Assembly: GCA_018398765.1 (NCBI GenBank)
Contig: JAHBMJ010000112.1
Coordinates: forward strand, 175,178 to 224,241
Direction: 5' to 3'
From: Chromera velia
Taxonomy: Eukaryota; Sar; Chromeraceae
Length of the DNA stretch: 49,064 nt
Shown: one piece after another, positions 1-49,064 of the stretch
How positions within the stretch are numbered: the first letter of the stretch is position 1
Layout: each line of letters begins with the position of its first letter
The notes under the pieces: model-generated
Told to the model about the DNA's origin: nothing
Seen by the model: only the letters and a program-made list of their open reading frames with translations
Databases searched by the model: none
Program-made: the position numbers and the translations under genes

Positions 1-19
1 GGGGGGGGGGGGGGGGGGG
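1..19. other. Homopolymer G run at window edge
   Basis: The window opens with 19 consecutive G. This may be a sequencing or assembly edge artefact or a true G tract. Nothing coding is attached to it. Confidence 0.6.
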
Positions 20-2700
20 CCTGGAGCCAGTGGGTTTTTTACTCCCCACCCCTTATAGCTGAAAAATTAGCTGACATCTATATGTCAGTGCAATGATAGC
101 TGTAATAAAATTAAGGGCGATGTTTTTCTCTTTTTCTTTGATGATCTTCTTCTGTTACATCTCGATCTGATAATTTCTGACGAGTCTGGTGTTCAACAGT
201 GCTTAAAGCTTACACGCAGGCGCACTCACAAAGCTTAGAGTAACACTAGATGAGATTCTGAACAACGATGATCTTACATTCTTTTTTGACACTCGATTCC
301 TACTGAGGTTAATTATATACCAAGACCACGAGTGTGTTTCGTCCACAAAGCGCTACAGAGAGCTCTTCAAAAAGTCTGTAATTATAAATTTGCAGAGAGA
401 GTGTACGCCAGTATCATCTTGTATAAAGCATGAACAGCTAACCTCGTTATACTCCGAAGCATGCTGTAGGCAAAGTGTGGGAACAGATCATCGCGTAAGT
501 TGATATCTTTCTAGAGACGGCTTTTTCTCACTTATCCAGCTCCCTTCCCCCCCCAAAGCTTTTCTTACTCTTTTTCGGTATCACTATATCCAATACCACC
601 AGCACGTATGTCTACCTAGATCAGCCTAGATGTCTATACGTATAGTAACGTATAGCCCCTGTGAGATCATTTGTTGATGCGTCGGAATTTCGAAGAAAAA
701 CCTTCAGTTTCGGTCTACAAAAAAGGAGGCTGCCTGTTAACCTTCAGCGAATGTTTTTCAGAGTGATCATGAAATTGAGGGACGATCTAGACACAGAAAA
801 AGCAAAGAGGGTGAAAGAAGGGGCGGTTCAATTTTCTGGGCCTCCACTCTGGGTTTGGTAGGGCTGCGACACATGTAGATGGAGACAGAGAAGGAGGACA
901 AGGGTGTATCCACTGATCCGTCTTTTCTTTCATCTGATATTTTTGCTACTGCCGATATATGACGCTGGTCCTTGACTTGACTAACGGATGTTCCTATCCT
1001 TTACCCTAGGCTATCCTCTCACGTTCACCCCACTGGTCTGACTGAAACTTCCGTCTCTTTGTGTTTCCTTGCAGTTGGGAGGCCGCGGGAGGCTCTACTC
1101 AGAAATGGTCTCCCGTCTCCATTGGTAATTAAGTGCTCACTTGACGGTGAAGGGTTACACTTAAAGGGTTATGGTCTGTGCTCTGTGGGTGGGAAAAGAA
1201 CTGTTCTCGTTCTCAATCTGAGACATTAAAAAGAAAATTAAAGTTATGGAGGGCCATTGAAAAGGGAAGATGGGACGTTGAGAGAAGGCAGACACAAAAG
1301 GCTTGAGGTCCCCCCCCCTCTGCTAGGGCTGTTTGAAAGGAACGCCTCTTTTGCTCCCCTCCTTTTATCCCCTCTCTGCTGTATCCGATTTTCTTCGGTT
1401 CTGTTCTGTCCGTCTTATCGCAAAATTCCCTTCGCACTCTATCACTCCCCTTCCCTCCCGTCTCTTGAGTTCTGTTTTCTGTCGATCTGATGACCGCCTA
1501 TCCGTCTCTGTATGTATATTTGCTTTGAATTTATTGTCTACCCAATACAGACTGTCAACAACGATGAAGAAGACGGATGAGGATGTGATCGAGGAGAAAG
1601 TGGAAACAGGAGGCGCAGCCCATCCACTATAGAAAAATTAGTAAAGAATCTTCAGCTCGGGAATATTTAGTATTGAAGACTAGAGAAAATCAGCCTTCGA
1701 TGGGTCAGATGTTTTGATTTCAGCAGTATTTTTTGCCTTATTTGAGCCTTTGTGGGAAAGTTTGGCAAGGGGGGGGCAAAAAAAGGAAAATTTGGCAGGG
1801 GTCTTAAAGTTCTGGTACCAAAAATTCCTGAGTGGATAGGCCGTGACGGGAGGGGAATGACAATGCATGGGTCGCTCGTTGGGATCATGGAGAGAGAGCA
1901 GGAATACCATTTCAGAGGAAGAGAAATTCGTACGGAGGAAGATGGAAATGAAGGGGAGCCTGCCTGTCCATGCATTGTCCGGCCCTCAGAGGTCATGTGT
2001 GAAATGCATGCATGATCAACAAGGGGTGTAGGGCGATTGATTGAGGGATGAAGTCCTAGAGTGAAGTTAGAGGGGAGGGGGAGGGAATCAAGGGATACTG
2101 CGATCAAGTAAAGTTCACCCTCCTCTGAGATTCACGAATTCTTTCAGTGAGTTCATTCACTCATAGAATTTTAGATTTATTTCTCTTCAATCTGATTGCA
2201 CGCCCGGTAGGGCTAGTATGGTTAGTGAACAGTTGCATCAATCATCTGCATGCATGAGAGTTGTTGTTTTCCGTTCGACCGTTTTTGCCTGCATTTACAA
2301 TATTTTGGTTCATATCGAAAAGGTGTGAAGAAGAGTTGATGGAAGCTAGAAAGGAAAAAAGCAAGCAAAGCTACGACGTGAAAGACGAGAACGGAGAAAG
2401 CGAATCTCATTTCATAAAAACAGGAGGATGATTCACTGAAAACCCCACGTTTAGGCCTCTGTCCTCAATTTTCATCTTCTTACATTCAACGCTTTATTGT
2501 TAACTGTCTACCCGATCTATCAGCTTGCGCCACTGCAACACTTTTTTGTGACTCATGTGAAGGTTATTTGGTCGATCCCGCCATCATAATATCGTCTCTG
2601 TATCATGTTTACATGAGCGTTCTCGATCCAAAGCCATCCCTTCAAAGCCTTAATTATATTGTGTAGAATCTCATTTAAATCCTTGGCTGCTTCTCTTCTT
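20..2700. other. No supportable gene
   Basis: Only short open frames without splice context or recognisable motifs were seen here. Pyrimidine-rich stretches and GT/AG-like junctions occur, so unseen small exons of the gene that follows downstream are possible, but none can be defended. Confidence 0.4.
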
Positions 2701-2713
2701 TATGTCGTCTCAG

Positions 2714-4510
2714 AGAAAGTCATCGATCATATGTTAATCCAATTTTCACGGTGACGTCAAGGCGATTATCAAAACGATCGAGGCATACATGCAGGAGTTT
2801 CTGCAAGAGACCATGCACCATGGTGAGTCGAGTCGAGTCCAAACAAGTGCATGGAGTCCCTCTCTCTGTTGCTTTACTCTCTCTGCCATTTTGTCTCTGC
2901 ATGCTTCTGTTCTCTGCTAAACCTGCATGCCGTTTTGATCCTTCTTTTTTCCGTTGTTCTGTTAATTCCTCCTGACATTTTCTACTTTGACCTGTGAAGA
3001 CCCGGCCCTTTTGTTCATATGGTGATTGATGATTCTGCTCACCAAGCACATCTGTCTGACTGTCTCTGTCTGTCCGTGCCTGCAGGAAATTCAACGGAAA
3101 GAACACCGGGAGACGCGTAGGTGGGAGGGAGAGAGGGATTTGCGGTATGATCAAAAAGAAATACGCACTGCCAACGCAGACGAAGCCTCTGCACAGCCTC
3201 AGAAGGTCCGTCAAGACATTGGTTTTTTTGTTAATTGTCAGATAGTGGACGTTGCCCACCAGATGGATGCCAAATCCCTGGGGAAGAACGCCTCGTTCAA
3301 GGAAGTCAAAGTCAACAAGGTTTTGGGGGGGAAGGTGGATTCGACCTAGTTTGTTGGAAAAGGGATCATGATCGGCCGACTCAGGGCGATGCTGAAATGC
3401 CAATATAAGAGAACCCATTCTCTCTTCACCCGTTTGACTCTGTCGTTCATGGCTGTTGCTAAAAGATTAGGAGCTCTGCTGATATCTTGATTCCGTGCGT
3501 TTCTGTTATACCCAATAACCTGTATAAAAACGCGCTTGCAGAGCTCTTTTTCAGCAGAGAAAAAAACTATGAGCGGAACCCCAAAAACGTTAAATAGTTT
3601 CATAATTATCTTTAGGACTGCAGGAGAGTACGGCTTTTACTTGATAAAGGAGACTCTATTTAATGAGCAATAAAAATTTTTTAACACCAGGGTCTTTCGA
3701 GAGACCACGACAAGGCAATATCAAGTCCACTATTCTGCCCCAAGAAATGTGGAAAATTTCTATGACACTGTCAGGTATCACGGGGGGATGGTAATGACTG
3801 AGAAGGTTGGGGAAGGTGGACGTGGAGGTTTTAGTATCCTTGGATGGGTGGACAGAGCTCTCAAGGTAAGCTGATCAGCCGTGGATCTAGATGGGATTAT
3901 CTCCCTGGACAATTCCCCCCTCCCTCCAATGCGCCCCCCCCTTCTGTTTTTAACTATTTTGGTCATCAGTCATGTTTGCAAATATGAGCGTGTTGCCCGA
4001 CTTCGAATTTTTTACCTCTTCCCGATCCCACAGCAAAGAAGCCTCTGTTTTTTACTGTGTGTTCTTATATATCGATTCGTCCTCTCGATCCGTTGAATTA
4101 ATGCAAATTGAACAGAGGCAAGACCATGACTACGATAGAAATAAAGGAGAGCTTTAATAGACAGAAGCGTACATGTACGCCTGCCTGGAGACGTACCCTA
4201 GAATACATGTGGTTCAAGTGATGGACAAAGACCTTCGTATCACATCAGGTTAATTCGATCTCTCTTCATCCTCTGCGTCTCACAGGAAATCGTACCCATT
4301 CTATAAGACATCGAAAATTTGGTGATAACACTCTCCACAGACCAGCTGATCGCTGGAATGAAAGGCGCACCCCAACCTGTTACTTTCCTCTCTCAAGCCT
4401 AGAGACTTTCCCCTCTTATAAGCGTGTACTAGAGCGTGTACGCCTGCCTGGAGACGTATCTTAGAATGCATGGGGTCCAAGTGATGAATAAAAACCTTCG
4501 GATCGCCTCA
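2714..4510 (+). pseudogene. Unrecognised multi-exon gene, decayed or degenerating
   Basis: Exons are inferred from splice signals and phase agreement. Exon 2714-2822 (…AIIKTIEAYMQEFLQETMHH, donor gtgagt) ends in phase 1. Exon 3086-3116 is small. Exon 3691-3865 is 58 open codons (RQYQVHYSAPRNVENFYDTV then GGFSILGWVDRALK, donor gtaagc). Exon 4116-4248 contains YACLETYPRIHVVQVMDKDL. Exon 4286-4510 contains DIENLVITLSTDQLIAGMKG. The first four join in compatible phase; 4248 to 4286 does not. Otherwise open frames are broken by TAA 2735, TAA-TAG 4155-4160, TAA 4304, TAG 4400 and TAG 4430, all where Gln would fit. I do not recognise the family. It could be a pseudogene, or a real gene if these codons are read as Gln. 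That these are coding-derived exons is well supported; function is unknown. Confidence 0.5.
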
Positions 4511-4540
4511 GATTAATTCTCTCTTCGTCCTCTGCATCCG
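4175..4540 (+). repeat. Tandem duplication of an exon 3' end plus donor
   Basis: Positions 4175-4284 and 4438-4540 are diverged direct copies. Both encode a segment beginning YACLETY, followed by the same downstream intron-like sequence. The first copy keeps a donor (G|GTTAAT); the second has GATTAAT, so the donor GT is lost through a G to A change. Spacing is about 263 bp. Confidence 0.75.
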
Positions 4541-4696
4541 TTAAGCTTTTTTTTTTTTATGGCTTGCTGTGCGTCTGACTCTCATGGCCCGGGTATACTT
4601 AAAATTGTTGTTTATCTCCTCTTCGAATCGATTGTGCCTTTTCTTTCCTGTCTTCATCTCTGTTTCTCTGTCTCCTCCTCTCTCTTTCATATACAG

Positions 4697-5191
4697 GTAG
4701 CCCTTGTGCCCTCACCCCCTCGGGGTTTTCCAGAGCCTGCAGGGGGTTCAACTTGGGGGTAAAGGAAAGGAGACGAAGGAAGATAATGAAAAGGGGGAAC
4801 CACGAGGGTGACAACGATGGCCAGGAGGGGGGGGGTTGGTATGGGAGCGAAGTGGGAAGGTGAACGCCGAGCAGGAACTGGAGAAGCTGCGCAAACAGCT
4901 TGCTGCCCTCAAAGGCTGAGATACTCGGGCCCGCTCCTGGATCACCAGGGTGTGTAGAGGGGTTACCAGCCTGCTGTAGGAGGTCGACGCCCAGGAACTT
5001 CAAGAAGAGTACAATACCGAATTTCTTCTCCAGAAAGAGGTTCTGGGAGATGTGCAAGAGAGATGATCCTCTCACTGCTCCTAGAAACGGACTACAGAAA
5101 GGCAGAAAAGGCTCTGACGGTGGTGAAGGCAGTTCACAAAGCGAAAAACGCGGACCTCGTCAGAAGGGTTGATCTCCTTGAGTAGGCCATG
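4697..5191 (+). pseudogene. Coiled-coil exon, copy A
   Basis: An acceptor (tatacag) precedes 4697 and a donor (ATG|gtgagt) follows 5191. Two frames are clearly protein-derived. One runs VNAEQELEKLRKQLAALK then ITRVCRGVTSLL and EEYNTEFLLQKEVLGD. A shifted frame carries ETDYRKAEKALTVVKAVHKA and NADLVRRVDLLE. Charged heptad-like spacing suggests a coiled coil. Disruptions are TGA near 4915, TAG 4977, TAG 5183 and a frameshift near 5060. Copy B at 5398 carries CAG at both TAG sites. Family not recognised. Confidence 0.6.
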
Positions 5192-5397
5192 GTGAGTCGA
5201 TTAAGCATTCAAAACAATTAAGTGAATGAATGCAGTACTCTGCATGATGTCCTTTACTTTCGTGCTGACAGGTCTGACTCTCTCTCCATCCCGTTACCGT
5301 CGATCTCTCTCTCCCTCTCTCCGGCCATGATCCCCTCTCTTCCTCAGTCCCTTCCAATTTCTCTTTTCCCCGCTGTCCCTCTCTCTCTTATATGCAG

Positions 5398-5900
5398 GTG
5401 GCCCCCATCTCTTCGCCGCCAAAGCAAGGGGCCGGTTGGAGGTAAAGGAAAGGAGACGAAGGAAGATGATGAGGGGAGGGAACCACGAGGGTGACAACGA
5501 TGGCCAGGAGAGGGAGGGTTAGCATGGGAGCAAAGTGGGAGGGTGAACGCTGAGCAGGAGGTGGAGAGGCTGCGCGAATAGCTTGCGGCCCTCCAAGGTC
5601 GAGAGAGATGCTCAGGCCCGCCCCTTGATCACTAGAGTGCGTAGAGGGGTTACCAGCCTGCTGCAGGAGGTCGAGTCAGACACCTAGGAAGAAGAGTATG
5701 ACGTGCACTTCTTTCTGCAGGAAGAGGTGCTGGGCGACGCGCACGAGAGAGACGATCCTCTCACTGGTCCATCCTGGTCCTGAAAACGGACTACAGGAAG
5801 GTAGAAAAGGCTCTGGCGGTGGTAGAGGCAGTCCACAAAGCCAGGAACGCAGACCTCGTCAGGAGGGTTGATCTCCTCGTGCAGGCCGTGGTGAATCGTG
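5398..5900 (+). pseudogene. Coiled-coil exon, copy B
   Basis: This is a direct duplicate of the 4697-5191 exon with a period of about 701 bp, including the preceding pyrimidine-rich intron (acceptor tatgcag) and the following donor (gtaagtc). Frames include GVTSLLQEVESDT, EEEYDVHFFLQEEVLGDAHE and KTDYRKVEKALAVVEAVHKA. TAG occurs at 5579 and 5685, where copy A has CAG (4896, 4992). A frameshift lies near 5745. The two copies were therefore hit independently. Confidence 0.6.
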
Positions 5901-6032
5901 GTAAGTCGATCAGGCATTCAAGGCAATTAAGTGAATGAATGCAGTACTCTGCATAGCGTTCTCTACTTTCATGCTGTCCGACTCTCTCTCCGTCGTATTA
6001 CCGTCCACGTCTCTTTAAGTTTTGTGTGTAGC

Positions 6033-6124
<92 letters not shown>

Positions 6125-6153
6125 GTATGTGTATGTGTATGTGTATGTGTGTA
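5901..6153 (+). repeat. Third tandem unit, 5' remnant
   Basis: From about 5930 the sequence repeats the intron that follows copy A (shared GAATGCAGTACTCTGCAT, at 5227 and 5937), then runs into (CT)n and GTATGT repeats. The rest of this unit reappears after the LTR element near 12311, where CCTTCTTCCTCAGTCC-like text matches 5328-5370. The unit was split by the 6154-12052 insertion. Confidence 0.6.
6034..6153. repeat. (CT)n then (GTAT)n microsatellite
   Basis: Roughly 90 bp of near-pure CT is followed by TGTATG repeats. Together with the GT/CT tract at 12053-12311, it forms the insertion site of the LTR element. Confidence 0.9.
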
Positions 6154-6449
6154 TGGCCCTGGCTTGGCGTCTGGGACGGGCGACGCGCCATGCACCGTGG
6201 CTTACGGAGTGGCGGCGCCGTGAGGCATGCGCATGAATGGTGTTGCATGTTGTCATGTAACATTCTGACGTGGCCTGACGTCAGAAAGGATCAGTCTGCC
6301 TGCATGCTTATTTGATTGATGTGGTAACATCTGACTGATGAACTGATAGGAGAACTCTTCTAGGTCAAATATTCTAAACAGTTTACAATGAATGTAATTA
6401 AAAGCATTCACTGAACTGTAGCCCCGTCGAAGCTTGTATACAATGTACA
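6154..6449 (+). repeat. 5' LTR of gypsy-type element
   Basis: Begins TGGCC and ends GTACA. It aligns over its whole length with 11757-12052 with about 20 differences, mostly transitions. Its 3' end is followed three bases later by TGGTAACG. Confidence 0.85.
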
Positions 6450-6452
6450 GTG

Positions 6453-6470
6453 TGGTAACGTAGAGCTTTC
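6453..6470 (+). promoter_or_regulatory. Candidate tRNA primer-binding site
   Basis: TGGTAACGTAGAGC begins three bases after the 5' LTR. The TGG start is expected for pairing with a tRNA 3' CCA. The tRNA species was not identified. Confidence 0.45.
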
Positions 6471-6607
6471 TTCAGCTGGGGAGGCTCCTGTGTCTTGAAC
6501 ATAGAGATTTCTGAACAGTTTGCCTTGCAAGTCAGTCATGCTCTGTAGAACATTGAGCAGAACATCTCTGATTTGTAGCAGGGACAACAGCAGACAGCGC
6601 AGGCAGT

Positions 6608-6675
6608 GACACAGAACTGACTGTAGTGACAATTGAAACTTTTGTACTAGAAAGTGACTTTTAATTTTTTATATA
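6608..6675 (+). repeat. Left TIR of nested DNA transposon
   Basis: Inverted match to 10012-10079, strongest over about 45 bp containing GTGACAATTGAAACTTTTG. The outermost 12 bases match poorly. Confidence 0.7.
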
Positions 6676-8250
6676 TCACACTAAGTTTTATATGAAAATC
6701 TAAGTCTTTAAAGCACTTAGAATGATTTTGTTTATTGTTTCTTACCTGCAGGAAAGTATGAACAACTTTTAAAGATAAGGTTTAATGGGTTTATGGTGTG
6801 TATGTTGGAAATTGTTGGACGTGAGTGAGGTGAAAGAGTTATAGTATGTTGATATGTTAGAGAGTGATTACAGACTTTGCAGGCATCTGACAATACGCAG
6901 TGTAATGCACAAACAAGCTAACTTTTACTTTTAATGGAATACGCCGAATCCGCACACTGATGTAAGGAGGGAGCACACAGTGGGTAACCCCCATGAAAGG
7001 TAAGAATGAATGTCCGCAAACAGATCTGCTGATTTGACACCCACAGAAAGCAGTTCAACCAAACAAATGTTGAGCACTATGACCGTACAAGAGGTAAATG
7101 CTTAGCTTCTGAAAGCCTGATCGATCTATGGTTTCTAGCCAGAGGGCCTTCCCCACGACCAGCCATCATAGTGTTCTTGTTTTTTCTGGGTGAGGCCCGG
7201 CACTGGCCACTAGGTCTTAGTCCACCCAGGAGCCCTACCTCCAAATTCTCATGCAAACAAGAGCTGCGCCTCACTCCCATAACTTCAGATCACCTGAGAT
7301 TACCAGCCGTAATGCTTCCTTACAAAATCCAAGCACCGACAAACGGTCCTCCGAGAAAGGCTTAGTCTGACCTGCAGCACAGATATGCAAAAATTTGTAA
7401 AGTGGCTCACCTTCTGGCCACCCAGAGCTAGCCCCCTCATCCAGAAAGCCTTTCCAGCTCCTCATCTAGAGCTTGTTAGAGCGTACGCATGGAAAGGATT
7501 CAATAGAAGCTTTACTGGGGCAACTTTGTAGGCCCTTTTGCGTGGAGACGGGCCGTGCCCTTCGTAATGGAAGATCGAAATTGCCCTCTCAGGGCAACCA
7601 GTAGAGTGAATGTCATAAACCCAAGAAAAAGCAAAGAAGTCAATCCTTTGGGCTTTCGATAAAGCCTACTTTCATTGCTGGAGAGCAAGTCTGTGTGATG
7701 GGAGAGAGACGGCACTAGGTCGTGCTTTGATCGACTTGAAACATTCGACGGAAAGCCGATTTTGGGAGCCGATTTTAGATCGGCCAACTATATGACGGCC
7801 CCGGAAGGCAAGCTACGCGTTGTGGACCAGGGCTCGGCCGGCCACCAAGGCCAAAAAGCACTTCCCGGCTGCGTGCTGACCCATCAAAATGCCGATCTGA
7901 AAAATTCTTATTCAGGTCTTCAGAAAGTTCTCCTCCAGTCAGAAAGTCAGGTCAACAGAATGGGCCTCTATCCACAAAATCTCGTTGTCAAACATTCCAT
8001 TGGATTGTATTGGAAGGCTTGACAACGACGAAATCGTGTTCAACTTTTTATTCCAGAACCTCATTTTTGGAGGGGTTACAGATTCTGGAGTTTTTTCCCC
8101 CTCCGGTATCTGTGTTGGCTGGACACCTCTGGTTGCTCGTGGAAGTGGTTGCCTTGGTGCAAAGGAGTTGTACAATAACTAGAAGGGTTGCTGTACCAGT
8201 TTAGATCGCTCAATCAGGTCAGTTCGTTTTGTGTTGTTCCACCAGTAACA

Positions 8251-8430
8251 AGGGGAGGTGGACCCTCTTGCAGGGGTACGAAGCTGGCCAATTTAGAACC
8301 CCTGGTGGAGGGGCACTCCTAAACACATTTTGGACGCAAACCTGCAGAGCAGGTCGGACCCCCCCCCTCCACCAGGGGTACCAAATTGGCCAGCTTCGTA
8401 CCCCTGCGAGAGGGTCCACCCCCCCCTCCC
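8251..8430. repeat. Large imperfect palindrome (foldback)
   Basis: Arms 8251-8317 and 8361-8430 are inverted copies (for example GGGGTACGAAGCTGGCCAA and its complement TTGGCCAGCTTCGTACCCC), separated by about 43 bp. This could form a long hairpin, or be a small foldback element inside the TIR transposon. Confidence 0.85.
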
Positions 8431-8794
8431 AGTGAGGGAATTGAGAAAATCTTGTTTGCAGAGATGAGCCTTCTTGGTACATGCAGAAGGCTTTGTACAA
8501 TGTCTATGAGTGTTCCTGTGTGGCTGCAACCTGGCCATTATGGTTTTTGAATGACTGACCGGTCTACCCTCGGCAAGGCACAAAACTGCCGTCTCTCTTT
8601 GCGTGTGTTATTCACCCCTGCCCCCCTCCTCTGCTCTTTGCAGGTCATGGGTCTCCTCCAGGAGATGCTTGTTTTGGCTCCCAGTTCTTCCTCAACTCCT
8701 CCAGAGGTAGGTCTTTGCATTTTTGTTAAGGCCGCAGTCTTCAGACTGCAAAAGGGAGCAGCGCCCCTACGTGCCGAGCCTGTGTTTTTTTCTA

Positions 8795-9530
8795 CCTGCC
8801 TGACTGCCTCCGAAATTTCGCCCTTCTTGTCTGCTTGACTGCCCTCCAGCTTTCGGCCTTTCTATCTGGCTAAATGCCTTCCCAATTTTAGCCTTTCCGC
8901 CCGCCCTATTGCCTTTCTAATTTTGGCCTTCGCCGCGCTCCCAATTTTAGTCTTCCTGCCTGCCCGATTGCCTTCCTAATTTTGGCCTTCTTGCCTGCCT
9001 GACTGCTTTTCAGAGTTTTGCATTCCTGCCATGCTGACCGTTTTCCGATTTTAGCCTTCTTGCCTGCCTGACTGCCCTCCAAATTTCAGTCTTTCTGTCT
9101 GCTTCAATGCTTTCCAAATTTCGGCCTTTCTGTCTGCCTGACTGACTTCGTAATTTCGGCCTTCCTGCTTGTCCGGTTGCCTTCCCAATTTCGGCTTTCC
9201 TGCCTACCTGATTGCCTTCCCTATTTCGGCCTTCCTTCCCGCCTAAGTTTCCTCCTAACGCTTCCTAATTTCGGACATCTTGCTTACCCGATAGCCTTCC
9301 CAATTTTGTTTTTCCTGCTGGTCCGACTATCTTCCCAAGTTCGGCCTTCTTGTATGTCTGACTGCCTCCCAGAGTTCGTTCTTTCTGCCCACATGCCTGC
9401 CTTCTAATTTTGGTCTTCTTGGCGGCCTGACTGCCTTCCAATTTCGGCCTTTCTGCCCGCTTGATTGCCTTCCCGATTTCGGCCTTCCTGCCCGTCCGAT
9501 TGCTTTCCCAATTTCGGTCTTCCTGCTTTC
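8795..9530. repeat. Degenerate minisatellite, about 55-60 bp unit
   Basis: More than ten diverged units follow the pattern CCTGCCTGACTGCCTTCC then AATTTCGGCCTTC. It contains tetranucleotide CCTG sub-repeats. Open frames crossing it are products of the repeat. Confidence 0.85.
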
Positions 9531-10011
9531 ATGTATCATTCTGATGCAAATTAAAGATACAGGTTATGTTTACATGCATGCTTTTATGTGTATTCTGGCG
9601 ATTCGACTGACTTTCTGTTTGTGTGCACGTATTTCTGCAGGTGGTGTTTATGGGTGTGCATGTTTGATATATACTGAGATGCTCCCCCCCTCCCCCCCCC
9701 CTGCCCCTGACACGCCCACCGTTAAGCAGTGCCTCATATGAATTAAAAACAAAACAGTTATGATCATGAGAAGAAATGTTTCAATCGGATCGATTCAGAG
9801 CCATTCAGATACATTTTTTATTGAAATTTCGTCTTAGCATTAATTTACGATGATAGGTACAAGAGAATTTATGGTTTTGAAAAAATATATACTCTATATA
9901 TACATTTTTTTATTTCATTTTTTAAACATCTTACTAAGCTTAAATAGTCTTAAATAAATTATGAAAATCAATTAGTTTAAAGGTTAAACTATCTATTTTA
10001 ATGTTTTAGAA

Positions 10012-10079
10012 ACTAAATTTTTTAAAGTCACTTTCCAGTACAAAAGTTTCAATTGTCAGTACAGTCAGTTACAGACACA
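10012..10079 (-). repeat. Right TIR of nested DNA transposon
   Basis: Reverse-complement partner of 6608-6675, followed directly by the second GCAGGCAGT copy. Confidence 0.7.
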
Positions 10080-10946
10080 GCAGGCAGTAGTTGAGAATTG
10101 TGAGTCACTGCAGGGGGTGATTGCTTAGCTTGGAGCAGTCACCTAACAACAACCAGTATAACCACAGCCCGTGTTTCTGGACAATGTGCAGGGAGGCACC
10201 CAGGCTGGGGTGTTGCTTCAGGGCCCTGAAGAGAAGGATCTGGCTCCCAAAGTGACTCTGGAGAGGCCTAAGAAGTTTACTGAACGCCGTGATCAGACTG
10301 AACGATTCCTCATCGACGTGGAGAACTACTTTGCAATCGTATGGGTACCTCCGTCTCGACAACTCTTCTTTGCAAAGACCTTTCTCTCTCCGGAGCTTAA
10401 GGACTGGTATGACTTGAGGACACAGCAGGGTATGGGTTTTGTAGATTGGCCTGCCCTGAGAGAGTGGCTTCGTATCACTTTTTGTGACAAGCACGCGAGA
10501 ACGACAGCGAGGAAGAAGATTTTGCTCCTGAAGTGCACCGGTATGGTCTTTCGCTACAATGACGAGTTCGCCCAGCTGGCTTGGAAGGTGACTGGCGCCA
10601 GTGAAGTGGACTTGATCCAGGACTACATTGATGGACTCCCTCCGGGAGTCAAATTTGAGACCGACCGCACAGAGCCCTAGATACTGGACGATGCGATGGC
10701 TAGAGCTCTTAATATAGAGTTGTGGCTGAGTACGGACAGTAGTCGTAGGGGCTTTAGTCGAGGAGCGAGAGGGTATGAAAGGGCAGTGATTCCTGTGGAT
10801 TCATCTTTTAGAGAGGATCCACATGATCCGACCGGTCCGGCCCCGATGGAACTGTGCGCCTTTCAGGCAAACCGGAACTCGATCGTGGGAGGTATGTCCC
10901 CATGTCACCCTGCTATTCCTCCGGTAGTCTGGATGGAGAGAAGCGC

Positions 10947-10985
10947 TGTCTCTTGTGTGGCCGCAAAGGTCACCAAATGAGGGAA
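10947..10985 (+). other. CCHC zinc knuckle (nucleocapsid-like)
   Basis: In a frame shifted from the Gag body, CLLCGRKGHQMREC matches C-x2-C-x4-H-x4-C, the retroelement nucleocapsid knuckle that binds nucleic acid. The offset implies an indel upstream, or programmed frameshifting, which cannot be decided here. Confidence 0.75.
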
Positions 10986-11409
10986 TGCAGGATGGGACCA
11001 CGTCTCCCTCCATAGGGGGTTATGCAGGCTCTTGACACCTCGCGGACGGGATTGTCTCTGCCTTCGCGCTCTAGGGGGAGAGACAGATGGAGTCGACAAC
11101 AACTAGCACAGAGAAGCAACCCATCTTCTCCCATATCACCGGGTCGAGATTTTAGGCACACAGGCACTCAAGGTCGCTCCTGGTCACCGTCCTTTAGCGG
11201 GTCCCCTCAACCACACCACTCTCGAGCTCAGCCGGCGCGCAGGGTGGGATCGAGGCGTGTCGCGGAAGTGAGAACAATCTGCAAGAGGAGTGAAGAGGAC
11301 GATATGCTGTAGTACGTAGAGAAGCAGTAGAGACAGCAGGACAGAAAGGCGATCAGATAGAAAATGAACTGGATGAGGATGAGGATGATAGTTTTCAGAC
11401 TGGTTTTGT

Positions 11410-11510
11410 TTATTAAGGCACGATCGCGGGCGTTCTAGTGAGAGTGATATACAACATAGGAGCAGACAATATTTTTATTGATCGCCGGATTGCACACAAG
11501 TAATGGATCG
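11410..11510 (+). pseudogene. Aspartic protease remnant, catalytic Asp lost
   Basis: The translation contains GVLVRVIYNIGADNIFID, resembling the retroelement protease core hydrophobic-D-S/T-G-A-x-x-x-F-I, but with Asn-Ile in place of Asp-Ser/Thr. The Asp codon GAY reading as AAY is a G to A change. Several stops follow, and no reverse transcriptase was found before the 3' LTR. Confidence 0.5.
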
Positions 11511-11756
11511 CTTTTATTGTTCTGCTTTACTAAGATATAGATGTGTGGACTGGGTTTGAGAGTGTGCGTGTCTCTGAGTTATATGGATCTGCTTTGGTGT
11601 GTCTGCCTGCAGTTTTGTTCGAGAAGTTCGGAGCTTGATTTGGTGTGTGTATGTGCATGCAGTGGCTTGTGAGAGACTTTCTGAGTTTGAAAGTCAAGTT
11701 GAGTGGAGAATGAGAGGCCAAGCGTGGACGTCGGCATTTTAAGCGGTGGGTAGATA

Positions 11757-12052
11757 TAGGCCTGGCTTAGCGTCTAGGACGGGCGATGCGCCATGCACCG
11801 TGGCTTGCGGAGTGGCAGTGCCATGAGGCACGTGCATGAATGGTGTTGCATGTTGTCATGTAGCATTCTGACGTGGCCTGACATTAGAAAGGATCAGTCT
11901 GCCTGCATGCTTGTTTGATTGATATGGCAGCATCTGACTGATGAACTGATAGGAGAACTCTTCTAGGTCAAAGATTCTAAACAGTTTACAATGAATGTAA
12001 TTAAAAGCATTCACTAAACTGTAGCCCCGTCGAAGCTTGTATACAACTTACA
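11757..12052 (+). repeat. 3' LTR of gypsy-type element
   Basis: Full-length match to 6154-6449. It starts TAGG where the 5' copy has TGGC, and ends TTACA. Differences concentrate at CpG and at CAG/CTG sites. It is preceded by a purine-rich AAGCGGTGGGTAGATA, a possible polypurine tract. Confidence 0.85.
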
Positions 12053-12167
12053 GTGTGTGTGTGTGTATGTGTATGTGTGTGTATGTGTATGTGTGTGTGT
12101 GTGTGTGTATGTATGTGTGTGTGTGTATGTGTGTGTGTGTGTGTATGTATGTGTGTGTGTGTGTGTC

Positions 12168-12219
<52 letters not shown>

Positions 12220-12251
12220 TCTCCCTCTCTGTGTGCCTCTCTCTCTCTGTT

Positions 12252-12296
<45 letters not shown>

Positions 12297-12311
12297 CTCT
12301 TTCTCTCTCTC
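12053..12311. repeat. (GT)n/(CT)n microsatellite
   Basis: About 110 bp of GT with TATG interruptions is followed by about 150 bp of CT. It is the continuation of the tract at 6034-6153, split by the LTR element. Confidence 0.9.
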
Positions 12312-13333
12312 TCCCCATCATCCCCCTTCTTCCTCAGTCCTTTCCTATTTCTCTTTACCCCGTTGTTTGTCTGTACACAAAGAAAAGGAGGGAGAAGAAG
12401 GAACATGTAGTCTAGCTGTGTGTTTGTTGGTCCATGCCTGCGCATGCCCTCTTGATCGATCCCTGATTTCTTTCTTTTCCCGCCCGGTGTCTAAAAATGT
12501 CTCTTTGCCTGAAGCGCCCTGCTGATATAAAGTTCATAGGGAGACAAGCCTCAGGCAATCTTTTCCGCTTGAAGCAAGTACGTACAGTGCTCCTGGATGG
12601 TCTCTCTTATATATTCATCTTCTTCATTCGGTCTGACCTTTCTGAATTGGCCTTTGTGTGAGGGCCGGGGGAAAGAGATCTTTGTGACCATCAAACCAAT
12701 GACACCCTCCCTCTGTTCTGTGCATCTGTGCAGGGAGAGGGAGAAGACAGCAGGGAGGCAAAGGGGGAAGCCGGTGGGCCTAGGGGGGAAAGAGAATTCT
12801 GAAAGGAGATCATAGGTCTGTCTGTGAGTCCTTTTCTCATTTCGTTTTTCGTTGTTTATGTTATTACACAAAGTTTGAATTCTACTCTTGTTCTACGTGG
12901 ACGTTGGGGCATCGGTCTATGTGATTGACTGGTTATCCGTCCGGCCCCTTCATTCTCTCTTCTTTTGTTTTCTCCTTGTGGTCTATATAACTCTAAAGAA
13001 CCACCTGTCTGCACCTGTCTGACTTTTTGACGGCTCGCTCTTCCTGTGCTCCCTTCATTTCTGTATCGATCTATCTTGCGTGTTTGTTTTTTTGTGATAT
13101 TAACATCGGCATGCGCCTTCTCTTTTCTTGACAAGAGGAGAATGTACACTTTGTCCGCTCACCTGGATAAGCTCTTCGTTTGCCTTTGCCAGATCGAGAG
13201 TGGAACTTTTTTTATGCAAGCTGGATTTAACCACTTCTGCTCTGTTGCTGCAACTATCAGGATTTGCACATTCATGAACAAGCAATTCATTCATTCTGTA
13301 CATGTTTTAATATGATTACATTTGTTGGTGCAG
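12311..13333 (+). other. Third tandem-unit remnant, then no firm gene
   Basis: 12311-12380 resembles the intron end of the tandem coiled-coil unit. Beyond it are pyrimidine-rich, intron-like text and possible small exons (for example 12734-12810, between a tgcag acceptor and a gtctgt donor) that cannot be validated by phase or similarity. Confidence 0.35.
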
Positions 13334-13829
13334 GTGCCATAACCTATGAAAGTGGAACGACATTCGACGACCTTGCAGGTCAGCATGACTTGTTCCAACA
13401 ACTCCATCGTCTATGCACAAAAAAATGCAGTCAAAAGGGCCCAAATCAAATGCCAACTGTCTATCCTATATATGTATAAATGCCATAGCCACCGGATTGC
13501 TCTCCAGAAAGTGACGGTCTCCTTCCTTTTCTATGTCCCTTCATTTCATTCCATCTCTTTTTTGGAAGGAAAGGAGGTCTTACTTTTATATCACGAAGTC
13601 TTCAGCTTGCATACAATGCAGAGTGAGTGCCCAAATATTCATCTAGAAAGCCGATTTCCCCGAATTCATGTGACTTTTGGGGTTTTTCTATCTCTTTTCT
13701 TTTCCATTGCAGGTCTAGAATACATTAAAAGCGTGGTGCAGACCGCCGTGGTCGCTCTGATCATCGCTCCGCACTTCTACACCAGGGCATCAGTTTCTCT
13801 TTCTTTCTTTCTTTCTTTTTTTCTTTTTT

Positions 13830-13861
<32 letters not shown>

Positions 13862-14391
13862 TTTTTTCATGCGTTGACGATTGACTGCATGAGTGATGGA
13901 GTGACTGCGTGAGTGAGGAAGGAAGTATATCGCTTCCTAGAGGATTGAGGAGATGTATGCGTGATCAGATGACAGGGTAAGTCGGTGAAGTGTGTGTTAG
14001 GAAGTGAAAACGTGATTAAAAGTTTGGTGGGTGAGTTAGTGTGAGCGTGCGTCTGCATTTATGTTTTCTCTCACTGCGTATTCATGTAAATGTCTTCTGC
14101 TTTTGCTTCGTATTTGGCGACTTTTTTTTTTAGCGCTGGCCGTAGGATCAGAGGCCTACATGCAGAAAGCTTCTTTACGTTCATGAGCATGAAGCATGAG
14201 GAAGGAAAGGAAAACAAAAAAAACTTCTTTTTGCTTTCATGAGCATGAGAGAGGATGGCTTTGCTGTTGTAAGCATAGAGTACGGATAAGGACCACATTT
14301 TTTGCAGCCTCCGGGAACCGGAAAGACAGAATTTAACACTTAAGGCCATCGCTGGGGAGGTGCGAAAGAAGTGCTCAAACATGAAAATTAG
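13334..14391 (+). pseudogene. AAA-family ATPase, partial, frameshifted at Walker A
   Basis: Exon 13334-13378 reads ITYESGTTFDDLAG and ends in phase 1. Exon 13713-13792 continues in matching phase with LEYIKSVVQTAVV and IIAPHFYTRA. Joined, this gives the TFDDLAG-LE-x-IK start typical of AAA ATPases of the spastin/katanin/p97 group. Exon 14308-14391 begins PPGTGKT, the Walker A P-loop that binds ATP phosphate; the expected continuation (LTLKAIAGEVRKKCSNMKI) lies in a different frame, so an indel sits right after the P-loop. The short exon that should supply the residues before PPGTGKT was not found. Walker B and the C-terminal lid were not identified. Either a pseudogene or a sequence error. 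Confidence 0.6.
13798..13870. repeat. (TTTC)n microsatellite
   Basis: About 70 bp of CTTT repeats follow immediately after the second AAA exon, inside the predicted intron. Confidence 0.9.
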
Positions 14392-14800
14392 GTACCTATC
14401 TGGTGAGTCTGCGAGGAGGAATAGAATAAGTGATCTCCATTTGGGTCTCCTGTTCTGTCTTTCTCGGCCCTTTTCTCCTTTCCTCTCTTTTCTTTTTTCC
14501 CTTCTTTCCTCTTCTTAAGCCTTTTTCTTTCTTTTTCCTCGACCGGCATCCCGTCTGTCTGTGAGTCTATGCACTTTTCTTTTTCGGTCTTTATTTACTG
14601 ATGTCACGACAGTTCCTGAGTTGTTGCCCTCCTGCTTCTCAAATTCATTTGACCAGGCTTCTTAAATTTATATACGATCCGTGGATGCAATTTGCATAAC
14701 TAAATTTGGTATCAGCAGAGAAAAGGTCAAGTCTCATGCAGCGTCTCTCAATTCGCTTCTCTCTCTCTCTTTTTCTCTCTCTCTAGCTCTTGCCCTTTCC

Positions 14801-14864
<64 letters not shown>

Positions 14865-15130
14865 AAGAGAGACATTCAGGAGCTTTTCATCAGTCTCAAA
14901 CTCTCAATTTGCATCTGCATACTGCTATGCTTTGTAGGTCTGGATATTGAAAAAGAGCCCTGGGTGAGGGCCCTGGTTCCATACCGCCGTCTTCGTATCT
15001 CTGCACCTTCTCCTGCGGGGAGTCTCTGGCGCTCCCCCTATCTGTATGTTCTGGCTGTTCCATTCCTGCTCTCTTTGTCACCCTGCATTGTGATTGGAGT
15101 CACAGTTCTATGTAGAATAGATATAGACCT
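14392..15130 (+). other. Intron-like pyrimidine-rich stretch
   Basis: Contains a (CT)n tract at 14755-14865 and an open stretch near 14936 after a GTAG acceptor-like junction (EKEPWVRALVPYRRLRI). That could be an exon, but it has no phase partner and no family match. Confidence 0.3.
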
Positions 15131-16180
15131 ATAAGCACTATCAGTTTGAACATCTAACTTTTTATCATTCTGGAGAAATCGACCTCTACAGTTTGATCCA
15201 AATAAGTAATTTATAGCTTTTTAAATTACTTAAGTTTGGTTTACTATTTTTAATTACTTTAAATTCCCGTAAATTTAATAGTAAATTACTTTATAAATTC
15301 ATTATTTATTTATAAATTACTCAAAATTGCAAGGTCTATTAAATTGATATGAGTCACATAATACTACTATATAGCTTACCCCGGGCCCATCTACACTGTG
15401 CTGTTAGGAGTAAGTACCGGTCTTTTTCAGAAGGCTCTTGGTTACTATCAATTTGGTAACCAAAATTTAGTAACTGGCAAAGGCTGAGGAGACTACCGCT
15501 ACCATGGTAATCTGGCCGTATCTGGCTGTAAATATGTTGGATCAGGATCTAATATAGGAGAAACACACCTTTAAAGACTGCGTACAACGTAAAAAAGATC
15601 CTTTTTAGACTTGTTTTGACTTAGTCTAAGTTGTTTCTATAATATCAAAAAATTGACTTGCACGTACAGATATTTGTAGATATAAGAGATATTTGCAACA
15701 AATCTATTTTTAGTACCCAATTTACTCACTAGTTTGTCCAGTTAAAAAGGACGATTACCACTATTTTAGCTACCAAAACAACGGTAATCAACGTGACTCT
15801 TCATCATTACCATAACCATGAAAATGGTTACCAAGCGATCTAACGGCCGCCTGGGTATAACCAAACTAAGTTACTCATAACAGCATAGTATAGGCTCATC
15901 AAGTAAAATCCGGTTGAACTTACAAATTAATAATCACAGAAATAACCATGCATCAGTCTATCATCAATCCTAGCTTCTAACCTAGCTTCGATTCTAGCTT
16001 ACAAGTAGCTGTACTAGCTGAGTCTAGAGCTGACTCAGCTGAGTGTGCTACAGCTTGAATATTATGCTAGCTCTCGTTCTAGCTTGATCATATAATCCGA
16101 TGCTATATGCTATGTTATGATCTCAACTACCTTATCAACTGAAAGCGCTGAGTCCTCACAAAAGTAACATGTTTGATCAT
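15131..16180. other. AT-rich repeat region, no gene seen
   Basis: Low-GC sequence with many TTAAATTACT and GGTAACCA motifs. 15962-16076 is dense in AGCT (CTAGCT) motifs. An inverted pair inside it is listed separately. No open frame of note. Confidence 0.5.
15383..15905. mobile_element. Candidate MITE-like element
   Basis: 15383-15417 (…ACACTGTGCTGTTAGGAGTAAG) and the complement of 15868-15905 (…ATACTATGCTGTTATGAGTAAC) are roughly 75% matching inverted ends about 520 bp apart. The interior is AT-rich and non-coding. No clear target duplication was found. Confidence 0.35.
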
Positions 16181-16482
16181 ATATAGTGACCAAAATGATT
16201 ATACATGCATACTATATCCTATATCCTGCTCTTGTGGGGGAGAAGGCAGATGGGAGGGTTGGTTTATTATGTGCTATGCAAGTTTTGTCTTTTCCAAGGA
16301 CTGGGTACCTCCGTCTGGCGTGCATGCTTAAGACTAAAATGAAGGGGCCGCCTAGTGTTGCAAGCTTTCAAATGCCCCATGGAACCTAGATTGAGTGAGC
16401 GTTTTGTACGACATGGGGTTGTGCTCAAAGCTTTGTTAGTGGCTTGGGGTCTGGCATCGCCGGATCTAGGATTTAACCCTCA

Positions 16483-16535
16483 ATCATCATCATCATCATC
16501 ATACCATCATCATCATTATTATTATTATTAATCGG
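16483..16535. repeat. (ATC)n/(ATT)n tract, possible LINE 3' tail
   Basis: CATCATCAT then ATTATTATT follows about 250 bp of higher-GC sequence. Short trinucleotide 3' tails like this occur in some non-LTR elements. A similar CATTATTATTATC tail lies near 40682 downstream of the LINE. Confidence 0.5.
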
Positions 16536-16739
16536 TCTATAGGCCATCGGTCTATAGGTCCTATCAAAATATTTTTTTAGATATTTTTTTGGAATAAAAC
16601 TAGACGCTAGGAACAAACTTTAAGTCAATGCCGTGGTAAACTAGGAATAAAAGCTAGGAACGTGTTGCTGACGTTTTGTTACATACTATCATCATCATCA
16701 TATTGACGATGCTGTGCATCGCCTGACTGATTGTATAGG

Positions 16740-17320
16740 GAGGAGAGAGGAGTAAGCAGCATTGAAAGCGGTAGTGAGAGAAGTGAAGGATGGTCTCTCT
16801 CTTTTTGATAGGGTTACCGCTGCGCAAAGAGTGGCAGCAATCTCTAAGGTTAAAAGGGCGGGCCCAGCAGAGGTAGAAGCCTTTGAGAGCTGCTTCTTGA
16901 TGCTTAATCATAAGCCGCGGCAGGGGTTTGAAGCAATAATCAGGTGCTTGAGAGAGGTAGAGAATTGAGAGCATGCGTTTGATCTAGAATAATCGATCGA
17001 TCAAACACCCTATGCATGAATGCATGGATAAACGGACCACCCGAGCCCAACAGAGGCTAGGGGTTAAGTCTTTTATCATCATTCACCATCGCCATTGGCC
17101 CACAAATGAGTGTTTGACGTTCAGTAGGTTCGATGTGCAGCTAGACACACTGCTAGGGCAGTCCTCTCCGATAAAGGAAGATAATAAAGGCAAGAACGGT
17201 TTTCCCGTGACGGTCACTCACTGGATTCCCGCGGCAAGGCAGAGTGGTATAGAGTGGTCTTACATCCTCACAAAGAACGCGTGGCCTTGTCTTCTTTCTA
17301 CCAAAATCTAGCTCAATCAG
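16740..17320 (+). pseudogene. Protein-derived fragments, unrecognised (transposon-like)
   Basis: 16750-16965 is open and protein-like (AVVREVKDGLSLFDRVTAAQ, GPAEVEAFESCFLML). After a TGA, a shifted frame (17012-17311) carries WPTNECLTFSRFDVQLDTLL and NGFPVTVTHWIPAARQSGIE. Composition and decay suggest a transposon remnant. No family is recognised. Confidence 0.4.
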
Positions 17321-17665
17321 AAACAAAGAAGAGTCAGAGCTAGGGTAATTGACTTAAAATATTACTAGATGCATTTTAGGGGTTACACATAGGGTATGTT
17401 AGTATTTAACGTTACTCCTACACTAAAAACCATTTTTTTAGGACTTGTTATATTAAATTACTTCAAATAAAGTCAACATCTCATCAGAATGTTCACTAGT
17501 TCGCTTGCAATCTGCGATGAAAGTCTTGTCTCCAGGTGACATCTAGAAAGGGCTCGTAAACTCGTAATCCATATTAATATATGGTAAAATAGGGTAAACA
17601 GCCCTCTTCTCTGGACCCTTCTTCAAAAAACAAAAGAAAACCGTCATGATAGAATAATGTCATCA

Positions 17666-17761
17666 CTAGACTTCAATCTCAACATCGATGACAACATCAA
17701 GGTCCTTCATGAGGAGCTTTTTGAACGCTTCTTCGACTTTTTGCAGCTCATCCTCCTCCAT
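17666..17761 (-). other. Short open frame, uncertain
   Basis: A 31-codon minus-strand frame starting MEEDELQKVEEAFKKLL and ending with TAG. Acidic and amphipathic, so possibly the C-terminal exon of something larger. No splice partner is evident. Confidence 0.25.
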
Positions 17762-20043
17762 GAATAGACTTTTTCCCTAGCCTTTTCCTACGACTTTTGC
17801 ATGGTGCAACCAATAAAAACAACAGCAAGACCAACAATATTAAGGCAAATTTTAGGCTGCAATCGAACCACTGGCAGGCTTACGGCGGCTGCTGTTGCTC
17901 TGCAGCCTCCTGAGAGAGGCCGAGTAGTCAACTCAACGCCTCTTCCATCAGTTTCCCCCCCCTTTTTGCCCCTAAATCCCTAGCCTGAATCCTTCATAGC
18001 GCCTGATAGGCGCTCAAAAGACTACAGAAGAAGAGAATTAATAATTTTTATTGTCTTTTGTATGAGCTACAGCGAGAAGCCTTGTGCTTTCTGGGAGATG
18101 GATGACGGCATGCAAGGAAAAAAAATATTGGTGGTCTTTCAAAAGATGCCGTAATCTCGTAATCCATAATCAGTTGTAAGAGACATACCATAAAAAGGGG
18201 GGTATATGATTATTTTTTCCCGTAATCACACTTAATTTCACCGGATTTAAGCTTTTTAAGATGAACTACATTCCTTTAGCCTAAAATGTTTATGTAATCT
18301 CTGTTTTTATTATATGTTTTATATGATCTTACCTATAAAATCTTAATCGTAATTGAAATAGTCCAATACCCTAGGAGTCAGAGAACTTCATTCTGATAGG
18401 CTAGGCTAGATTGTGCCCTTTCATCTTCATATCTCGCCCCAAAGCTCCTTTTGGCCTTGCCTGTTCTAAGGTAGACGGTGGCAGAGTGATAGAGACGGCT
18501 GAGGAGACGGGCAAAAATGGTAGCTTGGCTTGGCTTGGCTTGATCCTCATCCAGCGATCCATTTCCCAAAAAGGGAGAAAACCTCATCCGTCTGACCTCG
18601 TCGCCAGTTTTTCGTAATTGGTATGCATGCGTACGCATACGCGTCGACTGCTTGTGCTGTCCAACCGCAGGTTAGTGAGGAACCCTTAAGAAGTAGCGTC
18701 TATTCCCCAGGTAGGTTCGCGGAACTGCTAAAACTGTTTCCCGTCTCCTTTTTCATCTTTCCTCATCTTCCTTCTCAAATGCAAGCGCTGTCTTTTTTTT
18801 GGCCAAAAGGTTTCAGGACGGCATTGTGTAGAAGTGAGACTTGCTTCCCTATCGAACAATGAATGCCAATTGTTGAGCTAAACTGGTTGTTCCATGAGCA
18901 AGGGGGCAAACTGTCTCTCGTGGTTGCTCTCAGGCCGTCTCCCCAGGGACTAACAAGAATCGATGCAAAGCTGGGTCGATCTGTGGCAAGAAAGCGCATC
19001 GCTTACATATCATGCACCTAAAAACTTTTGATACTTTAGAGATCGGCCCGACGGCCCCTCCAAAAGCTAGTCCAAACGTATATCATCAATCAATCACTAG
19101 ATCAATCAATCAATCAATCAATCAATAATAATGATTCAATAATAGGCTAGATAATAAATTATTATCAATCAATCAATCAATCAAGCAATCAATATAGGTT
19201 AGTAACAAAACTTATGTAAAATAATGATTGATTGATAAAACTAGTGATGAAATGATATACAGTATATTACTGTATATAATTAATATTATATAAGTTATGA
19301 CGAGATCTATTATACCTATTGCGATACGATATATGGAGAGGTTGCATCAGGTTGCTGAAAGTTCTAGTGAAAGTTGCTAGGAAAGTTGTAAAATGGAAAT
19401 CAGATGAACCGCAGAAGGGGGTCCGGGCGTTGGATTGAAAAGACGGACGGGGTGCTCCCTGAACAAGCTTGACGCCTCCTTTTATAATTCTCTGCGGAGC
19501 GACGAGCGTACGCAGACACAACAAGGACCGAAGACTGCAAGCAGGCTGTGAAGGAGATTCTTTCGCATGATCGAAAGAGGGGCAGGGGAGGCAAAACAAT
19601 CTGGAATTGGTCCTTCTTTGGAACTAACGGACGGAGACAACAAAAGGAGAGTTAGGAAGCCGTCTCGATCTCTGAGTAGAAAAACGCAATTCCAGAGAAT
19701 ACAGTGATCGAATGTACATGTGCTTGCGGACGAGAGAGAGGCCTTGCACAGCACCCAGCCCCTTCGTCCACCACGCACCCTTCTGCTATACATTTACACG
19801 AGGTGGGTGATAGAGGGAGTCACCGAGAGACGAGAGAAGAAATGAACCCGGCCGGCCATTTTGACTTTCCACTCCAACCTGTGCATGCACGTGCATGGGA
19901 AGAGTCGATCAATCAGGCTGACGAGAAAGAAGTTCAGAGGAGACGAAGACACTGGCCGAACGAATGTGCAAAACGAAAAAGAAAGACGGAAGGAAGGAAG
20001 GAGACGGATGCCCAATCGACAACCGAGGAAGAAAGGAGAAGGA

Positions 20044-20079
<36 letters not shown>

Positions 20080-20290
20080 CAGAAAGAAAGAAAGAAACAA
20101 GGAAAGAAAGAAAGAAAAGACGGACAGAAAAAAAAAAAAAAAAGAAAGGAGAAAACAAGGAAGGCTTTTTTCTTCTCTCCACTCAGGGCACACATGCAGT
20201 GCGGGACGTCTATTCCTGCTGTGGTTCCTTCCCTCCCCCCTTCCTTTCTCCCTTCTCCTGTGTTCCCCCTCTCCCTCCTACCCCCCCCCT
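17762..20290. other. Repeat-rich intergenic stretch
   Basis: (ATCA)n runs at 19082-19200 are followed by an AT-rich partly palindromic block (19240-19300, ATACAGTATATTACTGTATA). 20035-20150 is (GAAA)n and poly-A. Open frames across the GA/CT tracts are low-complexity artefacts. No gene is supported. Confidence 0.5.
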
Positions 20291-20294
20291 TTCT

Positions 20295-20659
20295 CTACCC
20301 GTTCAAAAAGAGGTCCCAGAACTCGGAGGGCTCCTCTCCCTCCGCCACTATGGCCACCCGCGCTTTGGGAATCACGCGGGTCTCCTGAAAAGAAAAGTGC
20401 ATGCATTTACTTTCATACATATTCAAACATGCATTTACTTTACACTCTACGAATATGTATGAAAAGTGAATGGGAATCACGCAGGTCTCCTGAAAAGAAA
20501 AGAAAAGAAAAGAAAACAGAACGAAGAGGAAGGATTGAGAACGAAAAATCAACCAAGGGACGGGAGGAGACGGAAAGACAGGGAGGGGGGAACTCTGGAT
20601 AGAGACCCTTGGAGGGAGATAGACGACCGAAGACTTCAGAGGTCGGTAGGGACATTTTT

Positions 20660-20690
<31 letters not shown>

Positions 20691-22249
20691 GCAATGAATC
20701 TTACTGCATGGTTTGACATTCATTTTGTCGACTGGTTTTATGGTCGTGAGGGCACAGAAGAAAAGGAAGAAGGTTCATTTGAAGAAAGTGACCAGAAGCT
20801 AGGTGAATGAAAATTCCCCCTACTTTGCAAAAAAGGAAAGAGAGAAAGAAATTCTGGGCATCTCTCAACTTAAGAAAAGAATCCAACCGACGGACCATCA
20901 ACTGCAAGGCAAGACCCTTAGCGTCATCGGCAGTCTCCGTGGACAAATTCTCGGAGTTCTCCTCACCGCACCACACCCATAACCGGGGTACTGTATCTTC
21001 CTCCTCTTCCTCTTCCTCTTCCTCCTCCCCTCCTGTTGCCGCTGTGGGCAAAGAGAGGACATCTTCGTCGACCTCCGCGTCAGATGACAGAGGCTGCACG
21101 CACATACATACACAGAGGACACAGAGGGTCAAGGAAACACCAACTTGTGGAGTGCACAGGACTGAGAAAAGTGGCAAGGTGATTGAGCAGAGAGAAAATG
21201 ATAGAGAGCGCATAGCAGGTTTTGGTCTCGACTTGTCGCAGTCTTGCATTCAAAGATCTGCAGCACATACCCCGCCACACACCCCATGCAAACCTAGAGA
21301 AAAAGGAGTGCAATGAACAGCAGGCAAACCCAATTAACCCGCCGATCCCGTACCCACCAACCAACCAACCAACCTACCGGAGGTTTCTTCTCCAAGAGAA
21401 CAAAGACGCCCTGACTATCCAGGTCGTCGGAGTCAAACATTCCCAGGGGCTCTCCCCATTCTCCGCAGCTGCAGGCAGACAGACACACAAGCAGAAAGCA
21501 AAAGGAACACCGACACATACACTGAACTTCGAAACAGAACCAAAAAAGATGTCATTCGAACCGTTTTCAAGACACGAAAAACGCTATTGCGCAAAAAAAT
21601 CAGCGACTACTTCTCTTCTCTTCATTTTTCATCAAGCCGACAGTTAGGCGGACTGACTGACTGACCAAAAAAGCATTGCACCCTCTTTTGCGACAGAGCC
21701 TGTCCCATCACCTGCGTCTCCCGCTGTTCCCTCCCCTCCGTCTCCTCCCCCCTCCCCGCCTCCAGACCGGAGGCGTGCATTGGCAGAAGCGGGTGGTTGT
21801 CTGTGGCCCCGTAAAGCGACAGGCGTCGGGGGACTATACACATTCGGCGGACCCCTCTCTGACCGACTTGTCGCCGCCAAAAGTGCAAATCCCGCCCGCC
21901 CCTTCGCCCCCGACTGCCCCCCCAACGCAGACGGATCCCCCCCTCCCTCAGGTCCCACCCCTCCCGCCGGAGACTGGGGCAGAGACACCGCCCCAGACAC
22001 ACCCAATAAAGGAATTGGAAGCCCATTCACATCCTTCCCACCTGCAGACACCTGCAGTCCGGACCCGCCTCCCCCTGTCTGAGTGGAGCTCCGCCGAGAC
22101 CCCCGCCAGTCGACAGGTGCCGGTGTTATCGTTGTAGGGTGAGTGCCTTGGGGCTCCCCCCTGCCGGAGGAGGAGGCCGTCAGAGAGTGCGAAGTCCCCG
22201 ACAGCTGCTGCGTCTTCTTCCGACAGAGTAACTCGAAGTCCGCGGCGAA
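20295..22249 (-). other. Second gelsolin-like segment and C-terminus
   Basis: A Ser/Gly/Pro-rich exon (21666-22249) is followed by GMFDSDDLDSQGVFVLLEKK, a poly-Glu stretch, PRLWVWCGEENSENLSTETA, and a last exon with ARVAIVAEGEEPSEFWDLF. DSDDLDS…VFVL, WVWCG and EGEEPxxFW are gelsolin-repeat hallmarks. The end of exon 12 is uncertain: donors ATG|gtccgt or AAA|gtaggg both keep phase 0. Confidence 0.75.
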
Positions 22250-24032
22250 CTGAAAAAAAGGAGAGAGAAAGATGCAGGGGTCAGCATGGACGGAATGCGC
22301 GTGCATGCGTTTCGCCATACTTACTCACTCGATCGGTAGGTAGGGGCAATAACGCTTGGAGAAGTAGATAAACCTCACACATGGGTTTGAAAGGAAACCA
22401 ACAAGGAAATACGGTGGAGAGCGAGGCAGCTCGATGTGAAGAAACCAAGGGCGATCGAACGACGAAAAGACAGCGAAGGTACAACACACAGACATGACGC
22501 GAGAAAACACTTTCGACGAAACGACCAAGCATGACAGCAAGCAGGACAAAGGCACGCAGGAACAGACACAGACAAACAGAAAGTGGGCGCGCGTGTGACA
22601 CGAGAGAGACAGAGACGGACGGACGAAGAGACAGAGACAAACAGATAGAGAGACAGACCTCCTTGCGAAGGCCACTGAAGGAACGGGGAGCTGCGGATGA
22701 CCGTGCCGAAGAGGACGAGGAGGGACTGAGGACTTCTGCTTGTCCCTCTCCGTCTCCCTCTTCCCTTAGTCCCTCATCTCTCAAAAGCCTCAAACCAGAA
22801 ACAACACATTCTCTACTCGGTTGCTCTTCCTCGTCCTGATCCTCCACCCTTCTCTCCCCTCCCACCCCCTTCCAACGCTCTTCAACGATCGAAGCCACTC
22901 CGAGCCTCTGTTCATCGGTCAGGCACGCATCGACTAGCGCAAAGAAAGCATCATCCTCTTCGCCTTCGTCTAAAAACTTCATCACATCCGAGCCCCCCCC
23001 CTCTTTCCAGGCGACCAGACGCCCCTCTACACGCGCGATCGACCCAACCACATCTTCTGCAGCTTCCCGGCACCGTGCCGCCAAAGCGGGAGCACAGTCA
23101 CGCCCTCTCCACAAAATACACTGCAAACAAGACAGTTCAGGGAACAGACGAGATCGAGTTGCTGTGCATCAATTTATTGACACCACAGCAGTATGACTAT
23201 CTGCGGAAGACAATCTACGAACCAAAATTAGAAAAGACACACTCTCTTTTCGCGGAACAAAAAAGAAAGGTCACTTATGTAAGATGGAGAGCGGACACAG
23301 AAGCATGCAGCAGCTGCACAAAAAAGAACAGAGAACTTTGCTGAAGAATGAACGAACAAACAAGACAACAAACGCACCTTATCTGAGGCAAGGAGGGCGT
23401 ACAGAAACCGCCTGTCAAGCACGGGCCACGCCTGCCGACCCTCTAACTCCCATTTCCGCACCTGCAAGGAAGAAAGGAAAAAGAGACGCTCACAACAGAA
23501 AATTCGCAAAAGAAAAAAAGAAGTGCCCAAAAAATCAGTCCGTCGCTCCACCTTCCTCCCACTCTTTCATATGAATCGCCCATCGTCTTCTGATTTGTTC
23601 AACTCGAACTCTTCCCACAACGACTTGAGTTGAGGCAGCTCTGCCATCAACAAATCTTCCTTCCTTCCTTCCTGTCGGGAGTCTCTTCATCTGTCCAGAC
23701 CCTTCCTTGCTTCCTTCCTTCTTGCGCACACGAATGCGCCAGCATCTTCATTTAGTAAAGATAAAAGCTCACATGCAGATCTTGTGAGAGGAAGGTCGAA
23801 CGAACAAAATCGGGGACTCTAACAAGGCCTTTCTACCTTTTGTTCTCCCCCCATCCCTTGTAGACAGACAGGCAGATCGATGGATGGATGGATGGGGGTG
23901 ACTCACTGACCGGAGCTGCAATCATCTTATCGTCCTTCACGTGGTGGACTTTGATGCGGAACATCTGCGTGCATCATGAGAGAGACAAGAGGGGCGGGGC
24001 ACTCGATAAGAGGGCAAATTTCTCTTTCAATC

Positions 24033-24125
<93 letters not shown>

Positions 24126-25177
24126 GCCATCTTCTCTACTCGTCAATGTCCAACGCCCTCAGAATGCCTCTCCATCTGTCCGCATGAGCTTTTTCTTTCT
24201 TTTTTTCTTTCTTCCTCCCTTTCTTTCTTTCATCAGCCCACAATTCAATGAAGCACCCGACCCACCCACACACCTGCACTTTGTCCTCTGCACATGGCGC
24301 GGCGGCTGTGTTGAAGTTCACCCCGTCAGTCCCACTCACCACCTCTCCCCCTGCAGCTGCGGAATTCGAAGAGGCCGAGGGAGGGGGTGTGGGGCCGAGG
24401 GCGGACCCTGTGGGAGAGACGGCCACTGCAGAGGGTTGCAGGCCGAGTCTCTTCCCAAACAGGAGAAGCTGGTAAGTGAACCCGGTGTTCGGATTCGCTA
24501 CAGCTCGCGTTTGACGAACCTGCAGCGATCTCAGGGAGGAGGGCAGACAGACACAAACGTAAACTGGATTGCTTAAGCGGGTGTGGGCACAGCACAGACA
24601 TGTGACTTCAGTCAGATGCTTGATTGCATTCTGGGGAACGGAATTGGTTGATGCAGCCATGCAGCCACTGGCCTTAAGAAGAAAATAATACTCACAAGCA
24701 GATCGAGGGGACGGCAACGCCCAATGGAAAGGAAACAGGCAGGCAGGTGTGAATGGAGAACAGAAAGGAAGGAAAGGGGGAACGAGAAATACGACCAGAC
24801 ATGGACGGGGCCTTTCCTGTGTTCTTAAATGTGCCCGACCGACCGAATGCCGTCCTTCATCCCTCACGCAAACGCAGCAGAGCCGGAGGTGGGTCTTTTT
24901 GGAAAAGCGAACGTCTGATCGCAAGCATACACCAGATTTTCTTGCGTTCAACCACACACAATGTCGGATTCATTTCGTCCACAGTCACCTTGAGTGACTG
25001 ACTGACTGACTGACCAGCTCGAATGCCTTCTCGAAAGGAAGTCTCTTCTTCCACATCAGATAGGCGACCGCAAAACTCGCGGAACGGCTCACACCTGCAA
25101 GCACAGATGTTCCCACTGTGTTTCATCTTGAGCAAAAGAAAAAACAGAAAAAAAAATAGCCCAGTGTGGCCCAGAAA

Positions 25178-25251
<74 letters not shown>

Positions 25252-25684
25252 GCTGCCATCTGCCTTCCTGCCGCCAGTGTAGTCTCTCCTATTTCCGTCA
25301 ACCCCCCCCCTGACCTTCCCTGCAGTGCACCAAGACTCTCCCCCCTCCCTCGAGGGCCTTGTCTATCCACTCTAGGGTCTGGTGGAAGAACACGGAGATG
25401 TCCTCTGTTTTGGTATCCTGAATGCAGTTTCATATATGAAGGGGCAGGATAGAGAGAGCGTATTTTGTAGAATGGAAAGACGGAAAGAAGCAGGTGGCGT
25501 GCACGCATGCAAACAGTTGTTTCTGAATTTTCGTCTGCAGGCACATATTCAGAAGGAAGAGAGAAACAGAGATCCGAGACGAAGCGAAACAAATTCAATT
25601 GCCCTTTGTCCATCCTCTTTGCTGAGAAGTCGGTCTCTCTTCTTGGTGCCGCCGTGGACGATTTGCCCCCCCCCCTCCAGAAAA

Positions 25685-25715
<31 letters not shown>

Positions 25716-28604
25716 TTTTTCTTTCTTTTTCTTCTCTCCTTCCAACCTGACCCCACCCACTCACGGACCTTCAACCAGTAGGTGAGGTAGTTGAAGCGCT
25801 CAGGAAATGCGTTCTCGCAGATGTCGGCACAACAGTTGATGATGTGAGTGATGCCGTTCTCCTCCAAAATCTGCAGCAGCACGAAAGGGAGGGAGGGGGT
25901 TGAGAAGATCTCTCTACAAGGCTGAGGAAAGATGATGTGTCAGAAAAATGGGATTGTTAACGCGTTCTTCGAGAGATTCGCGACTCAAGAAACGAGAGGG
26001 GAGAGAGGGAGGGGGAGAAAGAAAGATGGAAAGAAAAAAGAAAGAAAGAAAGAAAGAAAGAAGAGGAAGAAAGAAAGAAGAGGTAGAAAAGAAAGGAAGG
26101 AAGGAAAGGAAGGAAGGAAGGAACGAAGGAAGGAAGGAAGGGCAAGCGATGAGGAAGGCACTGACTCTGCGATCTGTCGCCACGAATTGTCCAGACACGA
26201 ACAGTTTGTCCGGGAGTGCAGGAGAGCACACGGCCCTGTATCTCGCCAGCATTTCCCTTTTCTTCAGACTGTCTGGCAGAGAGAAGTCCTGCATGCAGAG
26301 GTTGTGTGAGGGCAGGAAAGACAAAATCAGTACATATCTATCGGACAGGGGTAGCGCGAATCAGGGCACACAGTCGACTCTTCTTCAATGTAGGCTCCAT
26401 GAGAGGCACCGCAGAAAAAGAGAATCTCAACTAACCCTTTGGTTTTTTCGAAAGAACTTTCGAGGTCTGAGGAAGGACGATGGGACTGTTTTGAGAAAGC
26501 GGCCAGCACACGAGCTCTTCCGAAATGATTGCGGGTATTTTACTTTGCGCCCTTGCACTTTTGCAGGAAGGAAGCGAAGGTCAAGAAAGGAAAGGGAAGG
26601 AAAGGAAATGGGAGGAGAGATGACGCTCGGGAGAACTTCTGAGTGACAAAGAAAGCCGTTTATTCCGTTCTGTCCACCTCTGTCTTCTTTCAAAGACCAA
26701 AAAGACCCTCTTCTCTTCTCCGAAGCAAAAAGAACAGACAGACAGACCTGTGCCGATTCTCCGGTCCCCGACCCTCCCGTTTCTATTCGGAGAGACGGTT
26801 TCACTCTCTGGAGAGTTGAAGGTATACAGCTAGACGGGAGGCCCATCTCGTTCTCCTCCTGCCGTCTCCTCTCTCGAAGTCTCTCGGCATCTTCACCAAA
26901 CACATCGGGCTCACACGCGAGAGATGGTACAGACACACGACGCGGGAGAGTGGCGGAGTCTTGGGACGGTTCGGAGGATCGGCCCCTTGCTAGATCTAAT
27001 CCCAACCCTAGTGTGAGGGGACTAGGCTTACTAGCTGCACTATTTGGACCTGAGGATGAAGAAGAGAGGTCCAACTGTAAGCCTGGGGGAGGAGAAGAGG
27101 AATGAAGCCTTCCTTCGGTTTCCGATGACGTCCCCCCCTGGCTTCCTCTTTTCTGTCTCGAAACATTCGAAGCCTCATCAGGCCCAGGGCCTGCCTCCCC
27201 TCTCGCTAAGGACTCCAGGACACTCGCGGCACCCTCCAGACGGAGAGACGGAATACCCCCAATTTTCGTTTTTTCTTTTTCGGGTGGTGCAGAAGATTCA
27301 ACAGGGACTCCAGCGGATTCCTCAACTATTGGTGCAGACGAAGGCTCGACCTCGTTGGGTGAGGTTGAGTTTGTAGTTGGAGATTTGGACGAGAGGTTGA
27401 GGGACAGTTGTAGAGGGGGCACTTTCTTTGCTTCCCTCGGTTGCTGATGAGCAGGCGGTGCAGGCTCCCTCTGCCGTTCCCTTTCCCCCTTTTCCTTTTC
27501 TTGTTCCTGCGCCTCGGGACTCTGGGACGTCCCCATGGAGGCCGCAGGGAGGGCCGAGACGTCTAGTTTTGGTATCACCTTCTTGCCACCACCCTGAAGA
27601 AGAGGAGGGGGTTTACTCACAGCAGTGGCGGGCTCTTGTTTTGTTTGATTGCTCTGACTGATGGATGGAGGTGGGGGGGTGGGGTCTAGACGAGCCATGA
27701 GAGAGCCAACCTTCGAGAAGGAAGACAACATACCCCCACCAGCAGCAGGGCCCTCTGCTCCCTCTGTTGTTGGATTTCCCTTCTCCCCCCTTGCAGACGA
27801 ACCTTTGGACGCTAGAGAATTGTCATGGTCGTCAGAGTCCCGTGGACATGATCCGATCACTGCCGCCGTCTCTGTGCCCAGAGCCGGAACTCTCAACACA
27901 CTCGGACCCCCATCTGCAGACGCAACAGCCTCCTCCTCTGCAGGCTGCTGGGAGGAAGCAGAGGAAGAGGAGGGATTGGGCCGTGACTGCTGCGGCGGCG
28001 GAATGACGGCACGAGGAGGAGACCCTGAGGACCCCCTCCGACCCCCCTCTGTACCCCCATCCACCGCTAGGGGAGGGGGGGAGGGGGCGGGGTTAGAAGG
28101 CACCCCCCCGATGCCCATGCCAATTGAAGCTCCGGTGAGATAGGGAGATCCAATGGGGGGGGGGGAGTTCAGGGGATCCATTCTACCTAGTAATCGGGGT
28201 CCTATGCGCCCTGAACTACTCCGACGTCTCCTCTCTCTCTCGATTTCACACTCCCTCCCTGCTCCTCCATCTTTCCCCAACCAACTCGGATGAGGAGACC
28301 CCCCCTGACCCTCCAAATACATTTCCATTCCAGGCGCCGATTGGGCGGCACATGAGATCGGAGATCCCCCCAGAAGACCGGGAGCCATACCTCCCCCCCC
28401 TGGGGCTGAGTGGGGAGACAAAAGAGGGTCGTGTTGAGAAGAGGAGGCAGGCGCTGCCGCTCTCAGAGGAGAGCTAAGCGCTTCCTTCTCGAGTGCTTCC
28501 CTCTCTCCCGACTCCAAAAGGGGAAAGGGAACAGGGGCGTGCCCAAACTCCCCAGAGGCTGCAGGCCAGACAGAGAAAGAGAGGAGAATATCGGAAATCA
28601 ACAT
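20295..28604 (-). CDS. MKP1-like dual-specificity phosphatase with gelsolin-like domains
   Basis: Inferred minus-strand exons: 26748-28604 (ATG 28604, or acceptor at 28558), 26166-26288, 25769-25870, 25315-25417, 25015-25094, 24274-24519, 23911-23964, 23378-23461, 22659-23120, 21666-22249, 21378-21468, about 20862-21093, 20295-20384. Phases agree at almost every junction. The order is a Ser/Pro-rich N-terminus, a phosphatase domain with HCREG|VSRS, then two gelsolin-like segments. This is the architecture of plant MKP1, which dephosphorylates Thr and Tyr in MAP-kinase activation loops. Orthology is inferred from architecture and remembered motif style, not a search. The predicted stop is TAG at 20295-20297. 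An additional exon between 23911 and 23461 cannot be excluded. Confidence 0.8.
20367..20502 (-). repeat. Hairpin mini-element with 31 bp flanking direct repeats
   Basis: Direct repeats 20367-20397 and 20472-20502 (one difference) contain the acceptor and start of the last MKP1-like exon. Between them, 20398-20471 starts TGCATGCATTTACTTTCATA and has inverted ends (CATACATATTC / GAATATGTATG). A second member is at 33948-34106. Confidence 0.7.
22659..23964 (-). other. First gelsolin-like segment
   Basis: Exons encode MFRIKVHHVKDDKMIAAP, then VRKWELEGRQAWPVLDRRFL and ALLASDK, then CILWRGRDCAPALAARCREA followed by EDVVGSIARVEG and a Gly-Glu-rich stretch. The pattern (L-D-x-R-x…L, WRG, A-rich helix, E-G) follows a gelsolin repeat. 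In plant MKP1 a gelsolin homology region also follows the phosphatase domain. Confidence 0.7.
24037..24122. repeat. Compound (CT)n(CA)n(GA)n repeat, self-complementary ends
   Basis: About 34 bp CT, 25 bp CA and 27 bp GA run consecutively inside an intron of the phosphatase gene. The CT and GA arms can pair with the CA tract as loop. Confidence 0.9.
25186..25250. repeat. (CA)n microsatellite in intron
   Basis: CACACA with ATAC interruptions, in the intron between the HCREG and VSRS exons. Confidence 0.9.
25684..26135. repeat. Intronic (TTTC)n and (GAAA/GGAA)n tracts
   Basis: 25684-25735 is CTTT-rich, and 25985-26135 is GAAA then GGAA-rich, in two introns of the phosphatase gene. Such complementary tracts could pair in the transcript. 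Confidence 0.85.
26748..28604 (-). other. N-terminal low-complexity exon with repeated L-x-L motifs
   Basis: About 600 codons rich in Ser, Pro, Gly, Glu and Gln, presumably disordered. Short hydrophobic motifs recur: VIPKLDVSALP, VPPLQLSLNLSS, GIPSLRLEG, PPGLQLDLSSS, PLTLGLGLDL and VKPSLRIE. Several have basic residues upstream, as in MAP-kinase docking motifs, so a substrate-docking role is plausible but unproven. The exon ends SAQ|gtctgtctg. Confidence 0.65.
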
Positions 28605-28726
28605 ACGGGAAACTCCGAGAAAGAGAAGAAACGCGCGGCAGAAAAAGCAAGAGGAGGCGGCTCTGGCGCCGCCGGAGCCGGAACGAGAGAGAGATTCTTT
28701 GAACAGTAGAAAGAAAGAGCCACTTG

Positions 28727-28825
28727 AGAGGCCAAACAAAAAAAAAATGCAGATGTGTGTGTGAATCCACACAGATTGAGAGGCCAAAAAAATTATGCAG
28801 ATGTGTGTGTGAATCCACACAGATG
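28727..28825. repeat. Two tandem ~48 bp units, each ending in a hairpin
   Basis: GAGAGGCCAAA then TGCAGATGTGTGTGTGAATC and CACACAGAT occurs twice in tandem. TGTGTG-TGAATC-CACACA in each can fold. It lies between the 3' end of the 28910-31176 gene and the start of the phosphatase gene, so it may sit in a 3' or 5' UTR. Confidence 0.8.
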
Positions 28826-28909
28826 CAGGCAGAATTAATGGTTTCAGGCAGGAGAAATTGAAGTACAAGAAAAGAAAAGAAACATCAGAATTGCAGATAG
28901 ATGAACAAT

Positions 28910-29245
28910 TCAGTTTCGACGAAAACAAGGGAGGCAGTCAATTGAAATGAACCTCCGGTCAGATTGGTAGCAGAGCCTGATGACGGCATTGACCGACAGA
29001 CCGGAAACGAGGCGCGAGAGAAGGACGGATGGTTGAGCTCGGAGGGCTGTGTCCAGGTCAAAGCATCGCACCATTGCGCGGGCCTGCACAATCGAAGCGA
29101 AAGGAAAGACACGAAATTCTACCCGGAAGGAAGCAGAAGACGGACCAAACTAGCTTCATGGGTCTGACTGGCACGCTGACGGAGACGAAAGAAGGAATAA
29201 ACGAGGAAACTCCTTCTTTCATTCATTCCATGGAGAGAGACAGAC

Positions 29246-29278
<33 letters not shown>

Positions 29279-31176
29279 AGACAGAAAAAAAGGATTGGCA
29301 CAGCAAGAAGATTTCTTCTCTTCAGCATCGAATGTCTCAATACAATTCCCCGAGCTTAACGGGCAGACCACAGCATACGCAGAGGACCGCGTGCACAGGT
29401 GTAGCAAGCAGGAGGGTGCATGCCCGACTTTTTTCGCAAGTAGGTGTGTATCTGTCTCGCTCCTTCTTCTTCTTTTCATTCGTAAGGTAGGCAGCACCGA
29501 GAGAGAAAAAGGCACAAGCATGCAGACTGAAGCAGACGCACCGCGGGAAAAAGCAATCGCAGAGAGGCTACACTCACACACCCCTCCATACACCCACCCA
29601 CCTTAACATTAATGCACGCTCCCTTTCCATGCAGGCTATACACAGCGTAGCACGCAACGGCAGCAGGGCAGGAAGCGTGCGCGTTGGCGTTCACGCCCTG
29701 CCCTCCCGGGACGACATCAAAATCCGAGGGGAAGAAATGCGTCGAAAGGGTCAGGGCCGACTCGCGGCTGGGGGTGTAGCTGACAGTCTGCATGCGACCA
29801 CAGGTCAGAAAGATACAAGGACACAAGTCAACACAGACAGAGAAAGAGACGGAGGGGGCGGGCGGGGAGAGGAAGGGAGAGAAGAGAAGTTTCTTGGCTG
29901 GGTTGCAGCTCGATTTCAACTAAGCAGATGCGGTGGGAACTACTAAAGAAAGCACCGATGAGTGGACGGGGAATCAATCTCCTCTGATTCCTGCAGGATA
30001 GGTCTGGAGCGTAGATTTGACTGAACACTCACACCGGCCTTTATGCCATTGCCAAAATGCGTGTGGAACTGGTGCTCTTTCACACTCAGACAGACAGAGT
30101 CGGTGTAACCAAACAATGCCTTTCTATCTGTGCATTGGGTCCATCTGCTGACATCTGTCTGGAGGCCGCGGGGAGTGAAGATTTTGGAACAGGCCAGGGT
30201 CAGGGCAGAGTTGCGCAGGGGGCCGCAGAACATCAGCTCTCCGATCCCTGCAAACACGAGAACAGGTAGTCACACCATACGTGCAAGCGCTCGCACGCAG
30301 AACATTGTCCACAACTGCAGCTAGGCTGGCAGACAGGCAGACAGACAGATGGCCTTGCAGAGTGCTGCGATGGAAGGAACAAAGAGAAGGAAAGGAAGGC
30401 CACGAGACGGCAGTGAAACAGCGGAGATGGAAGGGAGGGAGGAAGCCTAGGAGAGAACCTGGCTCTGTTTCTCTTTCCAGTCATTCCAGCAGCGTAAATT
30501 ATTCGCGCAGACGACTTCCTTCGTTTTTCTCTTGGCCTTCTGTAGGCAAGGAGACTGGGTGATTTGGTTTGTCTCTGGAGACAACTTGAACAACTAGCGG
30601 CCGTTTATGCGTTCAAGAAAATGCACAGAAGGTGCACCAAGGAGAAGAGTGCACATGCCCGATACCAACTGACTCGGGGTTCGAGGATCGTTGAAGACGT
30701 GCAGCACAACGTAGGAGTTCATCGGAGAGAAGATCTCCTCTGCAGACCGACGAGTGTCCGACATGTCAACAGGGACCTCCACAACGTCAGGCTTCCCCTT
30801 CTGGTATTCCCACACCTGCATCAAGCGGAGTCAAAGCAGATTGTGTGTGTCTTGCAAAGTAGGCGGAATTAGAGAAAGAGGGATTGAAGAAACGAACCCG
30901 GATGTGATGTGTTGTTACAGGGGTGGCGCTTTCGAGATTTCGGTCTTGTTCTGCTTGTTGTAAAATTTTTGGGTTGGCCTTCACCACCCTGTCCAGTGCC
31001 AGGGGCACCTTATCAACAGACACCTGGCCACCCATGTCCCCTCTCACCCTGCTTGTAGAGGAAACACAAGAAGAATCTACTTGCTCAATCTTGAAAGAGA
31101 AAGAGAACGAAGCATCAAAAGGAGAAGGGAATGATCCCAGCTTCAGGGCAACAGCGTGCACAACTAACGTATTGAC
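28910..31176 (-). CDS. Unrecognised multi-exon gene
   Basis: Inferred minus-strand exons: 30898-31176 (VNTLVVHAVALKLGSFPSP…), 30666-30815 (VWEYQKGKPDVVEVPVDMSD, SYVVLHVFNDPRTPSQL), 30033-30247 (GELMFCGPLRNSALTLACSK, EHQFHTHFGNGIKAG), 29602-29787 (TVSYTPSRESALTLSTHFFP, CYAVYSLHGKGACINVK) and 28910-29083 (MVRCFDLDTALRAQPSVLLS, stop TGA). Phases agree except between the second and third exons, where an exon near 30471-30550 (KAKRKTKEVVCANNLRCWN) may be missing. The start codon is not located. There are several Cys and alternating hydrophobic strands, with no in-frame stops. No family recognised. Confidence 0.65.
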
Positions 31177-31817
31177 CTTGAAACAATACAAACAACAGAC
31201 TCTGTACAGAGTGATGAAGGCTTTCTAAGTTGCTCTTTCCTGCCTACGGATGTGTCATGATGTGTCCAACTGACAGTGACAATGACCCCTTTTCACAATG
31301 CATTCTCAAGAAACAATCGTTGCTCACGCGATCTCGAGGATTCACGCGCGCGTGTATATCGGGCTTCGTATGCATGGCTTCGTTGGCCACGCGCATGCAT
31401 ATCCCGCGCGCGCGCGCTCGCGGCCCATCGGCGGGCGGGCCCAAAGGGTTCTCTCTTGGTGAGTAGACGGCCGGGATCGGCCGGGTAATGTCAGATGAAC
31501 GTATAACGTCGCCGATCGTCGCCGTTCTGCCTGAAAGTCACACACCTACTGTGATCCTACTGTGACTTACACACAGTTCCATGTATGCACGAGTAGATCA
31601 CAGAACACGGGAGGCTGATAGAATTTGTGGACGTCCTGCTGTGGCACCAGTCGCCTATGAGGTCACTGTCCGTCTCCACAATTCGAAAGTCTCTCTCAGA
31701 AGTCCTGCATAACATAGTCGATCCGGCTCGAACCTTACCGCGTGACGTTCCTCCTCGGGCAGCTTGAGACAAAAAGGGAGGGCAATTGGAAGAAGGAGAA
31801 GAAGGCAAGGAAGGACG
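31177..31817. promoter_or_regulatory. Candidate bidirectional promoter between divergent genes
   Basis: Separates the minus-strand gene ending upstream at 31176 from the plus-strand ATG at 31818. Contains a CpG-rich island at 31340-31450 with a CGCGCGCGCG run, two TGCATG sites (31369, 31394) and a duplicated CCTACTGTGA at 31546-31563. 5' untranslated exons may also lie here. Inference from position and composition only. Confidence 0.4.
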
Positions 31818-34800
31818 ATGGAAGGCGAGGTCGAAGAGCTGCCCCGTCTCTGCGACCTCTTCGACCAGTGGCAGATCTCCAAGTTACTGGAGGACAAGGG
31901 ATTGCGCATATCTCCAAAATGGCGGTACAAGATGGTGCCCTCCTCTGTAACAGACCCCGCTGAGATGCTGCAGTACTGCCGCAAGAGGACCCCATTTAGG
32001 GTGCACAGCGGCCACACCCACTGGGCGAAGTGGGCGTTCGACCAGGTCGGTGTGCGTGCATGTTTTTTTTGTTTTGCTCTTCGCGGTGGTTGGGTGCAAT
32101 GATCTCGGTGCGACAGGGAGCAAACGAAGCAATCTGCATGGAAACAATCAATCCCTATAAAGTTGCTTGTTCGTCTTTCTGTGTACAGTCGGTGAAAAGG
32201 CGGAAGATGATGAGGGTCCGTTGTTTCTTGTCAGGGTGAGAGGGACAGGGGGGTCCAGTGATCCATGCAGATCCTTTTTTTTTGGTTCCAGTCTGCTGTC
32301 TCTCTGCAGGTCGGAGAGGCTTGAGGTCTTCTCCTTTTTCCAGAGACATTTTGTTGTGGTTGAGTGTATGCGTGAGCATGTGTATCACGATGAATTTATG
32401 TACATCAAATGTCTTCCTTCTCAGGTCAATGGGGATGCGGTTGATTTCCTCTGCGAGGGAGAATGGAACCCCTTTAGTCGACCTAAGCTCGGAATGGTCG
32501 GGGGGTGGGGACGGCCTGGTAAGTCGTCCTTTCTTTCAGTAACTCCTTCCTTCGGTTGGTCGGTTGGGTCCTCCTCTGCGTGCATGGCGGGTAGCAGGTG
32601 ATTCGGTGACCTTCTCTTTTCGTCGCGGGGTAATCAGAATGGATGGAGAGTTGGCTTCTCAAGATTTTTTGTGTTTTCAGCTGTCTGGGTGTCTTCCTGT
32701 AAATGTCTTTGGATGATTCGATAGGAATACAAGCACGTTCTCTTCACGTGCGTTCGTTTTGTCGTCGTTTTGACTGATTTTTCTTTTTCCGTTTCCGCTT
32801 CATTTCTCCATATTTTCATTGACTATCTCCCATCAGTCTGCATCCTGTAGGCTTTGCATTCTCGCAAGTGGGTGGGCGATCAGTCAACGAGTTTTCCTTC
32901 CCCTGTTCTTCGTGCGGGCCCTCCGCGGCCAACAGATGAAAGAAATATTAATTTTTCAAACCTCTTTCTCTTGGCTGCCCTATGTTCGCTGAAATGATCT
33001 CTGTTTGCTGACCGTTTCAGGTACCCCCGTGGCTGACGGCAGGTCTCTGACTCTTGTGAACGCTTTCGAGGAAATCTTCAAATCCCCTGCGAGCAGACCT
33101 CTGAACCTCCAAATGTTCCACAGAGACTCTCAAGCGTCGTCTGGAGATGCTGCTGCACACACAGAAACAGAAGCGGGTTCTGCACAAGAGAAGAAGGGGG
33201 GAGTGGGAGGAGATGTGGAGACAAGGAAGACAGAGGGAGACAAGAGGAAAGAAGTGGACATTCCTGTCCTTCCCTCTCTTCTTCGATGGCCTCTCCCGGA
33301 GGTTTGTGGAGTGGGGGGGGTAAACTTTCTTCTGCTAGATCGATCGATCACTTCCTGGATTGCTCCATCGTCTTGTCTTCTCTCGTGCTCGCTTTTGTTT
33401 TTCAGTTTCCGCTCTCTCCCTCCCGCTCTCGTTCCTTTCTCTTTTTTCCCCCAACTTTTCCCCCTTTGTCTTCTCACCTCACTACCGACTCATTTCTGTC
33501 TTCTCCTGTCGCTTCGGGTATCGTCGGACGACCACGACTCGCCTGTCTTCCTTCCTTCTTTCCCACGCGGATATTCTATTTACTCTCTGCTTTTTTTCGC
33601 TTCCCCTAGCTAGCTCCCTGCCTCCGCGTACCTATGAGGCGTTTGGTCAAAAGGAATAAGACTCCCTTCCGGGACGATCTGCTTGCTTGCCATTCAGGTG
33701 TTTGCATCGACTGAAGAGGAATTCTGCGGCCCCTGTTCGGATGGAAGAACAACAGACAGAAGCATCTCGGAATCATTCGGCAGCCCAGGGAGAGACAGGG
33801 ACGGGCAGGAGAACACTTCTTCCTCTTCCTCTGGTCGATCCTTTTCCTCCTCATCGGCTGACCGGGAGAAGAAGCAGGCAAAGACTCTGCCGCCCCTCTT
33901 CCCCGGAGTCCTTGCAGACCTCGCTACCCGTGCAAGTCGGAGAGGGGCAGTGACTTGGTGGCATCTCGACGATGCCGGAGAGTTCGTTTTTCAGGTCTGT
34001 GCATGCATTTGCTTTCATACAGAATTCTTTTCCATACAGAAAGCAAATAAATGAGGTCCAGTGACCTGGTGCATCTCGACGATGCCGGAGAGTTCGTTTT
34101 TCAGGTTGGCCCCCCTCTATTCTATTCTTTGGTGTACAATGCACTTCTGCATGTCTGTGTGAGAGAAAAAACAGATGTCTGTTTCTGTGAGCCTCGTGTA
34201 GGAATCAAAGAAGGAAGAACAAAAAGGGCCTCCCTTCCATGTCGAGATAATTTAAGTATCAAGCAACAGGAGAGGAAGAGGTTATCTTGTGAGGAGGATC
34301 AAAAATGAAGAGAAGGTTCCGTGGGAGAGAAACTGCAGAGGTGCGATGGTGCATGTCGGTACTGTGTTAGCGAATGCGAGCAAGACAACCTTAGCAGGAA
34401 GGGAGAAGTAATGGTTGACGAAACATTGCTCTTCTCTTTCTTTTCCAACCGAACCTCTGCATGCGACCCCTTCTATCTATCTGTCTGCAGGTTGGCTTGC
34501 CATTGAGGGAGGAGGGCCAGAAGGGCGAGTCCCAGAATGTGTGCGCCTCCGCAGCTGCGGAGACGGAAGCGCAAGAACAGGGCAGCACAACAACAACAGA
34601 GGGTGGTGGGATCTCGGGGGGTGAGCAGAAAGAAAAACAGAGAGAGCAGCCTGGAAGGAGAGCAAGACGGGAACGTTTCCGGGGACCCAGGGGCTCTTCG
34701 GGACTTCCCATCGTAAAGTTGTTCATCTACTTCCCTCGTGAGTGCTATGATTTGATCTTTCAGGTAAGTAACTCGGCCTGCTTGATCAACCCACAGGAGG

Positions 34801-37308
34801 AAATATGCAAGGGGTATGTGTGGATTTTAGGGAGAAACAAAGAGGGGGGGAGAAAGACTGACTGGCTGACTCACTGAACGAATGAACGGTGGACATCTGG
34901 CACTGAATGAGACAAAACACACTTTCAGAATGTACATTGACTGTCACTTTCTCCAGAAAATTCCGCCTGCCCAAGTCACTCTAGAGGTAGAGGGAGGGGA
35001 ACAAAACTTCGAGATTGATGAAGAAAGACGAGCTCCATCTACGTCTGTTCTTCTATTCCTCTTCAAAGCCTTAGCTAGGTGGTTTGTTTGAATAATTCTG
35101 CATGGTTCTGCCTGCAGGATACAGAGACAAACGACACGGGGATCTTCTGTGGGTTGGACCCTTTCATCGTCAGGAGCGCTCGTTCATCTTCTTCTTCTTC
35201 TTCCTCCAAGGGGAAGGGAGCAGAAGGGGGAGGCGGCAAGCAGGACGCTTCTGACGGTCTGCCTCCGTCTGAATTTTTGCCCTGTGCGTGGGTGGCTCCC
35301 TTGGAGGCAGGGGGGGAGTGTCTTCTGTCTCCTCCCAACATCCCCCATCTGGTGTCAGTCATTCTCTCTCCTGTTCTCTCGGTCTCGACTGACGACAATA
35401 TCGGACGACGGGGGGTGTAGAGGCTGCTTCTTTATCTTGCTTCTAGTTTTCCACAGTCTCGATTTTTTGTCAGGATGTGTGCAACCGGAGCGCGGCAATT
35501 CAAGCAAGCAAGCAAGCAGGCAGGAGCTCTGCATGGACGCGTAGTCATTTTATTTGAACGCCGTGAACTCGACGGGGACATTAGGCTGCAGCTTTTCATT
35601 TGTTTTTGGCTGTCGTCGGAGGGCAGGGAAGAAAAAGGACGCCCCCCCATGGTCCTTCCTTTTTGTTGGTCATTTGTTTGGTTCTCTTGCTGCTGTCTCT
35701 CAAAATCCTTCTGCCTGTTCTCGTGTCTTCAGCTTGATCGGTGCTTCTGCTTAATATCCTCTCTCTTTCTTATCTCCTCCTCCTTGCAGTCTGACCCTCT
35801 CTGATTGCGTGATGATCGAACAGAGACGGCTCTCCTGCCTCTTCCTCGAAGTCAGTCAGTCAGTCAGTCTACTTGCAAGCTGATCGGGTTCAGACCATGT
35901 GTCCGTTTTTTCTTTTTCACTTGAATTAAAGAATATGTAGAATGGAGTTCTCCCTCGTGTACTGAGCGAATGAATAGGATACATCGCAGCTTCTTGACAG
36001 TTTTCCTTTTTGATATGTTTCAGTCATACTTTCTCCTCCTTCCTTGCCCCCTGCATGCCTCTCTGGCGTGCATTCACTTTCTTGCTTTTCTCCCCACCCA
36101 GCATTTCAGATGAAAATTTCATACGTGCATGCCCTTTGCTGCAGGAAATCTTTTGGTTCGAGAACAAGTGCAAGTCCTGGGCAGAGCCCCCTATTCTGTA
36201 CGACTTCGTGCAGACGGACCTGAAGAGAAAAGAGAAAACGGAACAGATCGCACACTCCCTCAGAGGAACGCTCGAGTCGATCCGAAACACCATCAGCAGT
36301 CTGGAAATTAAGAAAGAGGGGGGGAAAGAAGAATTGTCAGAGGACCCAAACCGTAAGGAGAAAGAGAGTCGTATGACCTTTCTAAGAGAACTACACGAGT
36401 GTGCCCGCATCTCTCTGACTGCTCTCGTGTCTCCCAAACGGTTTCCTCTTTTGCCCCAAGTCTCCTCGCTCCTCGCTCCAGTTACCCGGGCCAAAACCAT
36501 GCAAGCACTCGTGCACGCAAAGAACGCGGCTTCTGTTTGGAATCAAAGCCACACCACCCCTACAGGGTCCACCTTCTCAGACACCGTCACTCCGGGCGAT
36601 TCCCCGCGCACGCCTGTCTCCGTCTCGCTGGTTTCTCCCAAAATCCATGAATTCACACGAACGGTGGGTCTCGCACTGACAGACACACATTCATGGAGGT
36701 TGTAGGGCTTTCATGAACCTCCATTTTCTTTCTTGCTTGCTGGCCTCTGTCCTGGCAGGATGGCCGACGGGCTCGCTTGCAGATTGCATTTTTTGCTTTT
36801 GCCCCAACTTTTCTTCCTCCGTTCACCTTTGTTCCCCCTTGCAGCTCTGTTGCCTCTTTTCTCGATCGGTCTGTGTTTGTTTGTGTCCATGCACGTCCAT
36901 GCATATGCCTGCTCGTCCTAGTGCTCGTCTCCTATGCTCCACTTGCTCGGATCTGTCTGCCGTGCTTGTTCTGCGTCCACCCTGCAGCCCTACTGACTCT
37001 TCTGGCAAGTGTTCGTGCAGTTCACAAAAGGGCCTCCAAAGCCGAAAGGAAACGACAACACCAAAGAGAGCACAGTAAATGGCGGAGAGGTGACAACCGC
37101 AGAAACCAGTCGGGGTTGTGAGGGGAGTGCGGCCGAACTAGCCAAGTTGCATGGGGCTGAGAGACAGACGCAGAAAGAGTCAGAGCCTCAAACAGTGGCC
37201 TGTTTGTCTCAAACTGCTTTTGCAACATATCTTCACGATGAGGGCCGGGTCGTTTGGGGTCCTTTGCGCTTTTCGGAGGGAGATGCCGTGAGAGATTCAC
37301 TGGTTTGA
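31818..37308 (+). CDS. JmjC/cupin-like Fe(II) oxygenase candidate
   Basis: Inferred exons: 31818-32045, 32189-32235, 32310-32518, 33021-33301, 33698-33994, 34491-34763, 35118-35414, 36145-36663, 37021-37308 (stop TGA). Phases are compatible throughout. The N-terminus has MLQYCRKRTPFRVHSGHTHW. Exon 5 ends VTWWHLDDAGEFVFQ, with a HxD motif (CAT…GAC at 33962-33970). Exon 6 has PIVKLFIYFPRECYDLIFQ, and exon 7 LSPPNIPHLVSVI, whose His (35346) could be the distal ligand. HxD…H is the iron triad of JmjC and related 2-oxoglutarate oxygenases. Low-complexity Ser/Glu inserts interrupt the fold. The C-terminal exons look helical. Substrate unknown; the family call is motif-based and moderate. Confidence 0.6.
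33948..34106 (+). repeat. Hairpin mini-element with 48-49 bp flanking direct repeats
   Basis: 33948-33996 and 34059-34106 are near-identical and span the end of exon 5 plus its donor. The spacer 33997-34058 begins CTGTGCATGCATTTGCTTTC and its end is partly inverted (GAATTC centre; GAAAGCAAATAAATG). The second repeat has lost one G in the TGGTGGC run, so its copy of the HxD exon end is out of frame. Confidence 0.7.
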
Positions 37309-37999
37309 ATTTTCATTGCATGAAGTTGATTATACGGTCTACACCTGCTAGGGCCAAACCAGCAAAATGTCCTAGATAGTGTCCACGCTGGTCTAGACGC
37401 TGGTCCAGGAACTAGTCCAGGAAGCAAGCAAGATTATCAAGAAGATTACTCCTTTTACAGTTTTACTGTTATACCATGCATGCAGCTTTTAATCTGTTAG
37501 CCTATCTTCACTAGTATGCAAATCATGTTCGATACAGGTTATATTGTCATTATATCATATTTTTATTTAATACAGCTAGTTTATTAATTTAATAGAATTA
37601 GTATATGAAGACTCTAGGTTTAAATTACCACCGTTGAACCATAATAGTCTAAGTTACCACCGTTCAAGTTACCACCGTTTAATACAATGGTACTGCTGGC
37701 AGGCATGTTTAGCGAGTGATTTTTTTGATTGATTGATTGATATGTTCCGCCCTAGGGCCTTCCTGCTATGTCTATCTGTCGCCAGAGCTAGCAGGGCGGG
37801 GCGTTCCCCAACCTAAGCTGAGGTATCAGACCCTGCCCTCGAGGCCCGCCAGAGTCTGTTGCCCTGGCCGCTGCTGCATGATTGTTCGTTGTTCAAGCCA
37901 CGGCTCTGGATCCATGTTGGCTTTCCGGCCTAAAAATCGATCTGAAACGGCAGGGGGGAAGGGGGAAGGGGCGGGGGGAAGGAAGGAATCCAAGAGAAG
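37309..37999. other. Intergenic, no gene seen
   Basis: AT-rich with ACCACCGTT repeats (37631-37680) and a (GATT)n run near 37725. 37740-37985 is GC-richer and may be the 5' edge of the LINE remnant, but no protein motif is visible. Confidence 0.4.
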
Positions 38000-39809
38000 A
38001 AAAAAGTAATGGTACATACCATGTATGTCAATGCCTGGGCAAGAGTTCATAGAGCAGATAGGGAGATACCGGAGGGGGCGGGGGTAAAGCAGGGCGATCC
38101 TCTCTCTCCCCTGCTCTTCCTTTTGTTTATAAATAACCTGCACCACTACGTCAGCTCCTCGGCTAACCGAGGGAACAGGCACGGGGGGGAAGAGTCAGAG
38201 AAGGATGGAATAGTGAATGATGAGAGTCCAATAGAAAGCCGAACATAAGATAACCCTTAGGCAAGTAGATTGAGAGGGGCAAGCAGTGGAAAGGGGAACG
38301 AGAAGACCGAAGCGGGGGAGAAGAGAAAAAGAAGGAAAGATTGGGTTAGTCGGGACGATATGATTGGTTTGGGGTCTCAGCCTCTTGAAAGCATCCGATT
38401 CGGTTACGCTGACGATCTTATTCTGTTTGGTTGTTCTTCGTGTGAGCTTCAATCAAAAATGAATAAATTGGGTGAATACTGTTGGACATGGGGCCTCACG
38501 GTCAATTTAAAAAAGATTAAAGTGATGAGGCTTTCTAACATGCAATGAAGAGAACATTAGGGAGCCGATCTTCTTTAAGGGAAAAGAAGTAGAGAGAACT
38601 GATCAGTACAAATATTTAGGCCGCACTTTCTTTGAAGGCGGTTCAGAGTCTCTCCGTCCCTCTGTGAGACATCGGCTGGAGACGGCAGAGAGGGCGCTGG
38701 GGGAGGTCATACGGCTCTGTGTTTCCCTTGGTCCTCTTTCCCCTGCCTCCAAAATTATGCTTTTTTGGGGCCTATGGATTCCTGTAGCCCTTTACGGGCT
38801 CGAAGCGTTTTCCCTCAGTCAAGCAGAGATAAAGACGCTGGACGATCTGCAATTACGTTTTGTTAGATGAGTTTTTGGCCTCCCCTGCAATTCGTTTCGT
38901 ATCCTCTCCCTTTTCATCTCTGGCGCCTTTGCCCGATATGGGCTCTCTTGACAGAAAGAGTTGGGGGATTTTTACGCAGCCTCTCCTCAACATCCCACTG
39001 TGTGTCAGCCGGATTTTTAGATCTTTACAACAATGGCTTTTACAAAGAATGGTGGAGGTCTGTCAAGCTGTTGGTGGGACCTTTTGCTCTTAAATTCTTC
39101 TCTAATGCAGGGATGCTCTCGGGCCTGGATGAGAAAGCAGCAATGAGAAGAAAGCTTGCTGTCGAAGGGAGAGGTAGGGAGGCACAAGAATGGTTGGACG
39201 ACTGGTTTGTAGCAACCTCCCGTTCTCTGCAGAAAGAGGGCCGGCAGGGTAGCAGAGGGCAGACAGGATGGGGGGGTGTTTTCCCCAACGGAGTGAGGCC
39301 TTTGGTCTTCCAAATTGAATATCCGTCTAGACAGCGCTTGGCCTGTCTTATCATGTATGGGAGGATGGACCGGCTTAAGCGGGCGGCGAGTTCCTATGGT
39401 TCGACCTCTTCCTAGGAAGCTGCTCTATTCGGAGGCCAATGTTAGGCCGATTGCCCGTGCACTGCTGAAGGGGGGGGGGGGAGTTTCGAACAGGGAGGTA
39501 GAGTCTGTCTGCGAGCACTGCCCCTTTGACATGCATGGACGGGGTGAATTGAATGATATTGTTCACAAGTTGACAGAATGCAAAGAGACGGAAATGGAAA
39601 GAGGACGCATGGATAGGCTTTTGGAGGAAGTAAGAGACGTACGCTCTGAGTCAGAGTTGATTGTGTGGGCACAACAGATGGCAAAGCAACAGTTAGGATG
39701 GGTGGTGTACGAGAATGAAAAAAAAGTAAGAGAGATTTTTATACTCCTTCTCGAGAAACACCCTATTGCCGGCGCACGGGCAATTTCAGATTGCTTTCGT
39801 AAATGGTAA
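38000..39809 (+). mobile_element. 5'-truncated non-LTR retrotransposon (LINE), decayed
   Basis: Reverse transcriptase motifs are present: GAGVKQGDPLSPLLFLLFIN near 38074-38133 and the catalytic FGYADDLILFG at 38399-38431. After frameshifts come YKYLGRTFFEGG, ALYGLEAFSLS and VFGLPCNSF, and near 39510-39583 a C-x2-C…H-x4-C finger (CEHC…HKLTEC) typical of LINE C-termini. TAA 38246 and TAG 38258 lie in frame at Gln-like positions; a TGA sits at 38868. At least three frameshifts occur (about 38540, 38950, 39390). The endonuclease and N-terminal part are missing. The last frame ends with TAA at 39807. Confidence 0.8.
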
Positions 39810-40700
39810 AGTCTTAATCCGATTACTTCTAGATGGTTGTTTCCTGTTTTTCTCCATTTGAGTGTATAGAGTGGGTTCAGAGCTAGAATGCAACAGAGAG
39901 AGAAACGTGAAACGTGCGGGAGGGGACGTGCTCGAGCTCATGCGGGCGCAGGGAGGCGGGGCACTCGTATCCACACAGCGTAGATACAGCTTTTTTGGGT
40001 AGTCTCTCTTGTTGTTTTTTTCTCATCTTCTTTTTATCTCTTCTCTTTTCTTTCTCTTTCTTTTTCCTATCCAGTTTTTTGTACATAATCTCACTGCCTC
40101 AAAAATAAATCGTGCCCTACAGAGTTGATCTTTGGTCTTACCAAAGGAAAGGAAAGACTGATAGGACTACCGTAGGTACCGTACTCCAGTCAGTCTAGTT
40201 AGCCCCAGGCCAGGGAAGCAAAGTCACTGTGCCTGCGTCTCGTCTGATTCTCGTTTGATCTTGTATGTATTCTTTCTTCGCTGCTGACTGTCCACTGTGC
40301 TCAGCAGCCGAGCCCTTCCTCAGGAGTCGGTATCCAAGGAAGTATTTCGTAGGGTTCCTACCCTGTAAACTGCACTCCTTACCATTTCTTAGTCTGACAT
40401 GGACGCGTTCTTTTGCTTCTCTTTTTCAGTCTTTCTTTCTGGCTTTGTTTTCCCTCTCGGTCGTTTCCCCTGCCACTGCAAGTCTGTTCCGATGTAGATG
40501 AATTTTAACCCTGGTTGCTTGAGGGTGGAGCTACCCTCTATTTCTATTTCCATTTCTGCCCTAGCTAAGCTTTGATCCATGTAAATGCCCCAGTGGGGCC
40601 TAGGTTGAGGGATCGAATCTATGCAGGAAATACTAGGTTGGCCAAAGCCTATATGGCTCACCGGCTTTAACCTCATACATCATTATTATTATCATAACTA
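39810..40700 (+). other. Probable LINE 3' untranslated region and tail
   Basis: Non-coding. It ends in a CATCATTATTATTATCAT tract near 40678-40697 that resembles a short-repeat LINE tail. A second, unrelated insertion in this stretch cannot be excluded. Confidence 0.35.
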
Positions 40701-40989
40701 AACAACTATGTGTTTGTTGATCGGCCAGAATCTTAGTTTTGTCTCATTGCTTCTCTGGCTAGTACAAAGCTATAGTAAATATCTAAGTACTAGTCTAAGT
40801 AGATATACAAAGATTCAGTTAAAAAATGCTAAAATATAGGCTCAAAACACCAATTTTAAGGCCAGCTAACTCAAACACTATAGCTTAAACCTAGCCTGTT
40901 ATCTAGGTTTCGATCGAGGCGTCAAACAAATTACATTGAAAAGTTTATATATAAGTTAAATTTAATAGTTAAATTAGCGTATAGAGATG

Positions 40990-41569
40990 TGTAATGTTCT
41001 AGAAGCATGCTGCTCCTGTTCTTTACTTATCGATGCGCACTTCTTTTATCTTTTTCCGTTTGGTAAGGGGCGCATGCCGAGTGAATTGATTTTTAAAGCG
41101 TGTAAGTCCCCATCCGGATTCTTAAATGCTGTGCGTGCCACCACTGGTCGGCTCGCCTCACGCATGATATTCATCTTTCCATGCGCTTCTCTCTTTGACT
41201 GATCCCGGCTCGTCTCTCCTGTCAGTGATTGCACGTTGAGTGACGCACGCTGAGTCCCGATTGTTTACGCAAGTGATTGTCATCCTTGGAACTCTTTCAC
41301 TTCTCGTTTGAAGCTTTCCGGGGTTCCCGCACGCAGGAATTCCATCAGGCATCTCCTCTTGCATCTATTTTGACTCACAAAATTTCTCATTGTTTCATCT
41401 TGATGGATTGCTAGAATTGAACGTTTCTCCTCTAGGAGTGGCTCTCTGCTTGCCATTCTGAAACGACTTTCTCTGGAATAAGGACCTACGGATCGATTTC
41501 TTCATGAGTCTTTATTTCTGTCATCGTGTGTAGCTAGATATTCGTTCTTGTAGTCTAGCACACATCTCG
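40990..41569 (+). repeat. 5' LTR of copia element
   Basis: 580 bp. It starts TGTAATG and ends CTCG where the 3' copy ends CTCA. It lacks a 13 bp CTAGGTAAGTCCC-type duplication and a GATTGATT insertion present in the 3' LTR. Confidence 0.92.
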
Positions 41570-41677
41570 TAGTGCCGGTTCCCGCTTTCTTCCTCTGATT
41601 CTTTGAGAAAGCATTCTTTTCTTTCCCGGGTTGAACGGCTTTCTTCTTGTCCGTTTGCCTTCTCCTTAGCTTCTACA

Positions 41678-43188
41678 ATGGAGCAAACTCTAGTGATTAA
41701 ACGATCTCTGTCCAGTCCTCCCGCATCTGGCTCTGAGCCCGCTTCTGCTTTATCTCCTCCTGATGTAGCAGATCACGCTCCGCCAGCGGTTGGAGTCGAG
41801 AAGCACATCGAAGTGTCTCCACCTGATGTCTCTGGTGCCTCTAGTCAGGCTGGGCAGGGTGATCCACCTTCTCCTGTGCCTCCGGTGTCCGACTCTCCAC
41901 ACCCGGTGGCTGAGGCGTCCTCAGGTAATGGTCCCCCTGCACCTCTTCCCGCTCCTTCGTACCCCCACTCGGCTCTGCCGACGGGGCACCAGGCCGCCTA
42001 CTACCCCATTGGAACTCCTGGTCCAGGTTTTCCTGGATTTGCTCCTCCACAGGTGACTCCTGTCCCTCCTGCCTCAGGCTTTTTCCCTTCTGCAGGCCCG
42101 TACGCGACTCCTGTGCCACAGTCTATACACCATTATTGGCCTCTCTAGCAGAATGTTCCGTCTCCCTCTCCTTCTGTGCCGCCTGTGCAGCAGCAGCCAC
42201 CCTGGTAGCCTTTCCTCGTTCCTTCCTTTGGTCACTCTGTTCAAGTTGTGACCCGCCGGAGTGAGTTGGTGAAAAAGGCGATTGACCAGTTGGCGATTTT
42301 TTTGGGCACCCCCCAGGAAGACATGGAACTGTAGAAAGAGAGCTTCCACGAGGTACTACTAGTGGATGAAGTCCGCTTATTGGATAGTCCCTATGCACTC
42401 GGTCCCCAAGACCTATCTGGTATCATCCGTCAGAAGGTCTCTTCAGGGGTGCGAGAGGTCCTCCGTTCTCACACTGTGCAGGCCGACCAGATCTATGACC
42501 CTTCGTGGCTGCTTGACACCCTCGACAGCCTCTACTTCGGTCCGTACGAGTCCCATGTCCGGAAACACTGGCGTGCTGTCAAGGCACTTTGTCCTCTCGC
42601 CAATGAGTCCATCGACACCTACTTTGCCCGAGCAGCAAAAGTCTTTGGCCGTCTCCGTCGACTCGTTCCAGCGATGGCGTTTGGGTCTGAGCCCTTTGTC
42701 CCCTTCGAGTACAGCATCCTCCTGCAGTCACTTCCCACTGAAGGAGGCGCTCATCGCTATGTCCTCGCACACCTGCAGGATTATACTCCTATGGGCCTTC
42801 GTGACTGTCTGCGCCGCTACAAACAACAGCTCGGAACGCCGACTCCCTCTGTCACAATCTCTAGCACGATTTGGTTCTCAAGTGCACCTCCCTCCAGGTC
42901 ATCTTCTACTTCCGAGCCCAACCACCCCAAATGTATCTACTGCAGGGTCACTCACCTATGGAGGAAGCATGTGAAGTGCATCGCTTGCGGTGCCTCACCT
43001 CATGCTGATCGCTCTACTTGCCCAGCAATCGCTCACGTTTGCGGTTGTGGCAAGCAGGGGCACCTTGATGCCATGCGTCCCTCCAAGCTCCGTGCCTCCA
43101 AGAAGGCCGCCAACGTTCACTGCGCGACCGTCTCTTTTGCCTTTGCTGCCGTCACCTCCCCCAATTTGGTCCACGGCCCTCATTTCGG
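41678..43188 (+). pseudogene. Copia Gag
   Basis: ATG at 41678 starts a Pro/Ser-rich leader, followed by a helical Gag body (SYPHSALP… then VREVLRSHTVQADQIYDPSW and ALCPLANESIDTYFARAAKV). Cys/His clusters at about 42930-43060 (CIACGASPHADRSTC and CGCGKQGH) resemble nucleocapsid knuckles but are not canonical. In-frame TAG codons lie at 42146, 42206 and 42332, all in one frame and in Gln-friendly context (for example before QNVPSP). Gag would package element RNA. Confidence 0.75.
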
Positions 43189-43430
43189 CATGGACGACGG
43201 GGCAACTGTCAAGGCCGTCGGTGAGCTCTACCTTGAAAAGGTCTCCGCCTCCATTAATTACTTACACCGTGAAGGTACTCGACACCCCAGTCCCTGTGCG
43301 GACTGCTGGTTGCAACAACTCCTCTGAGGCTTCCGGGGCCGTCGTCTACGCCACCCATTCTGTCACGCTTGATGACGTTATCTTCGGCGACCACCTTGAG
43401 TCCATTACCTTCCTTATCCTTCCATAGTCT
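43189..43430 (+). pseudogene. Copia protease-like region
   Basis: GMDDGATVKAVG resembles the D-S/T-G-A active site, with Asp in the second position. The frame switches near 43260 from the Gag frame to that of the rest of Pol, by indel or by frameshifting. TAG at 43425 follows FLILP, and the frame continues with FSKALAQRLSVKIDY. Confidence 0.5.
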
Positions 43431-45206
43431 TCGATCCCTTTCCTCTTCTCGAAAGCCCTTGCCCAGCGGCTCTCTGTGAAGATAGATTACAAAGATAATG
43501 TTATGGTGATCCCATCGCCCTCTGGGCCTGATGTCACCTTGACATGGATCGACCTCGGGGAGTATTACGGCCTCCCTCTCGTCGGACTCCAAGATGACGA
43601 TTCCCTACCTTCGTTGGTAGGCTCAGATGAGTCCGACGACGAGCGTCCCCCCCTGGAGGATAATTCCAATGAATCGGAGGACGAGATCGATAACTCTGCC
43701 CCCTTCTGTCCTCTTCCTTTTGCCATGTACACAACCACCTCTCCCACCACCACCCTTGCTCTACACTCGCCTTCAGAGGGCAGTGCGGGTATCGGGGTTC
43801 CTGTGTCTACAGGAGAGGCACCTGAGGGAGTGTGTGTTTGTGTGTCTTGGGAAGAGACACCTGAGAGCGTATGCATGTCTGTGTCTCCGGAGGAGACGTC
43901 TGTCCCCTCTGGAGAGGGAGTTGAGGGATTGAAGGAGCCAGCGCGTCCAGGTGGGATCGCAGGTGGGGCGTCCACTACAGTGCAGGATTCTGTGAAAGCA
44001 ACTACTAACGGTGATGTCCCTTCTCTTTCTGTTTCTTTTTCTGACAACCGCGATTCTCCCCCCTCTGAATCTCTCTCTGTCGATGAATCTGAACCTTCTC
44101 TCTCTGAGTTTGAATTTTCTCAACTCACGTTTACGATTCAACTCAAACAGACAGGCACAGTCAAGATTTTTACTGCTTCTGATTTTTGGGATTTGGTTTG
44201 CAGGGTTCATTGCGAGTGTGCGCATACGGGCGTGAAGGAAATGATGGATCCACTCCTCTTTCATTTCTCTTTCAAACTCCCGCTCACTACCATTCGAACG
44301 TGTGTCGCTCATGTTCTTTCTTCTTGCCCTGAGTGTCCACAGGTGAAGGGCCCGGTTGGTTTCTCCATCCCCGGTGTCTCTTTCACCAAAGGGGCATAGG
44401 TGGGGGTGAGGCTGCATCTCGACAGCCTGTATTTGGGGGCATCTGACTGCGGTCCGACTCATCAACTCACGGTGCTGGAGGATTTCCTCCCTTATGGCCT
44501 TGCCCCTCGCTTTACTGCTCACCCCAACAGCCACAAGACTGTCGCTTTCCTTGAAAACATATGGTTCCCTCGTTTTGGGGTCCCAGAGGAGATCCGATGC
44601 GACCAGGGGTCTGAGTTTGCAAACACCCCCCTCATTGAGCTCTCCAAGCATCGGGGCTTCCGTCTCTCATTCGCGCTCTCTAGCTACAAGGACGGCAACT
44701 CCTTATCCGAACGATGGCAGAGAGAGGTGCTTGCCTCCGTCCGCTCTCTCCTCCTCGAGCGTCAGCTCCCCGGCAACTCATGGCCTGAGATCCACGATGA
44801 GGCAATTCGACGTTTGAATAACCGAATGTCAGTGCAGGGGGGGGGTTCTCATCATACAGCCGCTGCCCTCCCTGGTTTGCTGTCTTGTGTTCACCATTCT
44901 TTCCCCTCTGCCCACCCTCCCCGCCCGTCTGTTTTGTGGACTTATTGTGTGAAAGACATTGTTATGTACAACCGGGGCACCTCTGGAGGGGGGGGTCGAT
45001 CAGGTCAAGGTCACAAGTGTCACTTGAAGTGTGGCCCCGTTTGGGCCCCCTATCGCGTTGTCTCCATTGAGAATGAACACTTCTACAAAATTATAGCTAC
45101 TGATGAGTCCTTCTGCCCCCAACGGACCACCGCATCGCCTCACCAGCTCCGTCCAGCCGTCCGCCCTGTCCCATCTGGCATCGTGCGCAAACAACCCAAT
45201 CCCTAA
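43428..45206 (+). pseudogene. Copia integrase
   Basis: An acidic Ser-rich linker precedes the HHCC zinc domain (HCECAH … CPEC, about 44207-44340). An in-frame TAG at 44397 separates this from the catalytic core: VRLHLDSLYLG supplies the first Asp, FGVPEEIRCDQGSEF the second, and NSLSERWQRE the Glu of the D,D-35-E triad. The frame ends with TAA at 45204 but continues downstream in the same register. It would insert element cDNA. Confidence 0.85.
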
Positions 45207-47822
45207 GGTGCTACTCTGGCCCAACGCGCAGGGTAGAGAGATTGCGCCTCGCTTCCTTCCTCCGCTGATGCTACTCTGACTCTGCTTTAGGAACAGGAGG
45301 CAGCAGCCTTTGTCCTCTTCTTTGGTCCCGACCCAATGACTGAGTCCCCCCCCGACACCGTGATGTTCCCTGTGCCGCCGATCCCTGCCCCTTTGCCTCC
45401 TGCTGACTTGCCTGCTGTCCATGCAACGGACCCGCCTCTATCCTCGCAGCCCATTCAGCAGCCGATCCCCGAGTCTGCCCCGCCGGCAACTCCCCCTCTC
45501 GCCTCTCCTTTCCCCGTCATGCCTGCCCCGCTGCAGCCAGGCACGATGGTGATTGGTCGATCCCCTGAGCATTCACTCCTGTGGGTAGGAGAAATCCTCG
45601 GTGTCCTGCCGAGTGATGGAGCAGCAGAGGGTGATGTCCGGAATGAGGTCCATGCGTAGGGTTCCCACCAGCGATATGCTCTGTCCTACAGGCAGTGGGC
45701 ACCGGGCTACTATTCCTCGGGAGGGGGGTATGTCTCGTACGATAAGCACGCTTCCAAACATGCGGCAGAGATTGTTGAACTGTCGCATGGTCAGATCGTA
45801 GCAGCAGGCTTCGAGATGGAGCGTTCGCAGGGCAATCGCGGGTCTCGTCTTCCCCCTTCTCTCTGCTGTCATTTTGCCTCTGGCTCGGATGGGTATCATT
45901 TCTATGAGTATCCAAGTGCTCGTTTGTCTAATCCTTCTCTCGTATCTGCTGTCGCTTTTTTTGCTTCTATTGATCTGTCGGTGCGTGCTGCAACTACGCA
46001 CCGACCAGTGAGTTTGAAACATCTGTGTCCTACTTCCTGTCAGCTTGTCTGTTTTGCAGACCAGAAGGAGGATTAGGGATGGATCGATCGAGAGGTCTAC
46101 ATCAGGACTCCGATCTCTGAAGTCCCGAGGAACGTTCCTTGCGTCCCTCTCCTCCGTGTATGCACCGAAAAGCTTCAGAACGACGGCATGCGCAAGTTTA
46201 AGACGTGCACCATCATCAACAACAAGCAGGTCCCTCGGGAGGGTTTGAGCGTCGCCACCTGACTCTGCCCCCTCGAAGCTGTGCGCATTGTCCTGCAGAT
46301 TGCGTTGAACGCTAAGCCTTGCAAGCGTCGAGGCGTCGACCTTTCCCTTCAGAAGGCCGATATCGTGCAGACGTACCTACAAGCCCCGTTGCCTCCTGAT
46401 CGCCCCCCCCTCGCTGCCATCCCCCCTTCCGACCACCCAGACCATGGGCAGTTTCTCTGGGTCCTCCGCAAAGCCGTCTACGGCTTGCCTGACGCAGGCA
46501 AGGTCTTCGAGGATTTTCTTACCTCCGTCTTCCGCTCCCTTGGATGGGAGCCAATGCTCTTTCCGGGCGTATGGGTGTTGCGTCGTGCCGATGGTGAGCT
46601 TCGTGCTCTTTTGGCCACCTACTGTGATGACCCGCTCATTCTGGGCATCGGGGAGGATGCGGCAGCTACCATTGACCCCCTCAAGGACATCATGACGTGC
46701 GGCGATTACACCGATCTCTCGGAAGGTTGTTTTATTGCTGTACAGTTCGATCTCTCCACCACCGGCGTGTTCTGCCACCAACATGACTACGTCGCCTCCC
46801 TTGCCCTCCCTCCTGATATGGCCGGCTCTGACCGATGTGCAGACAAGCTTCTCCCTATCGGGTCTATGCATAAGGACGACACCTCTCCTCTGCTGTCTGC
46901 CGCAGGTGTGAAGGTCTTCCGAACCCTGCTCGGGCAGGTAGGCTATGTGGCGACTCGGAGCTGCACACAGCCAGATGTTGCTCTTGCGCACTCCTACCTG
47001 TCACGTTTTCTGGCGTCCCCGACCGAGAGGGCTCTTCGTCTTCTCCTCCAAACGGTGCGCTACCTCCGTTCGCACCCATCTCTTGGGATCCACGTCCGTC
47101 CTTCCTCCGACCCGACCAAGCTGACTGCCATCGAGCATGGGGACTCATCGTTTGGCAACGCCGCCTCTCTACATCTTCAAATGGGCTGGGTTGTTTTTAT
47201 CAACAACTCACCTCTCATTTGGAAAAGCAGAAGGCAGTCCCGCATATCAAAATCAACTACAAGAGCAGAGGTGCTCACCTTGGAGGAAGGCATCGACGCC
47301 GCACTGCATTTTGCGAACTGTGCCGCCCCTTTCTACTCCAACATCCGTGTCGGAATTGGCTATGATGCAGTAAACGTTTTATCTCTGCTGTTGTCTGGCA
47401 CCTCTTCTTCTGCCGAGCGTGCCCTCCTCCCCATTATCCGGGAGATACAGGACAAGGCTTGTGTCGTTCCCCTTCAGGCCGCCACTGACTTGGTCGAGCA
47501 ACACAGGATTAGCATCTTCAAAATCCCCACCGAATCCAACATCTCTGACCTCCTCACAAAGGCGCTCGACCTTGGTGCTCTGACTCGTCTTATGAGTCCC
47601 TCTCCCTCTCTTTCTCCGGTGTTTGGGAGCGAGATTGTGTTTTTTCTTCCTCCTCTTGCTCTGCGTGACCACCCGACGATGGAGAGGGAAAGAATTAAGG
47701 GGGGATGGGGAGGAGCTGACCGCATGAGAGCATTTTGTTTGTTTTTCATGGTTTCTTTTATGTTTTCTATCACGTTTCGTTTCTTCTGTCTCGTTTCCCA
47801 GTTTTGTCAGCTACCGCTGTAG
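45207..47822 (+). pseudogene. Copia reverse transcriptase and RNase H
   Basis: The same frame as integrase continues through TAG 45234, 45288, 45657 and 46074 and TGA 46260. A Pro-rich linker precedes the RT. Motifs are QKADIVQTYLQAP (first catalytic Asp), RKAVYGLPDAGKVFEDF and YCDD at 46620-46631 (catalytic pair). The RNase H region includes SRISKSTTRAEVLTLEEGID. The last 513 codons (46281-47819) are fully open. TAG at 47820 lies against the polypurine tract. Confidence 0.88.
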
Positions 47823-47832
47823 AAAGAAGAAG
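47821..47832 (+). promoter_or_regulatory. Polypurine tract of copia element
   Basis: AGAAAGAAGAAG lies three bases before the 3' LTR, the expected position for plus-strand priming. Confidence 0.65.
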
Positions 47833-47835
47833 CCA

Positions 47836-48439
47836 CGTAATGTTCCAGAAGCATGCTGCTCCTGTTCTTTACTTGTCAATGCGCACTTCTTTTATCTTTT
47901 TCCGTTTGGTAAGGGGCGCATGCCGAGCGAATTGATTTTTAAAACGTGTAAGTCCCTAGGTAAGTCCCCATCCAGATCCTTAAATGCTGTGCGTGCCACC
48001 ACTGGTCGGCTCGCCTCACGCATGATATTCATCTTTCCATACGCTTCTCTCTTTGACTGATCCCAGCTCGTCTCTCCTGTCAGTGATTGCACGTTGAGTG
48101 ATGCACGCTGAGTCCCGATTGTTTACGCAAGTGATTGCCATCCTTGGAACTCTTTCACTTCTTGTTTGGGGCTTTCCGGGGTTCCCGCATGCAGGAATTC
48201 CATCAAGCGTCTCCTCTTGCATCTATTTTGACTCACAAAATTTCTTATTGTTTCATCTTGATCGATTGCTGGAATTGAACGTTTCTCCTCTGGGAGTGGC
48301 TCTCTGCTTGCCATTTTGAAACGACTTTCTCTGGAATAAGGACCTACGGATCGATTTTTTCGTGAGTCTTTATTTCTGTCATTGTGTGTAGCTAGATTGA
48401 TTGATTGATAGTCGTTCTTATAGTCTAGCACACATCTCA
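47836..48439 (+). repeat. 3' LTR of copia element
   Basis: 604 bp. It starts CGTAATG (TG to CG) and ends CA. Most differences from the 5' LTR are transitions. Confidence 0.92.
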
Positions 48440-48444
48440 AGATG

Positions 48445-49064
48445 TATGTATAACTTAATTATATTCATTTTAAACTTAAACATTTGAAAAAGAAGTGCAT
48501 GTTAATAAAAAGAAAAGGATGCTAGAAAAGATGTTCCCCCAAACGCTAGGGTCATGTGTTCTAGCATGCATTGCATGATAACATACAGACTATGCAACCA
48601 ATCATTACAGTGACAGTACTTATGATGAAGATAATGACGACTACAGGATGGTGCAATAAAAAATCTAGGAAAAAATAACTTTAAAGATTACTCTCTAAAG
48701 ATTACCATTTCAGGGGATCTCGCGCTTAGCTTTATCTTTAAAGTTGAGTGATTGACGATCTCTTGCATGAATATAGGCTGCTGGGAGCATGGCTCCACTC
48801 TAGCAAAGCCAACTTCATTCATTCATTCATTCATTCATTCATCCAACAAAATCCAAGAAAGTTATTAACTCTATTTTAAAATATGAGTAAAATTTCACTA
48901 TATTAAATTTTGAAAGATGCAGTTAGATCAAGCTTAGGCTGTTTAGTAGCTTGAAAGCTTATCAACCAACTTTAAACCGCCAATCCTACATGTAGTCTTC
49001 TTTTAAAGGGGCATAAAAAACTAGATAAAAAAAATATTTACCGATCGTATAGGTCACAACCCCC
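48445..49064. other. Intergenic, no gene seen
   Basis: AT-rich flank with an (ATTC)n run at about 48814-48842. No open frame of note. Confidence 0.5.

Follow-up and report, generated by a model that had tools for sequence, protein, structure and literature searches.

Short inserts in the genome of Chromera velia stand between two copies of a duplicated stretch of host sequence, often at exon/intron junctions, and they resemble individual products of a single short template more closely than a hairpin that moves as a unit. Here, D is the duplicated host repeat, E is the insert between both D copies (the arrangement D-E-D), and T is one 45-bp sequence, which as copied reads TGCATGC[A/G]TTTACTTTCATACAGAATTCTTTTTCAGGGAGCGCTC. 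The D-E-D arrangement, the common T, the forward-then-reverse order of its pieces, the back-jumping on T, the non-identical interiors and the single D in the paralogs of one locus were observed directly. We tentatively favour, at somewhat less than an even chance, the explanation that every locus records a single event, the copying of a short template into the two ends of a DNA break with staggered cuts.

The window, the whole 49-kb stretch of DNA that was analysed, was scanned for direct repeats of 20-100 bp that are not simple sequence, separated by a spacer of 15 bp or more (shift 45-220). Exactly two matches were found, loci 1 and 2, with the following features:

20367..20397: first D copy of locus 1, 31 bp, adjoining the exon body (sequence and repeat scan); on the minus strand the presumed working acceptor, AG at 20386-20385, with the exon from 20384 downwards
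20398..20471, plus strand: insert E1, 74 bp; forward T copy (TGCATGCATTTACTTTCATAC), a second pass over T beginning close to its start (ACATGCATTTACTTTA) and the reverse arm (GTATGAAAAGTGAAT)
20472..20502: second D copy of locus 1, which differs from copy 1 by one substitution and carries the spare acceptor (minus strand)
33948..33996, plus strand: first D copy of locus 2, 49 bp; open-frame end ...VTWWHLDDAGEFVFQ and donor GT at 33995-33996 (presumed working)
33997..34058, plus strand: insert E2, 62 bp; T forward to GAATTCTTTT, then back-jump (CATACAGAA), then reverse arm GAAAGCAAATAAATGA
34059..34106, plus strand: second D copy of locus 2, 48 bp, which differs from copy 1 by one substitution and a 1-base deletion and carries the spare donor (GT, 34105-34106)

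Both inserts lie where the original prediction had placed them, and the sequence and the scan agree with its flanking duplications of 31 bp at an acceptor and 49/48 bp at a donor. The acceptor in D of locus 1 reads ...TTTTCAG/GAGACC on the minus strand, and the frame after it gave a weak gelsolin-C match in Pfam (E 0.014), below the cut-off. At locus 2, the donor ...TTTTTCAG/GT stands behind an open frame with no Pfam match. A spare site beside the real one, also predicted, was found at both loci, as a doubled minus-strand acceptor and a doubled donor, respectively. As RNA, E1 folds at -18.4 kcal/mol (z -5.2), and none of 200 shuffles folded as well. The E2 fold reached -13.1 kcal/mol (z -1.8) with 8 of 200 shuffles as good, and its hairpin is therefore weak. 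A TTTG variant is present in both arms of E2.

The 17-mer seed TGCATGCATTTRCTTTC had 95 exact matches in the 177.8-Mb genome and its reversed pattern had none, so its recurrence is not chance. A 15-mer core matched 1,086 times, again against 0 for the reversed-pattern control. The original prediction had allowed that a genome-wide search might return only the two copies, or that the inserts might prove unrelated on alignment. Neither occurred; D-E-D was found at 130 of 137 single-seed loci compared with 42 of 429 shifted controls, and both window inserts are built from T. Loci were collected via T seeds, and the single-locus statistics include the 137 single-seed loci and omit 31 multi-seed loci, some of which are one place cut twice; the 121-locus tables leave out the nine of the 130 D-E-D loci that scored <36. 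The length of D averaged 40.6 bp (sd 10.3, 5th-95th percentile 24-58), far beyond ordinary target duplications, as had been claimed, and its two copies differed by point changes at most loci. The arrangement does not fit tandem genomic duplication, head-to-tail with nothing between the copies, since E, which mostly measures 30-100 bp, lies between them. No strong target motif was found at the cut sites; a T before and an A after D (44% each) are mostly an edge effect of maximal alignment. E plus D was a multiple of 3 in 37 of 121 loci, indicating no bias towards in-frame insertion into exons. Exact T words were absent from viral contigs and from prokaryote genome contigs (0 in each). Rfam returned 24 matches up to E 1 on six loci, none at the gathering score; 22 of them were to miRNA hairpin families and the others to RalA and Hsp83_3_UTR.

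D is enriched in splice-site motifs. A codon-usage model for calling exons was too weak and was dropped; at Pfam-anchored loci, read by frame, D carried a splice junction in 10 of 13, in line with the predicted position across exon/intron boundaries, and the intron was read as already existing. Reading these junction cases by frame indicates that an existing donor or acceptor is doubled, that the intron is lengthened by the insert and that a spare site is left. At locus L134, eight paralogous exons (seven distinct sequences) have a single D without insert, that is, an empty site, and the same GCAGTCC acceptor is present without insert in seven of the eight. The insert at L068 may be exonic. 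The junction cases read thus gave no support to the suggested likeness to introner-type intron birth; the suggestion that the mechanism of insertion is unusual was supported.

We then examined how the inserts are built from T. T pieces, counted from a length of at least 7 nt, contain 78% of E bases, and forward pieces precede reverse ones in 112 of 121 E. The switches between pieces were forward to reverse in 103 cases, forward to forward in 58, reverse to reverse in 47 and reverse to forward in 10. Among E that start forward and have at least three pieces, this order was kept in 60 of 68 (42.1 expected, sd 3.7). Back-jumps on T were found in 52 of the 58 successive forward pieces and 30 of the 47 successive reverse pieces, a pattern that resembles repeated copying of one template and not plain deletion. 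Beyond GCGCTC, the copies read continue as reverse T, D or filler and have no more sequence in common. The same T variant was present in both arms at base 8 in 35 of 41 E (Fisher test on 38 A/G rows, three rows with other letters omitted). Such concordance is also expected if one arm was copied from the other.

Whole inserts were never near-identical across loci. With 98 E compared in all 4,753 pairs, identity reached at most 0.88, and for 25 loci with identical D copies the best identity to E within 12 bp of the same length was 0.65-0.85. A few joins did recur. One identical pair was found among 92 join 24-mers, and near-matching joins were seen in L070/L074 (1 mismatch) and L034/L122 (2 mismatches). 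The join GCGCTC/TGTATG is common to L147, L149, L158 and L167, and a doubled reverse piece to L027, L085, L149 and L169; recurrent joins could reflect a preferred microhomology (TC) or a real subfamily. The differing whole interiors suggest separate products of one template, and they count against amplification of a few hairpin-transposon masters. The predicted "mini-element" stands as a genome-wide, hairpin-type insert; that it moves as a unit is less likely. The identity of the D copies showed no significant correlation with E length, T coverage or arm presence, so the scrambling is unlike slow decay, and post-insertion decay was rejected as the source of the differing interiors. Perfect palindromes of at least 12 bp were found in 13 of 121 E compared with 18 of 605 controls; annealing at T's own palindromes is thus rare, and the idea of palindromic joins is weakly supported. 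Microhomology at the T start is modest. In 65 E whose first piece begins at T base 1, 16 had none, 26 had at least one base and 23 had extra bases before T. The completeness of the left arm is partly ascertainment, since loci were found by T seeds.

As a mechanism, we propose that the cuts in the two strands would lie about 40 bp from each other, often flanking a splice junction, and that filling in of the protruding ends would yield the two D copies. Each 3' end would then be extended on the same 45-nt T, with a short match (TGC...) perhaps serving as primer in some cases. The putative copying enzyme would have low processivity and slip back frequently to re-copy T; a reverse transcriptase is our guess, and the putative template may be RNA. 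Error-prone end joining, through short overlaps or A/T-rich filler, would connect the extended ends, and the product would be an imperfect hairpin in which forward T pieces, the join and reverse T pieces follow each other between the two D copies. Either breakage biased towards exons or junctions, or selection, may be behind the placing. A more specific version, which we hold to be doubtful, is that a putative ribonucleoprotein with a 45-nt template-only RNA extends both ends of staggered breaks at exon/intron junctions, leaving hundreds of differing, splice-site-doubling scars, and is neither transposon, introner nor telomerase.

Perfect palindromes are unstable, and the target duplications left by DDE transposases are usually short and of fixed length. 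A hairpin MITE, that is, a TIR DNA transposon family with very long, variable target duplications whose palindromic interiors collapse right after insertion, is a rather unlikely explanation. The inserts are short, fold as hairpins and have no coding capacity, they have inverted ends, with 103 forward-to-reverse switches in 121 E, T variants are common to both arms, and the join and the doubled reverse piece that each recur at four loci are as in a subfamily. However, D does not have the fixed short length of a usual DDE duplication, interiors differ even between loci with identical D copies, and fillers and back-jumps are additions, not deletions. Moreover, a reverse T piece of 7 nt or more is missing from 19 of 121 E, and no longer copy with the same ends was found among the fetched loci (30 of the 32 core hits of one set extracted).

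A general habit of break repair, in which staggered breaks are filled to D-filler-D and T is merely the most frequent source, is unlikely as a full account. T-free D-filler-D loci exist (L076, L080, L090 and L133, with acceptor-like sequence in D of L080 and L090), so a wider repair process may have T as its commonest filler. The 233 kb of fetched loci contained 185 D-E-D, of which 17 had no T 8-mer, some of these being plain tandem repeats, and L177, the sole 10-kb stretch fetched without a T seed, had one T-free D-E-D with GA-repeat filler. The L080 filler was considered as a second template family and rejected, as the genome search matched only its own place; a single-copy filler suits general repair. 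On the other hand, both D-E-D of the window carry T, and hundreds of recurrences of a single 45-bp sequence require a supply. This alternative is compatible with our preferred explanation, the difference being whether the supply of T is special.

It is improbable that the inserts are SINE-like retroposons, for which a LINE enzyme would reverse-transcribe a short RNA by ordinary target priming, twin priming would produce the inverted arms and the spacing of the nicks would set the duplications. Variable-length duplications, a trait of LINEs and SINEs, are present, one end is constant and the other variable, A-runs of at least 8 (8-16) occur in 6 of 121 E, and reverse transcriptases exist in the genome (at least 150 RVT_1 matches over the cut-off, 150 being scored of 1,759 first-look candidates). 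Most of the RVT_1 matches listed are about 480 bp, however, which suggests LTR-type enzymes; most copies follow no fixed-end poly(A) rule, both arms start from the same end of a template of just 45 nt, and no LINE with T as its 3' end was seen. An assembly or library artefact, or chance tandem repeats, is extremely improbable, because, although a short-read assembly is likely for C. velia and hairpins are difficult to assemble, D copies carry point changes at most loci, whole E differ by locus, reversed-pattern controls were empty, shifted controls were much lower and the L134 paralogs have clean empty sites.

In L1 twin priming during target-primed reverse transcription, inverted pieces of one RNA lie between variable target duplications. 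The inserts here likewise have inverted pieces of one template and variable duplications, but the template is 45 nt, both arms come from its same end, no 3' poly(A) rule applies and the duplications are longer.

The inserts were also compared with published systems; the literature considered includes PMC7789003, PMC9860276, PMC4501334, PMC2246262 and PMC3443670. Introners with inverted ends (PMC9860276; Amoebophrya, PMC7789003) are likewise short, non-coding and genome-wide, with hairpin ends, direct repeats and positions at exon/intron borders. Their direct repeats are given there as 3-9 bp (PMC9860276), and in Amoebophrya as 3-5 nt with inverted repeats of 8-20 nt (PMC7789003). Introners are the introns themselves; here the intron was already present in the cases read, including the 10 junction loci, D measures about 40 bp, and whole interiors differ, the arms being shared and some joins recurring in place of many near-identical copies. 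Telomerase-made interstitial telomeric or TERC-ITS inserts at double-strand breaks (PMC2246262) also copy a fixed template repeatedly, as the back-jumps suggest here, with microhomology at the primer end. Their template is RNA, and duplications were reported for 6 of 130 loci in rodents and 4 of 25 in primates. In contrast, duplication is the rule here, D is enriched in splice motifs and both ends are apparently extended to give inverted arms; the template is non-telomeric, with no TTAGGG-type repeat in T, judging from T and Rfam on six loci. Intron gain by tandem genomic duplication or double-strand-break filler (PMC3443670) shares duplicated splice signals and direct repeats around filler. 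There, AGGT duplication makes a new intron and break-repair repeats are short, whereas here existing junctions are doubled and most filler comes from one template. Titles and opening lines among the matches listed for C. velia introns and transposable elements, introners and long target duplications described no such inserts.

The model of a template copied into both ends of a staggered break predicts an RNA with T's complement (GAGCGCTCCCTGAAAAAGAATTCTGTATGAAAGTAAA[C/T]GCATGCA), an enzyme that re-copies T and, at splice junctions, breaks spaced by about 40 nt. If it is right, chromosome breaks, often those at splice junctions, have received copies of one short template on hundreds of occasions, and the genome would gain spare donors and acceptors and longer introns. 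Splicing variation would then have a source other than transposon-type introners. The loci would also form a natural record of two-ended templated repair, in which each scar keeps the copying path base by base.

We searched for the two inserts of the original prediction, which were said to begin TGCATGCATTT(A/G)CTTTC and each to lie at an exon/intron border with a long direct repeat on either side. Both were found as described, and when the whole window was scanned for spaced, non-simple direct repeats of 20-100 bp, these two loci were the only hits. The host genome searched comprises 177.8 Mb in 4,040 contigs; the published Chromera velia assembly has 193.66 Mb in 5,953 scaffolds (PMC4501334). 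The 17-mer of the original prediction (outer seed) had 95 exact genome matches, TTTACTTTCATACAGAATTC (inner seed) 352, GAATTCTTTTTCAGGGAGCG 32 and the core TTTCATACAGAATTC 1,086, and reversed-pattern controls for every seed searched genome-wide had 0 each. When 100 of the 1,086 core places were counted by hand, they represented 67 separate sites. About 700 sites would thus carry the exact core, provided that the remaining places behave like those counted; this estimate omits diverged copies such as the first insert of the window. Exact words of T, the 45-bp sequence from which the inserts are mostly built, were absent from both a viral and a prokaryote collection. These results confirm the original observation and show that the family is far larger than two copies. 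The window also holds a copia-like retroelement:

42335-47822, copia-like retroelement
44400-45206, + strand, rve (integrase core), match in an open frame, just below cut-off
46263-47822, + strand, RVT_2, match in an open frame, just below cut-off

We fetched 168 loci. The outer seed gave 78 (all 17-mer sites other than the two in the window) and the inner seed 60 (the first TTTACTTTCATACAGAATTC clusters in the list that had not yet been sampled); a further 30 were cut automatically around the core, several of these being the same place. A duplicated host sequence (D) on each side of the insert (E), with a score of at least 30, was detected in 130 of the 137 loci with a single seed match versus 42 of 429 shifted controls. 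It was absent at this score in seven single-seed loci (L031, L054, L056, L079, L081, L103 and L162). Statistics on D and E were taken from the 121 loci scoring at least 36, all chosen by T seeds. D averaged 40.6 bp (sd 10.3; 5th-95th percentile 24-58), and most E measured 30-100 bp. E length correlated negatively with D length (rho -0.27, p 0.0025, 121 loci). Several seeds were present in 9/78 outer-seed and 10/60 inner-seed loci, which are partly tandem arrays of E+D units. Neighbouring E differ at L040 and L085 and are near copies at L096 and L131. The following arrays look like later unequal exchange:

L065, L082, L096, L131: about 4-6 E+D units each, near-identical E

T pieces of at least 7 nt make up 78% of E bases. 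Every forward piece stood ahead of every reverse piece in 112 of 121 E, one- and two-piece E included; among forward-first E with at least three pieces, this order was kept in 60/68, versus 42.1 (sd 3.7) expected under random orientation. Forward pieces alone formed 19 of the 121. Successive pieces jumped back on T in 52/58 forward and 30/47 reverse cases, suggesting that T was usually copied again within the same side. Filler of at least 3 bases between pieces was A/T-rich (674/927 bases). T seems to end at GCGCTC, because reverse T, D or filler comes next in the copies read. The arms of one E shared the T variant at base 8 in 35/41 cases (Fisher p 1.3e-6, 38 A/G rows); this agreement would be expected if both arms were copied from a single template molecule, or one arm from its partner. 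At two places the insert contained several long copies of T, some forward and some reverse, with perfect CAGGGAGCGCTCCCTG joins among them:

L151, C836:29699-29905
L163, C2506:85290-85360

When the 98 E that reach 45 bp were compared in all 4,753 pairs, the best identity was 0.88. At 25 loci with identical D copies, the nearest E of comparable length from another locus was 0.65-0.85 identical. These results suggest that the inserts are largely separate constructions. D identity did not correlate significantly with E length, coverage, piece number or second-arm presence, and scrambling therefore does not look like slow decay. Some joins recurred among the 92 join 24-mers: L149 equals L158 exactly, L147 and L167 are nearly the same (GCGCTC joined to TGTATG), and L070/L074 and L034/L122 differ by 1 and 2 mismatches. 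A doubled reverse piece is common to L027, L085, L149 and L169. The recurrent joins have TC before TGTATG, which would fit preferred microhomology; they could also represent a subfamily.

D contained CTGCA/TGCAG in 56/121 loci (control 17.5, sd 3.5) and AGGT/ACCT in 47/121 (control 23.9, sd 4.0). The TGCA enrichment may come partly from microhomology with T's start. GGTCGG lay no more than 60 bp from the right end of D in 16 cases, 9 of which begin inside its last 10 bp. Pfam anchors were obtained for 13 loci among 30 open frames hand-picked as protein-like, those at L097 and L157 scoring below cut-offs. One locus had a CobN/Mg-chelatase match. Judged from reading frame and GT/AG, D appears to cross a splice junction at 10 of the 13:

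L105, L039, L126, L048: donor inside D (frame and GT)
L156, L097, L046, L157, L044, L034: acceptor inside D (frame and AG)
L125: D begins 5 nt past the donor
L101: junction reading undecided
L068: exonic or ambiguous

The predicted duplication of splice junctions thus appears to hold for most Pfam-anchored loci; the accompanying idea of intron birth was not borne out. The junction pattern may reflect targeting, or selection among survivors of exon-biased insertion. Selection would give the same pattern because an insert with a junction-spanning D is harmless. E+D length had no bias to multiples of three (37/121).

Empty sites were examined at L134, whose neighbouring exon belongs to a large repeated-exon family:

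L134:685-1218, exon (about 530 bp) with 151 reported matches in the genome, many clustered on the same contigs

This exon had no match in a Pfam search. Eight paralogs were cut to span this border, with 160 bases of upstream sequence and 61 bases of exon; L181 and L182 are identical, which leaves seven distinct sequences. None of the eight had a second D, and none had exact direct repeats of at least 12 bp except a TCTG run in L183. Among 9-nt T words, only TGCATGCA-type matches occurred, in L178 (2) and L184 (1). D of L134 ends in GCAGTCC, and a single GCAGTCC was present in 7/8 paralogs, L185 being diverged there. The comparison supports the reading that D of L134 was single before insertion and contains the real acceptor. 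The L169 protein is 49% identical to that of L134 over 72 residues, and at the matching acceptor L169 has a different D and a different E.

Other loci had D copies of about 40-70 bp that enclose filler containing no T 8-mers:

L076:458-495, L080:968-1015, L090:1-68, L133:767-816: T-free D-filler-D
L177:7721-7775: T-free 55-bp duplication with GA-repeat filler, in the only stretch (10 kb) sampled without a T seed

D at L080 and L090 holds an acceptor-like CAG. Because such T-free loci exist, one of them inside that sole 10-kb stretch, the genome may make duplications of this kind in general, T being only the filler used most often.

We propose that a break with its two strand cuts about 40 nt apart would be filled in to give the two D copies. 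Both 3' ends would be extended on T, with slipping, and then united by error-prone joining; a one-armed E would arise when the break was extended on one side only. This model would account for the variable D, constant outer ends and inverted arms, as well as the back-jumps, filler, A-runs and differing interiors. Microhomology at T's start was present in 26/65 E (at least 4 bases in 7) and absent in 16/65, and 23/65 had extra bases ahead of T. Long palindromic joins were scarce (13/121; control 18/605). Reverse transcriptase domains are plentiful, with 1,759 candidates, of which 150 were scored, all above the cut-off. The inserts fail the tested features of both ordinary inverted-repeat transposons and introners, and look most like the products of template-copied repair at breaks.
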